Below are positions 1 to 64,000 of a DNA stretch of 64,000 nucleotides, piece by piece (within the stretch, counting starts at the first letter, position 1; every line of letters starts with the position of its first letter). The DNA is taken from positions 1-64,000 of the forward strand of contig JAHJCO010000002.1 of the NCBI GenBank assembly GCA_018831265.1. The letters are read 5' to 3'. This DNA comes from Actinomycetota bacterium (lineage in GTDB: Bacteria > Actinomycetota > Geothermincolia > Fen-727 > Anoxymicrobiaceae). Made by a program: the position numbers and the translations under genes. The notes under the pieces were generated by a model. It was given only the letters and a program-made list of their open reading frames with translations, was not told where the DNA came from and ran no database searches.

Positions 1-77
1 ACGCTGCGGTCGTCCACACCGTGGGAGGCGACGTGGAACGCGCCGGGGTGCAGATCACTTCTGGGGGGTCTGGCCAT
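1..77 (-). CDS. REP-associated tyrosine transposase, N-terminal fragment cut by window edge
   Basis: On the minus strand an ATG at 77-75 opens a frame that runs off the window with no stop. It begins MARPPRSDLHPGAFHVASHG. This closely resembles the N-terminus typical of Y1_Tnp/RAYT single-strand transposases (MARP-R-x-x-PGA-x-HV-x-x-RG). An AGGAG-like box lies about 9 nt upstream. Only 25 codons are visible, so neither the HUH motif nor the catalytic Tyr can be checked. If real, it is a second RAYT besides the complete one at 15449-16279. It could be intact outside the window. Confidence 0.5.
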   Translation of the reverse strand, partial: MARPPRSDLHPGAFHVASHGVDDRS

Positions 78-236
78 CAGCCCTGCTCCTATCGCTCTTG
101 GTAACCAGACCAAGCTTATCAAGCAACAGCATAGCAAGCAACTCGTTCCGCATCAAGGATTTGTTATTTCAGGCAGTCTCTGTATGAGGTGAATTCGGGA
201 GAACATGTAACCCCGATTACGAGTTGGGGTACTTAC

Positions 237-890
237 CTAGGCGACCGCGTTGAGAAGCTGGTAGGCTACCTGCTCCTCCCATCCGACCAGGAAGTGGTCC
301 GCGCCCTCGAGAACGGTTACTCTCTCGGGCTCTTCCGGCGAGACGGCCTTCGTGAACTCGAGGAGTACGTCAACCGGACAGAACTGGTCGCGGTCACCTA
401 TCAGGTAGTGCCGCCTTGTCTTCGAGCCTGCAAGCCTGAAGGCCACCTCGTCCCAGCGGTACCCGTTGAGCGGCGGGGCTATCGCCTCGAGCGAAAAGGC
501 CGGTACCCCGTCTGCGAGGGCGTGAATCGCCATCCAGGCGCCGAAGGACCAGCCGGCGAGCGCCACCCGGTCCCTTTCCACCGACTCGTACTCCGACAGG
601 AAGCGCCAGGCTGCGGCTGCGTCCAGCGGTTCCTCCGCGCCGTCGGTGAAATCTCCCGAGCTGCCAGCGACCCCGCCGAAATCGAAACGCAGGCAGGCCA
701 TCCCCGCCGCGGCCACCTTCTGGGCCAGGTAGACCAGCAGGGGAACGTCCTTATCTCCCCCGCCGGCCGGGTGGGGATGGCACAGGACCACGCCGCCTGT
801 CTCGAGACCTCCGGGCAGGTGCAACCGGCCCTCGAGCAAGACGTCGCCGGAGGGGCGCTGTGATGTGAAAGTAACGGGTTCGGTCGTCAT
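237..890 (-). CDS. alpha/beta-hydrolase (dienelactone hydrolase-like)
   Basis: A 217-residue protein with an alpha/beta-hydrolase layout. It has an N-terminal strand leading to an HPHP motif (oxyanion region), the nucleophile elbow GWSFGAW near residue 120, an aspartate in the IGDRDQF segment, and a C-terminal histidine in GADHFLVG, giving a plausible Ser-Asp-His triad. The ATG at 890 was chosen over upstream in-frame codons because the longer frame runs through the ferredoxin gene and is Arg-rich nonsense. It follows the NIL-ferredoxin gene by 8 nt, so it probably belongs to the same transcript as the homocysteine synthesis pair. The substrate is unknown; soluble serine esterases of this type are common and poorly predictive. 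Confidence 0.8.
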   Translation of the reverse strand: MTTEPVTFTSQRPSGDVLLEGRLHLPGGLETGGVVLCHPHPAGGGDKDVPLLVYLAQKVAAAGMACLRFDFGGVAGSSGDFTDGAEEPLDAAAAWRFLSEYESVERDRVALAGWSFGAWMAIHALADGVPAFSLEAIAPPLNGYRWDEVAFRLAGSKTRRHYLIGDRDQFCPVDVLLEFTKAVSPEEPERVTVLEGADHFLVGWEEQVAYQLLNAVA

Positions 891-898
891 GATCCCGG

Positions 899-1306
899 TT
901 AGAATTTCACGCTGATGATATCGAGGGGGCAGGCGTCGACGCAGAAGCCGCACAGGATGCAGCGGTCCTTGTCCAGCGTGAGCCCCCAGTCGGGCGGCTC
1001 TATCTTTAGAGCGCCCGGCTGGCACACTGCGGTGCATGCGCCGCACTCGATGCATAGCGCCTCGTCCAGCTCGATATCGGTTATCGCCTCCTCGACCTGC
1101 ACCCCCAGATCTTTGAGGTAAGCGACCCCCTCCTTGAGCTTCCTGGCGTTGCCCTCGAGCTCTACCAGCATGCGCCCGATCTCGCCCTCGTGAATCTCCG
1201 CCCTCAGGATGTTGGTGATGATGTCGAAGTCCCTGACCATCAGCGCCACCACGGGCCTCTCCACGACCTCGGGCGGGAAGGTCAGCACCAGCCTCTTCTT
1301 GGCCAT
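899..1306 (-). CDS. NIL-domain ferredoxin (MA1822-like, homocysteine synthesis partner)
   Basis: A 135-residue protein. The N-terminal about 75 residues form a NIL domain, the small ligand-binding-like domain also found on methionine transporters. The C-terminal half carries two 4Fe-4S motifs, CIECGACTAVC and CILCGFCVDAC. This architecture matches MA1822 of Methanosarcina, which acts with the DUF39 protein MA1821 to make homocysteine from aspartate semialdehyde and sulfide. The DUF39 gene lies upstream on the same strand (1549-2715), separated by a 242-nt gap that contains a conserved element. The assignment rests on domain order and this neighbour. Confidence 0.87.
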   Translation of the reverse strand: MAKKRLVLTFPPEVVERPVVALMVRDFDIITNILRAEIHEGEIGRMLVELEGNARKLKEGVAYLKDLGVQVEEAITDIELDEALCIECGACTAVCQPGALKIEPPDWGLTLDKDRCILCGFCVDACPLDIISVKF

Positions 1307-1422
1307 TCAGTGCCCCCTCTCATGAATACACCTGCATTCGAGCGCCCATCCATCCGCACCTGCTGCGTTCCGCTCTTTCGCGGTACTCACCGAGTACAGC
1401 TCGGTCGCGCGCCTTGCCAGAA

Positions 1423-1503
1423 GCCTTCCCGCTGTGACTGTAGGCTGATCGAGTTCAACCGCACCGTGGTGCGAGCCGACCTGTGGCCTACCGACCTGGC
1501 TGG
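1423..1503 (+). other. conserved 81-nt intergenic element, copy 1 (candidate structured RNA or repeat)
   Basis: This stretch aligns along its whole length with 5737-5818. Shared blocks are GCCT-x4-CGCTGTGA-x-TGTAGGC, then GTRGTGCGAGCC, then GACCTGGCTGG; the segments between them differ. In this copy GTAGGC can pair with GCCTAC and GCACCGTGGTGC can form a small hairpin. In the plus orientation it runs antisense to both flanking minus-strand genes. It may be a mobile repeat, an antisense RNA, or a relic of a riboswitch. The rest of the 1307-1548 gap shows no recognisable gene. Confidence 0.4.
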
Positions 1504-1548
1504 CGCCTGAGCGCTTTCGGTGCGACGGCTTATCCATGAGAGAGGACA

Positions 1549-2715
1549 CTAGATCCCCTCCCCGTCCCTGATCTCGAGCGGCTGCACGCCGCCCTCGGCC
1601 GGCAAAGGCTCCACCGGGGCGGTCAGCAGGAACCGCCCCTCTTTTATCCATTCCTTCAGGACGTCCGCTATGCGGCGTGCCACGCGGTACGAGGAGAGCG
1701 GGGCCGTCGGCACCTTCCTGCCGTCCAGCTCTATCTTCCCCGAGCGGAGCTCCGCGTAGCTGACGCGCCTCAGCGGGTCACGGGCCCTCGTGGGCTGGCT
1801 GTAGTCGAACACGATGGTCTCGATGTCGGCGTCTGCAATGCCCGTGTATGCGGCCATCTCCTCGTCGAGGACCGGTATCGGTATCCCAACGCCCACGTAC
1901 ATTGTCACCCCGTAGCGGTGGAACCGGGCCCCGCGCAGGAACTCGGTATCCATCCTTTTGAGGTCTCCGATAAGGGCGAGCGCCGCCGCGGGTCCCACCG
2001 GGGTCCCTCCGCCGGACCGCTCCACGGTCGGCTTGTGCTGGGTTCCCTGCCAGGCTACGTACCCCGTACCTCCGCCAAGGAATATCCTGGTCCCCACACC
2101 CACGGTGCGGTAGAACGGGTCGTTCAGCAACGGGGAGAGCTGCCCCGCGCTGCAGTACGTGGCGTTGCCGAACCTGGGCAGCAGCGTCCCCATGTAGGTG
2201 TAGATCGTGTGCTCGGAACCGTTGGTGGCGCAGGCGTAGTTCTGGTACGCGTTACGCGGGTCGAACAGGTACGCCTGGTTCAGGGTGTCCTTATTCACCA
2301 GCGTCTCTATCTCGCGGCGCGGGTAGCAGTCCGTGCCGTACGCGGTGCTTCTCATCTTGATCCACTTGCCCGCCACCAGGTCCTCGATCACATGCGCGCC
2401 TCCGTATGCCATCCCCTCCGTCTCCGAGAGCGCCGTGGCGCCTATGTAGGCATCCACGGCGGCCAGGTCGGCGCAGACGGGGACGTCGTTGAGCCACACC
2501 TTCGCCATCTTGATGGGAGGGTCGCTGTGACCGAAGTTCACAAAGGCCCCGGTCGAGCACATCGGCCCGAACGTCCCCGTTGTGACTACGTCCACCTTGC
2601 GGGCGGCGGCTCTCGCTCCCTCCGAGGCAACCAGTTCGGTCATCTCGTCGGCCGTCAGCACGACCGCTTCGCCCTTCCTGATCCGAGCGTTGATCTCTTC
2701 ATAGGTCCTGGCCAC
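1549..2715 (-). CDS. homocysteine biosynthesis protein, DUF39 family (MA1821-like)
   Basis: A 388-residue cytosolic protein of the DUF39 (HcyBio) family, which transfers sulfide to aspartate semialdehyde to form homocysteine in anaerobes and methanogens. Visible family features are the N-terminal ARTYEEIN start, a conserved-Cys segment GTFGPMCSTGA, and the glycine-rich FLGGGTGYVAW stretch. The GTG at 2715 was chosen because it has a good ribosome site (ACGGGAG, 5 nt away). The frame also stays open upstream into the dispersed repeat at 2767-2847, which would give a longer N-terminus beginning MQLSDAP; that extension is unlikely to be translated. The partner NIL-ferredoxin lies downstream. Confidence 0.88.
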   Translation of the reverse strand: MARTYEEINARIRKGEAVVLTADEMTELVASEGARAAARKVDVVTTGTFGPMCSTGAFVNFGHSDPPIKMAKVWLNDVPVCADLAAVDAYIGATALSETEGMAYGGAHVIEDLVAGKWIKMRSTAYGTDCYPRREIETLVNKDTLNQAYLFDPRNAYQNYACATNGSEHTIYTYMGTLLPRFGNATYCSAGQLSPLLNDPFYRTVGVGTRIFLGGGTGYVAWQGTQHKPTVERSGGGTPVGPAAALALIGDLKRMDTEFLRGARFHRYGVTMYVGVGIPIPVLDEEMAAYTGIADADIETIVFDYSQPTRARDPLRRVSYAELRSGKIELDGRKVPTAPLSSYRVARRIADVLKEWIKEGRFLLTAPVEPLPAEGGVQPLEIRDGEGI

Positions 2716-2766
2716 GGTAACTCCCGTCAGACGATGTAACGCCAACTGTCTAGATTGATAATACAC

Positions 2767-2847
2767 AGGGGCGTCAGACAATTGCACGCGTTAACTCCAA
2801 TCGCAGTGTTGATCAGAATCGAGCACGTGCAAGTGTCTGACCCCCCG
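2767..2847 (-). repeat. dispersed palindromic repeat, family A, copy 1
   Basis: Family A is an about 95-nt near-palindrome. It starts with GGGGGTCAGACACTTGCACG and ends with GCGTGAAATTGTCTGACGCC followed by CCT, so the two ends are imperfect inverted repeats. This copy is in minus orientation. It lacks the outer GATCAACCCATGGACGAAC flank seen in most other copies. It lies between the start regions of the divergent DUF39 and membrane-protein genes. Confidence 0.9.
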
Positions 2848-2883
2848 ATTACCTGGAATCGTCAAAAAGACGACGACAACTGG

Positions 2884-2889
2884 TACAAT
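2884..2889 (+). promoter_or_regulatory. -10-like TACAAT just upstream of a start codon
   Basis: TACAAT ends 9 nt before the ATG at 2899, with no Shine-Dalgarno box between. This spacing would put the transcription start within a few nt of the ATG, as in leaderless mRNAs. No clear -35 box is seen. Confidence 0.4.
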
Positions 2890-2898
2890 CTGCGCGTT

Positions 2899-3339
2899 AT
2901 GCAGGACCCTGAGACGAAAGACCTCCCGGACGGGCATGCCGTTGGCGGCATAAGGAGCTGGCCGGTCGCGACCTGCCTGACCCTTTCGCTACTGGCATAC
3001 TGGATTCTGCTGTCGCTTTCCCTCGACCCGTCCCGAAGGACCGTCTTCAACGTGAAGTGGGCCACCTGCGCCGGACCGCTCACCTGGCCCTCGCGGCTGC
3101 TCGGGCTCGGCGGGCCGGGCAGGCCCGGGACCACCGCGGCCCTGGTGGCGTCCTCGCTCACCTTCGCCATGTTCCGGATACCCGCGAAGGAGACCGTGCA
3201 CGTGCTGAACCGTACCAGCCCCGACGCGCGCATCTCGCTTCCGCTGCTGGTTATCCTGGCGGCGTGGCTGGTCTTCAACCGGAGGTCGCTGTTCGGGCCG
3301 GGATACGGAAACGCCGCTGCCGGCGGAGCGGCCCGATGA
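2899..3339 (+). CDS. small membrane protein of unknown function
   Basis: A 146-residue protein with two or three hydrophobic segments: WPVATCLTLSLLAYWILLSL near residue 22 and LPLLVILAAWLVF near residue 115, plus a weaker central stretch. I do not recognise the family. The ATG at 2899 was chosen because the longer frame begins inside a family A repeat. Its stop overlaps the start of mnmA by 4 nt (ATGA), so the two are translationally coupled. No signal peptidase site or enzyme motif is visible. The coupling is the only functional hint. Confidence 0.6.
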   Translation: MQDPETKDLPDGHAVGGIRSWPVATCLTLSLLAYWILLSLSLDPSRRTVFNVKWATCAGPLTWPSRLLGLGGPGRPGTTAALVASSLTFAMFRIPAKETVHVLNRTSPDARISLPLLVILAAWLVFNRRSLFGPGYGNAAAGGAAR

Positions 3340-4394
3340 CCGGCCGTCGGAAGGTCGCCGTCGCTCTTTCGGGGGGAGTCGACAGCGCCGCGGCCGCTGC
3401 GATCCTGAAAGGCCGCGGCTTCGAGGTGGTGGGCATCACCGCGCTCATACCCCGCGTAGGAGGCGGGCTCGCCACCGCGCTGGAGGAGGCCCGGTCGGTC
3501 GCACTGGCGCTCCGCATACCACATGAGGTGGTTGACCTCCGCGACGAGTTCGAGCGGCTTGTCATCGAACCTTTCCTGGCCGAGTACCTTGCGGGCAGGA
3601 CCCCGAACCCCTGCGTCGTCTGCAACCGCCGCATCAAGTTCGGGCTCCTGATGGAGCAGGCGCTCCGGACGGGATGCGATGCCTTCGCCACCGGGCACTA
3701 CACCCGGGTCGAGGATCGCGAACGCGGCCCCGCGCTGCTGCGCGCCGGTGACGAGCGCAAGGACCAGGCCTACGTGCTGTGGCAGCTCAGCCGTCCCGTG
3801 CTCTCCCGACTGATGTTCCCCCTGGGAGACATGACCAGGGAGGAGGCCGCCGAGGTAACGCGCCTGGCCGGCGTTACCCGTACCGCGGCCGAGAGCCAGG
3901 ACGCCTGCTTCATGGCCGGAACCGACCTCGCCTCCCTCTTCGACGGCCACCCCTCGGTCACGCCGGGCCCGATCCTCGACGCGCGAGGGAACGTCCTCGG
4001 CGGCCACCGGGGACTCGCCCGTTACACCATCGGCCAGCGTCACGGGCTCGGGCTGGGTGGCGACCGCGCCTACTACGTGCTGGAGATAAGGCCGGAGGAC
4101 AACGCGCTGGTGGTGGGGAGCAGACAGGACCTTCCGGTCGGCGGATTCACCGTCGGCGAGGTGTCGTTCGTGGGGGAAAGCCCGCCGGCCCCCCTCGAAT
4201 GCCGGGTGCGGACCCGTTACAGGGGGCCGGCGCTGCCCTGCCGGTTCGAGCCTGGGGAAGAAGGCTCCGGGGAGGTGTTGTACGACGGGAAGGGCCCGGA
4301 GGCCGTCCCGGGCCAGTCTGCGGTCTTCTACGCGGGCGACGAGGTGCTCGGGGGTGGACTTATCGTGCGCAAGAAACCCCCGCCCGGCACTTGA
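3336..4394 (+). CDS. mnmA: tRNA-specific 2-thiouridylase
   Basis: A 352-residue PP-loop ATPase that thiolates U34 of tRNA(Lys/Glu/Gln). It has the PP-loop SGGVDSA near residue 12. It also has the first catalytic cysteine in GRTPNPCVVCNRRIKF, the GHY substrate loop (ATGHYTR), and the second catalytic cysteine in ESQDACFM. The central and beta-barrel C-terminal domains follow (YTIGQRHGLGLG and onward). Length matches the family. ATG at 3336 overlaps the upstream membrane-protein stop. In the cell it takes sulfur from a cysteine desulfurase relay; no desulfurase lies in the window. Confidence 0.95.
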   Translation: MTGRRKVAVALSGGVDSAAAAAILKGRGFEVVGITALIPRVGGGLATALEEARSVALALRIPHEVVDLRDEFERLVIEPFLAEYLAGRTPNPCVVCNRRIKFGLLMEQALRTGCDAFATGHYTRVEDRERGPALLRAGDERKDQAYVLWQLSRPVLSRLMFPLGDMTREEAAEVTRLAGVTRTAAESQDACFMAGTDLASLFDGHPSVTPGPILDARGNVLGGHRGLARYTIGQRHGLGLGGDRAYYVLEIRPEDNALVVGSRQDLPVGGFTVGEVSFVGESPPAPLECRVRTRYRGPALPCRFEPGEEGSGEVLYDGKGPEAVPGQSAVFYAGDEVLGGGLIVRKKPPPGT

Positions 4395-4463
4395 ACGAGG
4401 CCTTCGTCAATCGGTTATGATAGGTTTCGCGCAAGCGACACCAGACTCTAAGGAGGGTTTCTG

Positions 4464-5642
4464 ATGGCATTCGTCGAGTGGTTCGAGTTCCAGATCCCCG
4501 GCAAGGTTATCTGTGCCGAGAACGCCGTCAGCCAGATAGGCGGCGAACTCGACAAGACAGGGGGGACGAAGGCGTTCCTCGTCACCGACGAGGGCGTAGA
4601 GAAGGCCGGCCTGACCGAAAAGGTCATCGACGGCCTGGGGAGCGGCGAGGCCGAGCTCGTCGGCACCTTCAAGGACGTGCCCCCCAACTCCGAGATACAG
4701 GTCGTCCAGTCGTGCTACGACGCGGCGAAAGCCGCCGGGGCCGACTGCCTGATCTCCGTCGGAGGCGGCAGCGTCATCGACACCACCAAGGGATGCGCAT
4801 TGCTGATGGTGGAGGGAGGCGACCTCATCGACCACCAGAGCGCCGTGTACATGCCCACCGGCCCGGTCCCGCCCCACATAGCGGTCCCGACCACGGCCGG
4901 TACCGGCTCCGAGTCCACCTTCGCGGCTGTGATCAAGGACGCCGAGCAGCAGGTGAAGCTGATATTCCAGGGCCCGGAGCTGGCCCCGACCATCGCCTTG
5001 CTCGATCCGATGATGACACTCACTCTGCCGTCGGGCCTGACCGCCGCCACCGGCATGGACGCCCTGACCCACTGCATAGAGGCCCTGCACTCCGAGATGC
5101 ACGAGCCCATCTGCGACGGCCTGGCGCTGCACGGCATCCGCCTCATCTCCGAGTACCTGCCGCGCGCGGTCAGGGACGGCTCCGACGTCGAGGCGCGCAC
5201 CTACATGATGATCGCGGCCAACATGGGCGGGGTGGCTTTCGCGAACGCGTTCGTGGGTATCGTCCACGCGATGGCGCACTCGGTGGGAGGGCGCTTCGGC
5301 GTACCTCACGGGGTGGCCAACGCGATACTCCTGCCGGTCGGAATGGAGTTCAACCTCCGCTACGTCGACGAGGAGGTGCCGTCACGCTACAGGATGGTCG
5401 CCGACGCGCTCGGGTTGGACGTCGACGAGGTGGAGGACCTGGACGCGGCCATGAAGGCGATAGAGTTCGTGCGCGACCTGACCGTCGAACTGAACATCCC
5501 GCAGCGGCTCTCCGAGGTCGAGGTGCCCGAGGACGGCCTGGAAGCAGTGACCGAGGACGCCATGGTGGACGGATCCATGTTCAACAACCCGGGCGAGCCG
5601 GAGTACGAGGAGGTCCTGGAACTTTTCAAGTCGGCCTACTGA
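4464..5642 (+). CDS. iron-containing alcohol dehydrogenase (FucO-like)
   Basis: A 392-residue group III alcohol dehydrogenase. The NAD-binding motif SVGGGSVIDTTKG lies near residue 100. Metal ligands are visible as Asp and His in GMDALTHCIEA, His in HAMAHSVGG and His in GVPHGVANA. A strong ribosome site, AAGGAGG, precedes the ATG. It is followed by a paralogue (5830-7002), then an isomerase and a sugar kinase. A lactaldehyde or 1,2-propanediol oxidoreductase role in deoxysugar breakdown fits the context, though this family also includes butanol and other alcohol dehydrogenases. The GGCAC-rich end of mnmA lies 69 nt upstream. A TATGAT box lies in that gap. Confidence 0.9.
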   Translation: MAFVEWFEFQIPGKVICAENAVSQIGGELDKTGGTKAFLVTDEGVEKAGLTEKVIDGLGSGEAELVGTFKDVPPNSEIQVVQSCYDAAKAAGADCLISVGGGSVIDTTKGCALLMVEGGDLIDHQSAVYMPTGPVPPHIAVPTTAGTGSESTFAAVIKDAEQQVKLIFQGPELAPTIALLDPMMTLTLPSGLTAATGMDALTHCIEALHSEMHEPICDGLALHGIRLISEYLPRAVRDGSDVEARTYMMIAANMGGVAFANAFVGIVHAMAHSVGGRFGVPHGVANAILLPVGMEFNLRYVDEEVPSRYRMVADALGLDVDEVEDLDAAMKAIEFVRDLTVELNIPQRLSEVEVPEDGLEAVTEDAMVDGSMFNNPGEPEYEEVLELFKSAY

Positions 5643-5736
5643 TCGCCGTAGAGACAATCGTGTCATCTCTAGATAAACCGCGAGTCGACCGAGATCCTCA
5701 CTGAAAGGTTGGATGTCTCACCGCGAGAGGCCATTG

Positions 5737-5818
5737 GCCTATTCGCTGTGAATGTAGGCGGCTGGAGTGGACCCGTATCGTAGTGCGAGCCAAGAGCTCG
5801 CCGAATAGACCTGGCTGG
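5737..5818 (+). other. conserved 81-nt intergenic element, copy 2, immediately upstream of an alcohol dehydrogenase
   Basis: Homologous to 1423-1503. In this copy CTATTCG near the 5' end can pair with CGAATAG near the 3' end, and GCGAGC with GCTCGC, so the stems differ in sequence from copy 1. The AGCCAAGAGCTCGCC segment loosely resembles the B12 box of cobalamin riboswitches, but other hallmarks of that riboswitch are not obvious. Here it is in the sense direction and ends at the ribosome site of the next gene, which suits a leader-RNA role. Confidence 0.42.
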
Positions 5819-5829
5819 AGGTGATGGGG

Positions 5830-7002
5830 ATGCCCCTCAAGGAATACTTCGAGTTCTACGCGCCCACCAAGGTCATGTACGGCTACAACGTCGTCCAGGA
5901 CACGGGAGCCGAGGCGGAGGCCCTGGGGTGCGGCGCGGCCCTCATCCTCACCGACGAGGGCGTAATGGGCGCCGGGCTCCTGGAGAAGGTCCGGAAGAGC
6001 ATCGAGGAGTCATCGGTCGAGCTGGTCGACGTCTACGACGCGGTGCCGGTGAACTCCGAGGTGGAGGTCTGCCGTGAGATCGCCGAGATCGGCCGCAAGG
6101 CCGGTGTCGACTGCCTGATCTCCGTGGGCGGCGGCAGCGTGATCGATACCGGGAAGGGCGCGAACATCCTCCTCGGCGTGGGTGGCGACCTGCTGGAGGA
6201 CTGGCAGGGCACGCACCTGGTGCCCGAGCCCCTGAAGAACCACATCGCGATCCCCACCACCGCGGGGACCGGTGCCGAGGTGACCCTCGGGGCGGTCATA
6301 AAGCACACACCGGCCGGACAGAAGGTCACCTTCAACAGCAAGTACCTGCTGCCGGACGTCGCCATGCTGGACCCGGGGCTCACCGAGTCCATGCCGCCCG
6401 GCCTCACCGCCGCGACCGGAATAGACGCGCTGACCCACGCCGTCGAGTCATTCTCCAGCATGGAGCACTCCCCGCCATCCGACGCTTTCAGCTACTACTG
6501 CGTGCGGAGCATAATGGAGAACCTCCCGATAGCGGTCGAGGACGGGAGCGACCTGGAGGCCCGGGGCAACATGCTGGTCGCCGCGAACCTCGCCGGGATG
6601 GCCCTCTCCACCACCCTCTCGATCGGAGCTTGCCACGCCATGGCCCACGCGGCCGGCGGCCTGAGCCCTGTCACCCACGGAGTCGCAAACGCGATAATCC
6701 TCCCTGTGGTCCTCGAGTTCAACATGGAGTACTGCACCGACCGCTACGCGGCGCTGGCAAGCGCGACAGGGGTGGACGTCTCGGGCCTCGACGAGTTCGA
6801 GGCGGCCGGCAGGGTCATAGAGGCCATCACCGGCTTTATCGCCCGCTTCGGCATGCCGAGGAGCCTGAAGGAAGCGGGCGCCGATCCCGCCCTCGCGGAG
6901 CGCATGACCGAGGAGGCCATGGGCGACGGCCAGATGTACGGCAACCCCCGCGAGGCTGAGTTCGAGGATATCCTGGCCCTCTACGAAAGACTGCTCTCCT
7001 GA
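5830..7002 (+). CDS. iron-containing alcohol dehydrogenase, second copy
   Basis: A 390-residue paralogue of the 4464-5642 protein. It has the same NAD motif SVGGGSVIDTGKG and metal ligands (GIDALTHAVES, CHAMAHAAGG, PVTHGVANA). Start choice: GTG 5821, ATG 5824 and ATG 5830 are in frame. The last has GGAGG at the best distance (8 nt), whereas the others overlap that box. The stop is 2 nt before the isomerase start, so they are cotranscribed. The two dehydrogenases differ enough to suggest different substrates or directions, for example lactaldehyde reduction and a second aldehyde. Confidence 0.9.
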   Translation: MPLKEYFEFYAPTKVMYGYNVVQDTGAEAEALGCGAALILTDEGVMGAGLLEKVRKSIEESSVELVDVYDAVPVNSEVEVCREIAEIGRKAGVDCLISVGGGSVIDTGKGANILLGVGGDLLEDWQGTHLVPEPLKNHIAIPTTAGTGAEVTLGAVIKHTPAGQKVTFNSKYLLPDVAMLDPGLTESMPPGLTAATGIDALTHAVESFSSMEHSPPSDAFSYYCVRSIMENLPIAVEDGSDLEARGNMLVAANLAGMALSTTLSIGACHAMAHAAGGLSPVTHGVANAIILPVVLEFNMEYCTDRYAALASATGVDVSGLDEFEAAGRVIEAITGFIARFGMPRSLKEAGADPALAERMTEEAMGDGQMYGNPREAEFEDILALYERLLS

Positions 7003-7004
7003 CC

Positions 7005-8567
7005 ATGGAAAGAAAGTTCCGGGTAGCCGTCTTCTCCCCCAACGATCCCCGTCCATGGGTGCGCGCGGAGAACCTGGACTTCATGCTCGAGTACGAGTCG
7101 CACCTGGTGGACGCTCTCACCGGCCTGGGCTACGAGGTCGTGCGCGGCGGCGAGGGCCAGCCCCGTGAGGACCGGATAGCCTGGAGCACCCGCCTGGTCC
7201 ACGAACACGTGAGCCACCTGGCCCGGGCCGAGCCTGGGATGCTGGTGGTCAACCAGGGCTCCTGGACCTTCCCCTACGACTCCATCGACGCGGTCAAGCT
7301 CCTCGCCCGGCTCACCGGTGAGCCGCCGCGCGTGGTGATGTTCTGCTACAAGGACACGAGGGTGCCGGGCCTGGTGGCGGGGATGAGCGCGGGGGGAGGG
7401 CTCAAGCGCATCGGCGTCCCGTTCACGACCTGCTACGGGAAGATAGACCAGGACCCCGAGGCGGTGAAACGGCTCGGGCAGGCCGTGGAGTTCTACAGGG
7501 AGCGCTGGGAGGCCGCGCCGCTCGCGGAGGACGCCGTCAGGCGTCTCGCCTTCCAGAAGTACCTGGCCCTCGGCGGGATGTCACTCAAGATGGCGACCAC
7601 CACCGCGGACGTTGACCAGTGGCAGAAGCTGTTCGGCGTCTCATACGAGGCGCTCGACCAGTCGGTGCTCTCCGAGAGGGCCTCGCGCATGGTTTCCTGG
7701 GAAGGCGTGCCCGGCGACAGCTCCTTCCAGGTGGAGGACGGTCGCGTGGCGGCGGCCGAGCGCTTCCTGGTCGAGGAAGGGCACGGGGTCTTCGATTTCG
7801 AGATCGAGACCACCACCAGCCTGGAGAAGCTGGTCCTCCAGCTCGCGCTCTACTACGCCGCCCTCGACCTGGTCGATGAGCTGGGTGTGACCTTCGCCGG
7901 CATCAAGTGCCAGGACGAGCTCTCTTCGACCCTCTGCACCGCGTGCCCGGCGGCCGCCTTCCTGAACAACGACGTGGGGCCGGACGGCGAGCCCAAGCCT
8001 ATAATCCCCGTCGCCTGCGAGAACGACATGGACTCGGCCCTCTCGCAGATGATGCTGTACCTGGTGTCCGGCAGGCCGTCTGCGTTCGGTGACTTCAGGG
8101 ACGTCGAGAACTCGGTGCTGGCGGTGGTGAACTGCGGCCAGCACCCGCCTCACTTCTTCGGAGAGCCCGACGAGGACCCGGTCGCCAAGCTGGATCGCAC
8201 CGAGTACCCCGGCCAGGAGCACTTCTACCCCGCCGGCGGCTGCGCGGTCAGGGGCCGGACGCCGGGAGGGCTCTGGGTCACCGTAGCGCGCCTCGGCAGG
8301 CAGAACCTGCGCTACCAGATGGTTGCCACGGTCGTTCAGACCGTCAACGTGGAGCCGACGGAGCACGAGCTATATACCCGCTCGTGGCCTATCCTCAAAG
8401 GCCGGGTCCCCATGACCGACGACACGCTTATTGACGCCTGGCCATCCAACCACCTGGCGTTCGCCTTCGGCGACTGGACCGCCGCGCTCGCGGAACTCGC
8501 CCACAGGCTGGACATCGGATACAGGATCTGGGACCGAAGTGGTCGTCACTATTTCAAGCCGGAGTAA
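7005..8567 (+). CDS. L-fucose/L-arabinose isomerase family protein
   Basis: A 520-residue protein of the FucI/AraA-like isomerase family, which converts aldoses to ketoses with a divalent metal. Likely metal ligands are the Glu in KCQDELSS, the Asp in CENDMDSAL and the late His in PSNHLAF. An N-terminal substrate-domain motif, NQGSWTFPYD, is also visible. Somewhat shorter than E. coli FucI (about 590), as in many uncharacterised members. The ATG starts 2 nt after the upstream dehydrogenase stop. Next downstream is a rhamnulokinase-like kinase beyond a repeat. Together they suggest 6-deoxyhexose or pentose catabolism. The exact sugar cannot be told by reading. Confidence 0.85.
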   Translation: MERKFRVAVFSPNDPRPWVRAENLDFMLEYESHLVDALTGLGYEVVRGGEGQPREDRIAWSTRLVHEHVSHLARAEPGMLVVNQGSWTFPYDSIDAVKLLARLTGEPPRVVMFCYKDTRVPGLVAGMSAGGGLKRIGVPFTTCYGKIDQDPEAVKRLGQAVEFYRERWEAAPLAEDAVRRLAFQKYLALGGMSLKMATTTADVDQWQKLFGVSYEALDQSVLSERASRMVSWEGVPGDSSFQVEDGRVAAAERFLVEEGHGVFDFEIETTTSLEKLVLQLALYYAALDLVDELGVTFAGIKCQDELSSTLCTACPAAAFLNNDVGPDGEPKPIIPVACENDMDSALSQMMLYLVSGRPSAFGDFRDVENSVLAVVNCGQHPPHFFGEPDEDPVAKLDRTEYPGQEHFYPAGGCAVRGRTPGGLWVTVARLGRQNLRYQMVATVVQTVNVEPTEHELYTRSWPILKGRVPMTDDTLIDAWPSNHLAFAFGDWTAALAELAHRLDIGYRIWDRSGRHYFKPE

Positions 8568-8588
8568 CCCAATTCATTCGTCCCCGTC

Positions 8589-8773
8589 GATCAACCCATG
8601 GACGAACGGGGGGTCAGACGCTCGCACGCGCTCAATTCCCATCAGTTCACGTGGCCGTGGACCGACCCTTGGACGATCTGGGGGGTCAGACACTTGCACG
8701 CGTTCACACCCGTCGATACAGGGATCGGAGATAACGCGTGAAATTGTCTGACGCCCCTCTGTTCTTTCCTCCT
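8589..8773 (+). repeat. family A repeat, copy 2, with duplicated left arm
   Basis: The left arm (GATCAACCCATGGACGAAC plus GGGGGGTCAGAC) appears once at 8589 and again, degraded, from about 8669. One right arm follows, GCGTGAAATTGTCTGACGCC, ending CCTCTGTTCTTTCCTCCT. This last extension is shared only with copy 3. The right arm supplies a GGAG box and the GTG used by the following kinase gene. Confidence 0.9.
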
Positions 8774-10240
8774 GACGCCTCCCATTACCTCGCCTTCGAC
8801 CTCGGGGCCGGGAGCTGCAGGGCCACCCTGGGTGCGCTCTCCGACGGCCGACTCTCTCTCCGTGAGATATCCAGGTTCACGAACAGGCCGATGCGGGTTC
8901 GGAGCAGCATCCACTGGGACGTCTACGCCCTGCTCGCGGGCATGAAGGACGCGATGGGCACGCTCGCCGACGAGGGGACGGCCCCCGACAGCGCGTCGGT
9001 TGACACCTGGGGAGTGGACTTCGCCCTCCTGGGCGGCGACGGCCGCTTCCTGGTCAGACCTCACTGCTACAGGGACCCCCGTACGCGGGGTGTCGTCGAG
9101 GAGATCCTCGCGCATATCCCGCGCGAGAGGCTCTATGAGCTCACCGGCATACAGCCCGAGCGGTTCAATACCCTCTTCCAGCTCTGCGCCTTCAAGCGGA
9201 GCCAGCCCGGGGTCCTCGCCAAAACGGCTTCGCTGCTCTTCATGCCGGACGTCTTCAACTTCCTGCTGGGGACGGGAAAGGCCACGGAGCTTACCATCGC
9301 CAGCACCTCCCAGCTCTACGATCCGCGCGGGCGCTGCTGGGTCCCCGAGCTGCTTGAAATGGTGGGCCTGGACCCCGGCGCCATGCAGCCCGTCGTCCAG
9401 CCCGGGATGATGCTGGGCCTGGTCTCCGGCGAGGCCGGCATGCCGCTTGCCGGCACTCCCCTGGTGGCCTGCGCCAGTCACGACACGGCCAGCGCTGTCG
9501 CCGCTGTCCCGGCTGCGGGCGACGACTGGTGCTTCATCAGCGTCGGCACGTGGTCCCTGATGGGCATCGAGGTACCCGAGCCCCTGGTAGACTCCCGGTG
9601 CCTGGACGCCGGGTTCAGCAACGAGGCCGGTGTCGCGGGGACGTTCCGGTTCCTCAAGAACCTGAACGGGTTGTGGCTCCTCTCGCGCTGCATCCAGGCG
9701 TGGGACCCCGCCGGCGGGCTCACCTACTCGCAGGTCGAACGGGAGGCGTGCGATTCAGAGTCTTTCGGGCCCCTGATAGACCCCCGGGACGAAATGTTCT
9801 TCGACCCGGCGGACATGGCCGCGGCCATACGCACTTTCTGCGAGGACACCGGGCAGACGCCTCCGGACGGCGCCGGGGGCACGGCGCGCTGCGTGCTCGA
9901 GAGCCTGGCGCTGCTGTACGGCGAGACGTTGGAGCTGCTGCGCTCCGTCACCGGCCGCCGCCTGTGTCTCATCCACCTGGTCGGAGGCGGCAGCCGGAGC
10001 CCCCTGCTCTGCTCCCTGGTCGCCGACGCCTGCGGGGTCCCTGTAGTGGCGGGCCCCGTCGAGGCCGCCTCGGCGGGGAACGTCCTCATCCAGGCGATAG
10101 CCGGTGACAGGGTGTCCGGCCTTGCCGAGGCCAGGCGGATATCCGCCGCGTCGTTCGACCTCGTCGAGTACGAGCCTTCCGGCGATCCGCGCTGGGAGGA
10201 GGCCAGGCATAGATTCGCCAACCTGTCACGTACCCGTTGA
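8738..10240 (+). CDS. rhamnulokinase-like FGGY carbohydrate kinase
   Basis: A 500-residue FGGY sugar kinase, closest by motif to rhamnulokinase. Motifs are YLAFDLGAGSCR (phosphate 1), VDTWGVDFALL, HCYRDPRT, FNTLFQL, MPDVFNFLLGTG, TIASTSQLYD, CASHDTASAV and ISVGTWSLMG. It phosphorylates a ketose made by the isomerase upstream. The only start with a ribosome site is the GTG at 8738 (GGAG, 7 nt away), and both lie inside a family A repeat. The protein would therefore begin with repeat-encoded residues MKLSDAPLFFPPDASHY. No later ATG or GTG precedes the conserved core. A second direct copy of the repeat follows the stop at once. Confidence 0.87.
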   Translation: MKLSDAPLFFPPDASHYLAFDLGAGSCRATLGALSDGRLSLREISRFTNRPMRVRSSIHWDVYALLAGMKDAMGTLADEGTAPDSASVDTWGVDFALLGGDGRFLVRPHCYRDPRTRGVVEEILAHIPRERLYELTGIQPERFNTLFQLCAFKRSQPGVLAKTASLLFMPDVFNFLLGTGKATELTIASTSQLYDPRGRCWVPELLEMVGLDPGAMQPVVQPGMMLGLVSGEAGMPLAGTPLVACASHDTASAVAAVPAAGDDWCFISVGTWSLMGIEVPEPLVDSRCLDAGFSNEAGVAGTFRFLKNLNGLWLLSRCIQAWDPAGGLTYSQVEREACDSESFGPLIDPRDEMFFDPADMAAAIRTFCEDTGQTPPDGAGGTARCVLESLALLYGETLELLRSVTGRRLCLIHLVGGGSRSPLLCSLVADACGVPVVAGPVEAASAGNVLIQAIAGDRVSGLAEARRISAASFDLVEYEPSGDPRWEEARHRFANLSRTR

Positions 10241-10425
10241 TCAACCCATGGACGAACCGGGGGGTCAGACACTTGCACGCACTCAATTCCCGTCAGGTCA
10301 CGTACCCGTTGATCAACCCATGGACGAACCAGGGGGTCAGACACTTGCACGCACTCAATTCCCGTCAACACTGTGATTGGAGTCAATGCGTGAAATTGTC
10401 TGACGCCCTTCTGTTCTTTCCTCCT
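10239..10425 (+). repeat. family A repeat, copy 3, with duplicated left arm
   Basis: Directly repeats copy 2 on the other side of the kinase gene. Two nearly identical left arms begin at 10239 and 10313, then a single right arm ends with the same TCTGTTCTTTCCTCCT extension. The first bases overlap the kinase stop codon. The MKLSDA frame here stops after 14 codons. Confidence 0.92.
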
Positions 10426-10461
10426 CGGTTATAATTATCCCAGCGACGACAGGAGGTCCCC

Positions 10462-11748
10462 ATGAGCGCTGACGTCATAGTCATTGGTGCGGGATACGCC
10501 GGGCTCACCGCGGCGGCGATACTCGCGCACAACGGAGTCGAGGTCCAGGTCTTCGAGTCGACCGGACACCTGGGAGGGCGAGCAACCTTCGACCGCAAGG
10601 ACGGTTTCCTGGTGGACTACGGCATCCACGCCAACCGCCTGGCCGGTGAGGGCGCCGCGGCGGCGGCGCTCAGGGAGATCGGCTACGAGATAGACTTCGT
10701 CGAGATGGGAGAAGGGCTCCTGTGGTGGGAAGGGTCCTTCGTGCCCCTGCCGACCGACGTGCCCGGAATGCTGAAGACAAAGCTCCTCTCCGCATCCGAC
10801 AAGACCATCATGGTCGCCGACCTGGCGCGCCTCGTCCTGGCCAACCCCGTCAGCAAGGCGGACGTCCCCCTGCACGACATGGTCTGGGGCGCCGACCGCC
10901 CCAGGATGGCCATGTTGTTCAAGGTGCTGGCCGGCATATGCCTGGTCTGCCCCGACGCCCGGACGGTGAGCGCGGGGGACTTCGCGGCGTTCCTCAAGCG
11001 CGCGCTGAAGGCCAAGGAGAACGTGGGATTCCCCCGGGGAGGCACCAGCCAGATAGTAGAGGCCCTTTCGAGCAAGGTCGAGGAGAACGGCTCCTTCAGT
11101 CTGAACACCCGGGTCAAGGACATCAAGGTCGAAAAGGGCAGCGTCGTCTCGGTCGAAGCGAAATCCGAGATATCCAAAGCAAGGGCGTACGTGTACGCCG
11201 CGCCCCTTCAGAAGCTTTCGGCTATCGCGGAGGGCCTTACCCAGGACTTCACGGCTCGATGTGACTCCATCGTCCCCACCGCCGGGATCAGCATCGACCT
11301 CTGCCTCAGCGAGAAGGTCAGCGACATCGACGGCCTGATCGTCACCCCGGACCCGGTCACCATGGGGCAGTTCACCTCGAACATCGACCCCACCACCGCG
11401 CCCGAGTCCAAGCAGCTCGCGACCTTCTACTACCCCCTGCCCGTCGAGACGATGGACGACAGGGACAGGGTAGAGGCCGAGGAGAAGCGCTTCCGGGGGT
11501 TGCTGGAGGACATGTTCCCCGGGATCATGAGCAAGATCGAGTGGGAGCGCGCGCTCCACCTGAAGATGGTTGACGGCTTCGAGCCGCGCGTGGGGCAGAC
11601 CTCCAAGGACCGGCCCGGTGTTGCCGTTCCCTCCGCACGCAACCTGTTCCTGGCGGGAGACTCCGTGAGCGCGATCGGCTCGGGCGGGGACGTCGCCTTC
11701 AACTCCGCCGTGGAGGCCGCCCACAGCGTGCTGGCCTTTCTCAAGTAG
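10462..11748 (+). CDS. FAD-dependent amine oxidase/phytoene desaturase-like oxidoreductase
   Basis: A 428-residue flavoprotein. The N-terminal dinucleotide-binding motif VIGAGYAGLTAA is followed by an acidic ribose-binding residue (VFESTGHLGGRA). The C-terminal FAD motif NLFLAGDSVSAIGSGGDVAF is typical of the NAD(P)-binding_8/amino-oxidase superfamily that includes phytoene desaturases, CrtI-like enzymes and protoporphyrinogen oxidase. AGGAGG precedes the ATG, and TATAAT lies just after repeat copy 3. It is first in a run of four tightly spaced genes leading into the methyltransferase/GH57/GT4 trio. Substrate unknown. A carotenoid role is possible but unsupported by neighbours. Confidence 0.8.
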   Translation: MSADVIVIGAGYAGLTAAAILAHNGVEVQVFESTGHLGGRATFDRKDGFLVDYGIHANRLAGEGAAAAALREIGYEIDFVEMGEGLLWWEGSFVPLPTDVPGMLKTKLLSASDKTIMVADLARLVLANPVSKADVPLHDMVWGADRPRMAMLFKVLAGICLVCPDARTVSAGDFAAFLKRALKAKENVGFPRGGTSQIVEALSSKVEENGSFSLNTRVKDIKVEKGSVVSVEAKSEISKARAYVYAAPLQKLSAIAEGLTQDFTARCDSIVPTAGISIDLCLSEKVSDIDGLIVTPDPVTMGQFTSNIDPTTAPESKQLATFYYPLPVETMDDRDRVEAEEKRFRGLLEDMFPGIMSKIEWERALHLKMVDGFEPRVGQTSKDRPGVAVPSARNLFLAGDSVSAIGSGGDVAFNSAVEAAHSVLAFLK

Positions 11749-11751
11749 GCT

Positions 11752-12519
11752 GTGGCGCCGGATATAGCGCCGGAACTCCAGCTAACCGGCGAGAGGACGC
11801 TTCCGGGCATCCCGCAGGAGAACTACTGGTTTCAACGGCACCTGGTCGCCTACGAGTACGCCATGCGCTTCGCCCGTGGGGCCCGGGTCATCGACGTGGG
11901 GTGCGGGGAGGGCTACGGGCCGGCGATGCTCGCCCGCGACGCGGAATCCGTCCTGGGGATCGACGTGGCCCCGGAGGTGGTGCGGCACGCCCTGTCCCGC
12001 TACCACGCGGAGAACCTCTCCTTCGAGGTGATGGACGTCAACGCGCTTTCGGCGGCCGACGGCGGCTTCGACCTCGCGGTGTCCTTCCAGGTGGTCGAGC
12101 ACCTGGTCGACGTCTCCGGATACTTCGCCGAGATGGCACGCGTGCTGGCGAAGAAGGGTGTGGCCGTTCTCACCACCCCGAACCGGCTGACCATATCCCC
12201 CGGGCGGGACGAGCCCATCAACCCGTTCCACCTTCGCGAGTACACTCCCGGGGAGTTCCGCTCGGTCCTCGAGCCGCACTTCGCCGAGATCGAGATCATC
12301 GGGCTGTTCCACACCGGGTGGCTGTCCGTCAACGAACGCCTGAAGGTGGTGGATTTTATCAAGGTGTACGAGATGGGCCGGCTGAACCCGCGCCGGTGGA
12401 CCCACCGCCTGCTGACCCCTCTCCTCAGCACCCGTGAGTTCCGCTTCGGCTCGGAGGGCCTCGAGCGCTGCCTGGACATGGTCGCGGTGTGCCGTAGGCC
12501 GGGTGGAGGGGCGTTGTGA
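11752..12519 (+). CDS. class I SAM-dependent methyltransferase (Rv3030-like position)
   Basis: A 255-residue methyltransferase with motif I VIDVGCGEGYG near residue 45, the motif II region FDLAVSFQVVEHL, and a post-core HLREYTPGEF segment. The N-terminus ERTLPGIPQENYWFQRH is typical of a subgroup acting on sugars or lipids. It starts at GTG 11752, 3 nt after the preceding stop, and overlaps the GH57 start by 4 nt. The gene order methyltransferase, GH57, GT4 is that of the mycobacterial methylglucose lipopolysaccharide locus Rv3030-Rv3032. A sugar O-methylation role is therefore a reasonable inference. Confidence 0.85.
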   Translation: MAPDIAPELQLTGERTLPGIPQENYWFQRHLVAYEYAMRFARGARVIDVGCGEGYGPAMLARDAESVLGIDVAPEVVRHALSRYHAENLSFEVMDVNALSAADGGFDLAVSFQVVEHLVDVSGYFAEMARVLAKKGVAVLTTPNRLTISPGRDEPINPFHLREYTPGEFRSVLEPHFAEIEIIGLFHTGWLSVNERLKVVDFIKVYEMGRLNPRRWTHRLLTPLLSTREFRFGSEGLERCLDMVAVCRRPGGGAL

Positions 12520-14039
12520 ACGGTTACTTTTCCATGGTGCTGCACACGCACATGCCTTACGTCCGGAAAAACGGCGCGTGGCCGGTCGGTGAGGACTGGC
12601 TGTACCAGGCCATGTCGGAGACGTACGTTCCGCTGCTGGGGATGCTGGCGCAGCTGGAGGGTGAGGGCCTGCGGGACTGCCTCTCGCTGACCCTTACGCC
12701 TGTGCTGTGCGAGCAGCTCGCCGACCCGTACGTGCAGGGCAGGTTCGCCGACTACCTCGAGACGATGAGCGAGCACGCGGGGGACGACGCCCGGGACTTC
12801 GTCTACTTCTCCGACGATGCCCGCAAGGCGCTGGCCGAGGCGTACAGGGACGAGTACGCGCGCAAGCACGCCGCTTTCGAGGCCATCGGAGGGGACATAC
12901 TGGCCGCCCTGACCTCCTTCGAGGAGGCCGGCCTCGTCGAGACACTGGGATGCAGCGCGACCCACGCGTTCCTGCCAGGCCTGGGGGACTGGAGGGCGGT
13001 ACGCGCGCAGGTGATCCTTGGTCTGGAGTCGCACAGGAAGCACCTGGGCACCAATCCGAGAGGGTTCTGGATCCCGGAGTGTGCCTACCGCGAGAGGCTC
13101 GAGAGGCTGCTGGGGTCCGAGGGCGTGGAATACGTGCTGGTGGATCCAAGCGCGCTGGGCGGGCTGCCGTCCACGAGGGCCTACCGGGTCTCCGGCTCGT
13201 CCCTCTGTGCCATCGCGCGCAGCGAGAGCGCGCACCGGAACGTCTGGGACGAGGACACCGGGTACCCGACGGACGGTCACTACATGGATTCCACCAAGTA
13301 CTACGACGGCTCCGGGCTTCACTACTGGAGGGTGACCGGCCCTCGAGTCTCCATCGAGCACAAGGAGGTGTACGAGCTGGTCCCGGCCATGGGCAGGGCC
13401 CTGGACCACGCGAGGCACTTCTTCGACCAGGTGGCCGACGAGCTGGCCGCGGGCGCCGCCGGCGGCACGCCGCCGCTGGTTCTCGCGAGCTTCGACACCG
13501 AGCTGTTCGGCCACGGATGGCGCGAGGGCGTCTACTGGCTGGAGATCACCCTCCGCTCGCTGGCGAGCTCGGAGTCGGTGAGACCGGTCCTTCCCTCGAG
13601 GTACCTGGAGACGTACCCGCCCTCCGAGAGCGTGGAGCTGCTGGAGACGAGCTGGGGAACCGACCGCGACCACTCCACCTGGATGAACCCGGAGACCGAG
13701 TGGATGTGGGAGGAGATCGGCGACGCGCAGCAACGGCTCTACGAGCTGCTGGACGCTTCGAGCGGGGGGGGCGCGGAGCGGGACAGGGCGCTTCGTCAGG
13801 CGGCCCGCGAGGTGCTCCTGATGGAGTCCAGCGACTGGCCCTACATGGTTGCAAAAGGCCGGGCGGGGGACTATGCTATTGAGCGGTTTCGCGCCCACAG
13901 CCGGCGGTTCGGGACCATTGCCCGCGGGCTGGGTGAGGACGGGAGCATACAGGATAATACGCCGCTCGCCGAGATCGAGGAAGTGGACAACCTGTTCAGT
14001 GACCTCGATCTCAGTGTTGTCTTTGGGGGGGGCGGTTGA
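12516..14039 (+). CDS. GH57 1,4-alpha-glucan branching enzyme (DUF1957 family)
   Basis: A 507-residue GH57 enzyme with the family N-terminus MVLHTHMPYVRKNG. The nucleophile Glu lies in FWIPECAYRERL and the acid/base Asp in ASFDTELFGHGW. The length and C-terminal helical domain fit branching enzymes such as TK1436 and TT1467. It starts at GTG 12516 within the previous stop (GTGA overlap). It would introduce alpha-1,6 branches into glycogen or methylglucose-type polysaccharide in the cytosol, working with the GT4 enzyme encoded next. Confidence 0.92.
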   Translation: MNGYFSMVLHTHMPYVRKNGAWPVGEDWLYQAMSETYVPLLGMLAQLEGEGLRDCLSLTLTPVLCEQLADPYVQGRFADYLETMSEHAGDDARDFVYFSDDARKALAEAYRDEYARKHAAFEAIGGDILAALTSFEEAGLVETLGCSATHAFLPGLGDWRAVRAQVILGLESHRKHLGTNPRGFWIPECAYRERLERLLGSEGVEYVLVDPSALGGLPSTRAYRVSGSSLCAIARSESAHRNVWDEDTGYPTDGHYMDSTKYYDGSGLHYWRVTGPRVSIEHKEVYELVPAMGRALDHARHFFDQVADELAAGAAGGTPPLVLASFDTELFGHGWREGVYWLEITLRSLASSESVRPVLPSRYLETYPPSESVELLETSWGTDRDHSTWMNPETEWMWEEIGDAQQRLYELLDASSGGGAERDRALRQAAREVLLMESSDWPYMVAKGRAGDYAIERFRAHSRRFGTIARGLGEDGSIQDNTPLAEIEEVDNLFSDLDLSVVFGGGG

Positions 14040-14061
14040 GGATATCGCGGGGGGAGCTGCA

Positions 14062-15303
14062 ATGCGGGTCTTACTGCTGAGCTGGGAGTACCCGCCCCGG
14101 ATCATAGGTGGGCTGGGGCGGCACGTCTATCACCTGGCGACCTCGCTGGCCGCCAGGGGGGTCAAGGTCCACGTCGTCACCAAGGACTTCCCCGACGCCC
14201 CGGAGTACGAGGAGTCCGAGGGCGTTCACATCTACCGCGTGGTCAACTACCCGCCGGACATCACCCAGGCGGACTGGGTCCCCTGGACCCTGCAGTTCAA
14301 CGTGGCGCTGCTCGAGAAGTCGGTCGCGCTGCTCAACGACATCAAGAACTTCGACGTGATCCACGCGCACGACTGGCTGGTCGGCCACGCCGCGGCGAGC
14401 CTGAAGCACGCTTATCGCATCCCGCTGGTCGCCACCATACACGCCACCGAGTACGGGCGTCACCAGGGGCATCTGCCCGGGCCTATGAACAAGCTGATCC
14501 ACCAGATCGAGTGGTGGCTGACCTTCGAGTCGGTGCGGACCATCTGCTGCAGCCAGTACATGATGGAGCAGATCACGGACATCTTCTGGCTGCCTCAGGA
14601 CAAGGTGGACGTGATCCCCAACGGGATAGACTTCGAGAGCTTCAAGCAGGACGTCAAGGTCGACCTCTACCGCAAGAAGTACGTCCCCGCCGGCGACAAG
14701 CTGGTGTTCTTCGTGGGGCGGCTGGTGTACGAGAAGGGCGTGCAGACGGTGATCGAGGCGATGCCACTGATCATGAACAAGGTCCCCAACGTGACCTTCG
14801 TGGTGTCGGGGAGCGGGCCGCACATGAACCAGCTTCGATCCATGGTCAGCGCGTTCGGCCTCGAGGAAAAGGTGAAGTTCACCGGGCACATCGACACCGA
14901 CGCGCTGTGCGCGTTCTACCGGGCGGCGGACCTGACCGTGGTGCCGAGCCTGTACGAGCCGTTCGGGATGGTGGTGCTGGAGTCGATGGCCATGGGGACC
15001 CCGACCATAGTCGCCGATACCGGCGGTCTCTCGGAGATCGTGGTGCACGAGGAGACCGGTCTCAAGTTCGAGCCGGGAGACCCCGAGTCGCTCGCCGAGG
15101 CCATGCTGCGGGTGCTGCAGGACTCCGACCTGTCCGCGAGGATGACCGCGGACGCCATCGCCTACATGGGAGAGCAGTACAACTGGGACCGTATCGCGCG
15201 GCGCACCATGGACGTCTACCGCCGGGCCGAGCGCGACTACGAGTACAGGCCCCGCACTCTCAAGCTGTGCCCGCCCCTCCCCAACGAGGAAGCCACCGGC
15301 TAA
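14062..15303 (+). CDS. GT4 glycosyltransferase (Rv3032/glycogen synthase-like)
   Basis: A 413-residue GT-B fold retaining glycosyltransferase. It has an N-terminal LSWEYPPRIIGGLGRHVYHL motif as in alpha-1,4-glucosyltransferases, HAHDW, and the C-terminal donor site VPSLYEPFGMVVLESMAMG with the EX7E arrangement. ATG 14062 has GGGGGAG 5-6 nt upstream, so the longer open frame is not used. It probably elongates an alpha-1,4-glucan from ADP- or UDP-glucose. With the methyltransferase and GH57 genes it mirrors Rv3030-Rv3032. The transcript ends just before the REP-type repeat at 15307. Confidence 0.92.
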   Translation: MRVLLLSWEYPPRIIGGLGRHVYHLATSLAARGVKVHVVTKDFPDAPEYEESEGVHIYRVVNYPPDITQADWVPWTLQFNVALLEKSVALLNDIKNFDVIHAHDWLVGHAAASLKHAYRIPLVATIHATEYGRHQGHLPGPMNKLIHQIEWWLTFESVRTICCSQYMMEQITDIFWLPQDKVDVIPNGIDFESFKQDVKVDLYRKKYVPAGDKLVFFVGRLVYEKGVQTVIEAMPLIMNKVPNVTFVVSGSGPHMNQLRSMVSAFGLEEKVKFTGHIDTDALCAFYRAADLTVVPSLYEPFGMVVLESMAMGTPTIVADTGGLSEIVVHEETGLKFEPGDPESLAEAMLRVLQDSDLSARMTADAIAYMGEQYNWDRIARRTMDVYRRAERDYEYRPRTLKLCPPLPNEEATG

Positions 15304-15306
15304 TAA

Positions 15307-15326
15307 TGGTGCCTGGCACATTAGTC
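15307..15326 (+). repeat. family F (REP) repeat, left flank of transposase
   Basis: TGGTGCCTGGCACATTAGTC, containing the palindrome GTGCCTGGCAC. An inverted counterpart lies at 16310-16328 on the other side of the transposase gene. A second TTAGTC follows at about 15335. Such GGTGCCTGGCACC palindromes are typical REP cores next to RAYT genes. Confidence 0.8.
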
Positions 15327-15448
15327 GGAAAGTATTAGTCCACCGGTTGCCAATTCGGTGAAATAGCCTGAGTTCAAACAACGATGCATCCGAACCGGTA
15401 TTTGATTGTATTGCATTATGCTTGAATTGCTATTATTATTGTCTCGAA

Positions 15449-16279
15449 ATGGGAAGAAAACCTCGAGAGGAAGTACCGGACGCAATATATCACCTGAACA
15501 GCAAGGGTGTATTCGAGACGGATATCTTCCTTGACGATAGCGATCGTCTTCTTTTCCTGCGTTATCTGTCGGCCTGCGTCAAACGCATGAAGTGGATATG
15601 TCATGCTTACTGCTTGATGACAACGCATTACCACCTTCTGATCCAGGCACCCGAGGCGAATATCGCTGACGGCATGTGTTACCTGAACGGGAACTATGCC
15701 AGGAGGTTCAACCAGCGTCATGGCCGAACGGGTCACCTGATGCAGGAGAGGTACTATCCCAGAATAATCGACACAGAACCATACCTCTTCACGGTAATAA
15801 GGTACATGGCACAGAACCCGCTGAGTGCCGGGTTGGTCCGGGAACCCATCGATTGGCCGTGGTGCAACTGCCTAGCGACCGCCGGCGGGCAACCTGCTCC
15901 ACGCTTCCTGGAGACCTCCTTCACACTTGCGTTATTCTCGAACGATACTGTTGCCGCGCAGAAGGAATACAAGGAACTAATTCGAATCCCCATCGACCCG
16001 GGATTTGACAAGATCCCCGATGAGCACCAGCTCCCTGACTTCGAGATCCCTGGTAGCGAGCAATCAATAGACCCGTCGTGCAATCCATCCCCGTCATTGG
16101 CAGAACTGTTCTCCTCTTGTGCCAGCATGGAAGATAGGAATTCACTAGTGGCGACCGCGTTCTTGGACCATGCTTACAAGACAACAGAGATCGCCAGATT
16201 CCTGAGTATTTCACAGGGGCGGGTCAGTCAGATCATCAGCCAGGAACGTGTAGCCAGAGAAGACTCGCAAGGTTCTTGA
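15449..16279 (+). CDS. REP-associated tyrosine transposase (Y1_Tnp)
   Basis: A 276-residue protein with an HUH motif, TTHYHLLI, near residue 60 and the catalytic-Tyr region RYMAQNPLSAGLV near residue 125, as in Y1 transposases. The C-terminus (FLDHAYKTTEIARFLSISQ) forms a helix-turn-helix, as often seen in the longer RAYTs. ATG 15449 gives the usual MGRKPREEVPDAIYH N-terminus. All catalytic residues appear present, so it may be active. It acts on single-stranded DNA. Lower GC and codon use differ from the neighbours, consistent with horizontal origin. Confidence 0.9.
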   Translation: MGRKPREEVPDAIYHLNSKGVFETDIFLDDSDRLLFLRYLSACVKRMKWICHAYCLMTTHYHLLIQAPEANIADGMCYLNGNYARRFNQRHGRTGHLMQERYYPRIIDTEPYLFTVIRYMAQNPLSAGLVREPIDWPWCNCLATAGGQPAPRFLETSFTLALFSNDTVAAQKEYKELIRIPIDPGFDKIPDEHQLPDFEIPGSEQSIDPSCNPSPSLAELFSSCASMEDRNSLVATAFLDHAYKTTEIARFLSISQGRVSQIISQERVAREDSQGS

Positions 16280-16309
16280 GGACGATTCGCACCAGACTAA
16301 TAGTTCGGG

Positions 16310-16328
16310 GCTAATGTGCCTGGCACCG
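16310..16328 (-). repeat. family F (REP) repeat, right flank of transposase
   Basis: CTAATGTGCCTGGCACCGG is the inverted partner of 15307-15326. GACTAAT occurs just before it at about 16295. Confidence 0.78.
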
Positions 16329-16339
16329 GTATTAGTTTG

Positions 16340-16918
16340 TTAGAAGAGGTCGTGCTGGGTGGCGTAGGTGCGGGCTTCGGTCTCCAGCTCGATGACGGTC
16401 CGGACGTACTGGTCGAGCAGGTTGACAGTGTGGCTCCCCGACTTGACGTAGGCCTGCAGGTCCACCGGCACACCGCTCTCAGCGGACTGTATGATCCCCA
16501 TCACGCTGTTTGCCAGCTGCCTGCCAACCGTCAGTGAGTCCTTGTTCTTCTGCACCGCCTCACGCATGATCTCCGCGTACTGCTTGTATTCGGGAACGTC
16601 CTTCAGCCGCAGGACCTTGTTGTAGTAATCATCCGCCTTCTCGAGGTAGCCCAGGCTCTCATCCACGTCACCGATCATGTCGGTCAACTGCCCCTTGAGC
16701 GCCACCAGCCCTGCGACGTCGTTGGCCAGCATGACCTTCAGGATCTGCTGCTCGTCGTCGGTGAGCTTCCGCCCCAGGACTACCGCCTTCTGGTACCAGG
16801 TATCGCCGGTCTCGCAGTACTGCCTGGCCAGCCGCGTGTTCCCCCCGCACCCCGGCAGCAGGGACATGCAGGTTGCGATTAGAATCAGCGCTACTGCTAT
16901 GGATCGGGCCCGGGTCAT
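16340..16918 (-). CDS. putative lipoprotein, helical, unknown function
   Basis: A 192-residue protein with a lipoprotein signal: positively charged MTRAR, a hydrophobic stretch, then lipobox LLPGC near residue 24. The mature part is mostly helical with no recognised domain. Segments such as LGYLEKADDYYNKVLRLKDV resemble a TPR-like pair of helices. ATG 16918 was chosen because it starts a proper signal peptide; the longer frame adds an unlikely extension. It would be anchored outside the cytoplasmic membrane. It lies 72 nt downstream of galT on the same strand, so it may share that transcript. Confidence 0.7.
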   Translation of the reverse strand: MTRARSIAVALILIATCMSLLPGCGGNTRLARQYCETGDTWYQKAVVLGRKLTDDEQQILKVMLANDVAGLVALKGQLTDMIGDVDESLGYLEKADDYYNKVLRLKDVPEYKQYAEIMREAVQKNKDSLTVGRQLANSVMGIIQSAESGVPVDLQAYVKSGSHTVNLLDQYVRTVIELETEARTYATQHDLF

Positions 16919-16990
16919 GTTTCCATCCGGCACCTGCGCCGGCCCCCTGCTCAATTGTAATACCGAGGCGCTCATCAAGAAACTCCGTGA

Positions 16991-18007
16991 TCAGAGCCCG
17001 GGCGCTCCCTGAGACCTCCCGGAGAGGAAGTCGGATGCATCCTCCGGGGTGGTGACGTTGATCCACATCGAGGTCCCCATCTCGAATCCGCCCGGCGTGG
17101 TAAGCTTCGGGATCAGCTCGAAGTGCCAGTGGTAGTAAGGGTATTCCGTGCCGTCGCAGGGGCTGGTATGCAGGTAGGCGTTGTACGGCGGATCATCGAA
17201 GCCCTCCCGGTAACGCCCCAGGACGTCCTTCATGACGTGCGCAAGGTCCTCGAGCTGCTCGTCGTCTACCATGTCGAACGACTCCTGGTGCTCCCGCGGA
17301 AGGACCCAGAGCTCGAACGGCAGCCGGGAGGCGAACGGGGCTATCACCACGTACTTCTTCGTGCGCAGGACCACCCTCCGGACCCCGTCCATCTCCTCGC
17401 TTGTGATGCGGCAGAAGACACACTCCCCCCTGCTGGTCTGGTGCCACGATGCCCCGGCCAGCTCCTGGTGCACCAGCGGCGGCACCAGCGGCACACCGAA
17501 CAGCTGCGAGTGGGAGTGCTCCCGCGAGGCCCCCGACTCACGCCCGTGGTTGATGATGAAGTGGAGGTACCGGATGCTCGGGTTCTCGCGATGGGCCCTG
17601 TAACGCTGCCGGTAGACCCGCAGGATCAACTCCACCTGGTCCGGCTCGAGCGTGGCCAGGCTGGCGTCGTGGTCCGGGCTGTGGATTATGACCTCGTGGA
17701 TGCCTTCGGCGTTTCGCCGGGGGAACAGGGCGGTACCGCTCACCGGGGGACCCCCGCTCTCGAACACGGGGAACTTGTTGGGCACCACCCTCACGCTCCA
17801 GCCGGGAGTATTGGGCTCGCTCCCCGTGGGCCGGACCGCAAGGGTCTCCAGGGGGGTCATGAGCTCGTTGCCGGGACAGAACGGACATGTCGCCCTGTCC
17901 TCGGCCTCGGGCCTGGGCGGGCGGGTGAAGTCTGTCGGCCTCCTCGCCCTCTCGGCGGCGACGACCACCCACTGACCCGTGACTATGTCCTGCCTGAGCT
18001 CCGGCAT
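16991..18007 (-). CDS. galT: galactose-1-phosphate uridylyltransferase
   Basis: A 338-residue HIT-superfamily nucleotidyltransferase that exchanges UMP between UDP-glucose and galactose-1-phosphate. Features are the start MPELRQDIVTGQWVVVAAER, a zinc-type CPFC motif near residue 42, the active-site HxHxQ in REHSHSQLFG, and late histidines in YYHWHFELIP. Length is typical. Its start codon abuts the stop of the acyltransferase gene upstream. Close relatives act on other sugar phosphates (for example ADP-glucose type), so the exact substrate is less certain than the family. Confidence 0.9.
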   Translation of the reverse strand: MPELRQDIVTGQWVVVAAERARRPTDFTRPPRPEAEDRATCPFCPGNELMTPLETLAVRPTGSEPNTPGWSVRVVPNKFPVFESGGPPVSGTALFPRRNAEGIHEVIIHSPDHDASLATLEPDQVELILRVYRQRYRAHRENPSIRYLHFIINHGRESGASREHSHSQLFGVPLVPPLVHQELAGASWHQTSRGECVFCRITSEEMDGVRRVVLRTKKYVVIAPFASRLPFELWVLPREHQESFDMVDDEQLEDLAHVMKDVLGRYREGFDDPPYNAYLHTSPCDGTEYPYYHWHFELIPKLTTPGGFEMGTSMWINVTTPEDASDFLSGRSQGAPGL

Positions 18008-18727
18008 CTACTCTCCGCTCACCGTATGGCCTCGTTCGCGCGGGGCTGAGGGCCCCGCCTCGAGAACTCCGTAGCGGCCCTCGTCCCATGCAACATCCTG
18101 GGGGCTCCTGCGGTACTTGATGACGTGAGCGGGAACCCCGCCCACCATCGCGTACGGGGGTACGTCCCTGTGCACCAGGCTCATGGCGCCGATCACCGAC
18201 CCCTCACCCACCTCGACGCCCCTCAGCACCGTGGCCTTCTCCGCTATCCAAACGTTCGGCCTTATGATGATGGGTTCCTTGCGTATGCCCTGGCTGCGGA
18301 TAGACATCACGGGGTCGACGTACCAGTGGTCGAAGTCGACAACGTATATGTTGTCCGCCCACAGCGCCTCGTCACCTATCTCGACGTAGTCGTAGCAGTT
18401 GATGGTGTTCTTGCCGCCGAAGGTGCACTTACGCCCGATGCGCAGCGTCCCCTCGTGCGATCGGAAGGCGCATCCCTCCCCTATCCAGGTGAAAGCACCG
18501 ATGATGAGCACGGCCCCCTTCGCCTTGCTGATATCGTAGTGCCTGGGGAGGAACACGTACCCCTCTGTCTTTATCCCGGGATGGAGCAGCTTGAACTTGC
18601 AGAACCTGTACAGCGAGCGCCAGTAATTGAATCCGTACATCCGGTTCCTTACGATGAAGCGCGCGTTGCGGGCCAGCCAGCCGCCCGGCCACTTCTCTGT
18701 GCCCCTGCCCGCCCTTTCGTCCGCCAC
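18008..18727 (-). CDS. left-handed beta-helix acyltransferase (hexapeptide repeat)
   Basis: A 239-residue protein with hexapeptide repeats characteristic of the left-handed beta-helix O-acetyltransferase fold. Examples are ILIIGAFTWIGEG-like turns, IGRKCTFGGKNTI, IIRPNVWIAEKATVLRGVEV and GSVIGAMSLV. The ending PYAMVGGVPAHVIK is typical of WbbJ/maltose O-acetyltransferase relatives. It starts at GTG 18727 with GGAGGA just upstream, overlapping the preceding stop by one base. It probably acetylates a surface glycan or lipid precursor. The adjacent methyltransferase and GalT support a glycan-modification cluster. Confidence 0.82.
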   Translation of the reverse strand: MADERAGRGTEKWPGGWLARNARFIVRNRMYGFNYWRSLYRFCKFKLLHPGIKTEGYVFLPRHYDISKAKGAVLIIGAFTWIGEGCAFRSHEGTLRIGRKCTFGGKNTINCYDYVEIGDEALWADNIYVVDFDHWYVDPVMSIRSQGIRKEPIIIRPNVWIAEKATVLRGVEVGEGSVIGAMSLVHRDVPPYAMVGGVPAHVIKYRRSPQDVAWDEGRYGVLEAGPSAPRERGHTVSGE

Positions 18728-19650
18728 TACTCCTCCGGCTTCCGTCCGTAGAGCAGCATATTGTAGAACAGGAACGCCGGCAGGACCGGGTAGATGAGAT
18801 CGTCGACACGGTGCAGCCTCAGGTAGGTGTGATAGGCGCCGAACCGCCATCGCATGGAGATGTTCTCATCGGAGAGGTTGTTCTCCACGGTCCGTGTCAT
18901 CCAGCCCACGAACGATGACAGGAACTCCTCGCCCTCGCACCGGACGTCCTCGAAGCCGACCGAGCGGGCCACTCTCGCCACCCGCGGCGGCCAGAAGGTA
19001 TGTATGTCGACCACGTGCTCGTAGCGCGCGATCTCCCTTCCGTGCTCGTCCAGGCCGCCGGGCTCCGGCCTGAGTCGCGCCCTCGAACCGCCCAGCCGCC
19101 CGCCCAGCCGCGCGTAGAGCCTCACCAGCCGGTCCGCTCCACCCCGGGCGAACCTTCCCATGATGTCACCGACCACCGTGGGCTCGCCCGCCAGCATGAA
19201 CGCGCCACCGGGCTTCAGCACCCGGAAGATCTCGGTGAGTCCCCTCTCTATGTCGGGGACGTGGTGCAGTATCGCGTGCCCGATGACCATGTCGAACTCC
19301 CCTTCGGGATAGTCCAGGTTCTCCAGCTCACTGCGCCTGCCCCGCACCTCGAGTCCCAGCTCGGCCGCGTTGCCCAGGCAGGCGTCCACCATCCCCTGGC
19401 TTATGTCACAGACGTCCAGCTCGCCAATGAGACCCTGGTACAGACACAGGTTCAACCCCACGTAGCCGGTCCCGCACCCGACCTCGAGCATACGGTCCAC
19501 GTGCGGGAACTCGCCTCCAAGCAGCTTCTCGTACTTCCCGCGCACGCGCCCTGCGTTCTCCAGGTCGTAGGCGATCCCCCACTTCCCGTCGTACTGCATG
19601 CTCTCGACGTCGTGGAACAGCTCGTTCGCTTTTCTGAGGTCTACGTCCAT
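18727..19650 (-). CDS. class I SAM-dependent methyltransferase
   Basis: A 307-residue methyltransferase with motif I MLEVGCGTGYVGLNL near residue 52, the acidic residue in LDVCDIS, and the motif IV-like FDMVIGHAILHHVPD. RVLKPGGAFMLAGEP is typical of the Methyltransf_11 fold. ATG 19650 is chosen because AGAGGGAAG lies directly before it; a GTG at 19671 is the alternative. The C-terminus LFYNMLLYGRKPEE has an aromatic, hydrophobic stretch that may sit on the membrane. Substrate unknown. It is the first gene of the acyltransferase-galT run. Confidence 0.85.
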   Translation of the reverse strand: MDVDLRKANELFHDVESMQYDGKWGIAYDLENAGRVRGKYEKLLGGEFPHVDRMLEVGCGTGYVGLNLCLYQGLIGELDVCDISQGMVDACLGNAAELGLEVRGRRSELENLDYPEGEFDMVIGHAILHHVPDIERGLTEIFRVLKPGGAFMLAGEPTVVGDIMGRFARGGADRLVRLYARLGGRLGGSRARLRPEPGGLDEHGREIARYEHVVDIHTFWPPRVARVARSVGFEDVRCEGEEFLSSFVGWMTRTVENNLSDENISMRWRFGAYHTYLRLHRVDDLIYPVLPAFLFYNMLLYGRKPEE

Positions 19651-19702
19651 CTTCCCTCTCTGGTAGGACACGCCCCAAAATGATACCAGAGCGTAAACAT
19701 AC

Positions 19703-19803
19703 AGGGGCGTCAGACAATTTCACGTGTAGACTCCAATCTCAGTGTTTACGGGAGTTGAGCGCGTGCAAGTGTCTGACCCCCCGGATCGTCCAAGGGTTGA
19801 TCA
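19703..19803 (-). repeat. family A repeat, copy 4
   Basis: Full-length minus-orientation copy, from AGGGGCGTCAGACAATTTCA at its left end to GGGTTGATC at its right. The MKLSDAP frame opens towards the methyltransferase gene but in a different frame, so no fusion results. Confidence 0.9.
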
Positions 19804-19815
19804 ACCGCAACGCAA

Positions 19816-19848
19816 GAGAAGCGCCGGGCCGTCGGCCCGGCGCTTCTC
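19816..19848. terminator. long GC-rich hairpin downstream of the acyl-CoA dehydrogenase
   Basis: A perfect 15-bp stem, GAGAAGCGCCGGGCC with loop GTC, lies 24 nt beyond the acyl-CoA dehydrogenase stop on the minus strand. There is no long T run on either side. It may end transcription of the mutase operon or protect its 3' end. Confidence 0.6.
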
Positions 19849-19872
19849 ATTCCATGTTCGTGTCAGCGCCGT

Positions 19873-21045
19873 CTACTGCTTGACCTCCTTGATGCCCATT
19901 AGGTTGGCCGCGATGACGTAGCGCTGTATCTGCGCGGTGCCCTCGTAGATCTGCATGATCTTGGCGTCGCGCATGTACTTCTCGACGGGGTAGTCCTTCA
20001 TGTAGCCGTAGCCGCCAAGGACCTGCACCGCGTCGGTGGTGACCTTCATGGCCACGTCGCCGCAGAACGCCTTGGCTATGGAGGAAGCCACGGAGAGCCG
20101 GCGCGAGGTCTTGCCGGTCTCGGCCATCTTGTTGGCCAGCCAGCCGGCGTAGTAGTACAGCCGCCTGCCCGCCTCGATGTTCATGAGCATCTCGGTGAGC
20201 ATGAAGCTGATGGCCTGGTTGACCATGATCGGCTTGCCGAACTGCACGCGCTCCTTGGCGTAGGCGTTGGCCTCCTCGAACGCCGCCCTGGCCACGCCGA
20301 CCGCGAGGGCCGCGACGCCCGCGCGCGTCTGGTCGAGGGTGAGCATGACGGTCACGAAGGCGCTTCCGGGGGCTCCCAGCATGTCCTCCTTGGGTACCTT
20401 CACGTTCTCGAAAAACACCTCGGCGGTGTGGGAGGCGCGGATGCCCAGCTTGTCCTCGTGGCGGCCCATGCTGACACCCTCGGCGTTGCCGTCGACGATG
20501 AACCCGCAGAGGCCCTGGTCGGTCTGCGCGAAGACGGTGTACATGTCGGAAATGCCGCCGTTGGTGATGAAGCACTTCTGGCCGTTGAGGATGAAGGCGT
20601 CGCCGTCCTCCTTGGCGGTCGTGGAGATCGCCGAGACGTCGCTGCCGGCGCCCGGCTCGGTCAGGCAGAAGCCCGCCAGCTTGGGGTTCTTCTCGTCGCA
20701 GAGACGCGGGAGCCACTTTTCCTTCTGTTCCTGGGTGCCCGCGATCTGGATGGGGGCGGTCGCCAGGTTGTTCGCGCCGATGCTGGTGGCCAGCCCCGCG
20801 CAGCCCCACGCCAGCTCCTCGAACACCATGGCACTGGTCAGCGGGTCGAGGCCGCCTCCGCCGAACTCCTCGGGGATGCCGGCCGTGGGCAGCCCGGCCT
20901 GGGCCGCCTTGGGAAGAATCAGGTCGGCGGGGAACTCACCCTTCTTGTCCCACTCCTCGGCGATGGGTCGCAGCTCGTTCAGCGCGAAGTCGTGCGCCAT
21001 GTCCACTGCCGCTCTCTGCTCGTCTGTCAACTCGAAGTCGATCAC
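19873..21045 (-). CDS. acyl-CoA dehydrogenase (butyryl-CoA type likely)
   Basis: A 390-residue acyl-CoA dehydrogenase, a cytosolic FAD enzyme that oxidises acyl-CoA to enoyl-CoA and passes electrons to ETF. Signatures are CLTEPGAGSDVSA, the flavin segment CFITNGGISDMY, the helix motif GGYGYMKDYPVEKYMRDAKI and the catalytic-base Glu in QIYEGTAQIQRYV. Length is typical. It is the last gene of a minus-strand operon after a crotonase, a B12 subunit and an ICM-like mutase. Butyryl-CoA or another short-chain acyl-CoA is therefore the likely substrate. A 114-nt gap separates it from the crotonase gene. Confidence 0.92.
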   Translation of the reverse strand: MIDFELTDEQRAAVDMAHDFALNELRPIAEEWDKKGEFPADLILPKAAQAGLPTAGIPEEFGGGGLDPLTSAMVFEELAWGCAGLATSIGANNLATAPIQIAGTQEQKEKWLPRLCDEKNPKLAGFCLTEPGAGSDVSAISTTAKEDGDAFILNGQKCFITNGGISDMYTVFAQTDQGLCGFIVDGNAEGVSMGRHEDKLGIRASHTAEVFFENVKVPKEDMLGAPGSAFVTVMLTLDQTRAGVAALAVGVARAAFEEANAYAKERVQFGKPIMVNQAISFMLTEMLMNIEAGRRLYYYAGWLANKMAETGKTSRRLSVASSIAKAFCGDVAMKVTTDAVQVLGGYGYMKDYPVEKYMRDAKIMQIYEGTAQIQRYVIAANLMGIKEVKQ

Positions 21046-21159
21046 AGCACTTCCTCCTTTCAGGAAAGCTATCTCAAGTGATACTGCCTGATGGCTCCGG
21101 ATATCCTACCAATTCACCCCGGCGAAGACCAGCGCTTCAAGCGCCGGCCCTCCCGGGCA

Positions 21160-21957
21160 CTATTTCCCGGTGAACTCGGCCTGCCCGGGACCCTTCTCCA
21201 GGAAGGTTCGCATGCCGATCTTCTGGTCCTCGGTGGAGAAGCAGAGCGCAATGCCCTGCGCCTCTATCACCAGGCCGTCCTTTATGGAGCAGTTCATCCC
21301 GTCGTTGATCGCCCTCTTGGCCATGGCCAGTGCGAACGGCGGGTACTTGGTGGCGTACTTCCTGGCGACCTTCTGGGCCTCGGCTATCACGGCGGCGCCG
21401 TCTCCCTCGACGACCTTGTCGATGAGCCCGTACGCCTGCGCGGTCTTCGCATCGTAGAAACGCCCGGAGAAGATCATCTCCTTGGCCTTCGCCGGACCGA
21501 TCAGCCTCGGGAGCCTCTGGGTGCCCCCCGCGCCCGGTATTATTCCCAGCAGTATCTCCGGGACGCCGATCTGGCAGGTCTCGCCCGCGAAGCGCCAGTC
21601 GGCGGTCAGGGCCAGCTCGCAGCCTCCGCCCAGCGCGAACCCATTTACCGCGGCGATGACCGGCTTCATGACGTTCTCCAGACGGCTGAGGGAGTCCTGC
21701 GCGCCGCCGATTATCTTGGCGACCAGGGCCGGCGTCGCATCCACCATCTCCTTGATGTCGGCGCCCGCAGCGAACACCTTCTCACCCCCGGTGACCACCA
21801 CCGCGCGCACCTCGTCGTCGTACTGCAGCTCGGTGGCGCACTTGCCGATCTCCAGGAACACCTGCGCATTGAGCGCGTTCACCTTGGGACGGTCCAGCAG
21901 CATCGTCGCGACGCCGTCCTCGATGCCGACCTTCAGGAACTCATAGTCATACGCCAT
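21160..21957 (-). CDS. enoyl-CoA hydratase/crotonase
   Basis: A 265-residue crotonase-fold enzyme. The oxyanion-hole regions are AAGADIKEM and NGFALGGGCELAL; the two catalytic glutamates lie in GGGCEL and GVPEILLGIIPGAGGTQRL. This points to hydration of crotonyl-CoA to 3-hydroxybutyryl-CoA. ATG 21957 has GGAGGTG upstream and follows the B12 subunit stop by 2 nt. It fits the operon logic: isobutyryl-CoA to butyryl-CoA (mutase), to crotonyl-CoA (dehydrogenase), to 3-hydroxyacyl-CoA. Confidence 0.92.
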   Translation of the reverse strand: MAYDYEFLKVGIEDGVATMLLDRPKVNALNAQVFLEIGKCATELQYDDEVRAVVVTGGEKVFAAGADIKEMVDATPALVAKIIGGAQDSLSRLENVMKPVIAAVNGFALGGGCELALTADWRFAGETCQIGVPEILLGIIPGAGGTQRLPRLIGPAKAKEMIFSGRFYDAKTAQAYGLIDKVVEGDGAAVIAEAQKVARKYATKYPPFALAMAKRAINDGMNCSIKDGLVIEAQGIALCFSTEDQKIGMRTFLEKGPGQAEFTGK

Positions 21958-21959
21958 CG

Positions 21960-22361
21960 TCAACACCTCCATCGTAGCCCGCGTATGTAGTCCACTATCT
22001 CGGCGGTCGGGGTGCCCGGGGTGAACAGCCTGGCCACCCCCATTCCCTCGAGACGCTCGATGTCCTCCTCCGGGATTATCCCCCCGCCGACCAGCTTTAT
22101 GTCGGAGGCACCCCTCTCGCGCAGCATCTCCAGCACCCGCGGGAACACGGTCATGTGGGCACCCGAGAGTATCGAGAGCCCGATCACGTCCACGTCCTCG
22201 TCGACAGCCGCCTGCACCACCTGCTCCGGGGTCTGATGCAGCCCCAGGTATATGACCTCCATGCCGGCGTCGCGCAGCGCGCGCGCCACCACCTTGGCTC
22301 CCCTGTCATGCCCGTCCAGCCCGGGCTTCGCAACAAGCACCCTCACGGTCTTCTCCGACAT
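21960..22361 (-). CDS. cobalamin-binding small subunit of acyl-CoA mutase
   Basis: A 133-residue stand-alone B12-binding domain. The lower-axial-ligand motif is LDGHDRG, with histidine replacing dimethylbenzimidazole. It also has SILSGAH and the [10 protein letters not shown] loop. It pairs with the catalytic subunit encoded directly upstream (22446-24104) to form a two-polypeptide mutase of the IcmB/McmB type. A second such subunit is encoded at 47951-48352 with the other mutase operon. Confidence 0.93.
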
Positions 22362-22404
22362 CGCACCCTTCCCGTATGAATAGAGACGGTCACCCCCACC
22401 CCAT

Positions 22405-22427
22405 CCCTCTCCCCTCAAGGGAGAGGG
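22405..22427. repeat. CCCTCTCCC/GGGAGAGGG hairpin between mutase subunits
   Basis: A 9-bp perfect inverted repeat with a 5-nt loop, in the 84-nt gap between the B12-subunit and mutase genes. There is no U tract on the minus-strand transcript, so it is more likely a REP-like palindrome or RNA stabiliser than a terminator. Confidence 0.6.
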
Positions 22428-22445
22428 GAAAATAGTGAAAAACCT

Positions 22446-24104
<1,659 letters not shown>

Positions 24105-24120
24105 GCAGGTCCCACCCCGT

Positions 24121-24642
24121 TCAGAACTCTATCCCCTCGCGCATCGGCACCCCCGCGTCGTAGCAGTGCCGCACGCACTTCATCTCGGTTATCGTGTCAG
24201 CCCGCTCGAGGAACTCCCCGGGCGCGTTCCGCCCGGTCAGCACCAGCTCGACCCCCGGCGGCCTGTCGTCGATGAGTGGCAGGACGTCCGCGACCTCGAG
24301 CACTCCCAGGTCCACCGCGACGTTGACCTCGTCGAGGATGACTATGTCGTAGCGGCCGCTCATTATCGCCTCGCGCGCCAGCTCGAGCCCCTCGGCGGCG
24401 AGCCGCAGGTCCTCCTCGGAGGGCTCCCCCCTCTTGACGAAGGAATCCAGGCCGCTCTGGACGAGCGTGAAATCGGGCGATAGTCGCCGGGCCGTCTCCA
24501 GCTCCCCGTAGGGACGCCCTTTCAGGAACTGGACCATGTAGACGTCGAAGCCCTTGCCGATAGCCCTCATGGCGAGCCCCACCGCGGCGGTGGTCTTCCC
24601 CTTGCCATCCCCCGTGTACACCTGCACCAGACCCTGTTCCAT
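24121..24642 (-). CDS. cobO: cob(I)yrinic acid a,c-diamide adenosyltransferase
   Basis: A 173-residue CobA/CobO/BtuR-type ATP:corrinoid adenosyltransferase. It has a P-loop variant, [14 protein letters not shown], near residue 10, a Walker-B-like [15 protein letters not shown], and the VLTGRNAP motif. It makes adenosylcobalamin, the cofactor of the mutases and of the ribonucleotide reductase in this window. It is first in the ICM-like operon, 16 nt before the mutase gene, which suggests cofactor loading coupled to mutase expression. Confidence 0.93.
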
Positions 24643-24881
24643 CCGGGTAAAACCCCCCTCCCGGCCGCTGTATATAACGGAAGTGCTTGACTCTTCTATT
24701 GCATCCCGGCCGCGCCGGGTTTGTCCTGTCTCGCGGCCGGAAAGAGTATATCAGAAGGGATGCCGAGAACGGGATGGAGCGTTCCCGCGTCGAAGTATCG
24801 AGGCATGCCCGGCGACCAGGCGCGGCGAGCTCCTGGTACTGCGGGACAACGCCGCTCCGGCGGAGGGGTTGACGTACTTCC

Positions 24882-24910
24882 TTGCCGCGTATCGGGGCAT
24901 GTCTCATAAT
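24882..24910 (+). promoter_or_regulatory. candidate promoter for the L,D-transpeptidase gene
   Basis: TTGCCG (24882-24887) and CATAAT (24905-24910) are 17 nt apart. This places transcription start near 24917, downstream of the longest possible start codon, and supports the TTG start at 24951. The remaining 24643-24881 gap shows no gene. Confidence 0.45.
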
Positions 24911-24950
24911 CGATTTCGTTCTCTTCCATCCGAAGAGGAGCGGAGGAAGG

Positions 24951-26057
24951 TTGCGGGCGGATACGGTATCGATAAAGAGCAGAATAAAAGGCCCCAGGAC
25001 TTTCAGGCGCACCTACCTGTACCTGCGCAGGGCGAACAAGGCGCGGGTGGTGCTCTTCGTGTCGCTGTGCTTCCTCCTCGTGGTGGGGATCGGGCTCACG
25101 GGCTACATGCTCGTCCAGGACTTCGTTCACGCGGGGCGGATGTTCAACGGTGTCACCATCGACGGAAAGCCGGTCGGGGGCATGACGCGAGCCCAGGCCA
25201 GGACCTGGATCACCCAGAACGTCGCCACCCCCATCGAGCAGCCCATGGTCCTGACCCAGGAGGATAACGAGTTCACCCTGGACCTGAAGTCGATCGACCT
25301 GCGCGTCGACGTCGACAGGATGGTCGAGACAGCCTACTGGAAGGGCCAGGACCAGAACATCGTTATGAGGCTGTTCCGGAGGTTCCTCAGCAAACCCGTG
25401 CACGTGAACGTTCCCGTCATGCTCACCTACGACGAGAAGAAGGTCGAAGCTTTCGTGGCGGGAATCGCCGAGGACCTGGACTTCGGTCCGCGCAGCGTGT
25501 CCATCGACGTCTCCGGCGGTGTGCCGGTCATCCGCGAGTCACGCTACGGCCTGGAGGTCAAGCAGAAGGAGACCGCGGAGGCCATCGAGGCCGCGATGCC
25601 CACCAACAACAGGAACCTGACCGTGGTGACAGCTTCGCTCAAGCCCGATATAACCGAGGCGGACCTCGGGTACATCATCGTGATAAAGCAGGCCGAGCAC
25701 ACCCTGTACCTGTACAGGGGAGAGGTCCTGGACAGCAAGTACGCCGTGGCGGTCGGCAGCCCCCAGTACCCGACCCCCAACGGCAAGTTCTACATCAGGA
25801 AGAAGCAGAAGGACCCCACCTGGTACCCTCCCAAGTCCGACTGGGCCAAGGACAAGCAAACCATACCGCCCGGCCCGGGCAACCCCCTGGGTCCCTACTG
25901 GATGGAGTTGGGGGACGGACTCGGTATACACTCCACCCCGGACGAGAAGTCGCTCGGCTTCTCCGTCTCGCACGGGTGCATCCGCCTTTCGGAGTGGAGC
26001 GCCATGATGATCTTCGACAAGGTCAACGAGGGAACCCCCGTCTTCATCATGCCCTGA
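24951..26057 (+). CDS. L,D-transpeptidase with peptidoglycan-binding domain (YkuD)
   Basis: A 368-residue envelope enzyme that makes 3-3 (or lipoprotein) cross-links in peptidoglycan. It has an N-terminal basic stretch and one membrane segment (VVLFVSLCFLLVVGIGLTGY). A PG_binding_4-like region follows (FNGVTIDGKPVGGMT and a later repeat). The C-terminal YkuD domain has the catalytic motif SVSHGCIRLSEW near the end. The frame is open back to TTG 24882, but that codon coincides with a -35 box. TTG 24951, preceded by GAGGAGCGGAGGAAGG, is preferred. It overlaps the convergent gene downstream by 11 nt. Confidence 0.9.
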   Translation: MRADTVSIKSRIKGPRTFRRTYLYLRRANKARVVLFVSLCFLLVVGIGLTGYMLVQDFVHAGRMFNGVTIDGKPVGGMTRAQARTWITQNVATPIEQPMVLTQEDNEFTLDLKSIDLRVDVDRMVETAYWKGQDQNIVMRLFRRFLSKPVHVNVPVMLTYDEKKVEAFVAGIAEDLDFGPRSVSIDVSGGVPVIRESRYGLEVKQKETAEAIEAAMPTNNRNLTVVTASLKPDITEADLGYIIVIKQAEHTLYLYRGEVLDSKYAVAVGSPQYPTPNGKFYIRKKQKDPTWYPPKSDWAKDKQTIPPGPGNPLGPYWMELGDGLGIHSTPDEKSLGFSVSHGCIRLSEWSAMMIFDKVNEGTPVFIMP

Positions 26058-26799
26058 CGCCGGCCGTAGGCGACCCCAGTGCAGCCAGCGCGATGGCTCC
26101 CAGGTACTCCTCTACGGTCCCGTTCCTGGAGGTGTCTGCGAGCCTCAGGCTCAAGGGGAAGTAGAGTGCCCCGAGCGAGCGCCCTCCTCCAAGGTGAACC
26201 AGCGTCCGGTAGATGAGGTTACCCGTGACCCCGTCGGGGGCGAGCAGGCAGTTCGCCCAGGGCAGGGCCTCCTCGATGGTGATGTGGTACGCCCGGACGT
26301 CGTCCTCGGCCGCCAGGACCTCGGCGCGCTGGATGGTGCTCCGGATCCTGCCTCCCCTGGCGGCGTCCTCCGGCCTGCCCGCCGAAAGCGCGGCGACGCG
26401 CGGCTCCCAGCCCAGAAGGTCGCAGAACACGCGAAGGTCCGAGAGGAGCCTGAGCGCCTCGGGCAGATTTCCGCCCTCGTCGATCCCGACCGGTCCCAGC
26501 AGGAACGGGGCGCCGGTGGGCAGGAGGAGCAGCGCGATCCTTCTCAGCCGCCCCGGGGCCCTCATCCGGACCGCCTCCAGGAATGAGGAAGAGGGGAGCG
26601 AGCCCCGCACCGCCGAGTCCACCTCGCCGGCCCGAAGCGCGTCGAGAAGGGCCACGGTGTCGGGGTATGCGCTCAGGCTGCAGAACTCCGCGCGCCGGAC
26701 GACCTCCCGCTCCCGGGGGTCCCCCGGCGGCAGGCCGATACCGACACGCATGCCGGGGTCCACCGGCGAGGTGAGCGCCGCGAGGTCGAACGCGGGCAT
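26047..26799 (-). CDS. phosphate acyltransferase-like protein (MtxX/methanogenesis marker 4-like)
   Basis: A 250-residue protein resembling the phosphate acetyl/butyryltransferase fold, especially the short MtxX/Mmp4 relatives. Visible hallmarks are a central LLGPVGIDEGGNLPEALRL stretch and the C-terminal NCLLAPDGVTGNLIYRTLVH, similar to the transferase DGVxGN segment. The reaction is unproven. It lies 10 nt downstream of an ADP-forming acyl-CoA synthetase alpha subunit, so a role in acyl-phosphate/acyl-CoA chemistry is a fair inference. The name is tentative. Confidence 0.6.
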   Translation of the reverse strand: MPAFDLAALTSPVDPGMRVGIGLPPGDPREREVVRRAEFCSLSAYPDTVALLDALRAGEVDSAVRGSLPSSSFLEAVRMRAPGRLRRIALLLLPTGAPFLLGPVGIDEGGNLPEALRLLSDLRVFCDLLGWEPRVAALSAGRPEDAARGGRIRSTIQRAEVLAAEDDVRAYHITIEEALPWANCLLAPDGVTGNLIYRTLVHLGGGRSLGALYFPLSLRLADTSRNGTVEEYLGAIALAALGSPTAGVRA

Positions 26800-26809
26800 G
26801 ACAGCGCCC

Positions 26810-28180
26810 TCAGGCGGGCCGGCGCGAGTAGTGGTCTCTCAACACCCCGAGCGCTTCCACGGCGTCCTCCGGGATCTCGAAGATGGGATATCCGACCTCC
26901 GAGCGGACCTCCCGCAGGAAAGCACTCTGTGTCAGCAGGCACATCGAGATGGGCTTGTGATGCTTGCTCATCAGCCCCTGGAGGTCGGCGTAGGGGGGCC
27001 TCTGCATCCGGGCGTACGCGCCGTCGTACCTGGCATCCGACCTGCGCAGCAGGACCAGCGCGACCCCGTCTATGTCCCGCTGGCCCAGCACTTTGTCCAG
27101 CGCGTAGAGGATCTCGTCCGTGGAGTGTATGTCCCCGAGGTCGAGCGGGTTGCCCATCCGGATCACGTCGGAGCGGACGTACTCCTTCATCCCGTCGAGG
27201 AACGCCGGGGCGAGCGCAGGGAAGGAGAAGCCGCGCCGGTAGGCCTCGTCCGCGCAGAGTACGGTGTATCCGCCCGCCTGGCTGACCACCGCGATCCGGT
27301 TTCCGCGAATGGGCGGGAGTTCGAAGGCGCGCGCCATATCGACGAGCCTCCTGATGGAGCGCACACGGATGATACCTGCCTGGCGGAACATACCCTCCAC
27401 CACGGCGTCGTCGTTGGCAAGTGCCGCGGTGTGGCTCGCGGCGGTCCGGGCTCCGGCCTCGGTCGTGTTCGCCTTGTAGATCAGTATGGGCTTGTCGATG
27501 CGTGAGGCCACCTCCCCGAAGCGCCGGCCGCGGACCACGCTCTCCAGGAACAGGCATATGACCCTGGTCCCTGGGTCGTCCCCCAGGTACTCCAGGAAAT
27601 CCAGCTCGTCCATGCTCACCTTGTTGCCCACCGAGATGAACTTGTTGAAGGTGGCGGCGGCATTGTCCAGGAACATCATCAGGCTCAGGCCCACCCCGCC
27701 GCTCTGGCTGACTACGGAGATGTGGCCGGGCTCGCGTTTCTTGAGGGTGAGGAAAGGCAGGCAGAGCCCGTTCTCGGTGTTTATGATGGTCAGCCCGTTC
27801 GGCCCCACGAAGCGGATGCCGTACTCGACCGCCTTCGCGGCGACCAGCCGTGTCAGCTCGTCGCCCGACTCTCCGTACTCGGAGAAGCCGCCGCTGGGGA
27901 CCGCCATCCGGGTCACCCCCAGGGCCGCGCACTCGTCCATCACGCCCGGGACAACCTTCGCGGGCACGAACGCCACCACGAGGTCAATCGGCCTGCCGAT
28001 CTCGGACAGAGACGCGTAGCCCTTCAGACCCAGCACGTCCTCGCCCCGGGGGTTGACCGGGCACACCTCGCCCTCGTAACCCCAGTTCACGAGGTTCTGG
28101 ATGATGTTGCGCCCCATGTTAGTGTCGCTGTTCGACGCGCCCACCACCGCGACGCTCTGTGGGTAGAACATCTTCTGCAT
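26810..28180 (-). CDS. ADP-forming acyl-CoA synthetase alpha subunit-like CoA-binding protein
   Basis: A 456-residue protein with an N-terminal CoA-binding Rossmann domain (SVAVVGASNSDTNMGRNI). Two succinyl-CoA-ligase-like domains follow (VSQSGGVGLSLM and later VVSQAGGYTVLCADEA). The phosphorylated His of the alpha subunit is in TAASHTAALA. Such subunits convert acyl-CoA, ADP and Pi into acid, ATP and CoA, but need a beta (ATP-grasp) subunit, which is not encoded nearby. ATG 28180 has GGAGGG upstream. It is coupled with the phosphotransacetylase-like gene. It could be an alpha-only regulatory or variant enzyme. Confidence 0.82.
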   Translation of the reverse strand: MQKMFYPQSVAVVGASNSDTNMGRNIIQNLVNWGYEGEVCPVNPRGEDVLGLKGYASLSEIGRPIDLVVAFVPAKVVPGVMDECAALGVTRMAVPSGGFSEYGESGDELTRLVAAKAVEYGIRFVGPNGLTIINTENGLCLPFLTLKKREPGHISVVSQSGGVGLSLMMFLDNAAATFNKFISVGNKVSMDELDFLEYLGDDPGTRVICLFLESVVRGRRFGEVASRIDKPILIYKANTTEAGARTAASHTAALANDDAVVEGMFRQAGIIRVRSIRRLVDMARAFELPPIRGNRIAVVSQAGGYTVLCADEAYRRGFSFPALAPAFLDGMKEYVRSDVIRMGNPLDLGDIHSTDEILYALDKVLGQRDIDGVALVLLRRSDARYDGAYARMQRPPYADLQGLMSKHHKPISMCLLTQSAFLREVRSEVGYPIFEIPEDAVEALGVLRDHYSRRPA

Positions 28181-28250
28181 CCGGCCCTCCGAATGGAAGC
28201 AATCAACGAAAAGGTGTCGCTGACGCGGCACCAAAGCACAGTATATCAAA

Positions 28251-28343
28251 TGGGGTCAAACCTGAGATTTTGCGTTTTTTGCGTAGAGCGAGGATCAAGA
28301 CACAGGGAATGGAATAAATGCAAAATTTCAGGTTTGACCCCCA
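28251..28343. repeat. family D palindromic repeat (GGGGTCAAACC ends)
   Basis: GGGGTCAAACCTGAGATTTT (28252 on) and the inverse AAATTTCAGGTTTGACCCCC (ending 28342) bound an A/T-richer centre of about 45 nt. Only one copy is seen in this window. Confidence 0.85.
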
Positions 28344-28390
28344 ATGCAAAACTCAACGCGTGAAATTGACACATCAGAGTTTTGCTCGTC

Positions 28391-28491
28391 GATCAACCCA
28401 TGGACGAACCGGGGGGTCAGACACTTGCACGCGCTCAATTCCCGTCAACGCTTTGATTGGAGTCCACGCGTGAAATTGTCCGACGCCCCTC
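28391..28491 (+). repeat. family A repeat, copy 5
   Basis: Full plus-orientation copy from GATCAACCCATGGACGAACC to GTGAAATTGTCCGACGCCCC. It reaches the 3' end of the epimerase gene, which it overlaps by about 2 nt. Confidence 0.92.
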
Positions 28492-29569
28492 AAGGTATGT
28501 ATCGGTTTTCCCGGTACCACGCGACGGTGGCAGGCCAGCCGTCGGCGAAGGTCGGGTACCTCGGGCTCCAGCCCAGCGACTTGAGGCGATCGTTGGCGTA
28601 GCGGTGCTCTCCGTAGAGAAAGCCCAGAAAATCCCGGTCGATCCTGGGGGAGAGCAGCGGGACCAGGTCGTGCTCGAACGCGATCGAGTCCCAGCGCCCG
28701 GCCAGGAACTCGTTCAACGCCCGGATAAGCCTCATGGGCGTGTGGGAGGCCACCCGGGCGACTGCCTCGATCGCGGACCACGGCAGGGCGACCTCCGGGG
28801 CGCACTCTATTCCGAAAGGCTCCATCACCCGGCGGATGAGCTCCGAGCCTGTCATCACCGAGTCGTCCGCCACGTTAAACGCGCGGCCTCCGGGTCCGGG
28901 GCCCGCCTCGAGGACCGCACACGTGGCCTCGGCCAGGTCCTCGACGTGTACGGTGTTTATCTGGGGGCCCCCTGCCGGAAGCGGGATACGGTCCGCGTAC
29001 CTCTTCAGGAGGGTCGGCAGTACCATGAACGACCTGGCCGTATATACCGCCCCGGGCCCGTACACGAAGGTGGGCCTGATGATGGACACGGGCAGGCCCT
29101 CCTGCCACATGACCCCCAACGCCGTCAGCTCGCTGAGGTACTTCGAGATGCTGTAGGCGCAGTCGGGGCGCTTCGACTCATCCTCGGTGATCGGGCTTCG
29201 CCGCTTGAGACCGTAGACGTCGCAGGTCGAGTACTGGATGAAGTGCCCGGCTCCCTTCCGCGCGGCCGCCAGGGCGAGGCTGCGTGTGCTGCCGACGTTT
29301 ATCGACTCTATGACCTCGCGGGTAAGGCTCAGGTCGAAGGCGGCTGCGATGTGGATGACCATGTCGCAGCCTTCGACCAGAGAGCGGCAGAAGTGGTGGC
29401 GCATGAGGTCGCCCTGCTCGACGACGGCCCCCAGTTCGGCGGCGTAGGTCAGGTCGACGGCCGGCAGGTCCGTCGCCTTAACGGAGTATCCGCGCTCGGT
29501 GAGAAGCCTCACCACGTAGCGGCCCACAAATCCGCCGGCGCCGGTGACCAGCACGGTCTTCTCAGGCAC
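28490..29569 (-). CDS. NAD-dependent epimerase/dehydratase (extended SDR)
   Basis: A 359-residue extended short-chain dehydrogenase. The N-terminal NAD motif is VTGAGGFVGRYV. The catalytic segment runs QYSTCDVYG to CAYSISKYLSE (Ser, then YxxxK), followed by RPTFVYGPG. It resembles NAD-sugar epimerases and 3-beta-hydroxysteroid dehydrogenase-like proteins. The substrate cannot be read. It overlaps the upstream membrane-protein gene by 8 nt, so the two are coupled. Its 3' end reaches family A repeat copy 5. Confidence 0.85.
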   Translation of the reverse strand: MPEKTVLVTGAGGFVGRYVVRLLTERGYSVKATDLPAVDLTYAAELGAVVEQGDLMRHHFCRSLVEGCDMVIHIAAAFDLSLTREVIESINVGSTRSLALAAARKGAGHFIQYSTCDVYGLKRRSPITEDESKRPDCAYSISKYLSELTALGVMWQEGLPVSIIRPTFVYGPGAVYTARSFMVLPTLLKRYADRIPLPAGGPQINTVHVEDLAEATCAVLEAGPGPGGRAFNVADDSVMTGSELIRRVMEPFGIECAPEVALPWSAIEAVARVASHTPMRLIRALNEFLAGRWDSIAFEHDLVPLLSPRIDRDFLGFLYGEHRYANDRLKSLGWSPRYPTFADGWPATVAWYRENRYIP

Positions 29570-30164
29570 CGGTGACCTCGGCGGTTTCCTCGCTCGGTGC
29601 TGCTTCGAAATGCTTCCGGAGGAGCCATAGGACGGCCAGCAGGCCGATCACGGCGAAGGGCATTGCCACCAGCAACACCCAGAATAGCGTTGTACTGGAA
29701 ATCGCCTGAAGGCGGCTCGGGTCTCCATACGGAACGGGATGACCATAGTACATACCAAACGTCCCTACGTACCACAGACGGTGCCAGGTCGTCCCGATGA
29801 ACACCGCGATCAACGCGAGGTCGCACCCGAACACCGCCCACGCGGCGGTGCCGCTTAGCTCACGGACCGCCTTCACCAGCAGGAACCCCAGCGCGTACAT
29901 CAGGAAGTAGCCCGCGAAAACAAAGGCGACTACCGCGGTGGGTACGTACTCATGCGCCGTAAAGTACATCCACATCCAGTCCGGCTCCAGGATGTAGCAG
30001 AGCAGCGCCACCCCGAAGGCGACCACGAAGTGGAAGGCGAGCCCGACCAGGAAGTAGGTGCTCTTCAGTACCGGCTTATTCTGTTCCCGGTCCCCCTGGG
30101 CCAGGGCGAAGGCCATCCCCAGTCCCAGCGAGAGAAGCATGTCGAGCGGGAGTGTCTCTACCAC
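29562..30164 (-). CDS. polytopic membrane protein of unknown function
   Basis: A 200-residue protein with about five or six membrane segments, for example MLLSLGLGMAFALAQ, FHFVVAFGVALLCYI, AVVAFVFAGYFLMYALGF and FWVLLVAMPFAVIGLLAVLW. I recognise no family. GTG 30164 (GGAAG upstream) is preferred to ATG 30266, because the longer frame overlaps the Hdr-like gene by 50 nt and adds an Arg-rich, non-membrane extension. It is sandwiched between an Hdr-like Fe-S protein and an epimerase. It might anchor or serve that Fe-S protein, but this is only positional. Confidence 0.6.
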   Translation of the reverse strand: MVETLPLDMLLSLGLGMAFALAQGDREQNKPVLKSTYFLVGLAFHFVVAFGVALLCYILEPDWMWMYFTAHEYVPTAVVAFVFAGYFLMYALGFLLVKAVRELSGTAAWAVFGCDLALIAVFIGTTWHRLWYVGTFGMYYGHPVPYGDPSRLQAISSTTLFWVLLVAMPFAVIGLLAVLWLLRKHFEAAPSEETAEVTGA

Positions 30165-30216
30165 CCACTTCCATCGCGCGGGGCAACCGCTCCCCCGCTG
30201 TGCCGTCAGCCCGATA

Positions 30217-31458
30217 CTATGCCGAGCCAGGTCCCGGGTCAACGGCCGTATCGCCGGGGGCTTCAACGGCCGCCGGGTCTGTCTCCCCCATCGACTCCAG
30301 CACCAGCTCCACCAGGTCGATGACGGGCAAGCCCCCCGACTGGTTCAGCGCGTCGGTGAGGTTCATCTCGCAGAACGGGCAGCAGGTGACCAGCGCCTGA
30401 GCGCCCGACTCGGACGCCTCCGCCTGCCGCTCGGAGGCTATCGCCACCGCCTGCTCGGTGTGGCCCGTGCGCAAACCTCCCCCACCGCCGCAGCAGCGCG
30501 CGTTTAGTCCCACGCGGGACATCTCGACCAGGTTGAGTCCGGGTATCGCCTCGAGCACGGCGCGCGGCGCGTCTACCACCCCTCCGTGGCGGGCCAGGTG
30601 GCAGGGGTCGTGGTAGGTGACAGTACGCTCTATGGGTTGGAGCTCCAGCGCACCCTCGCTCACCAGGCCGGCCAGCACCTCGGAGACGTGCAACACCTCC
30701 ACGTCGAACGGGGCGACCTCCGGGTAGTTGTGCTTCATGATCCCGTAGCACCCGGCGCATGCCGTGATGATCCGCCGGACCCCCAGCGAGCTGAGCTTCT
30801 CGATGTTGCGCGACGCCTGGGCCTCGAACGTCTCGCGCATGCCCACCCGCATGGCGGTGCTCCCGCAGCAGATCTCCTCGCGGCCCATGATGCCGAAATC
30901 CACGCCCGCCCGGGCCAGCACCTGTGCCGTGGCAAGTGCGACCTTCTGCATGTTGGGCAGGTAGGCCGCTGTACACCCGGGGTAGTAGAGGGTATCTGAC
31001 TTCTGCTTCGGCAGGACCTTCACCTTTCCCGGGACCTTGCGCGCCCAGCGGTCACGCTGCGCCCGCGGCTGCTGCCACGGGTTGTCGTAGTTCTCGACGC
31101 TGCGCACCAGCTCCACCTGGGCCTCCAGGGGGCCCATCCCCCGGTCGACCATGATATCGCGGAGCAGGTTGACCAGCTCGGTCAGGCGCACTCCCATCGG
31201 GCAGCGGACCGCGCAGGAGTAACAGGCGGAGCAGTAGTAGACGACCTCGGGGCGCAGCAGTTCCTCCTCCCCGCCGATGAGGACCAGCCGCACTATCTCC
31301 CGGGGTGACAGCTCGGTGTACCGGGCGACCGGACACGAAGCCGTGCAGGTGCCGCACTGCAGGCATGAGCGCACCTTTTCCCCCACCTCACTCCCGGCGA
31401 CCAGTGAGTCGAAGAACTCGCCCGTCAGCTCGGTTATCGCCGTCTTCTCCTCAGCCAT
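30217..31458 (-). CDS. heterodisulfide reductase-like Fe-S protein with two CCG domains (HdrCB fusion/HdrD-like)
   Basis: A 413-residue electron-transfer protein. The N-terminal HdrC-like part has two 4Fe-4S motifs, CLQCGTCTASCP and CSACYSCAVRCP. The C-terminal HdrB-like part has two cysteine-rich CCG domains (EICCGSTAMR with CAGCYG; ARCCGGGGG with CCPFCEMN), which bind the noncubane cluster in true Hdr. It is close in design to the 44416-45618 protein. HdrA is encoded 2.8 kb away on the same strand beyond an ABC transporter, so a split Hdr-type complex is possible. Redox partner unknown. Confidence 0.87.
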   Translation of the reverse strand: MAEEKTAITELTGEFFDSLVAGSEVGEKVRSCLQCGTCTASCPVARYTELSPREIVRLVLIGGEEELLRPEVVYYCSACYSCAVRCPMGVRLTELVNLLRDIMVDRGMGPLEAQVELVRSVENYDNPWQQPRAQRDRWARKVPGKVKVLPKQKSDTLYYPGCTAAYLPNMQKVALATAQVLARAGVDFGIMGREEICCGSTAMRVGMRETFEAQASRNIEKLSSLGVRRIITACAGCYGIMKHNYPEVAPFDVEVLHVSEVLAGLVSEGALELQPIERTVTYHDPCHLARHGGVVDAPRAVLEAIPGLNLVEMSRVGLNARCCGGGGGLRTGHTEQAVAIASERQAEASESGAQALVTCCPFCEMNLTDALNQSGGLPVIDLVELVLESMGETDPAAVEAPGDTAVDPGPGSA

Positions 31459-31479
31459 GGAACTTCCCCTTCAATGATG

Positions 31480-31597
31480 AGTGGCGTCGGACGTTTTCAT
31501 TGCGCATTGGCCCCATGTTGTTCGGCGCGGCGCAGCGCGCGCGAAACGTCCGACCCCACGGAATCGACGTCTGGTTGCTGTGATGCAGGGATGTGGC
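31480..31597 (-). repeat. family B palindromic repeat, copy 1
   Basis: Family B begins AGTGGCGTCGGAC and carries an inverted CGTCCGACCCCAC in its middle, then a unique tail (GACGTYTGGTGGCTG and GGGATGTGGC). This copy lies between the Hdr-like gene and the ABC transporter. Orientation is arbitrary. Confidence 0.82.
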
Positions 31598-31610
31598 GCG
31601 TTTTGTGGCG

Positions 31611-32402
31611 TCAGGCATGGTCGTCGACCAACTCCTGCTTCAGGTACTCCAGGATGCGCGCCCTCAGCGCGGTGAATCCCGGATCCGTGCGGTTGCGCGG
31701 GTAGGCCAGGTCGCATGTGAACCGCTGGACTATCCTCGCCGGGCGCCGGGACAGCCCCAGCACCTCCTGGCCCAGGAACACCGCCTCGTCCACCGAGTGG
31801 GTCACGAAGACGATGGTCGCACCGGTGCGCAGCCACAGTTCGACCAGGAACTCCTGCATCGCGTTGCGCGCCTGGGCGTCCAGCGAGGCGAACGGCTCGT
31901 CCATCAGCAGTACTTTCGGCTTGACAGCCAGGGTCCGGGCGATGGCGACCCTCTGTTTCATGCCGCCGGACAGCTCCCGGGGGTAGAGGTCCTCGTGCGT
32001 CGAAAGCCCCATCGTCTCCAGCAGCTCCCGGGCGTCTGCGATGGCGCCGGCGCGCGTCTCCCCCGATACGTCCGGCCCGAAGGTCACGTTCTTCAGCACG
32101 GTCCGCCAGGGGAACAGCGCGTACTCCTGGAACACCAGGCCCCGGTCCGGGCCGGGTCCGGTCACCGGGCTCCCCTCCAGCAGGACCTCACCGGCGGTAG
32201 CCGTCTCCAGCCCGGCGATTATCCGCAGCAGGGTCGTCTTTCCGCAGCCGGAGGGGCCGACCAAACAGGTGAAAGTCCCGGGGGCGATCCTCAGATCGAC
32301 ATCCGAGAGGACCTCCAGGACCTTGCCGGTCCTGGCCTCGACGAAGCTCTTCGACAGCGACCGCAACTCCAGCAGCGGCTCGCGGCCCGCTTTTATCTCC
32401 AT
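31611..32402 (-). CDS. ABC transporter ATPase (SsuB/TauB family)
   Basis: A 263-residue ABC ATPase with Walker A GPSGCGKTTLL, Q-loop FQEYALFPW, signature LSGGMKQRVAIART, Walker B KVLLMDEPFASLD and H-loop VTHSVDEA. It energises import of nitrate-, sulfonate- or taurine-type solutes with the permease (32393-33154) and lipoprotein (33167-34156). ATG 32402 overlaps the permease 3' end by 10 nt; the longer open frame upstream is in the permease shadow and is not used. Confidence 0.92.
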   Translation of the reverse strand: MEIKAGREPLLELRSLSKSFVEARTGKVLEVLSDVDLRIAPGTFTCLVGPSGCGKTTLLRIIAGLETATAGEVLLEGSPVTGPGPDRGLVFQEYALFPWRTVLKNVTFGPDVSGETRAGAIADARELLETMGLSTHEDLYPRELSGGMKQRVAIARTLAVKPKVLLMDEPFASLDAQARNAMQEFLVELWLRTGATIVFVTHSVDEAVFLGQEVLGLSRRPARIVQRFTCDLAYPRNRTDPGFTALRARILEYLKQELVDDHA

Positions 32403-33154
32403 CTCAGCAACCTCTTCTCGACCAGCCTGATGCAGGTGTCCATGGCGAACCCCAGCAGCCCTATGACTATGATCCCCGAGGCCACCAGGTCGTAGCGCGC
32501 GTAGTCCCTCGCCGTAAGTATCATGTAGCCAAGGCCGTAGCCGCTCTTCACCCCGGTCATCTCCGCGGCCACCAGGGTCATCCAGCCGATACCCATGCCG
32601 ATACGGATGCCCGTGATGATGGACGGGCTCGCCCCGGGCACCAGGACCCGGCCCAGGATGGTGGCCTCCGAGGCCCCCAGGGTGCGCGCCGCTTCCGGCA
32701 GGCGCGGATCGACGGACTTCACTCCGGACACCGTGTTGAGCAGCACCGGGAAGAACACGCCCAGGAAGATGATGAACGAGGAGGAGACCAGGCCGATCCC
32801 GAACCACAGCACGGCGAATGGCAGCCAGGCCAGCGGCGGTACGGGGCGGACGGCCTCCACCAGCGGGTCCAGGACCGCGTCCAGGTGCTTCGACCAACCC
32901 ATAAGGACCCCGATCGGCACCGCGACCAGGCAGGCGGCGGCGAACCCCGCCAGCACGCGCGCCAGGCTCGCTCCCGCGTGCCCCCAGAGGCGGTAACCGG
33001 GGGGAAGTCCCGTGTCTATCAGGAACCATATCCCCTCTACCGCCTGCCAGGGGGACGGCGTCTTCCCCAGCAACCCGGCGCTGGCCAGCAGCTGCCAGAG
33101 CAGGATAGCGGCTATCGGTGAGATCACCTTCCACTTTGTCGAGCTCACCCACAC
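32393..33154 (-). CDS. ABC transporter permease (SsuC/TauC family)
   Basis: A 253-residue inner-membrane permease with about six membrane segments. It has the BPD_transp_1 EAA loop (EAARTLGASEATILGRVLVP), which contacts the ATPase. It follows the substrate-binding lipoprotein gene by 12 nt and overlaps the ATPase start. Typical of the nitrate/sulfonate/bicarbonate group, which also includes transporters for pyrimidine or thiamine precursors. Confidence 0.92.
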   Translation of the reverse strand: MWVSSTKWKVISPIAAILLWQLLASAGLLGKTPSPWQAVEGIWFLIDTGLPPGYRLWGHAGASLARVLAGFAAACLVAVPIGVLMGWSKHLDAVLDPLVEAVRPVPPLAWLPFAVLWFGIGLVSSSFIIFLGVFFPVLLNTVSGVKSVDPRLPEAARTLGASEATILGRVLVPGASPSIITGIRIGMGIGWMTLVAAEMTGVKSGYGLGYMILTARDYARYDLVASGIIVIGLLGFAMDTCIRLVEKRLLRWR

Positions 33155-33166
33155 TCCCGGTTGTCC

Positions 33167-34156
33167 TCACTTCCGCGGCAGGTATTCGGAATCGACCAGG
33201 TCGTCCACGAAGTCCCCGGTGTCGGTCACCTTCACCACTCCGGCGGTCTTCAGGTAGTCGACGTACTTCTGTATCTCCACGGGATCCGGGTCGGGGTCGA
33301 ACTTCACGTTCTTCATCGCGGAGGCACATACGTTCTTGTCCTGCCCGGTGAACATGCGCGCCATATCGGTGGCCTCGAGCTTGTTCTTGTTTATGAAATC
33401 CGTCGCCTTGACGTGGGCGGCGACCACCTTGCGTACGACCTCGGGGTTCTTACTAAGGAACTCCGATGCGACTATCAGCATGCAGCACGGGTGGTCGGGC
33501 CATATCTGGTGCGAGGTCAGCATGACGCGCGCCTTGTTGTCGTTCACCGCCATGGAGGGGTACGGCTCCCAGCACACCGCCCCGTCGATCTGCGAGGACG
33601 AGAATGCGGCCAGGGTCTCGGGCGGCTTGAGCACTATGATGTTGACGTCGGTGTCGGAGAGCTCGGCCTTCTTCAACGCGAGGCGCAGTAGGAAGTCCTG
33701 TACGGTCGAAAAACCCGGCACGGCTATGGTCCTGCCGCGGAACGAGGCCATGTCCTCGCCCTCCAGCCCGGCGCGGATCAACACGGCGGAGCCCTCCGTG
33801 TTGGCCTGGGCGACTATCTTCACGTCGGCCATCTTCTGGGAGGCGAAGGTCACTACGGGGGACGTGCCCACCAGGCCCATGTCCAGCTCGCCGGCCGCGA
33901 ACGCGCTCATCTCCTCGGGCCCGGCGTTGAAGGCGCCTCCCTCGCGCACGTCGAGGCCTTCCTCGGTGAAGTAGCCTTTCTCGCGCGCCACGTAGTAGGC
34001 GAGCTGGTGCAGGTCGTTGCGCAGTATGCCGAAGCGAACCGGCACGGCCGCCTTTTCGGGCTCCCCGCACCCGGGCATGACCACAAGGGCGACCGTCGCC
34101 AACAGGAGCAGCACGATAATACCCGTGCACAACCCTCTATTCGCGAGTCTCATCAT
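33167..34156 (-). CDS. ABC transporter substrate-binding lipoprotein (NMT1/SsuA-like)
   Basis: A 329-residue lipoprotein. The signal peptide has a hydrophobic core and lipobox VVMPGC. The mature protein starts FGILRNDLHQLAYYVAREKG, typical of the SsuA/THI5/NMT1 group. Motifs GELDMGLVGTSPVV and the second-lobe GAVCWEPYPSM support the fold. It captures a small anionic solute outside the membrane; which one is unknown. It is first of the three-gene transporter operon, with a G-rich ribosome site. Family B repeat copy 2 separates it from the HdrA gene. Confidence 0.9.
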   Translation of the reverse strand: MMRLANRGLCTGIIVLLLLATVALVVMPGCGEPEKAAVPVRFGILRNDLHQLAYYVAREKGYFTEEGLDVREGGAFNAGPEEMSAFAAGELDMGLVGTSPVVTFASQKMADVKIVAQANTEGSAVLIRAGLEGEDMASFRGRTIAVPGFSTVQDFLLRLALKKAELSDTDVNIIVLKPPETLAAFSSSQIDGAVCWEPYPSMAVNDNKARVMLTSHQIWPDHPCCMLIVASEFLSKNPEVVRKVVAAHVKATDFINKNKLEATDMARMFTGQDKNVCASAMKNVKFDPDPDPVEIQKYVDYLKTAGVVKVTDTGDFVDDLVDSEYLPRK

Positions 34157-34178
34157 CTATACCCCCCCCGAAATATGG

Positions 34179-34281
34179 AGTGGTGTCGCAGGTTTGCATT
34201 GTGTAATGGCCTTCACGCTGTTCGGAGTGGTTCGGCACCACGGTTGTAGACGTTAGGTGGCTGGCAATTGGGGATGTGGCA
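34179..34281 (-). repeat. family B palindromic repeat, copy 2
   Basis: Similar to 31480-31597 and 39341-39462. It begins AGTGGTGTCGCAGG and ends GGTGGCTGGCAATTGGGGAT. The internal inverted arm is partly lost (CGGCACCACGGTTGTAGACG). Confidence 0.8.
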
Positions 34282-34288
34282 GTTTGAT

Positions 34289-36235
34289 TCATTCGAGCAG
34301 GCCCTCTATGCAGGCGAGGATCTGCCCGTCGTCGTACGCCTCCATCACCACCGCGCCGCCCAGGCACGCCGCCGCACACAGGCCGCAGCCCTTGCACAGG
34401 GCCTCGTTGACGCACGCCACCCCGTCGGCCGTCAGCTCCACCGCCCCGTACGGGCAGCACTCCACGCATATGCCGCACCCGCGGCACAGATCTTCTACTA
34501 TGCCGCCCACGCCTGCGTCCACCTGGACCGTGCCCCTGTCCAGCAGCGCAACGGCCTCTACCGCGGCCGCTCCCGCCTGTGCAACGGTGTCGGGTATGTC
34601 CTTGGGCCCCTGGCAGCACCCGGCGAGGAAGATGCCGTCACCGTGCGACTCCGCGGGCCTGAGCTTGGGATGCGCCTCGGCGAAGAATCCGTCGGGGCTG
34701 AGCGCTATGCCCAGCTTCCGGGCGAGGTCCGCGCTCCCGGACGCCGGAATGAGCCCCGTGGCCAGGACGACCATGTCCACGGGCAGCTCCACGGGCCGGC
34801 CGAGCAACGTGTCCTCAGCGAACACCTTGAGCGAGCCACCCAGGCGCGCCACGTCGGCCGCCTTTCCCCTGATGAAGAAGACGCCCTCGTCGCGCACCCG
34901 CCTGTAGAACTCCTGGTAGCCTTTTCCGAACGCGGTGATGTCTATGTAGAACTCGTAGACCTTCGCCCCGGTCTTCTCGCGGGCCAGGTGCGCCTGCTTC
35001 ATGGAGTACATACAGCAGACCCTCGAGCAGTACTCGTTGGCGTTCTCGTCCCGGGAACCCACGCAGTGCAGGAAGGCGATCGTCGACGGCTCGGTGCCGT
35101 CGGGAAGCAGGAGCCTTCCCCCGGTGGGGCCGGACGCCGAGAGCATCCGCTCGAACTGCAGGGCGTCCATAACCTCGGGATAGCGGCCGTAGCCGAACTG
35201 GGGCATCCCCGCGGCCCCGAACACGTCGAAGCCCGTCGCGACAACGACGGCTCCGACCTCCAGCTCGCGCACCTCGTCCGGCATGTCCAGGTCAATAGCC
35301 TCCGGCCCGCACGCCTCCAGGCAGGGTGACTTGCACTTGCCCTTCGTCACGTACAGGCAGCTCTGAGGGTCGACCGCGGCGGCGAGCGGGACAGCCTGGG
35401 GGAACGGCATGTAGACAGCGCCACGCCGCGAGAGCCCGGCGTCGAACTCGTCTGGCACGCGTCCCTTCATCACGCAGGCCTCGACGCAGTCTCCGCAGCC
35501 CGTGCAGCTGTCGATATCCACCCTTCGCGAACGTGTCCGCACCCGCGCGGTGAAGTTGCCATTGAAGCCTGAAAGCTCCTCCAGCTCCGTGCAGGTGAGA
35601 AGCTCTATGTTCGGAGAGCGGGCGACGTCCACCATTTTCGGGGTGAGGATGCAGGCGGAGCAGTCGAGCGTGGGGAACGTCTTGTCGAGCTGCGCCATGC
35701 GGCCCCCGATGCTCGGCCCGCGCTCCACGAGGTAGACCTTCTTGCCCGAGGCCGCTATCGAGAGGGCCGCATGGATGCCGGCGATCCCTGCTCCGAGCAC
35801 GAGCACCGCCCGGGTCACCGGGAACGACCTTGCCGAAAGCTCCCTGTTGAGCCTTACCTTGCGAACCGCCGCTCTCAGGAGGGAGAGCGCCTTTTGGGTG
35901 GCGCTTCCGGTTTCGGCGTGCACCCAGGAGCACTGCTCCCTTATGTTGCATACCTCCAACAGGTAAGGATTGAGGTCGGCCTCGGCCAGGCAGGCCCTGA
36001 AGGTGGGTTCGTGCATCCGGGGAGAGCAGGCCGCGACCACCACCCGGTCCAGGCCCAGCTCTTCGATGTCGCTCTTGATGAGCCCCTGTCCCGGATCGGA
36101 ACACATGTAGCGGTACTCCCGGGCCACCGCCACGCCCGGCCACGTCGCCGCCTCCCGCGCCAGAGCGGCGCAGTCGACCACCCCGGCTATGTTGGTTCCG
36201 CAGTCACAGATATATACGCCTATCCCACCGGCCAT
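34289..36235 (-). CDS. hdrA: HdrA-like FAD iron-sulfur protein
   Basis: A 648-residue HdrA-family flavoprotein. The N-terminal segment has the CDCGTNI and CSDPG cysteines. The FAD motif is VLGAGIAGIHAAL, followed by the family-typical DKTFPTLDCSACILTPKM. There is a ferredoxin pair (CTGCGDCVEAC and CKSPCLEAC), then two C-terminal 4Fe-4S motifs (CRGCGICVECC and CKGCGLCAAAC). HdrA proteins split electrons between high- and low-potential acceptors together with HdrBC or related partners. ATG 36235 begins MAGGIGVYICDCG. The amidotransferase-like gene lies 25 nt upstream. Confidence 0.9.
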   Translation of the reverse strand: MAGGIGVYICDCGTNIAGVVDCAALAREAATWPGVAVAREYRYMCSDPGQGLIKSDIEELGLDRVVVAACSPRMHEPTFRACLAEADLNPYLLEVCNIREQCSWVHAETGSATQKALSLLRAAVRKVRLNRELSARSFPVTRAVLVLGAGIAGIHAALSIAASGKKVYLVERGPSIGGRMAQLDKTFPTLDCSACILTPKMVDVARSPNIELLTCTELEELSGFNGNFTARVRTRSRRVDIDSCTGCGDCVEACVMKGRVPDEFDAGLSRRGAVYMPFPQAVPLAAAVDPQSCLYVTKGKCKSPCLEACGPEAIDLDMPDEVRELEVGAVVVATGFDVFGAAGMPQFGYGRYPEVMDALQFERMLSASGPTGGRLLLPDGTEPSTIAFLHCVGSRDENANEYCSRVCCMYSMKQAHLAREKTGAKVYEFYIDITAFGKGYQEFYRRVRDEGVFFIRGKAADVARLGGSLKVFAEDTLLGRPVELPVDMVVLATGLIPASGSADLARKLGIALSPDGFFAEAHPKLRPAESHGDGIFLAGCCQGPKDIPDTVAQAGAAAVEAVALLDRGTVQVDAGVGGIVEDLCRGCGICVECCPYGAVELTADGVACVNEALCKGCGLCAAACLGGAVVMEAYDDGQILACIEGLLE

Positions 36236-36260
36236 AAAGCCCTTCTCCCGATTCGTCTCA

Positions 36261-37583
36261 TCAGTCGTGGTCCCCCCTCGCCTCAAGGCGTAGCCTGAAG
36301 TACAGCGAAAGGAAACTTGCGGTGAGCTCCTTGAGCCTGGTCAGCAGCGATTGCGCTTCTGGTTGCGAGTCGGTATCAGACTCTATCGTTATTTTAAGCG
36401 ACCTTGCAAGCCGCGTCACCTCCGCGTACCCGGCGGCCAGCGGCTCGAGCTCCGCGGGGTCCAGGTACAGCGCCCTCGCGTAGAGATAAGGCAACCTGCG
36501 CCACGCGTAATCCAGGAAGGTGCGGATCTTCTCGGGCTCCCACACCTTCACCCCTATCCGCCAGGTGATCGGCATCTTCTCGAGCCCGAAACCCACTATT
36601 CGCGCGTTGGAGACCTGGCGCCTGATCTCGCCCAGGAGGGTCTCGACCTGCGCCGTGGCTGCCGTGGGGTTCAAGCCATGGGGAGGGGTCGTCGACGGCG
36701 CGCGCCCTGACGGCGCCCCCGTATCTGCCGGGGCCTCCTTGAGGTGCCGCAGCAACAGCTCCGCGAGCAGCGTGTTGGCCCCGACGAAGAGCGGGTGCTC
36801 CAGGTGCGGTCCCGAGGCCACCGCGGTCCCCCCGCCGAGCGATGCGCTCACGACGGCCCGCCTGCCCTCCAGCAACCTTTCCGCCTCGTCACGGGGCCAG
36901 AGGAAGGCGGCGCGGTCCGACACCCCCGTGAAATCAGCCACCGAGCTCATCGAGGCGATCACCGGGCCCCCGAACAGCGGGGCCTTGATGTCCCCGCTGG
37001 CGAAACACTCGAACCCGCGGCCCTCGATACCTGGACCCAGCACCACCTCTCCGTAGACCGGGTGGAAGACCCAGTCCGGGCCGTACGGCGCCAGGTACTT
37101 GTGCTCGAGGCACCGGGGCTCCGGCGGCGAGCCCATGACGTTGACCATCTCCCCGTCCACCAGGGCAAAGGGAGTGAAGGGCGGGCGGTCGACCCCCCGG
37201 AGCACCAGGTAACCTCCGGCGCAGGAGCCGTGATAGAAACCCCCCGATCTGACGAATCCCTCCAGGGCCCCGGCACCACCCGGTCCCATCCCCTCCGCCA
37301 TGGCGTAGGTGTCGCCGCCACCTACCATAAGGACGCCGAACCTCGATAGCCCCTCCGTCGTCACCTCTTCCTCGGTCACGAAGGCGATATCGTGGAGGCC
37401 GAGGCGCTCCAGCAGGTCGGCGAACCACATCCAGGAATGAGATGCTCCCGCGCCCACGTACACGGCAACCGAGGGGTAGGCGTCACCGGCGGCCTCAAAC
37501 GCCCTCCGGTATCGCAGGTACGCCGGGTCGGCCGCGGCGCGGCCGAGCCTGCCTCCACCGTGAGGGGCGTCAGACAATTTCAC
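36261..37583 (-). CDS. BPL_N/class I amidotransferase-like protein
   Basis: A 440-residue protein. The N-terminal about 300 residues resemble the biotin-ligase N-terminal (BPL_N) or class I glutamine-amidotransferase-like fold. Motifs are LMVGGGDTYAMAEG, a nucleophile elbow FYHGSCAGGYLVL with Cys, and later HPLFVGANTLLAELLLRHL. A Pro/Thr-rich linker and a helical C-terminal region follow. Function unknown; it could hydrolyse or sense a peptide or nucleotide. No ordinary start lies near the conserved region. The frame runs back into family A repeat copy 6, whose GTG at 37583 (GGGG, 7 nt away) would give MKLSDAPHGG. It precedes hdrA by 25 nt. Confidence 0.65.
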   Translation of the reverse strand: MKLSDAPHGGGRLGRAAADPAYLRYRRAFEAAGDAYPSVAVYVGAGASHSWMWFADLLERLGLHDIAFVTEEEVTTEGLSRFGVLMVGGGDTYAMAEGMGPGGAGALEGFVRSGGFYHGSCAGGYLVLRGVDRPPFTPFALVDGEMVNVMGSPPEPRCLEHKYLAPYGPDWVFHPVYGEVVLGPGIEGRGFECFASGDIKAPLFGGPVIASMSSVADFTGVSDRAAFLWPRDEAERLLEGRRAVVSASLGGGTAVASGPHLEHPLFVGANTLLAELLLRHLKEAPADTGAPSGRAPSTTPPHGLNPTAATAQVETLLGEIRRQVSNARIVGFGLEKMPITWRIGVKVWEPEKIRTFLDYAWRRLPYLYARALYLDPAELEPLAAGYAEVTRLARSLKITIESDTDSQPEAQSLLTRLKELTASFLSLYFRLRLEARGDHD

Positions 37584-37662
37584 GCGTTGACCCCAATCGC
37601 AGTGTTGACGGGAATTGAGCGCGTGCAAGTGTCTGACCCCCCGCTTCGTCCAAGGGTTGATC
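37563..37662 (-). repeat. family A repeat, copy 6
   Basis: Full minus-orientation copy from AGGGGCGTCAGACAATTTCA to GGGTTGATC. Its GTG codon lies in frame with the following BPL_N-like gene. Confidence 0.92.
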
Positions 37663-37695
37663 TACGAGCACTCGTGGAGGTTTCACGCGCTTGGC

Positions 37696-38955
37696 TCAGG
37701 GCAGCATCTCCGCTATCCTGCCGGTGTCGAGTTCTACACCCGACGCGGGGCCGCACAGTCCCAGCAGCGCTCCCCGGTCGATCCCCGAGGTCAGCAGGTA
37801 AGTCGGACATATGCCGAGCAGGTACCCGAGGCGGTGGGCCTCCATCCACTCGTCGGGGCTCCCCAGCGGCGGGACCCAGGGGCCGAATAGCCCCGAGCCG
37901 ACCCTGTCGGAGGACGGCCAGCCGGCGGCGGCCGAGCCCGTCAGGGCGCTCACCGCCGCAGCCACCCCGGCGGGGTCCTTCAAGGGTTTCTCGGCAAGCT
38001 CGCGCGCGCCCCGCACCTGGTCGATCCCCGCCCGTGCCATCGCCTCCATGGCGCGGCATGCCGGCTCCGCCTCCCATCCGCCCCCCATGAGCCACAGGGC
38101 CGCGGCGGCGGACGTCACCATGACGCCGGGCTCGTCCACGCCGTCGGGCGCGAGCACCGAGGCCGGCTCGTTGTACTTCACGAAGGTGTTGCACGCGGCG
38201 GGGCAGGCGAAGCACGACCGGTAGCGGTGCACCATCGGCTTGAGCCAGCCGTCCACGTCCCCCGCGCCCAGCCCCTTGCTCAACCGTCCGAACCCCGGCT
38301 CGGCCGGGGATCCTGCCAGCATCTCCATCGTCGCCTCGTAGTAAGCCTCAGGGTCCTCGGGGTCGAGCATGCCCAGCCCCCGCAGCGCCACCGCCTTCAG
38401 CTTCCTGGCGCCCATCGCCGCCCCCAGACCGGCGGTATCGCCCGAGCCCCAGTAGTCGATGCTGAACGACGCCAGCCTGGACCCCTCCTCACAGGCCGGA
38501 CCGGCGGATATCACCTGGATCAGGCCCTCCCCCATCTCCTGCCGTATAGCGTCTGTCGTCTCCCAGTTGTCCCTGCCCCACAGCGCGGAGGCGTCCTGGA
38601 TGTCCGCCACCCCGTCATGCAGCCAGAGATAGACCGGCTTGTCCGAGGTCCCCCTTATCACGATCATGGCGAAGCCCGACAGCTTGACCTCCGCCCCGGC
38701 GTAGAGGCCCAGCGGAGAGACCGCGACCTCACCCGTGAGCGGGCTTTTCCCCACCACGAATCCCAGGCACGAGGCCGGGGCGGTAGTGCCGGTCAGGAGC
38801 CCGGACCCGATCACCAGCGGGTCGGCGTCGCCGTACTTCTCGTAGAGGCCGATGCCGGCGGCGAGGCCGGGGCCGAACACGCCGACCTCGTCGAAGCTGA
38901 ACTGCTCCGTGGTCCCGGTGTCGAGGTTGACCAGCAGGGTATCACCGTAGTACAT
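37696..38955 (-). CDS. short aldehyde:ferredoxin oxidoreductase-like protein
   Basis: A 419-residue relative of tungsten aldehyde:ferredoxin oxidoreductases, which are usually about 600 residues. The N-terminal tungstopterin domain is recognisable (LVIGSGLLTGTTAPAS, VVGKSPLTGEVAVSPL, SGFAMIVIRG, GLGAAMGARKLKAVALRG). The cluster-binding CFACPAAC follows; a late LLGLCGP could supply the fourth cysteine. The C-terminal domain is therefore much shortened. No frame break is visible, so it may be a natural short family. It is 10 nt downstream of a Gly-rich ferredoxin that would be its electron partner. Substrate unknown. Confidence 0.83.
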   Translation of the reverse strand: MYYGDTLLVNLDTGTTEQFSFDEVGVFGPGLAAGIGLYEKYGDADPLVIGSGLLTGTTAPASCLGFVVGKSPLTGEVAVSPLGLYAGAEVKLSGFAMIVIRGTSDKPVYLWLHDGVADIQDASALWGRDNWETTDAIRQEMGEGLIQVISAGPACEEGSRLASFSIDYWGSGDTAGLGAAMGARKLKAVALRGLGMLDPEDPEAYYEATMEMLAGSPAEPGFGRLSKGLGAGDVDGWLKPMVHRYRSCFACPAACNTFVKYNEPASVLAPDGVDEPGVMVTSAAAALWLMGGGWEAEPACRAMEAMARAGIDQVRGARELAEKPLKDPAGVAAAVSALTGSAAAGWPSSDRVGSGLFGPWVPPLGSPDEWMEAHRLGYLLGICPTYLLTSGIDRGALLGLCGPASGVELDTGRIAEMLP

Positions 38956-38965
38956 GGCCCACCTC

Positions 38966-39319
38966 CTATTCCACGTACAGGGCGTCGTGGGGGCAGATGG
39001 CGACGCACTGCGGATCCTTGCCGACGCTCTCGCACATGTCGCAGGCTTCCCTTATCAGTATGGGCTTGGCCGAGGCGCCACCGCCTCCGCCGCCTTTCTG
39101 AAGCTCACCCAGCTTGACCGCCTCGGCGCCCTCCGGCCTGCCCAGGAAGAGGTCCTCCTCGGTCTTGACTATGATGCCCAGGTAGTCCTTCTTCTCCTCG
39201 GCCCGGTACTGCATGATAGACGCCGAGATCAGCGAGAACGCCTCGTCCCAGTGGAACCCGCATGCGAGCTCGCACAGCGCGCAGCCGGTGCAGTCCATCG
39301 GCTTGACCTTGACCCTCAT
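38966..39319 (-). CDS. 4Fe-4S ferredoxin partner of the AOR-like protein
   Basis: A 117-residue ferredoxin of the HycB/DmsB-like type. The first cysteine group is CTGCALCELACG at the N-terminus; the second is CDMCESVGKDPQCVAICP near the C-terminus. Between them lies a long loop with a run of six glycines (KGGGGGGAS). ATG 39319 follows AAGGAG; the longer frame begins in a family B repeat. It precedes the AOR-like gene by 10 nt, as small ferredoxin subunits commonly do in this enzyme family. Confidence 0.85.
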   Translation of the reverse strand: MRVKVKPMDCTGCALCELACGFHWDEAFSLISASIMQYRAEEKKDYLGIIVKTEEDLFLGRPEGAEAVKLGELQKGGGGGGASAKPILIREACDMCESVGKDPQCVAICPHDALYVE

Positions 39320-39340
39320 TTGATCTCCTTCCAAAGATAG

Positions 39341-39462
39341 AGTGGCGTCGGACAAATTCGTTGTGTTATGACCTTCTGGCCGTGCGGAGTGCTCCAACGA
39401 CAACGCAAGTGTCCGACACCACGGTTATAGACGTTTGGTGGCTGGGAATCGGGGATGTGGCA
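39341..39462 (-). repeat. family B palindromic repeat, copy 3
   Basis: The best-preserved family B copy. Its GTGGCGTCGGAC end and the inverse GTGTCCGACACCAC are intact, followed by the GGTTATAGACGTTTGGTGGC tail. It lies between the ferredoxin gene and the SDR that ends the TetR operon. Confidence 0.85.
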
Positions 39463-39476
39463 TCGGTAACTCGATG

Positions 39477-40220
39477 TCATATCGTATATCCTCCGTCCAC
39501 GGTGAACAGCTGGCCCGTTATGTAATCCCCGCTCTCGCACAGGAAGGCCACCAGCTCGGCCACGTCCAGGGCCTTCCCGTAGCGGCGCATGGGGATCGTC
39601 TTCAGTATTCTCTCCCGGGTCTCATCGCCCGTGTCGTCCGCCATGTCGGTGTCGATGAAGCCCGGCACCACCGCGTTGACCGTGATGCCGAAACGGGCTA
39701 GCTCCCTGGCCAGGGACTTCGTGAAACCGAAAAGGCCGGCCTTGGTGGCCGCGTACATCGTGTCGCCCGGGTAGCCGGTGACGCCTATCACCGAAGAGAT
39801 GTTGACCACCCGCCCCCAGCCGGCCTCCTTCATGATCGGCAGCGCGGGGCCGGTCACGTAGAAGGCGCTCTTGAGGTTGGTTGCCAGCAGCGCCTCGAGA
39901 CGCTCCGGCTCCACGTCCTCGAGCCGCGAGCCCTCCCAGATGCCCGCGTTGTTGATCACGATGTCGAGGCGCCCGAGGGATTCCACCGTCTGGCCCACCA
40001 GCTCCGCCGCCTCATCGGGGTCCCCCACGTCGGCCCGGATGGCCAGCGCCGTGCCGCCCATCTCCTCGATCTCGGCCTGGAGCGATTCGGCGAGGTCCTT
40101 GCGCGAGCGGTAGTTGACGGCAACATACGCGCCGCGGCATGCGAGCTCCCACGCGATGGCCCGGCCTATTCCGCGAGAGGCCCCCGTTACCAGTGCTACC
40201 TTGTCGCTGAGTGACTGCAT
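39477..40220 (-). CDS. FabG-like short-chain dehydrogenase/reductase
   Basis: A 247-residue classical SDR. It has TGASRGIGRAIA (cofactor), NNAGIWEG, catalytic Ser in NISSVIG, YAATKAG (Tyr/Lys), and the C-terminal DGGYTI typical of FabG. In this operon, with a crotonase and a B12-dependent mutase, it may be a 3-hydroxyacyl-CoA rather than 3-oxoacyl-ACP dehydrogenase. It is the last gene of the TetR-headed run; hairpin C1 lies in the 64-nt gap before it. Confidence 0.9.
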   Translation of the reverse strand: MQSLSDKVALVTGASRGIGRAIAWELACRGAYVAVNYRSRKDLAESLQAEIEEMGGTALAIRADVGDPDEAAELVGQTVESLGRLDIVINNAGIWEGSRLEDVEPERLEALLATNLKSAFYVTGPALPIMKEAGWGRVVNISSVIGVTGYPGDTMYAATKAGLFGFTKSLARELARFGITVNAVVPGFIDTDMADDTGDETRERILKTIPMRRYGKALDVAELVAFLCESGDYITGQLFTVDGGYTI

Positions 40221-40239
40221 GTTCTTCTCCCGAGAGGTC

Positions 40240-40274
40240 AGTGTAGCAAAAGGGCCTGACCCTTTTGCTACACT
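40240..40274. repeat. family C hairpin, copy 1
   Basis: A perfect 15-bp inverted repeat, AGTGTAGCAAAAGGG, loop CCTGA, then its complement. It lies between the mutase stop and the SDR start. It nearly matches copy 2 on the mutase gene's other side. Confidence 0.93.
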
Positions 40275-40284
40275 CGTGCCGCGA

Positions 40285-41982
40285 TCAGGCGGATTCTACC
40301 AGGACGCTCGACTCCTTGAAGGTTCCCCAGCGGTCGCGGTACACGTCCCAGACCTCCTCCAGGGTCGCGTACGCCTCGACCGCGTCCATGGTCGGCTCGA
40401 ACAGGTTCTCGTCCCTCTCCGCCGCCTCCTGCAGGCGGTCGAGGGCCTGACGCATCTTCTTGTCGTCCCGCCTCTCCTTCAGTCGGGCGATCCGCTCCTT
40501 CTGCGCGTCCTCCATCTCCTGGCTAATCTTGAGGATGTCGATGCAGGGCTCGGTCTCCTCTACGTACCTGTTGACCCCGACGATGACCTGCCTGCCGCTC
40601 TCGACCTCCTTCTGGTAGCGCCACGCCGCGCGCGCCACCTCCCGCTGTATGAAACCGTTCTCCACCGCCTCCAGCATGCCGCCCATCTCGTCCACCTTGC
40701 GGATGTACTCGACGGCCTCCTCCTCCATGTCGTTGGTGAGCTTCTCCACGAAGTAGGAACCGGCCATGGGGTCGACTGTGTTGGCCACCCCACTCTCCTC
40801 GGCTATTATCTGCTGGGTCCGGACGGCTATCTTGAGCGACTCCTCTGTGGGCAGCGCCAGCGCCTCGTCGAAGGCGTCGGTGTGCAGGCTCTGCGTGCCT
40901 CCCAGGACCGCGGCGAGCGCCTGTACGGTCGCCCTCACGATGTTGTTCAGCGGCTGCTGGGCGGTCAGAGAGCATCCGGCCGTCTGTGTGTGGAACCGGA
41001 CCATCATCGAGCGCGGATCCCTGGCCCCGAACCGCTCCTTCATGATCCGCGCCCACAGGCGCCGCCCGGCACGGTACTTGGCTATCTCCTCGAAGAAGTC
41101 GTTGTGGGCGTTCCACATGAAGGACAGCCTGGGCCCGAACTCGTCTATGTCCAGCCCGCGCTCCAGGAACGAGCGCACGAAGTCCAGCCCCTCGCAGATG
41201 GTGAAAGCCAGCTCCTGGGCCGCCGTGCAGCCCTTCTCCCTGATCTGGTATCCGACGATGCTGAGCGGGTACCAGCGCGGGGTGTTCCTGGTGCAGAACT
41301 CTACGACGTCCGTGCAGAGCTTCAGCTCGGCCTTGCGCGGGATCACCCGCACGTTGGCAGCCACGTCGCGGCAGAAGGTGTCGTTCTGGAAGGTGCCCTG
41401 GAGCTTCTTCCAGTCGGCGCCCTGCCTCCTGGCCAGGGCGAAGTACATGGAGGGTATCGGAGGGTGCGCGATGACCAGCGAGGTGCTCACCCTGTCCAGG
41501 GGGATGCCGGCGAAGAGGCGCTCCATGTCCTCCAGTGAGTCACAGGGCACACCGTCGCGGCCGACCTCACCGTGGCACAGCGGGTGGTCGGAGTTCAGGC
41601 CGTGGATGGTGGGCATGTCGTAAGCGACGTTGAGGCCTGGCGCCCCCTTCTCGATGAGGTACTTGAGCCGCTTGTTGGACTCATCGGGGTCGCCGAACCC
41701 CATGAACTGGCGGATGGTCCACAGCCGGCCCCGGTACATGGTGGAGTGCACGCCCCTGGTGAACGGGTACTCGCCGGGGAACCCGAGGTCGCGCTCGTAG
41801 TCGAAGCCCGGCAGGTCCCATGGCCCGTACAGCCCGTCGATGGGGCGTCCCGAAACCGTCTCGAAGGACTCCTTGCGCTCGGGCCTTGCCTCGAGCGCCG
41901 GCGCGAGGGTCTCGCGCTCCCAGCGCTCTTTCTGATCCTTCAGCCGGTCGTGCTCAGTCTCGGCCAAATCAACCCCCACCAA
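40285..41982 (-). CDS. atypical B12-dependent acyl-CoA mutase catalytic subunit, substrate unknown
   Basis: A 565-residue catalytic subunit of the methylmalonyl-CoA mutase superfamily with the usual landmarks ([47 protein letters not shown]). Placed against P. shermanii MCM by eye, Tyr89 is Phe93, Arg207 is Ala209 (QNDTFCRDVAAN), and the normally invariant His244 is Gln246 (SIVGYQIREKG). That matches none of the methylmalonyl, isobutyryl or 2-hydroxyisobutyryl patterns. The start is uncertain: TTG 41982 or a TTG at 41967 with a stronger G-rich box. Hairpins C1 and C2 bracket the gene. B12 subunit and MeaB lie upstream in the same operon. Confidence 0.88.
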   Translation of the reverse strand: MVGVDLAETEHDRLKDQKERWERETLAPALEARPERKESFETVSGRPIDGLYGPWDLPGFDYERDLGFPGEYPFTRGVHSTMYRGRLWTIRQFMGFGDPDESNKRLKYLIEKGAPGLNVAYDMPTIHGLNSDHPLCHGEVGRDGVPCDSLEDMERLFAGIPLDRVSTSLVIAHPPIPSMYFALARRQGADWKKLQGTFQNDTFCRDVAANVRVIPRKAELKLCTDVVEFCTRNTPRWYPLSIVGYQIREKGCTAAQELAFTICEGLDFVRSFLERGLDIDEFGPRLSFMWNAHNDFFEEIAKYRAGRRLWARIMKERFGARDPRSMMVRFHTQTAGCSLTAQQPLNNIVRATVQALAAVLGGTQSLHTDAFDEALALPTEESLKIAVRTQQIIAEESGVANTVDPMAGSYFVEKLTNDMEEEAVEYIRKVDEMGGMLEAVENGFIQREVARAAWRYQKEVESGRQVIVGVNRYVEETEPCIDILKISQEMEDAQKERIARLKERRDDKKMRQALDRLQEAAERDENLFEPTMDAVEAYATLEEVWDVYRDRWGTFKESSVLVESA

Positions 41983-41988
41983 TCATGA

Positions 41989-42019
41989 TGTAACAAAAGG
42001 GTCTGACCCTTTTGTTACA
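41989..42019. repeat. family C hairpin, copy 2
   Basis: A perfect 13-bp inverted repeat, TGTAACAAAAGGG, loop TCTGA, then its complement. It lies between the crotonase stop and the mutase start. Confidence 0.93.
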
Positions 42020-42020
42020 C

Positions 42021-42791
42021 TCACTTGCCCTTGAACTCGGGCTTGCGGTTCTCCATGAACGAGCGTACCCCCTCCTGCACGTCCTCGGTCCCGAAGGTTA
42101 TGGCGCAGGCCGCCGCCTCACACGCGCTGCCCAGGGGGATGCTCGCCTCGGCCGCGACGTTCACCATCTCCTTGGCGTACGCCATGGCGATCGGCGCCTT
42201 CGCCGCCAGCCGCTCCGCCAGGTCCATCGCCTCGTCCATCAGCGATTCGACGGGCACCACCCGGGTGACCAGCCCCATCATCAGAGCCTCGCTCGCCTCG
42301 ACGATCCTGCCGGTCAGGACCATGTCCTTGGCCCGCCCCAGGCCGACAACCTTGGTGAGCCTCTGGGTGCCCGCCCAACCCGGTATGACCCCGTAGTTGA
42401 TCTCGAGCTGCCCGAACTTCGCCTTCTCGTTGGCGATGCGTATGTCACACGCGAGCGCGATCTCGCACCCCCCGCCGAACGCGTACCCGTTCACCGCGGC
42501 TACCACTGGCTTCTCCATCTCCTCCATGTCCCTGAGCACCCGCTGCCCGATCTGCAGCCCGAACTTCGCCGTCACCGGGTCTAGCGTGGTGAACTGGGTG
42601 ATGTCCGCCCCGCCGATGAACGACTTCCCCGTGCCGGTGAGGACTATCGCACCCACCTCCGGGTCCACCCTGAGCTCCCCCAGGAGCCCTCCCAGCTCGA
42701 CCATATCGTCGTGGAATATCAGGTTGAGCGGGGGCTTCTCCATCCTGAGCACAGCCACCCGCCCCGTCTTCTCCATGCTCCAGACTCCCAT
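42021..42791 (-). CDS. enoyl-CoA hydratase/crotonase
   Basis: A 256-residue crotonase. Oxyanion regions are FIGGADITQF and NGYAFGGGCEIAL; catalytic glutamates lie in GGGCEI and FGQLEINYGVIPGWAGT. It most likely hydrates an enoyl-CoA in the pathway of the neighbouring mutase. Clearly distinct from the crotonase at 21160-21957. Start at ATG 42791, or ATG 42776 (MEKTGRVAV). Separated from the FAD oxidase gene by 42 nt and from the mutase by hairpin C2. Confidence 0.9.
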   Translation of the reverse strand: MGVWSMEKTGRVAVLRMEKPPLNLIFHDDMVELGGLLGELRVDPEVGAIVLTGTGKSFIGGADITQFTTLDPVTAKFGLQIGQRVLRDMEEMEKPVVAAVNGYAFGGGCEIALACDIRIANEKAKFGQLEINYGVIPGWAGTQRLTKVVGLGRAKDMVLTGRIVEASEALMMGLVTRVVPVESLMDEAMDLAERLAAKAPIAMAYAKEMVNVAAEASIPLGSACEAAACAITFGTEDVQEGVRSFMENRKPEFKGK

Positions 42792-42833
42792 GCGTGCCTC
42801 CTTCGGCGACCCGGGTCGGCCGGGGAATGCCCT

Positions 42834-44369
42834 TTAGAGCCCGGCCGGGTCGGCGGTCATGCCCAGCCTGCCCGGGTTCATGATGTTGTGCGGGTCCAGC
42901 TCGCGCTTGATCCCCTTCAACAGCTCGTAGTACGTCCCCAGCATCGGGGTCTGCACCCAGCCGAATCCCGACTGCTCCCCTCCGTAGGGCCTGTCAAACT
43001 GGCCACCGGCCTCGCATATGTACGGGATGGCGTCACGCGCCATCGCGATGCCCCGCTTTATCCCCTCCGGCTCTCCCTGGTTGGGATAGGCGTCCATCTC
43101 CAGCATCCCGCTGCGGCCGAACTCCAGGGGCTGCAGGTAGAATGTGGTCTCCTCCGCGGGGAACGGGCGGTCGGACCTCGCAGCATCGGTATCGGCGAAG
43201 TTCTTGCGGGCGAGCTTCATGAAGTGCCGGGCGAAGTCCGGGACCTGGTCCATCGCAACGTTGAACCAGAACAGCTCGAAGCATCCGGTGAGCCTCTCCA
43301 CCCGCGGTGTCAGCTGAATTATCTTGAACACCCTCTCCCACGGGATCAGCTCCTTGAAGAGCTCCAGCATACCTTCGGGCGCCAGCTCGGTCCCGGTGCG
43401 CTCGAGGACGGCGTCAAGTTGCTCGCGCCGTATTCCTTTCTCCTCGTCGCTCTCACCGCCGTAGTAGACGAGCGCGTTCTGCCTCGGGAGCTGGCCCCTT
43501 ATCACCTCGCTTCCATCCATGTTGGGTGCGAGGCCCATGGCCATGTAACCGTCCTGGAACAGGATGGTCTCCAGGCTGCAGTCCTCACGCGCCACCTGGC
43601 GCAGGAACTCGGCCACGCCTTCCAGGTCATCCTCCTCGAACTGGGCGGCCAGCAGATCTTCGCACGGCATCAGGGGGTAGAGCTGCGCCACCATCTCAGT
43701 GCAGATGCCGTAGACGCCCATGGAGGCCTGGAAGATGCCCGAGATGTCCGGGCCCGGTCCCTCAACGCAGATGCTGCCGTAGCGGTCGTCGAAGAGACAC
43801 CCGGTCCGGATGATCTGGCCGTCCGGCAGCACGATGACCGTGCCCAGGATGGAGTCAGTCCCCACCCCGTACTTGTTGCTGACCTGGAAGACTCCCTTGT
43901 CCAGGTAGTTGGCGAGCATCGAGACCGACGCCGGCGCGGATGGCACCGCGTTTCGCAGGCCCACCTTCTCCGCCTCGACGTAGACCTTGCCGAAGGTCAC
44001 GCCGGGCTGGATTCGCACCGACATGTTCTCCTCGTCGAGCTCCAGTATTCGGTCCATGCGCCGCATGTCGCAGGTAATCCCTCCGCGCTGCGGGATGCAG
44101 CCCCCGCCGGTGTTGGCGCCAGTGGACCAGGGGACCACGGCCACCCCGTGCTTGTGGGCGAGCTTCAGTATCCTGGCGACCTGCTCGGTGCTCTCGGGAA
44201 GGACCACTATGTTCGGGTTGTGGGCGGTCTCGAGGCTCTGGTCGCGCGAGTAGCCGATGAGCACCACGGGATCGTCCGTGACCCACTCCTCACCGACTAT
44301 GGCCGCGAGCTCGCCCTTGAGCTCGGCGAAGAGCTCTTTGCGCGTAAGGTCTGTCTCTTTTATCGCCAC
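42834..44369 (-). CDS. FAD-linked oxidase (GlcD/vanillyl-alcohol-oxidase family)
   Basis: A 511-residue flavoprotein of the FAD_binding_4 family. The N-terminal PCMH-type FAD domain has VVPWSTGANTGGGCIPQRGG and SVRIQPGVTFGKVY. The C-terminus HNIMNPGRLGM is typical. Relatives oxidise 2-hydroxy acids (glycolate, D-lactate, 2-hydroxyglutarate) or p-cresol-type substrates. It forms a trio with a CCG Fe-S protein (44416-45618) and a second FAD oxidase (45620-46951), resembling GlcD-GlcF-GlcE. A hydroxyacid or acyl dehydrogenase feeding electrons to Fe-S clusters is likely; substrate unknown. Confidence 0.85.
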   Translation of the reverse strand: MAIKETDLTRKELFAELKGELAAIVGEEWVTDDPVVLIGYSRDQSLETAHNPNIVVLPESTEQVARILKLAHKHGVAVVPWSTGANTGGGCIPQRGGITCDMRRMDRILELDEENMSVRIQPGVTFGKVYVEAEKVGLRNAVPSAPASVSMLANYLDKGVFQVSNKYGVGTDSILGTVIVLPDGQIIRTGCLFDDRYGSICVEGPGPDISGIFQASMGVYGICTEMVAQLYPLMPCEDLLAAQFEEDDLEGVAEFLRQVAREDCSLETILFQDGYMAMGLAPNMDGSEVIRGQLPRQNALVYYGGESDEEKGIRREQLDAVLERTGTELAPEGMLELFKELIPWERVFKIIQLTPRVERLTGCFELFWFNVAMDQVPDFARHFMKLARKNFADTDAARSDRPFPAEETTFYLQPLEFGRSGMLEMDAYPNQGEPEGIKRGIAMARDAIPYICEAGGQFDRPYGGEQSGFGWVQTPMLGTYYELLKGIKRELDPHNIMNPGRLGMTADPAGL

Positions 44370-44386
44370 TGCGACCCCTTTCTTGA

Positions 44387-44410
44387 GGCCCGGGACTGAA
44401 GTCCCGGGCC
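44387..44410. repeat. GGCCCGGGACT palindrome
   Basis: A perfect inverted repeat, GGCCCGGGACT, loop GA, then AGTCCCGGGCC. It lies in the 46-nt gap between the CCG protein and FAD oxidase genes of one operon. It is not followed by a T run. Confidence 0.85.
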
Positions 44411-44415
44411 AAGCC

Positions 44416-45618
44416 TTAACCTATCGATTGCCGGACGAGCTCGAGGATGTCTATGACACCCACCTTCTGTCTCTTGACCTCGCCCAGGTTCTGCTCGCAG
44501 AACGGGCAGGCGGTCACCAGCGCGGTCGCGCCGGTGCTTGCCGCCTCGCGCATCCTCTCTGAGGCGACCCAGCGTGCGAACTCGGGGAAGGCGGTGCGCA
44601 CTCCGGCCCCGGCACCGCAGCAGAACGCGTTCGCGCGGTTCCGCGGCATCTCCACCAGCTCGATGCCGGGTATGGCCTCCAGGATCCTCCTCGGGGCGTC
44701 GTACACGCCGGTGTATCGCCCGAGGTGACACGGATCGTGGTATGTGACCTTCATCTTCACGGACTTCTTCAGCTTCAGCTTCCCAAGCTCGATGAGGTCG
44801 TCCACCATCTCCAGCACGTGCATGACCTCAGGCTCGAACCCGCCCATCTCCGGGTACTCCTCCCGCAAAACCGAGTTGCACCCCGAGCAGGCGGTCACCA
44901 CGGTGCCCACACCGAGGGAGTTGAGCAGGTCGAGGTTCTTTCTCGCCACGGACTCGTAGGCGTCGAAGTCCCCGATGCGCAGCAGCGTGCTTCCGCAGCA
45001 CAGCTCGTCCTTGCCGAGCACCCCGAAGGATACCCCCGCCTTCTGCAGTATCTCCGCGGTGGTCCGGGCCACACCCTGCAACTTGGGGTCGTAGGCCGCG
45101 GTGCACCCCACGAAATACAGGGCGTCGACCTTCTCCTTGCGCGGATCGGGCAGGTGCAGGCGCCGCATCCAGGCGTCCCTGCGGGCACGGGGCTGCTGCC
45201 AGGGGTTCTCGTAGTTCTCCATGGACTTGATCAACGTCTCGTGCTCGGGCACCGGCGCCAGCTCGTCGCGGAACATCCGCTCGCGCAGCGCGACGATGGT
45301 CTTCAGCGGGTTCTTGTCACCCAGCTCGGTGCAGATGGCCTGGCAGCCGCCGCACTCGGTGCAGGTGAATAGGATGTGCATCAGGCTCTCGGAGGGCTCG
45401 AGCGTTCCGTCCAGTAGCCCGCGCGCTATCTCCTGGCGTCCGGAGGCGTAGTAAGCCTCGTATCGGAAGCGGGCGCCCGACGGGCACAGCGCCATGAACT
45501 CGGTGTCGGTGATCTCATTGTGGTCTATCCACTTACACTGCATGCACTTGCCGCACCTGTAGGCGTCCTTCTGCACCTGCAGGAGCGGGTCGTACGGGCT
45601 CCTCGTCAGCTCGGACAT
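44416..45618 (-). CDS. CCG-domain Fe-S oxidoreductase (GlcF/HdrD-like)
   Basis: A 400-residue protein. N-terminal cysteine groups CGKCMQC and CTECGGCQAIC bind 4Fe-4S clusters; the usual C-P pattern is partly altered. Two CCG domains follow (ELCCGSTLLR with CSGCNS; AFCCGAGAG with CPFCEQN). It is similar in layout to 30217-31458, including the shared NYENPWQQPRARRD stretch, so the two are paralogues. It probably accepts electrons from the flanking FAD-linked oxidases. It starts 1 nt after the stop of the preceding oxidase. Confidence 0.87.
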   Translation of the reverse strand: MSELTRSPYDPLLQVQKDAYRCGKCMQCKWIDHNEITDTEFMALCPSGARFRYEAYYASGRQEIARGLLDGTLEPSESLMHILFTCTECGGCQAICTELGDKNPLKTIVALRERMFRDELAPVPEHETLIKSMENYENPWQQPRARRDAWMRRLHLPDPRKEKVDALYFVGCTAAYDPKLQGVARTTAEILQKAGVSFGVLGKDELCCGSTLLRIGDFDAYESVARKNLDLLNSLGVGTVVTACSGCNSVLREEYPEMGGFEPEVMHVLEMVDDLIELGKLKLKKSVKMKVTYHDPCHLGRYTGVYDAPRRILEAIPGIELVEMPRNRANAFCCGAGAGVRTAFPEFARWVASERMREAASTGATALVTACPFCEQNLGEVKRQKVGVIDILELVRQSIG

Positions 45619-45619
45619 C

Positions 45620-46951
45620 TCACACCTCCACTACCTGGCCGCAGTTGAGCAGATCTTCGGGGTCCATGAACCGTTTGAGGTCCTTCACCAGCTCGAGGTA
45701 AGCCGGCTGTTTCGCGAAGATGTGCGATGCCAGCGACAGGGTCGGGTTGTTGAAGAACGCACCCGCGTCGGCGAGCCGCGGCAGCAGGCGCTTTACCTTC
45801 TTCGCTACCTCGGCCGACGCTCCCGGGATGTCGTACTGCACGTACACCGAGGCCCCCCGCTTTACCGGGATGAGCATCTGTGCCGTCCTGGCCCCGGCCA
45901 GCGCCGCCTCGGCCTTCTCGCACAGGGTCTCCACCCGGTCGAAGTCGGTGTAGAAGCCGAACGACACCGGTGGTGCGTACCAGGGCCTTCCCAGGGACTC
46001 GGAAAACGCCTCGGCCAGCTTCTTGCCCCCCGCCTTCGGGGTGAGCTTCAGCTCGGAGGCGAGCCCGCCCAGGCGCTTCTCCTGGTGCGCCACCAGCCGG
46101 GCGGAACCCTCCAGGCCGAGCACCACGTTCCATGTAGCCAGGCCCGGATCCTCACCCAGGGTCTCCCTGGCCTTGAGCCTGTTGAGAATGACTACCTCGG
46201 TCCCGATCTCCGAGCGCGCGGCTCGCTGGGCAAGCCGGCAGGCCTGCCTGCGGTTCGCCAGGCCTCTGCAGACCACCTTCCGCTCCTCGGGCTCGGGGTA
46301 CAGGTAGATGAAGCCCCTGGTCGGCAGGCCGAATGAGTTGCGGGAGCCGGTGAACACACGGCTGATATTGGGCCCGCCGTCCTCGCGCCAGTGCGCCACC
46401 GAGTTGGGGAGCGCGTCCGAGCCGCTGCGGTACTCGCGACCGTCGGCAAGGACCGCGTGGAACGTCGCGAACTGCTTGTTTGAGAACCGGCACGCCGGCA
46501 GCACCACGTCCCGCTCCATCGCACTCTCGAGGACGTAGGGGGAGTGGGCGGCGGCGGGAAGGGCGATTTTGACACCTTCGGCGGCAAGCGCGGGCAGCAC
46601 CTGCTCCCACGTGACCCCGGGCTCTACCTCCAGAAAGAGGTTCCTGGTGTCCACCGCCTTCACGTCGGCCATGTACTCGTAGTCGAGGACCACCCCCGGG
46701 CGGGGAGGTTTGAGCCCCCACGGTATGGGAGTGTAGACCGCCAGGCCGTAAGTCCTGGCGATGTCCAGTACCTGGTGGATATCCTCGGCGCTCCTGGGGT
46801 AGACGGCCGCCACCAGGCCGTCGCCGCGGGCGCCGGGCTCCAGGTAGCCCGACAGCACTTCCTCGTCAGTGGTGAACCGCCGCGGGTCCACCATCACCTC
46901 CCGCAATCGGGCACACGCGACCTTCGGGTCTGTTGCGCTTCTTCCAGGCAT
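45620..46951 (-). CDS. FAD-linked oxidase, second copy (GlcE-like position)
   Basis: A 443-residue FAD_binding_4-type protein. The N-terminal FAD-domain features are AAVYPRSAEDIHQVLDIAR, PIPWGLKPPRPGVVLD and FLEVEPGVTWEQV. The middle and C-terminus are divergent, ending DPEDLLNCGQVVEV. The glycine-rich pyrophosphate loop of the sister protein is replaced here by PWGLKPPRPG, so flavin binding may be altered. ATG 46951 follows GGAGG with 7-nt spacing. It lies between meaB and the CCG protein and probably forms a complex with that protein and the other oxidase. Confidence 0.82.
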   Translation of the reverse strand: MPGRSATDPKVACARLREVMVDPRRFTTDEEVLSGYLEPGARGDGLVAAVYPRSAEDIHQVLDIARTYGLAVYTPIPWGLKPPRPGVVLDYEYMADVKAVDTRNLFLEVEPGVTWEQVLPALAAEGVKIALPAAAHSPYVLESAMERDVVLPACRFSNKQFATFHAVLADGREYRSGSDALPNSVAHWREDGGPNISRVFTGSRNSFGLPTRGFIYLYPEPEERKVVCRGLANRRQACRLAQRAARSEIGTEVVILNRLKARETLGEDPGLATWNVVLGLEGSARLVAHQEKRLGGLASELKLTPKAGGKKLAEAFSESLGRPWYAPPVSFGFYTDFDRVETLCEKAEAALAGARTAQMLIPVKRGASVYVQYDIPGASAEVAKKVKRLLPRLADAGAFFNNPTLSLASHIFAKQPAYLELVKDLKRFMDPEDLLNCGQVVEV

Positions 46952-46976
46952 CGGCGCTCCTCCTTGTTGCCGCTTA

Positions 46977-47954
46977 TTACCTGACATCCAGCTCCCGCTC
47001 CGCCAGCAGTCCGGCCATCTCGTCCGCGGCGCTGTGCGGGTCCAGCTCGCGACCGACCATCCGCTTGATAATGTCCTGGCCCCGGCCCTCGGAGTCGATG
47101 ACGGCTCCCGCGGCCCGGGTGACCTTCAGGTTGAGTATCTCCAGCATCTCGGCCCTCATGCGCCCGATTATCTTCTGCTCCAGCATGCCGCTCTGGCGGA
47201 GATAGACCCAGTGGTCATCGATGGCCCCGGCGAGTTCCTCGACCCCCGTGCCCTCCAGGGCGATGCAGGACATCACAGGCGGGGTCCAGGTCGGCTCCTC
47301 GCGAACGGGCCTGGTCTCGACCATCATCTCCAGGTCGGACAGGGTCCGCAGCGCACCCTCGCGGTCCGCCTTGTTCACCACGAAGATATCGCCGATCTCC
47401 AGTATCCCGGCCTTGATGGCCTGTATCTCGTCGCCGGCGCCGGGCATGGTGACCACGATGCACGTCTGCGCGAACTTCACTATCTCTATCTCGACCTGGC
47501 CTGCGCCCACCGTCTCGACGATTATGTAGTCCTTGCCGAAGGCGTCCAGGATGTTGATTACGTCGTTGGTCGCCACCGAAAGCCCGCCGAGGGCGCCCCT
47601 GCTGCCCATGCTCCTTATGAACACCTCCGGATCGCCGGAGAGCTCCTGCATCCTCACCCGGTCCCCCAGGAGGGCTCCCCCGGTGAACGGGCTGGTGGGG
47701 TCGACGCAGATGATTCCGACCGACCTGTCGAGGGAGCGGTAGTGCTGCGCCAGCCTGCAGGTCAGGGTGCTCTTGCCGGACCCCGGGGACCCGGTGAGCC
47801 CGACGATGTGCGCGCGGCCGGAGTGGCGATGCAGCAGCCGGAGCGCCTCCCTCGCTTCCGGCTGGCCGTTCTCCACCATGGTGATCAGCCTCGCCGCGGC
47901 GCGGCGGTCTTTCTCCAGGAGCCGCCGGAAAAGCTCTTCAGCCGTGTCGCTCAA
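46977..47954 (-). CDS. meaB: MeaB/ArgK-type G3E GTPase, B12 mutase chaperone
   Basis: A 325-residue G-protein with P-loop GLTGSPGSGKSTL, the switch region CVDPTSPFTGGALLGDRVRM, VETVGAGQVE and NKAD. It gates adenosylcobalamin delivery to acyl-CoA mutases and protects or reactivates them. It starts at TTG 47954 (GGAGGG, 8 nt), overlapping the B12-subunit stop by 4 nt, so it is coupled to the second mutase system. It may also serve the ICM-like enzyme, whose operon has no GTPase. Confidence 0.93.
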   Translation of the reverse strand: MSDTAEELFRRLLEKDRRAAARLITMVENGQPEAREALRLLHRHSGRAHIVGLTGSPGSGKSTLTCRLAQHYRSLDRSVGIICVDPTSPFTGGALLGDRVRMQELSGDPEVFIRSMGSRGALGGLSVATNDVINILDAFGKDYIIVETVGAGQVEIEIVKFAQTCIVVTMPGAGDEIQAIKAGILEIGDIFVVNKADREGALRTLSDLEMMVETRPVREEPTWTPPVMSCIALEGTGVEELAGAIDDHWVYLRQSGMLEQKIIGRMRAEMLEILNLKVTRAAGAVIDSEGRGQDIIKRMVGRELDPHSAADEMAGLLAERELDVR

Positions 47955-48352
47955 CGGCTTTCCCTCCAGTCCTCAATGTAGCTCACGATTTCCCTGGTGT
48001 CGCTTCCCGGGCCGAAGACGCGGGCCACGCCGTGCTCGCACTCCAGGACCCGGGCATCGTCGGGCGGTATGACCCCCCCGACAAGGACCAGCATATCTTC
48101 CGCACCGTTCTCGCGCAGAAGAGTCGTTATCCTCGGGACCAGCGCCATGTGCGCGCCGGACAGCAGAGACACGCCGACCACGTCGACATCCTCCTGTATG
48201 GCGGCCTCAACGACGTTCTCCGGTGTCTGCTTGAGCCCGGAGTAGATGACCTCCATCCCCGCGTCCCTGAGCGCCTGCCCTACTATGAGGACCCCGCGGT
48301 CGTGGCCGTCCAGGCCCGGCTTACACAGGAACACCCTCGTCTTCTTGTCCAT
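47951..48352 (-). CDS. cobalamin-binding small subunit of acyl-CoA mutase, second copy
   Basis: A 133-residue B12-binding domain with the axial-His motif LDGHDRG, SLLSGAH and LVGGVIPPDD. It is similar to the 21960-22361 protein along its length, but ends GSDTREIVSYIEDWRESR. ATG 48352 is chosen over an upstream in-frame start because MDKKTRVFLCKPG matches the family N-terminus. It is presumably the partner of the 40285-41982 mutase. Confidence 0.92.
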   Translation of the reverse strand: MDKKTRVFLCKPGLDGHDRGVLIVGQALRDAGMEVIYSGLKQTPENVVEAAIQEDVDVVGVSLLSGAHMALVPRITTLLRENGAEDMLVLVGGVIPPDDARVLECEHGVARVFGPGSDTREIVSYIEDWRESR

Positions 48353-48375
48353 ACGAACACCCCTGCCTCGCAGAC

Positions 48376-48963
48376 TCAACCACCGACCGCGGCCTCCTGG
48401 CAGATACCCCGCGTGATCAGCTCGAAGAGGCCCGAGAACACCTCCTCGAGAGAGAGGCTGTTGTTCTGCAGGAAATCCGGTGACATGGTGCTCTCCAGCG
48501 CGCCCGTCAGCGCCGCGATGGTGACGCTCGAGCTCATGTCCCTTCGAAATACACCCCTTCTCTTTCCATCCTCTATCACGGCGCGCAGGTCACTGAGAAT
48601 ACCCTGTTTGACCGCCTCCACGCGCGCCCAGAGTTCCGGCAGCTCGCGCTGCAGGTCTATGAGCGCCACGGGCGTGATGCCGGGATAAGGGAGCTGCACG
48701 TAGAAGCGGGACAGGTCGCGCAGCTTCTCCAGCGGCTCGGAATCCGAGTTAATGATATCGCCGGTCTGCGCGGCGAACACCACCAGCTCGCTCTCCACGA
48801 CCTCGCGCGCGATGTCGCTCTTGGCGTTGAAGCTCTCGTAGACGGTGCGCTTGCTCATGCCCGCTTCGCGGGCGATCTCATCCACGGTCGTGTTGCGGTA
48901 ACCACGCATGATGAAAAGGCCGCGCGCCGCCCTGGTGATCCTGTCCCTGTTGGAATCGGGCAC
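48376..48963 (-). CDS. TetR-family regulator of the second mutase operon
   Basis: A 195-residue repressor with an N-terminal helix-turn-helix (RNTTVDEIAREAGMSKRTVY) followed by a helical ligand-binding domain. It starts at GTG 48963 with GGAGG 5 nt away. It is first in the nine-gene run down to 39477, and a perfect palindrome lies 38 nt upstream of its start. Autoregulation and control of the operon by an acyl-CoA ligand, as for FadR/PaaR-type TetR proteins, is a reasonable inference. Confidence 0.9.
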   Translation of the reverse strand: MPDSNRDRITRAARGLFIMRGYRNTTVDEIAREAGMSKRTVYESFNAKSDIAREVVESELVVFAAQTGDIINSDSEPLEKLRDLSRFYVQLPYPGITPVALIDLQRELPELWARVEAVKQGILSDLRAVIEDGKRRGVFRRDMSSSVTIAALTGALESTMSPDFLQNNSLSLEEVFSGLFELITRGICQEAAVGG

Positions 48964-49001
48964 CCGATCCTCCCCGTGACCGGCCTCAAATCCGATAAAC
49001 T

Positions 49002-49024
49002 GACAAAACCTCAGGAGTTTTGTC
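49002..49024. promoter_or_regulatory. candidate TetR operator
   Basis: GACAAAAC and its exact inverse GTTTTGTC are separated by 7 nt, just upstream of the TetR gene. Size and position are those of a TetR operator. The rest of the gap to 49114 shows nothing else clear. Confidence 0.65.
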
Positions 49025-49114
49025 GGTTTCCAATCCTATCAGCGTTCTCACGCGCAAGTCAATGTAACCGGGTTAATTATTCCGACAGGTGTCAACAAAA
49101 GGGGGTCGATTGTG

Positions 49115-50206
49115 TCAGGTACCCACATAGGCGTCGTACATCTGCGGTAGGGTCTTCCACTGCACCTTTCCGGCGTCCACGTACGTCTTCATCGCCTGCG
49201 CCCACTCCTCCACAGCTTCGGTCCGTGCTTTCGCGCCGATGGACCAGCCCACGTAGTAGACGTTCAGCGCCTCCGGGGTGCAGCACTCCAGGGCACGGTC
49301 GAGCTGGGCGGTGAAGGCGGCCACGTCCTGCGAATCGAAGATCGCCTTCCCGCCGCTTGCTTTCGCGCCGGCGTCCTCGGCCATACGTGTGATACAGGTC
49401 CCGCCGTCGCCCGGCAGGATGACCACCTCGCCCGCCGGATCGTCCCACAGCCAGGAGTCGCCGGATACCATCCGCCACGGGTGCAGCCTGTCGGCCAGGT
49501 CCGCGGGTACGTTCCCATGGGCCTGGCTTGGCGTGTTCAGCCCGGCGATGTACCTGTATTCAGCAGGGAGTCTATCTGCCGGGATCGACTTGAGAGCGTA
49601 CTCGACCGTTCCCGTGACGAACTCGAACCCCGCGCCGCGCGCCGCCGCGACCCAGTCCAGGCTGGAGCAGACGCCCGATACGTGCCTGACCTGGACGCCC
49701 AGTGCCTCGATGTCCCGATTCATCTCGGTGAGACCCTCGACGAACCTCTCCTGGCTCAACACGGGTTCCGCACCCAGGTCGGCGTGGACCCCGATGCCGT
49801 GCCCGCGGCCGGCCATCTCGGCGAGCACGTTGTCACCCCAGCGCGCGCACCCCTCCACGAACTCCGGGCTCGCCTCGAGTGTAAGCCTCAGGCCGTACCT
49901 TTCGAAGATGTCCGCGTAGCCGCGTACCATCGTCGCGTGTTCCGCGAACACGGCCTGGTTACGCGCCTCGTTCCGGTAGCCCTCCAGGTGAACAATGACG
50001 CCGAGCATGAGGGGTCCCACCTCGACCGTGCCTGCGGATGTGCTCGACGCGGGGGTGCTGGAAACCGCGCCGGTTCCCTGCGTGCTCCGTACCGTTCCAC
50101 CACAGCCTGCCGCGAAGAGCGTTGCGGCGATGATGAAGGCCGCCGGGGCCGCCATGAGCAGTCGAGGCTCGCGGCGACAGCCACCCTGCCTTATTCCATG
50201 ACCCAT
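49115..50206 (-). CDS. secreted lipoprotein, possible polysaccharide-deacetylase-like fold
   Basis: A 363-residue protein with a lipoprotein signal (hydrophobic core, lipobox LFAAGC near residue 35) and a Ser/Thr-rich linker. The catalytic-type part starts LMLGVIVHLEGY, with GHGIGVHADLGAEP and a C-terminal ALNVYYVGWSIGAKA. The layout (early strand, later HxH-like GVHAD motif) resembles polysaccharide deacetylases of the NodB/DUF2334 type, but canonical metal ligands are not certain. It would act outside the membrane. ATG 50206, with ATG 50155 as alternative. Confidence 0.65.
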   Translation of the reverse strand: MGHGIRQGGCRREPRLLMAAPAAFIIAATLFAAGCGGTVRSTQGTGAVSSTPASSTSAGTVEVGPLMLGVIVHLEGYRNEARNQAVFAEHATMVRGYADIFERYGLRLTLEASPEFVEGCARWGDNVLAEMAGRGHGIGVHADLGAEPVLSQERFVEGLTEMNRDIEALGVQVRHVSGVCSSLDWVAAARGAGFEFVTGTVEYALKSIPADRLPAEYRYIAGLNTPSQAHGNVPADLADRLHPWRMVSGDSWLWDDPAGEVVILPGDGGTCITRMAEDAGAKASGGKAIFDSQDVAAFTAQLDRALECCTPEALNVYYVGWSIGAKARTEAVEEWAQAMKTYVDAGKVQWKTLPQMYDAYVGT

Positions 50207-50376
50207 GATGCACCTTACTCCCCTGCTTCAGTGTCCCGACGCTTCCGATGATCGCAGCCGTCGATTAAGGGCCTTCGAACCGCCGGTTAAATAACGGTGA
50301 AACGGCTCTGTATTACGGCACGGCTTGTGACCCGGGCCACACGCGGGGGGTGAGAATCGCCCGACCACAACTGTGC

Positions 50377-50382
50377 TACAAT
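50377..50382 (+). promoter_or_regulatory. -10-like TACAAT
   Basis: TACAAT lies 33 nt before the TTG start of the next gene, in the 209-nt divergent gap with the lipoprotein. No convincing -35 box. Confidence 0.35.
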
Positions 50383-50415
50383 CTCTAAACTGGTGATTTC
50401 CGGACGGGGGCCATC

Positions 50416-51156
50416 TTGGCAAACAAGCGGATCGAGCTCGAGCAGTACAAGTACTATATCGACCTGCTGGTCGAGGATCCGGCGCGCAAGAAGGCGCGCA
50501 GGGGCGTGGCCACCCTGTTGATCGCTGCGATGGTGATGTCCCTGGCGTTCTTCGTGCTGGGGTTCCTCTCCAACGATACCGCCGGCAGCCTGACCGACAT
50601 CATGCAGAAACCCCCCGCCAAGGCTCCGGCCGGCGACACCCAGGTACCGCAGCAGCAGCTCCCCGAGGGGATACCGCAGATACCGCAGCAGCAGCTCCCC
50701 GAGGGGATACCGCCGATACCGCAGCAGCAGCTCCCCGAGGGGATACCGCCGATACCGAGCGAGACCGAGCAGCCGCAGGTCCCTGTCAGCCCGTCACCAG
50801 GCAGCCGTCTGCCGGCGACTGACGCGATAGCGATGCCGTTCGACGCGCCCGACGGAGCGTTACTGGCACGCGCCCAGGCGGCGCCCGGCCAGGAGACGAC
50901 ACCCACGGTGGACATCCCGGCCGTCGACGAGAGCGCGCCCGACTCCACGGCGCCGGGTTCCTCCGCACCGACCTCCTCCGCGCCCAAGAAGACGGGCCCG
51001 GGAACGACCACCAGGGGAGCGGCCAGCCTCTCAAAGCTCGCGACCTCGGCCGGCGGCAGGGGATTCGAGATCTACCTGCTGGCCGTCTTCTTCGTGCTGA
51101 TGATCGCGCTGTACGTGGCGCTTCGCCGCGTCCGCCTGGAGGCAAAGGCGAAATGA
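50416..51156 (+). CDS. two-membrane-segment protein with Pro/Gln-rich repeats
   Basis: A 246-residue protein with a cytosolic N-terminus (basic residues), a membrane segment near residue 35 (LLIAAMVMSLAFFVLGFL), and an about 150-residue low-complexity extracellular stretch. The latter contains three 12-residue repeats based on PQQQLPEGIPPI and a Ser/Ala/Thr/Pro-rich part. A second membrane segment, IYLLAVFFVLMIALYVALRR, follows. TTG start with a G-rich site. Its stop overlaps the next gene by 4 nt. Family not recognised; the layout suggests an envelope spacer or scaffold. Confidence 0.7.
   Translation: MANKRIELEQYKYYIDLLVEDPARKKARRGVATLLIAAMVMSLAFFVLGFLSNDTAGSLTDIMQKPPAKAPAGDTQVPQQQLPEGIPQIPQQQLPEGIPPIPQQQLPEGIPPIPSETEQPQVPVSPSPGSRLPATDAIAMPFDAPDGALLARAQAAPGQETTPTVDIPAVDESAPDSTAPGSSAPTSSAPKKTGPGTTTRGAASLSKLATSAGGRGFEIYLLAVFFVLMIALYVALRRVRLEAKAK
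50647..50754 (+). repeat. three tandem 36-bp coding repeats
   Basis: Three nearly identical 36-bp units starting CCGCAGCAGCAGCTCCCCGA encode PQQQLPEGIPPI-type repeats. The near-identity suggests recent expansion by slippage or recombination. Confidence 0.92.
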
Positions 51157-51896
51157 AGGGTAACGCGATCGTATTCGAGATACTCGTAGCCGCGTTCTTC
51201 GTCGTCTTCTACATCGGGGGCGCGAGGGCGATGGGCCGGCTCAGGCACCTGACGTTCCTTGCCGGGGCGATCCTGTTCTCACTTGCCATCGAGACCACGG
51301 CCGTGCTCGCCGGGCTGGACAACTTCTACTGGTACGCGACCAACTCCTACTTCAAACACTATCCGCTCGGCGGCTACGTCATCTGGCTCGGGGTGGTGCC
51401 GCTGTCGGTCATCCTTCTCTGGTACATGGTGGCGATGACCTCGTACGTCGGAGCGTTGCACATCCTCCCGTCCAGGAGCGCCTGGGCCCGGGCGGCGCTG
51501 GCGGGCGGCATCGCCACGCTCTTCTACCTGCTCATCGAGCCGATAGCGGTGGCCAACCGCTGGTGGGTGTTCAACGCGAAGAGCTTCTACCTCATCGACG
51601 TGCCGCTGTTCGCCGTCCTGGGAGTCTTCCTGTCCGTTTTCGTCTTCACCCTGGTGTTCCACTGGACCATCACGGAACCCAGGGACAACAAGTCTCTCAA
51701 GAAGCTCGAGGACCGCACGGTCAAGCGGGTCTTCAAGAGCAAGAAGCTGGCCAAGAACCTGTCGTTCCACCAACTGCGCGCGGTGTTCTTCTTCCGGCTG
51801 GTCGTGGCGTTCGTGGCCTACGGCGCCGTCATGAGCGCCATCGTGGTCGCCCTGTGGGCCGTGGCCAACCGCGGCCAGATAAAGCCCACCTGGTAG
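51153..51896 (+). CDS. polytopic membrane protein, carotenoid-biosynthesis (DUF422/CruF)-like
   Basis: A 247-residue protein with about six or seven membrane segments. Motifs FSLAIETTAVLAGLDNFYWY and LIEPIAVANRWWVF resemble conserved patches of the DUF422 family, which includes CruF and bisanhydrobacterioruberin hydratase. Similarity is by pattern only, so the call is tentative. Overlaps the preceding gene by 4 nt (ATGA), so the two are coupled. No other carotenoid genes are adjacent; the FAD desaturase-like gene at 10462 is distant. Confidence 0.55.
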   Translation: MKGNAIVFEILVAAFFVVFYIGGARAMGRLRHLTFLAGAILFSLAIETTAVLAGLDNFYWYATNSYFKHYPLGGYVIWLGVVPLSVILLWYMVAMTSYVGALHILPSRSAWARAALAGGIATLFYLLIEPIAVANRWWVFNAKSFYLIDVPLFAVLGVFLSVFVFTLVFHWTITEPRDNKSLKKLEDRTVKRVFKSKKLAKNLSFHQLRAVFFFRLVVAFVAYGAVMSAIVVALWAVANRGQIKPTW

Positions 51897-51898
51897 TA

Positions 51899-52861
51899 TT
51901 ACCTGCCGCGCCCCAGGCCGGTCACCGGCCACCCCGCGACGTCCATGAAGTCCGCCCTCTCGTCTCCGAGCGTGACGGTTATCATCGTCCCCGGCGTTGT
52001 CTCCCCCACCTCGGTGCATGAGGCCCCCGCGGCCGCGAACGCCTCCCTCGCGCACGTCGCGACCTCCGGCGGCGCAGCCAGGATGAAGCCGAAGGACGGG
52101 TGGGCGGCCAGCCACCAGTCGAGCGTTACCCCGGGCGGTACCGGCACCGCGTCGAGATCGACACGGGCACCCGCCGCAAAGGGCTCGAGCATCATCGCAC
52201 AAGTCCCCAGTATGCCGGGGTTCGATATGTCCCGGCACACGACACGCACTCCTTCCTCAGCAAGCCGCGGCAGGACCTCGAGCATCGTCCGTGTGCGCTC
52301 CGGCGGGTGACCGGTCACGGCGTCCCACGCGAAGAGATCGAGGTGCGCCGTGCCCTCGAGGTCACATACCAGTAGCAAGCGGTCTCCGGGGCGGGGTGAT
52401 GGGCCCCTTATGAGTGCCGTGGCGTACCCCACGGCCGCGACCGAGATGCTGGGAAGGCCCGCCTCGGGGCTGGTGTGTCCACCGAGCATCTGTATCCCGT
52501 AATGGGCGAGACCGTCTTCGAACCCGTCCAGGAACCGCTCCCTGTCGTCGGCGTCGATATCACCCGCGAATACGACCGCGACGATACCGAGGGGGCGGCC
52601 TCCCACCGCGTAGATGTCGTTGACCGCCACGGTGACGGCGCAGAGACCGGCGAACCCCGGGTCTGCCAGCAGTTCGGGAAAGATGCCTTCAGCGGAAACG
52701 AGCAGGTAACCGCCGGGGACCGGCACCGCCCCCGCGTCGGCCCCGACGCCGCCGGCCGTCCACTCCTCTTTCGAGAAAAAACGCGAGGCCCACAGGCCCA
52801 CCACCGCCTTGCGGGTCAGGCCCGGGTGTCTTCGAAGGCCCTCGAGGAGTTCATCCAGCAT
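51899..52861 (-). CDS. AIR synthase-related protein (methanogenesis marker 2/sll0787-like)
   Basis: A 320-residue protein of the PurM/ThiL/HypE ATP-binding superfamily. It has an early GGVGADAGAVPVPGG, the ATP-loop region AVTVAVNDIYAVGGRPLG, GGHTSPEAGLPS and the C-terminal PSFGFILAAPPE. The best pattern match is the uncharacterised AIR-synthase-related group near Mmp2 and sll0787. The reaction is unknown; the fold activates carbonyl or amide oxygens with ATP. ATG 52861 has no ribosome site but follows TATAAT (52871-52876 on the minus strand) by 9 nt, so it may be leaderless. An ATG 9 nt upstream is the alternative. Confidence 0.72.
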   Translation of the reverse strand: MLDELLEGLRRHPGLTRKAVVGLWASRFFSKEEWTAGGVGADAGAVPVPGGYLLVSAEGIFPELLADPGFAGLCAVTVAVNDIYAVGGRPLGIVAVVFAGDIDADDRERFLDGFEDGLAHYGIQMLGGHTSPEAGLPSISVAAVGYATALIRGPSPRPGDRLLLVCDLEGTAHLDLFAWDAVTGHPPERTRTMLEVLPRLAEEGVRVVCRDISNPGILGTCAMMLEPFAAGARVDLDAVPVPPGVTLDWWLAAHPSFGFILAAPPEVATCAREAFAAAGASCTEVGETTPGTMITVTLGDERADFMDVAGWPVTGLGRGR

Positions 52862-53014
52862 GATGTGCATATTATAATGTTGAAGGCAAGGCATACCCCA
52901 CCTGTAAAGAACGCGGCGGTCCGGACGTCTTGAGGAATAAGCAACGAGAAAGCAACGGGACCCGGCGAAAGAACATCACTAGGGCGCGTAAGAGCGCTCG
53001 GGGAGGTGGTTGGC

Positions 53015-55444
53015 ATGAAGTCAAAGGTGATCGAGATCGTATCCGCCGTCCTGGTCTTGCTGCTGCTGCCGCTCATCGCGGCGGTACCGGCGGCGGCGGA
53101 CATGGGGCCCTGGGCTCAGGTGAACACCGACGGCTTCGGGAACCCGGGAAGCAACCAGCCCCTGTCCAGCGCGATCTACAAGAGCGACCTGTACGTCGGC
53201 GCAGACGATACCCCCGCGGGCTGCGCGGTCTGGCGCTGGAACGCGTCCACCTGGACCAGGGTCAACGCGGCGGGCTTTGGTGACGTGAACAACTCGCACG
53301 TCATGTCCATGGCCGAGCTCGGCGGCTTCCTCTACGCCGGGACCTGGAACGGCGTCACCGGCTGCGAGCTGTGGAGGACCGCGGGCGTGGGCGGCCCGCC
53401 GTTCACAGACTGGACCAGGGTCAACGCGCCGGGGTTCGGCGACGCGGCCAACTTTGTCGCCTTCAGCCTGGCGGCTTACGGCAACTTCCTCTACGTCGGC
53501 ACCACGAACTTCGGGACCGGGTGCGAGGTCTGGAGGAGCGCCTGCACCGGCGCGGTGCCGTTCGCGGACTGGATGCAGGTGAACACGGACGGCTTCGGCG
53601 ACGCAGGCAACGCCTCGGCTAACAGCATGACGGTCTTCAACTCCCGGCTGCACGTCGCCACCAGCAACGGCACAACCGGGGCCGAGATCTGGGTCACAGC
53701 CGCTGCGGGCGGCCCGCCCTTCACCGACTGGGCGCAGGTCAACGCCGACGGCTTCGGCGCCGCGGTGAACGGTGGAGTCGAGAGCATGGTGGTTAAAGGC
53801 TCCTACCTGTACGCCGCGGTAGGCGACTACTGGGGAGCCAACGTCTCGCGCGTCTTCAGGAGCACCGGGACCGGCGGTCCGCCGTACACCGACTGGGTGC
53901 AGGTCAACGCCGACGACTTTGGCGACCCCAGTAACTGGGGCTGCGTCTCCCTGGAGACAGACGGATCATACCTGTACGCAGGGACGTGGAACACCACCAC
54001 TGGCTGCCAGGTATGGCGCAGCGCGTGCTCCGGCGGCCCCCCGTTCACAGACTGGACCAAGGTGAACACGGATGGTTTCGGCGATGCGGGCAACACCGGC
54101 ATCTGGAGCATGGCGTTCTATAACGACAACCTCTTCGCGCTCGCGGAGAACGGCGCCTCGGGCGCCGAGGTCTGGAGGAACGACACCGTCTACCCCACGT
54201 GGTACCTCGCCGAGGGCAGCACCGCCTGGGGCTTCGACGAGTACATCTCCATAGAGAACCCGAACGGCATCCCGGTCAACGCGACCGTCACCTACATGAC
54301 GACGGGCGGCCCTGTGCCCGGCCCCAACGTGGCACTTCCAGCGCTCTCTCAGGCGACGGTCGAGCCGCGGGCCGTTCTGGGTGACCAGGACTTCTCGACG
54401 AGGGTGACCTGCGTCGAGGGGCTGGACATAGCTGTAGACCGCACCATGAGCTGGACGGGCCCGGGGGCGGTCTCGCCCGAGGGGCACAACAGCGTGGGGG
54501 TGACGGCGCCCTCCACCAACTGGTACCTGCCGGAGGGCTCCAGCGAGTGGGGCTTCGAGTGCTGGCTGCTCATACAGAACCCCAACGGGGTGCAGGCCAA
54601 CTGCCAGGTGACCTACATGATCGAGGGGGCTCCGGCACAGACGTTCACGAAGCAGGTGCCGGCCAACGCCAGGAGCACCTACGACATGGCAGACGATATC
54701 GGGCCCAGGGACGCCTCAATAATGGTGGAATCGGACGTACCCGTCATCCCGGAGCGCGCGATGTACCGCAACGACAGGCGCGAGGGTCACGACTCCATCG
54801 GGACGACTCAGACCGCGTCGGACTACTTCCTGGCCGAGGGGGCCACCGCCTGGGGGTTCACCACCTACGTGCTGGTGCAGAATCCCAACCCGAGCGAGGT
54901 CACGGTCAACATGACCTTCATGACGTCCGGCGGCCCGTACGAGTACGATCCTTTCACGATGCCCGCCAACTCGCGAAGGACGATACGCCTTGACGACATC
55001 GGGCCGGTGTCCAACACGGACCTCTCGACCCGCGTTCACGGGAGCCTGCCTATAATCGCCGAGCGTGCCATGTACTGGGACTACGGCCTCGGGGAGGCGT
55101 GCCACGATTCGATAGGTATGAACTCACCTCACGGCAGGTTCCTCCTGCCCGACGGCCAGTCCACGGACGGGCGCGAGACCTGGACCCTTGTACAGAACCC
55201 CAACAGCGTGGATGTAAACGTGATGATAGGTTACCTGAGCCCGACGGGCACCGGTAACGTCGTGATAAACGACACTGTGCCCGCGAACTCGCGCAAGACC
55301 TACAACATGGCCGACAACTTCCAGGGGCGCGGCTCTATCGTCGTGCTCAGTGCCACCACGAACATGAGAATAATGGTGGAGCGCGCCATGTACTGGAATG
55401 ACCGGGGAGCCGGCACGGACACGATCGGAGGCTACAGCAACTAG
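53015..55444 (+). CDS. secreted beta-propeller-like protein with four C-terminal ERAMYW repeats
   Basis: An 809-residue exported protein. The signal peptide is MKSKVIEIVSAVLVLLLLPL with cleavage near AVPAAADM. Residues 30-390 contain about seven repeats of 50-60 residues, each with VNxDGFGD, LYxGT and GCEVWR-type motifs, suggesting a beta-propeller. Residues 395-809 hold four repeats of about 105 residues built on WGFxxYxxIQNPN, PAxSRxTY and ERAMYWND-HDSIG. The latter resemble the actinobacterial DUF5719-type repeats of cell-surface proteins. ATG 53015 follows GGGAGG with 8-nt spacing. Likely surface-bound or released; ligand unknown. A terminator follows. Confidence 0.85.
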   Translation: MKSKVIEIVSAVLVLLLLPLIAAVPAAADMGPWAQVNTDGFGNPGSNQPLSSAIYKSDLYVGADDTPAGCAVWRWNASTWTRVNAAGFGDVNNSHVMSMAELGGFLYAGTWNGVTGCELWRTAGVGGPPFTDWTRVNAPGFGDAANFVAFSLAAYGNFLYVGTTNFGTGCEVWRSACTGAVPFADWMQVNTDGFGDAGNASANSMTVFNSRLHVATSNGTTGAEIWVTAAAGGPPFTDWAQVNADGFGAAVNGGVESMVVKGSYLYAAVGDYWGANVSRVFRSTGTGGPPYTDWVQVNADDFGDPSNWGCVSLETDGSYLYAGTWNTTTGCQVWRSACSGGPPFTDWTKVNTDGFGDAGNTGIWSMAFYNDNLFALAENGASGAEVWRNDTVYPTWYLAEGSTAWGFDEYISIENPNGIPVNATVTYMTTGGPVPGPNVALPALSQATVEPRAVLGDQDFSTRVTCVEGLDIAVDRTMSWTGPGAVSPEGHNSVGVTAPSTNWYLPEGSSEWGFECWLLIQNPNGVQANCQVTYMIEGAPAQTFTKQVPANARSTYDMADDIGPRDASIMVESDVPVIPERAMYRNDRREGHDSIGTTQTASDYFLAEGATAWGFTTYVLVQNPNPSEVTVNMTFMTSGGPYEYDPFTMPANSRRTIRLDDIGPVSNTDLSTRVHGSLPIIAERAMYWDYGLGEACHDSIGMNSPHGRFLLPDGQSTDGRETWTLVQNPNSVDVNVMIGYLSPTGTGNVVINDTVPANSRKTYNMADNFQGRGSIVVLSATTNMRIMVERAMYWNDRGAGTDTIGGYSN

Positions 55445-55467
55445 GGCGCCTGTGCGCTGATGGAATG

Positions 55468-55493
55468 AAAAGGGGGAGCTTGCTCCCCCTTTT
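55468..55493 (+). terminator. rho-independent terminator
   Basis: A perfect stem, AAAAGGGGGAGC, loop TT, then GCTCCCCCTTTT, 24 nt after the secreted-protein stop. The T run makes it a good terminator; A/T flanks make it usable from both sides. Confidence 0.9.
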
Positions 55494-55551
55494 CCGTTCT
55501 TCTGCAGCCGTCCGTAGCGTCAAAGATGAGATTGGCAACCCGAAAAGAGTG

Positions 55552-55650
55552 AGGGGCGTCAGACACTTTCACGCGTGGACCCCAATCGCGGTGTCTATGG
55601 GAATCGAGCGCGTTCAAGTTTCTGACCCCCCGGTTCGTCCAGGGGTTAGT
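55552..55650 (-). repeat. family A repeat, copy 7
   Basis: Minus-orientation copy, somewhat diverged (AGGGGCGTCAGACACTTTCA at one end, CCGGTTCGTCCAGGGGTTAG at the other). Its GTG frame reads MKVSDAPHSF and meets no gene. Confidence 0.9.
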
Positions 55651-55690
55651 CGAGCACATCTCTAGATGCTTCCTCTTAGCAGGCGCGGAT

Positions 55691-55696
55691 TATAAT
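55691..55696 (+). promoter_or_regulatory. -10 TATAAT directly before priA
   Basis: TATAAT is 7 nt from the ATG at 55704, so the mRNA would start at or next to the initiation codon. The -35 region is poor. Confidence 0.5.
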
Positions 55697-55703
55697 CATA
55701 CTT

Positions 55704-58172
55704 ATGGAGGTGCATGCCACGAAGGACCGTGAGTACGTTGAGGTCGTGGTCGACTCTCCCGTCGGGGAGCTCGACAGGCCCTTTCACTACAGCCTGCCGG
55801 AGGAGTTACGCCAGCAGACCGAGATCGGCTCGCTGGTGCTGGTGCCATTCTCGAGCAGGCTTGCTCTGGCCTACGTGGTAGGCTTTCCGGACCGGCCCGA
55901 TGTCACGCAGCTCAAGCCCGTCGCGCGGCTGCTGGACGAGCCCCCTCTCTTCGACTACGACGGCCAGCGGCTCTGCCGATGGATCTCATGGCGCTACCTC
56001 TCCCCTCTCTCGCAGGCGTTCCGGCTGCTGACCCCTCCCGGGCGCAGCCGCTCGGTGCGGCAGAGGGTGACACTCCTCGTCGATGAGGACGAGGCGATTT
56101 CCCGCGTACTCGAGCCCTCCGCGGTTGACGTGGTTGACGTCCTCACTGCCGCCGGCGGCTCGCTGGACATGATCGCCATGAAGAAGCACCTGGGGGCCGG
56201 GCCGGCGGCGGTAGGAGTGAAGGCCCTGGAGGACGCGGGGGCCGCCGTGCGCCGGTTCACGCTCTCCGAACCCGCCGCGACCCCGAAGTCCCGCCTGCTG
56301 GTAAGGCTCGCGGTCGAACCGACCCCCGAAGGCCTGGCGAAGCTCCCCGAGCGGCAGCACGACCTGGTCGACCACCTCCTGGCACGCGGCGGAGCCGAGT
56401 TTCAGAGCGACTTGCTGAGGGATACGGGGGCAAGCCAGTCCAGCCTCAAATCCCTCGAGCGCAAGGGACTCGTCGAGATCGCGGACGAGGAGGTCCTCCG
56501 CAATCCGCGCCTCGGGTGGGCGTCCGCCGGTGAGCCTCCCGAGCCGAATCCCCACCAGCGCGCAGCCATCGAGCGCATCGAGCCGTGCATCTCCGCCCAC
56601 GAGCACAGGGTCTTCCTCCTGAACGGGGTCACAGGATCGGGCAAGACCGAGGTGTACCTGCGTTCCATCGAGCGCGTCCTTGCCGACGGGCGCGGCGCCA
56701 TCGTGCTGGTCCCCGAGATCTCGCTCACCCCCCAGACGGTCGAGCGGTTCGAGTCCAGGTTCCCGGGCCTGGTGGCGGTGCTGCACTCGGGGCTCGGATC
56801 CGGCGAGCGCTACGACCAGTGGCGCGGCGTAAGGGAGGGGCGCTACCAGGTGGTGGTGGGAGCGCGCTCGGCGCTGTTCGCTCCCCTGGCCGACCTGGGG
56901 CTCATCGCCATCGACGAGGAGCACGAGCCGTCTTACAAGAGCGATACCACACCCCGCTATCACACGCGCGAGGTGGCCATCGCCCGGGCGCGCATGAGCG
57001 GGGCGCCGGTCCTTCTCGGCAGCGCCACTCCATCGCTCGAATCCGTCCAGCGCGCCTCGGCGGGCATCTACGAGGAGCTTATCCTTCCCAGTCGCATAGA
57101 TGACAGGCCCATGCCCGAGGTCGAGGTCGTCGACATGCGGCAGGCCGGCGGCGCCGGTGAGATGCCCCTGCTCTCGGCCCAGATGGTGGACGCGCTCTCC
57201 CGGACGGTTCAGGCCGGCGAGCAGGCGATCCTGTTCCTCAACAGGAGGGGGTTCTCCAACTATCTGCAGTGCCGCGCCTGCGGGTACATCATGGGCTGCA
57301 AATCCTGCGAGGTCAGTCTCTGCTACCACCTGCGGGGCGGGATGCTGCTCTGCCACCACTGCGGCGCGCGTTCCCCGGTACCCGACCGGTGTCCGGAGTG
57401 CGGCAAGGGACCCATGAAGGGATACGGCGCCGGGACGCAACGAGTGGAGGAGGAGCTGGCCGAGCGCCTCCCGGGCGTAGCCAGCATACGTATGGACGCC
57501 GACACCACGGCCACCAAGGACGCCCACTGGCGGTTGCTCGGTGACTTCAGGGCCGGGAAAGCACAGGTGCTGATCGGGACGCAGATGATCGCCAAGGGGC
57601 TTGACATCCCGGGGGTCACCCTGGTCGGCGTCATCAACGCGGACACGGCCCTGGCCCTGCCGGACTTCAGGGCGAGCGAGAGGACCTACCAGCTGCTCAC
57701 CCAGGTCAGCGGCCGCGCGGGAAGGGGCCTTCGCCCGGGTCGGGTGGTCGTCCAGACGTTCAATCCCGATCACCCTGCTGTCCGCTCCCTGTACGGCGAC
57801 ACCGCTCCCTTCATCGAGGCCGAGCTCGCCATGAGGCGCCAGGCGCTGTACCCGCCTTTCGTGGAGCTGGTCAAGGTACTGGTCACGTCGCCGGACGCGC
57901 GCTCGGCGGCGCGCTCCGCGGCGCGCATGAAAGAGATACTCGAGACCGACCTCAAGGGCACCGGCGCGATAATCCTGGGCCCCGCGCCGGCTCCACTATC
58001 CCGGCTGCGCGGCTCCTTCCGCTGGCACATCCTGGTCAAGTCCGGTGACCTGCGCACGGTAGCCGAGCCCATCAAGGACAGCGTGTCACGCTTCTACGAC
58101 TACGCACGCAGCTTCCCCGCCGGCAAGGGTGTGAGGATAAGCCTGGACGCCGACCCCGCCAGCCTCCTCTAA
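55704..58172 (+). CDS. priA: primosomal protein N' (replication restart helicase)
   Basis: An 822-residue superfamily 2 helicase. The N-terminal 3'-DNA-binding domain starts VEVVVDSPVGELDRPFHYSL. Walker A is LNGVTGSGKTEVYLRS and the DEAD-type box IDEEHEPSYKSD, with GSATPSLES also present. The zinc-binding region has paired cysteines (CRACGY, CKSCEVSLC, CHHCG, CPECG). Motifs V and VI appear in IGTQMIAKGLDIPGV and QVSGRAGRGL. It restarts stalled replication forks. Helicase and zinc motifs are intact, unlike in many Actinobacteria (for example mycobacteria), where PriA is helicase-defective; this is a useful lineage hint. Confidence 0.95.
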   Translation: MEVHATKDREYVEVVVDSPVGELDRPFHYSLPEELRQQTEIGSLVLVPFSSRLALAYVVGFPDRPDVTQLKPVARLLDEPPLFDYDGQRLCRWISWRYLSPLSQAFRLLTPPGRSRSVRQRVTLLVDEDEAISRVLEPSAVDVVDVLTAAGGSLDMIAMKKHLGAGPAAVGVKALEDAGAAVRRFTLSEPAATPKSRLLVRLAVEPTPEGLAKLPERQHDLVDHLLARGGAEFQSDLLRDTGASQSSLKSLERKGLVEIADEEVLRNPRLGWASAGEPPEPNPHQRAAIERIEPCISAHEHRVFLLNGVTGSGKTEVYLRSIERVLADGRGAIVLVPEISLTPQTVERFESRFPGLVAVLHSGLGSGERYDQWRGVREGRYQVVVGARSALFAPLADLGLIAIDEEHEPSYKSDTTPRYHTREVAIARARMSGAPVLLGSATPSLESVQRASAGIYEELILPSRIDDRPMPEVEVVDMRQAGGAGEMPLLSAQMVDALSRTVQAGEQAILFLNRRGFSNYLQCRACGYIMGCKSCEVSLCYHLRGGMLLCHHCGARSPVPDRCPECGKGPMKGYGAGTQRVEEELAERLPGVASIRMDADTTATKDAHWRLLGDFRAGKAQVLIGTQMIAKGLDIPGVTLVGVINADTALALPDFRASERTYQLLTQVSGRAGRGLRPGRVVVQTFNPDHPAVRSLYGDTAPFIEAELAMRRQALYPPFVELVKVLVTSPDARSAARSAARMKEILETDLKGTGAIILGPAPAPLSRLRGSFRWHILVKSGDLRTVAEPIKDSVSRFYDYARSFPAGKGVRISLDADPASLL

Positions 58173-58178
58173 TCAAAT

Positions 58179-58254
58179 GGGGTCAGGCTCAATTCAATGT
58201 CAGCTTCAAGTCCACTCGACCTGTGTGGTGTGACTTGAATTGTGCCTGACCCCT
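58179..58254. repeat. family E palindromic repeat, copy 1
   Basis: GGGGTCAGGCTCAATTCAA and the inverse TTGAATTGTGCCTGACCCC bound a 76-nt unit just after priA. Confidence 0.88.
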
Positions 58255-58359
58255 GGCTTAGTCACTTTGTGGTTTCTCAAGAAAACAGTCGATTTCAGGT
58301 TACTCAACCAGTCACATCGTGACCCTGTGTGTAGGTTGAGCAAGAGCAGGGTAACGTGT

Positions 58360-58420
58360 TGCGTCCCAAGATGAACGTCACTACGACCTGGCCGGCGTGA
58401 CTTGAATGCCGCCTGACCCC
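58360..58420. repeat. family E repeat, copy 2, left arm degraded
   Basis: GTGACTTGAATGCCGCCTGA followed by CCCC matches the right arm of copy 1, and the preceding GACCTGGCCGGC matches its centre; the left arm is not clear. The 58255-58359 stretch has no gene, only a GTTACTCAACC/GGTTGAGCAAG near-inverted pair. Confidence 0.65.
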
Positions 58421-58442
58421 GATCTTAGTCGCCGCTCTTTCT

Positions 58443-59657
58443 TTAGAAAGTCTCCATGGGAATACGGTCCATGGGGTACGGGAGCGGCGCGTCCGCGGGG
58501 ATCTTCCGGATGTAGCGGCGGCGGAACTCGGGGTCCTGCATCCTGCAGGTGACCGTCTTCTTGCGATACTCCGGGTGCGCCGTCATCCTGTTCCAGATGG
58601 TGCGAAGCGGCTCGTCCCCCACGTTGCCGAAGTGCAGCGGCGTGAAGTCACAGGGAGTGACGAAGCCGTCGTGCGTGATGTGGAGCTGGTACTTCGCCCC
58701 GAAGCAGCCGATGATGTCCGTCTCGTTGACGTACGACATTGTGACGATCTTCGGGCCGCGCCGACGGGCGAACTGGCCCTCCTGCAGGCCGGAGAGGTGG
58801 CGGTGCTCCTCGGGTGTGAGCAGCAGGTCCTCGCGGTCCATCATCCTTCCGGTGGGGGTCACGTCGAAGACCGTGATCTCCCTGACGTCCAGCTCGCATC
58901 CCAGGTTGTAGAACCTCTCAACGTACCGTCCGGCAACCCCCTCGTGCGTCGCGAAGGTGCTTATCCCGGTGTGTATCCCGGCCTCGGACGAGTAGCGCAG
59001 CCCGCGGCAGGCTTTGTCGAACAGCCCCTCCACCCCGCGCCCGCCGTCGTGCTCCGAGGCTATGGGGCTGTCCAGGCTCACGAACACAACCTCCAGGCCC
59101 GCGTCCGCCAGTTCCCGCACGCTGTCGCGGTCCATGAAGTACCCGCTGGTGAAGATCTGGGGGGTCGTCTCACACCGCTGCACGTGCGCAACGAGCTCCG
59201 GAAGGTCGCCGCGCATCATCGGCTCCCCGCCGGTTAGCACTATGCTGCCCATCATCAGGTCGGCACATTCGGAGATGACCCTCTTGACGGTGGCGGTATC
59301 CATCTCGCCGTCCTGTGAGCGCCTGTAGGCCGAGCAGTGATAGCAGGAACAGGGGCACCTGGACGTGACCGCCAGCGTCACCGCGGCCGGCCCACCTCCG
59401 AGGTGGAAATCCCTGAGCAACCCGCCCTTGAGCACGCTGCCGTAGGCCCTTGTGCCGAACCGCGGGATGTAGAAGGTGTAGTGGTCGGGTGAGGAGAACT
59501 TCGTGAACGGTATCCTGCGGGGAAACCGCTCCACCAGGAAACATCCCAGAGAGAAGGCGCCCGGCATCCTGGGAGGTCCCAGGTTCCGGTAGAAGAAGCG
59601 GCGGAACCGCCTCATCGGCGGCCTGCGGACCTCCATGTCCGGCGAGGGGCCGTCCAT
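58443..59657 (-). CDS. radical SAM protein with SPASM-like C-terminus
   Basis: A 404-residue radical SAM enzyme. The cluster motif CPCSCYHC (CxxxCxxC) lies near residue 100, followed by SIVLTGGEPMMRGDL. The C-terminal cysteines in IGCFGAKYQ, VTPCDFTPLHFG and VTCRMQ suggest a SPASM-type auxiliary cluster region. Relatives modify peptides or tetrapyrroles. ATG 59657 overlaps the upstream Cys-rich protein's stop by one base, so the two are coupled. The N-terminal about 70 residues (RRFFYRNLGPPRMPG) are basic and not part of the core. Substrate unknown. Confidence 0.85.
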   Translation of the reverse strand: MDGPSPDMEVRRPPMRRFRRFFYRNLGPPRMPGAFSLGCFLVERFPRRIPFTKFSSPDHYTFYIPRFGTRAYGSVLKGGLLRDFHLGGGPAAVTLAVTSRCPCSCYHCSAYRRSQDGEMDTATVKRVISECADLMMGSIVLTGGEPMMRGDLPELVAHVQRCETTPQIFTSGYFMDRDSVRELADAGLEVVFVSLDSPIASEHDGGRGVEGLFDKACRGLRYSSEAGIHTGISTFATHEGVAGRYVERFYNLGCELDVREITVFDVTPTGRMMDREDLLLTPEEHRHLSGLQEGQFARRRGPKIVTMSYVNETDIIGCFGAKYQLHITHDGFVTPCDFTPLHFGNVGDEPLRTIWNRMTAHPEYRKKTVTCRMQDPEFRRRYIRKIPADAPLPYPMDRIPMETF

Positions 59658-60298
59658 CAGTTGAGCTCGGCCCTCTCGATGAGCTCCTGTGCGGCCTCCA
59701 GCGCCTCGCAGAGGGTCCCCGCGCACTCCTCGCCGCAGGTGATGAAGAGCAGGTCGTTCCCGGCCTTGCGAGCCTCTGAAGTGGCGCCGGTCACTATCGC
59801 AACGAGGCGCTTGCCGCCAAGCTCTATGGGGATGTAGAAACCCGTTCCATCCCCGCCCGGCGAGACCTCGATCCCGCCGCGCAGCTTCGCTCCGACGGCG
59901 ACCACCTCTCCCCCCTCGGGTATCGCCCCTGCGCACCAGGAGCAGGTGCGCTCGAACGCCTCCGCGATGCGGGCGCTCACCCACTCGAGCACGTACGGAC
60001 ACTCGAGCGTCTCGATCCCGCAGTCCCCGGCGGAATCGCGCTCCTCGCCGCAGTTGTCGCAGATATCCCAGTGCCCGCAGGTCTCACCGATCTCGAGCCT
60101 GCACCCGCACCCGGCGCACCACACGCTGCGGCAGTCCTCGCACAGCGCGACGCTCTCGTCCTCGTAGTCACTGGGGTTCGCCGCCGAGGCCACGTTGGGA
60201 CTTCCACAGAACGGGCACTGGAGCTGCAGCGCGAAGGGCTCGAACTCGAAGCCCTCGCCCTCGGGGCCCTCGAACTCACGCTCTTCCTCACCGGGCAT
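59657..60298 (-). CDS. cysteine-rich zinc-ribbon protein of unknown function
   Basis: A 213-residue protein with an acidic N-terminus. Many cysteine pairs follow (CPFCGS, CEDC, CAGCGC, CDNCGEE, CSWC, CGEEC), consistent with several zinc ribbons. A C-terminal domain with GKRLVAIVTGATSEARKAG follows. I do not recognise a family. It lies 9 nt after nrdJ and is coupled to the radical SAM gene, so it may be a partner of either; the zinc ribbons could bind nucleic acid or protein. Confidence 0.7.
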   Translation of the reverse strand: MPGEEEREFEGPEGEGFEFEPFALQLQCPFCGSPNVASAANPSDYEDESVALCEDCRSVWCAGCGCRLEIGETCGHWDICDNCGEERDSAGDCGIETLECPYVLEWVSARIAEAFERTCSWCAGAIPEGGEVVAVGAKLRGGIEVSPGGDGTGFYIPIELGGKRLVAIVTGATSEARKAGNDLLFITCGEECAGTLCEALEAAQELIERAELN

Positions 60299-60307
60299 AT
60301 CTATCGC

Positions 60308-62503
60308 CTAAGGCCCGCAACGCGAGAATCCGCAGGAGCGGCAGACCCTGCAGCCGCCCTCCAGCTCCATCCGCGCGCCGCACTCGGGGCATCGATGATC
60401 GGTCGCCTGCAGGTCGTCGCCCCCGGGCTGCCCGAAGGACTCCAGGTACTTCTCGATCGCCTTCCCTATCGCATCGGGGCACGAGAGCACCTCCGCCTGC
60501 TTGCTGCGGATGGAGGACATGCACCTGATGCCCTTGAGCTGCTCGGTTATCTCGTCTATGTCGATGCCGGAGCGCAGGCCCAGCGAGATCAGCCGGCTCG
60601 TCGCCTCGGACTGCGAGGGGCAGCCACCGGCGCGCCCAAGCGAGGTGAACACCTCGCAAATCCCCTCGTCGTCCGAGTTGACCGTGACGTAGAGGTTGCC
60701 GCAGCCGATCTTGACCTTCTCGGTGGAGCCTTTTGTCACCTTCTGCCGCTCCCTGGGGCGCAACCCCCCGCCGACCGAAGGAGCACCCTGGTAGAGCACC
60801 TGCGCCGGCCTGGAGCCGTAACGGTAGATTGTGATCCCCTTGCAGCAGAGCTCGTAGGCCAGGGCGTACAGTGCCTCGACGTCCTCCACGGTCGCCTCCG
60901 CGGGCAGGTTGACCGTCTTGCTCACGGCGTTGTCCGTGTGCTGCTGGAAGGCCGCCTGCATGCGCACGTGCCACTCGGGGGCCACCTCCAGCGCGCTCGC
61001 GAACAGCCTCTTGAGGTCCCCGGGCACGCCCTCCACCCTGCCGAGGCAACCCTCGGCGGCCACCCCGTCCAGCACCCCGTCGTCCGCCAGTCCCCTGTCC
61101 TTTGCGATCCGCAGGAACTCGGGGTGGAACTCAACCAGGCTCTCCCCATCGAGAACCCGGCGCTCGTAAGCGACCGCGAAGAGCGGCTCGATCCCGCTGG
61201 AGCATCCCGCGATGATGCTGATCGAACCTGTTGGCGCTATCGTGGTAGTCGTGGCGTTGCGCAGCGGGGGCGAGCCCTCCCTGGCATAAGTCGACCTCTC
61301 GAAGTTCGGGAACGGACCGCGTTCCACCGCCAGTGCCGCGGACGCCTCGCGCGCGACCCCTGCGATGAGGAACATCAGCTCCCGCGCCGTGGAAAGGGCC
61401 TCCTCGGAGTCGTAGGGGATGCCCAGCCTGATGAGCAGGTCGGCGAACCCCATCACCCCGAGACCGATCTTCCGGTTGGCACGCGTCACTTCCGCGATCT
61501 CGGTGAGCGGGTACACGCTGGCGTCGATGACGTTGTCAAGGAAGTGGATGGCCTCCCGGACCAGGATCTCCAGCCGCGGGTAATCGATGGACGGCACGCC
61601 TCCCCCGTCGACCACCATCAGGCCGACGTTGACGCTGCCGAGGTTGCAGGACTCGTACGGCAGCAGCGGCTGCTCGCCGCAGGGGTTGGTGCTCTCGATC
61701 TCACCCAGCGAGGGTGTGGGGTTGTGCTCGTTCATGCGGTCCAGGAAGATCACCCCGGGATCACCGGTCTTCCAGGCCATCAGAGCTATGTCGTCGAAGA
61801 CCTCTCGGGCGTCCAGCCTCCCGGCCACGGTGCCGACATGTGGATTCACCAGGTCGTAGCTGTCGCCCTCCTCCAGCGCCCTCATGAACTCGCGTGTGAG
61901 CGCCACCGAGATGTTGAAGTTGTTGAGGTGGTCGAACTGCTCCTTCGAGTGTATGAAACGCAGGATGTCCGGGTGGTCGACCCTGAGCACGCCCATGTTC
62001 GCCCCGCGGCGCGTCCCTCCCTGCTTGACGGTCTCCGTGGCCGCGTCAAAGACCGTCATGAAGCTCACCGGACCGCTGGCTATCCCCTTCGTGGACATCA
62101 CCACGTCGTTGCGCGGGCGCAAGCGTGAGAAGGAGAACCCGGTACCCCCGCCCGACTTGTGGATGAGGGCCATGTTCTTGACCGCCTCGAAGATGCCCTC
62201 CATGCTGTCCTCCACGGGCAGCACGAAGCACGCGGACAGCTGTCCCAGCGGACGGCCGGCGTTCATCAAGGTGGGTGAGTTCGGCAGGAAAGCGCGCGAG
62301 GTCATCATCTCCAGGAACTCAGACCGGGAACGCTCCGCACCCTCCCGTCCCCGGAAAGGCACGTCGCTTGCAGACACCGCCGCGGCGACGCGCTCGAACA
62401 TCTCCAGAGGGGTCTCCACCGGATGGCCCTCGGGGTCGCGAGCCAGGTACCGCCTCTCGATGACCTTTATGGCATTATCTGAAAGATCCAGACCGGAGCC
62501 CAA
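60308..62503 (-). CDS. nrdJ: adenosylcobalamin-dependent ribonucleotide reductase (class II)
   Basis: A 731-residue class II reductase that makes deoxyribonucleotides without oxygen using adenosylcobalamin. Visible are the substrate-domain start (SDNAIKVIERRYLARDPEG), FLPNSPTLMNAGRPLGQLSA with an active-site Cys soon after (ACFVLPVED), and the finger-loop NPCGEQPLLPYESCNLGSVN. The late cysteine-rich tail (CPECGARMELEGGCRVC) probably forms a zinc ribbon and carries the redox cysteines. TTG 62503 is preferred because GGGAGGG precedes it at 5 nt and the family N-terminus follows; longer starts exist to 62608. It heads the three-gene run. Confidence 0.93.
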   Translation of the reverse strand: MGSGLDLSDNAIKVIERRYLARDPEGHPVETPLEMFERVAAAVSASDVPFRGREGAERSRSEFLEMMTSRAFLPNSPTLMNAGRPLGQLSACFVLPVEDSMEGIFEAVKNMALIHKSGGGTGFSFSRLRPRNDVVMSTKGIASGPVSFMTVFDAATETVKQGGTRRGANMGVLRVDHPDILRFIHSKEQFDHLNNFNISVALTREFMRALEEGDSYDLVNPHVGTVAGRLDAREVFDDIALMAWKTGDPGVIFLDRMNEHNPTPSLGEIESTNPCGEQPLLPYESCNLGSVNVGLMVVDGGGVPSIDYPRLEILVREAIHFLDNVIDASVYPLTEIAEVTRANRKIGLGVMGFADLLIRLGIPYDSEEALSTARELMFLIAGVAREASAALAVERGPFPNFERSTYAREGSPPLRNATTTTIAPTGSISIIAGCSSGIEPLFAVAYERRVLDGESLVEFHPEFLRIAKDRGLADDGVLDGVAAEGCLGRVEGVPGDLKRLFASALEVAPEWHVRMQAAFQQHTDNAVSKTVNLPAEATVEDVEALYALAYELCCKGITIYRYGSRPAQVLYQGAPSVGGGLRPRERQKVTKGSTEKVKIGCGNLYVTVNSDDEGICEVFTSLGRAGGCPSQSEATSRLISLGLRSGIDIDEITEQLKGIRCMSSIRSKQAEVLSCPDAIGKAIEKYLESFGQPGGDDLQATDHRCPECGARMELEGGCRVCRSCGFSRCGP

Positions 62504-62542
62504 TACAGCCCTCCCGGGCACCCCGCACTTATGAAAAGGAAC

Positions 62543-62570
62543 ACTATACAAAGACGGGCCGCGCGCCCAA
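62543..62570 (-). promoter_or_regulatory. candidate nrdJ promoter
   Basis: On the minus strand TTGGGC (62570-62565) and TATAGT (62548-62543) are 16 nt apart, giving a transcription start near 62536 and a 33-nt leader. The ACACTATA overlapping the -10 recalls half of an NrdR box, but a full pair of boxes is not evident. Confidence 0.45.
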
Positions 62571-62753
62571 CGCCCGCAACCCGCGCATTCGATGATTTCT
62601 ATGCACAACTCGACCCACCTTCCAATCTGATTATAAACCTACCGGGTGACAGGGTCAGGTCTTGAGTTGTGGACGGATATCTGCAGTCGCGGCGTGCTCC
62701 ACGGTCCATGATCAGGGGCCCGACCGCACAGACTGACCTTGTCGTCCGGAGTA

Positions 62754-62782
62754 TTGATTTACACCAGTCTGTGATATATACA
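62754..62782 (+). promoter_or_regulatory. candidate promoter for the BKACE gene
   Basis: TTGATT (62754-62759) and TATACA (62777-62782) are 17 nt apart, about 100 nt before the ATG at 62881. The rest of the 62609-62880 gap has no gene. Confidence 0.5.
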
Positions 62783-62880
62783 TACGTTGTTTCGTGTGCC
62801 TCATTTCATAGGTGCGGTGTCGCACCAGGCGTATTCATGGAATGAGGTACTCAGGCTCTACAATCGGAGGTGGTTTTCAA

Positions 62881-63753
62881 ATGCCAGCATCGCATGACAA
62901 GTGCATCATCACCGCTGCACTGGCCGGGGCGGCAACCATGAAGCACCAGAACGAGAACGTCCCCTATACCACCGAGGAGTTCATCACGGAGATAGTGAAG
63001 TGCCACGAGGCCGGCGCCTCGATAGTCCACATCCACGCCCGCGACCCCGAGAACGGCCTGCCCACGGCCGACCTGGAGATCCTCGGCAAGATCGTGGAGG
63101 GTGCGCGCAAGGAGACGGATATCATCCTCAACCTCTCCACCGCCATCGGCATCGGGGCTACCCCCGACCAGAGGATCTCGGTGGTCGAGGAGTTCAAGCC
63201 GGAGATGGCCTCGCTGAACACCGCCACGATGAACTTCGCGGTGGGAGACTGGAAGGAGCACTCCATCCTCTTCGAGATGGTCTTCCAGAACACCTTCGAG
63301 ATGCTGGTCCGCTACGCCAGGGCCATGAAAGAGGCCGGGACCAAGCCGGAGCTGGAGATCTACGACATGGGCGGCCTCTACAACGTGCTCTTCGTCAGGC
63401 CGCAGGACGTCTTCGTGGAGCCCCTGCACTTCCAGTTCGTCTGGGGCGTGCTGGGCGGCATGCCGTTCTCGACGCGCAACTTCGCGATGTTCATGGACAC
63501 CATCCCCGAGGACGCCACATTCAGCTCCTGCGGGGTCGGTCCGGCCCAGTTCTGGGGAGCGTTCCACGCTGCTGTGAACGGCGGCCACATCCGTGTGGGC
63601 CTGGAGGACAACATCTGGCTGAGCAAGGGCAGACTTGCCGAGGGCTCCTGGGAGCAGGTCAGGAAGGCGACCGAGATCATCAAGCTCGCCGACCGCGAGG
63701 TGGCCACCCCCGCGGAAGCCCGCGAGATGCTGGGTCTCAAGAGCGCCAAGTAG
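62881..63753 (+). CDS. beta-keto acid cleavage enzyme (BKACE, DUF849)
   Basis: A 290-residue TIM-barrel enzyme of the Kce/BKACE family, which condenses a beta-keto acid with acetyl-CoA to give a CoA ester and acetoacetate. Features are the N-terminal KCIITAALAGAAT, the zinc-binding SIVHIHARDPENG (HxH), and EMASLNTATMNF. GGMPFSTRNFAMFMDTIPED and HIRVGLEDNIWLSKG close to the C-terminus are typical. A GGAGG lies about 10 nt before ATG 62881; the longer frame is not supported. It could link keto-acid or amino-acid breakdown with the acyl-CoA pathways elsewhere in the window. Substrate not predictable. Confidence 0.9.
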   Translation: MPASHDKCIITAALAGAATMKHQNENVPYTTEEFITEIVKCHEAGASIVHIHARDPENGLPTADLEILGKIVEGARKETDIILNLSTAIGIGATPDQRISVVEEFKPEMASLNTATMNFAVGDWKEHSILFEMVFQNTFEMLVRYARAMKEAGTKPELEIYDMGGLYNVLFVRPQDVFVEPLHFQFVWGVLGGMPFSTRNFAMFMDTIPEDATFSSCGVGPAQFWGAFHAAVNGGHIRVGLEDNIWLSKGRLAEGSWEQVRKATEIIKLADREVATPAEAREMLGLKSAK

Positions 63754-63769
63754 CGACCGCGAACTCCAG

Positions 63770-63803
63770 GGAAGCCCCGCCGCCGCGGCGGGGCTTCCTT
63801 TAT
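63770..63803 (+). terminator. rho-independent terminator after the BKACE gene
   Basis: A GC stem, GGAAGCCCCGCCGC with CGGCGGGGCTTCC, is followed by TTTAT, 16 nt after the stop. Confidence 0.9.
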
Positions 63804-63981
63804 GCTCGATTTTGGGCTTTATCTGTGATATGTATTACCACCGGGCGGGCTACCTCATGCTCGCCCACGCCTATGTATCGGCCGGAACCGTCCACCCCCG
63901 GCTTGCGGGCAGGGGTCGTCGTCGGAGCCTTCGCTGGCCCACCCGGTCGGTCTGGCATACCGAGTGAGGAGGTCGGAGACC

Positions 63982-64000
63982 TTGTACGAGGACCTGATAG
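63982..64000 (+). CDS. possible start of a gene running off the window
   Basis: TTG at 63982 opens LYEDLI before the sequence ends, with GAGGAGG 9 nt upstream. Too short to identify; included only because the ribosome site is good. The 63804-63981 stretch before it has no evident gene. Confidence 0.25.

Follow-up and report, generated by a model that had tools for sequence, protein, structure and literature searches.

A dispersed REPIN-like repeat most likely supplies the start codon of a rhamnulokinase-family kinase gene

Results

The kinase gene and its surroundings

The window (the whole stretch of 64,000 nucleotides analysed) contains, on the plus strand, an open reading frame of 500 amino acids (8738-10240), with a GTG start and a TGA stop at 10238-10240. 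It is preceded by an L-fucose-isomerase-like gene (7005-8567) and followed by an amine-oxidase-type FAD gene (10462-11748). The product exceeds the Pfam cut-offs for both FGGY_N and FGGY_C. Its best profile match, from residue 18, is TIGR02627 (NCBIfam rhamnulokinase), with 412.9 bits against an equivalog cut-off of 527.95 bits; the assignment is therefore made at family level only, as a rhamnulokinase-family FGGY kinase.

The 170-nt gap between isomerase and kinase consists almost wholly of a repeat, here called family A, whose unit is an imperfect palindrome of about 110 nt. A partial unit is followed by a full one, and the right arm of the latter overlaps the 5' end of the kinase. The kinase stop codon also falls within a copy, so that both start and stop codons lie in repeat DNA. 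No Rfam match close to thresholds was found around the kinase. The relevant features of the window are the following.

2755-2851, minus strand: counterexample, a family A copy sharing the frame of the HcyBio gene; further downstream this gene still has its native start, GTG 2715
8586-8644, plus strand: partial family A unit, directly 5' of the full unit
8657-8770, plus strand: full family A unit, right arm over the kinase 5' end
8680-8704, plus strand: hairpin left arm
8727-8730, plus strand: GGAG, Shine-Dalgarno-like
8733-8757, plus strand: hairpin right arm, containing the GTG
8738-8740, plus strand: GTG, probable kinase start codon
8768-8773, plus strand: CCTCCT, place of the start codon in homologues; final 6 nt common to the downstream copy
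10229-10425, plus strand: second compound family A copy (partial and full), 3' of the kinase and including its stop
19690-19805, minus strand: family A copy without a gene start
28388-28498, plus strand: family A copy without a gene start
36261-37583, minus strand: BPL_N-domain gene, second apparent repeat-derived start
37557-37665, minus strand: family A copy whose right arm holds the only start of gene 36261-37583
55539-55653, minus strand: family A copy without a gene start

The start of the kinase frame

The initial annotation had described, in the right arm of the repeat, a GGAG followed after 7 nt by a GTG that opens the kinase frame with MKLSDAP, and had found no later ATG or GTG before the conserved YLAFDLGAG core. 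Both observations were confirmed. The GGAG is followed by ATAACGC, the GTG and then AAATTGTCTGACGCCCCT, and the frame is closed upstream by an in-frame TAA (8732-8734). The codons from the start are GTG AAA TTG TCT GAC GCC CCT CTG TTC TTT CCT CCT GAC GCC TCC CAT TAC CTC GCC TTC GAC; read one by one between GTG 8738 and the core, they include no ATG or GTG, and TTG 8744 and CTG 8759 are the sole other candidates.

The position of the native start was inferred from the spacing observed in the family, by using 95 kinase homologues, 31-49% identical to the product. In 92 of them an ATG or GTG is found 4 to 16 codons before the Asp of the DLGA motif, and in 51 the first ATG lies at 9 or 10 codons, the two modes of the distribution. 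In the kinase under study the nearest GTG is 20 codons before this Asp, and the codons at 9 and 10 are CCT CCT, at the right edge of the repeat. The native start appears to have been lost and replaced by the GTG of the repeat. Since no start codon is present at the expected place, 9-10 codons ahead of the DLGA Asp, family A most likely supplies both the start codon and the ribosome-binding site of the kinase, as judged from these comparisons.

Translation might instead start at TTG 8744 or at the near-cognate CTG 8759, both in frame, and the latter, 13 codons before the Asp, falls inside the range of the homologues. However, these codons are 13 and 28 nt away from the GGAG, with no closer purine box, and CTG starts are rare. 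We consider this reading unlikely; as the two codons lie in the repeat or at its end, the start would still be repeat-derived.

Copies and distribution of family A

Family A copies were read from the stretches surrounding genome matches. The stretches examined contain 61 non-overlapping model matches, the genome search gave 55-60 placements, and the consensus established by aligning 33 copies is GTnGATCAACCCnTGGACGAACCGGGGGGTCAGACACTTGCACGCGCTCAATTCCCGTCAACACTTCGATTGGAGTCAACGCGTGAAATTGTCTGACGCCCCTC. The family was absent from 38 other genomes, including 30 others of the same class, and a search of viral contigs with a 17-nt core produced five matches only, all due to chance and in unrelated DNA. 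Nearly all copies are intergenic, and many lie within a few bases of a gene end, according to approximate gene calls made by a codon-score caller written for this analysis. Some are arranged in tandem arrays, and several are found at contig ends.

The box-spacer-GTG layout, which the initial annotation had also seen in further copies, is indeed widespread: among 43 well-scoring right arms, GTG is present in 36, GGAG at the kinase spacing in 26, and GGAG-7-GTG or GGAG-7-ATG in 23.

Two other types of repeats were noticed within the window. At 50645-50757 there are three direct repeats of 36 nt that are about 98% alike; the called gene 53006-55444 contains, at 53251-54138, a tandem array with units of about 159 nt that are 60-72% alike.

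Folding of the repeat

The arms of family A covary: both partners have changed in 7 of the 20 pairs, and 98.6% of cells are paired. On four of the five measures, pair count included, no shuffle among 500 did equally well, and slid controls reached at most 57% of cells paired. The columns of the start codon change together with their partners in the left arm (GCG/CGC, ATG/CAT), so that the pairing is kept and the codon is not. The conserved property of family A is the hairpin, rather than the start codon. Lying in and beside the hairpin, GGAG and GTG are for that reason conserved to the same degree as the remainder of the unit.

The predicted fold of the kinase copy has an energy of -45 kcal/mol, against a mean of -32 for shuffles. 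In the predicted RNA structure the GTG is paired within an 8-bp helix, which should hinder initiation, and the GG of GGAG is also paired. This conservation pattern and the buried GTG are what a structural mobile repeat would be expected to show.

A strong predicted hairpin over the only start, together with the missing native start, could indicate that the insertion abolished initiation and that the kinase is barely translated, or not at all, as an incipient pseudogene. The 500 open codons, the good codon score (107) and the two intact FGGY domains argue against such decay, which we regard as very unlikely.

Genes at other right arms

In order to be open into a family A arm, a gene must be in the GTG frame, because frames +1 and +2 contain TGA (gTGAaattgtcTGAc) and the GTG frame alone is free of stops. 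Fifty right arms were examined, and 24 of them are followed by a gene on the same strand; 11 of these genes are in the GTG frame, against about 8 expected by chance, and four are open: the kinase, 37583 (minus strand), 2787 (minus strand) and L071, where the codon is ACG. Two are apparent sole starts, one (2787) is a spurious extension and one (L071) is a non-start.

The BPL_N-domain gene, starting at 37583, has no later usual start near its N-terminus, and in five relatives the start codon aligns with codon 9 of this gene, at the end of the repeat; this is the second apparent repeat-derived start. The HcyBio gene has retained GTG 2715 at the position of the relatives' start. On the opposite strand the left arm also carries a GTG; no gene was found to depend clearly on it, although a few coding scores were positive (for example those of L075 and the 2755 copy). 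In the L053:2036 region, the family A GTG opens a frame of 12 codons, possibly a coupled leader, that ends in a TAA overlapping with the following gene's ATG (TTAATGG).

The initial annotation had proposed that the repeat replaced or donated the kinase start as a portable initiation module. The supply of start codon and ribosome site is supported by the missing native start; the module is not supported. A selected, portable signal that provides genes with a ribosome site and a start codon, perhaps gated by the hairpin, would account for the layout shared by over half of the well-scoring arms and for two window genes apparently depending on an arm. It is nevertheless highly improbable: only 2 of the 50 arms are sole starts, the in-frame genes barely exceed chance and just four are open, the start-codon columns vary so as to preserve the pairing, and the GTG is buried in the predicted hairpin. 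We give an equally small chance to family A being a mobile hairpin-gated start, whose ribosome site and GTG would be exposed when the hairpin melts through upstream translation, temperature or an RNA-binding protein; if this were true, genes hit by family A would acquire regulated translation.

The two copies bracketing the kinase

The region 8579-10425 places the kinase between two related direct repeats of about 195 nt, about 84% identical, and the gene could be deleted or duplicated if these repeats recombined with each other. Beyond the end of the unit, the bracketing copies continue to match (14 of 14 nt) in a 3' flank, TGTTCTTTCCTCCT, that ends exactly at 8773. Among 1,225 pairs of copies only one other, a tandem pair, equals this match. 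The shared flank fits with copying from the downstream copy over the native kinase start, the direction being the one that we infer.

At the isomerase locus of seven relatives the kinase was not adjacent and no empty site was seen. This adjacency, not seen in relatives, and the copies at contig ends, which indicate that the repeat troubles assembly, might be taken as signs that contigs were misjoined at the repeats around the kinase. Yet the window lies inside a 284-kb contig, the bracketing copies differ by about 16% and are hence distinguishable, and gene 36261-37583 shows the same pattern independently, which makes an assembly artefact extremely improbable.

Discussion

Family A resembles REPINs, REP doublets forming hairpins, as these are presented in the part of Bertels and Rainey 2011 (PMC3116915) considered here. 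Its two short palindromic arms, inverted and separated by a spacer, can form a single long hairpin, compensatory changes are found, copies are dispersed in extragenic positions and in tandem clusters, and RAYT-type transposases are present, with 13 Y1_Tnp matches in the genome, one in the window (15542-15814, plus strand) and 12 at other loci. Unlike REPINs as described there, no copy lies beside a RAYT gene, and the GGAG-7-GTG is apparently used by two genes. A profile or motif scan of each of the 13 Y1_Tnp matches found no family A copy near any of them, in an assembly that is 94.8% complete and may miss the cognate locus. As no RAYT locus carries family A, the repeat is classified with REPINs only in the sense that it works like them. 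The sequence family itself has no description in the portion of the REPIN literature covered (PMC3116915).

At least three RAYT loci carry GTCA-type repeats of their own, L087 (GGGGTCAAACCT...), L088 (GGGGTCAGGC...) and L260 (GGTGTCAGACATTTGAATC...), the last of which resembles the family A arm; several REP families probably coexist in the genome. Two more repeat families, GGGGTCAAACCTG... and GGGGTCAGGCA..., were noticed adjoining family A copies and flanking RAYT genes (L069, L081, L057, L073, L087, L088).

Other classes share some of these features. Like bacterial MITEs, as exemplified by the account of MITEAba12 considered here (PMC6382973), family A is small, non-autonomous and dispersed, with inverted ends; it differs from them by its long inner pairing and its asymmetric conserved left extension. 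Like the GTAG-/CGTC-tagged repeats (PMC3733652), it is a short palindrome near or overlapping gene ends. According to the sections of that survey considered, repeats inside ORFs favour the predicted N-terminus over the C-terminus, and many N-terminal cases are suggested to be extragenic repeats, with the real start downstream. The copy at 2787 corresponds to this situation, whereas 8738 and 37583 lack a usual downstream start near the N-terminus. The literature searched contained no direct precedent for a start codon provided by a repeat.

The kinase start is probably best explained as an accidental capture of a start codon at a REPIN-like insertion, rather than by a purpose-built movable start signal. 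A compound family A copy would have settled between the L-fucose-isomerase-like gene and the kinase, its right end covering the site of the original start. The native codon would have gone, and the GGAG-7nt-GTG of the repeat, by chance in the kinase frame, would now be used, adding about 8-12 residues (MKLSDAPLFFPP) ahead of the conserved core. This order of insertion, initiation at GTG 8738 and the spread of family A by RAYT-type transposases are all put forward here as presumed steps. The same capture appears to have occurred at gene 36261-37583. Both genes would then count as survivors, since the loss of a start to a repeat is tolerated only where the repeat leaves another that can be read.

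Under this explanation, the kinase would offer a clean, testable instance of a dispersed REP-like repeat rewriting the first codons of a gene, and the same window provides a second example (37583) and a counterexample (2787). These cases also carry a warning for gene callers: a start within a repeat may be genuine, where no downstream start exists, or spurious, as at 2787, where the native start is at 2715.
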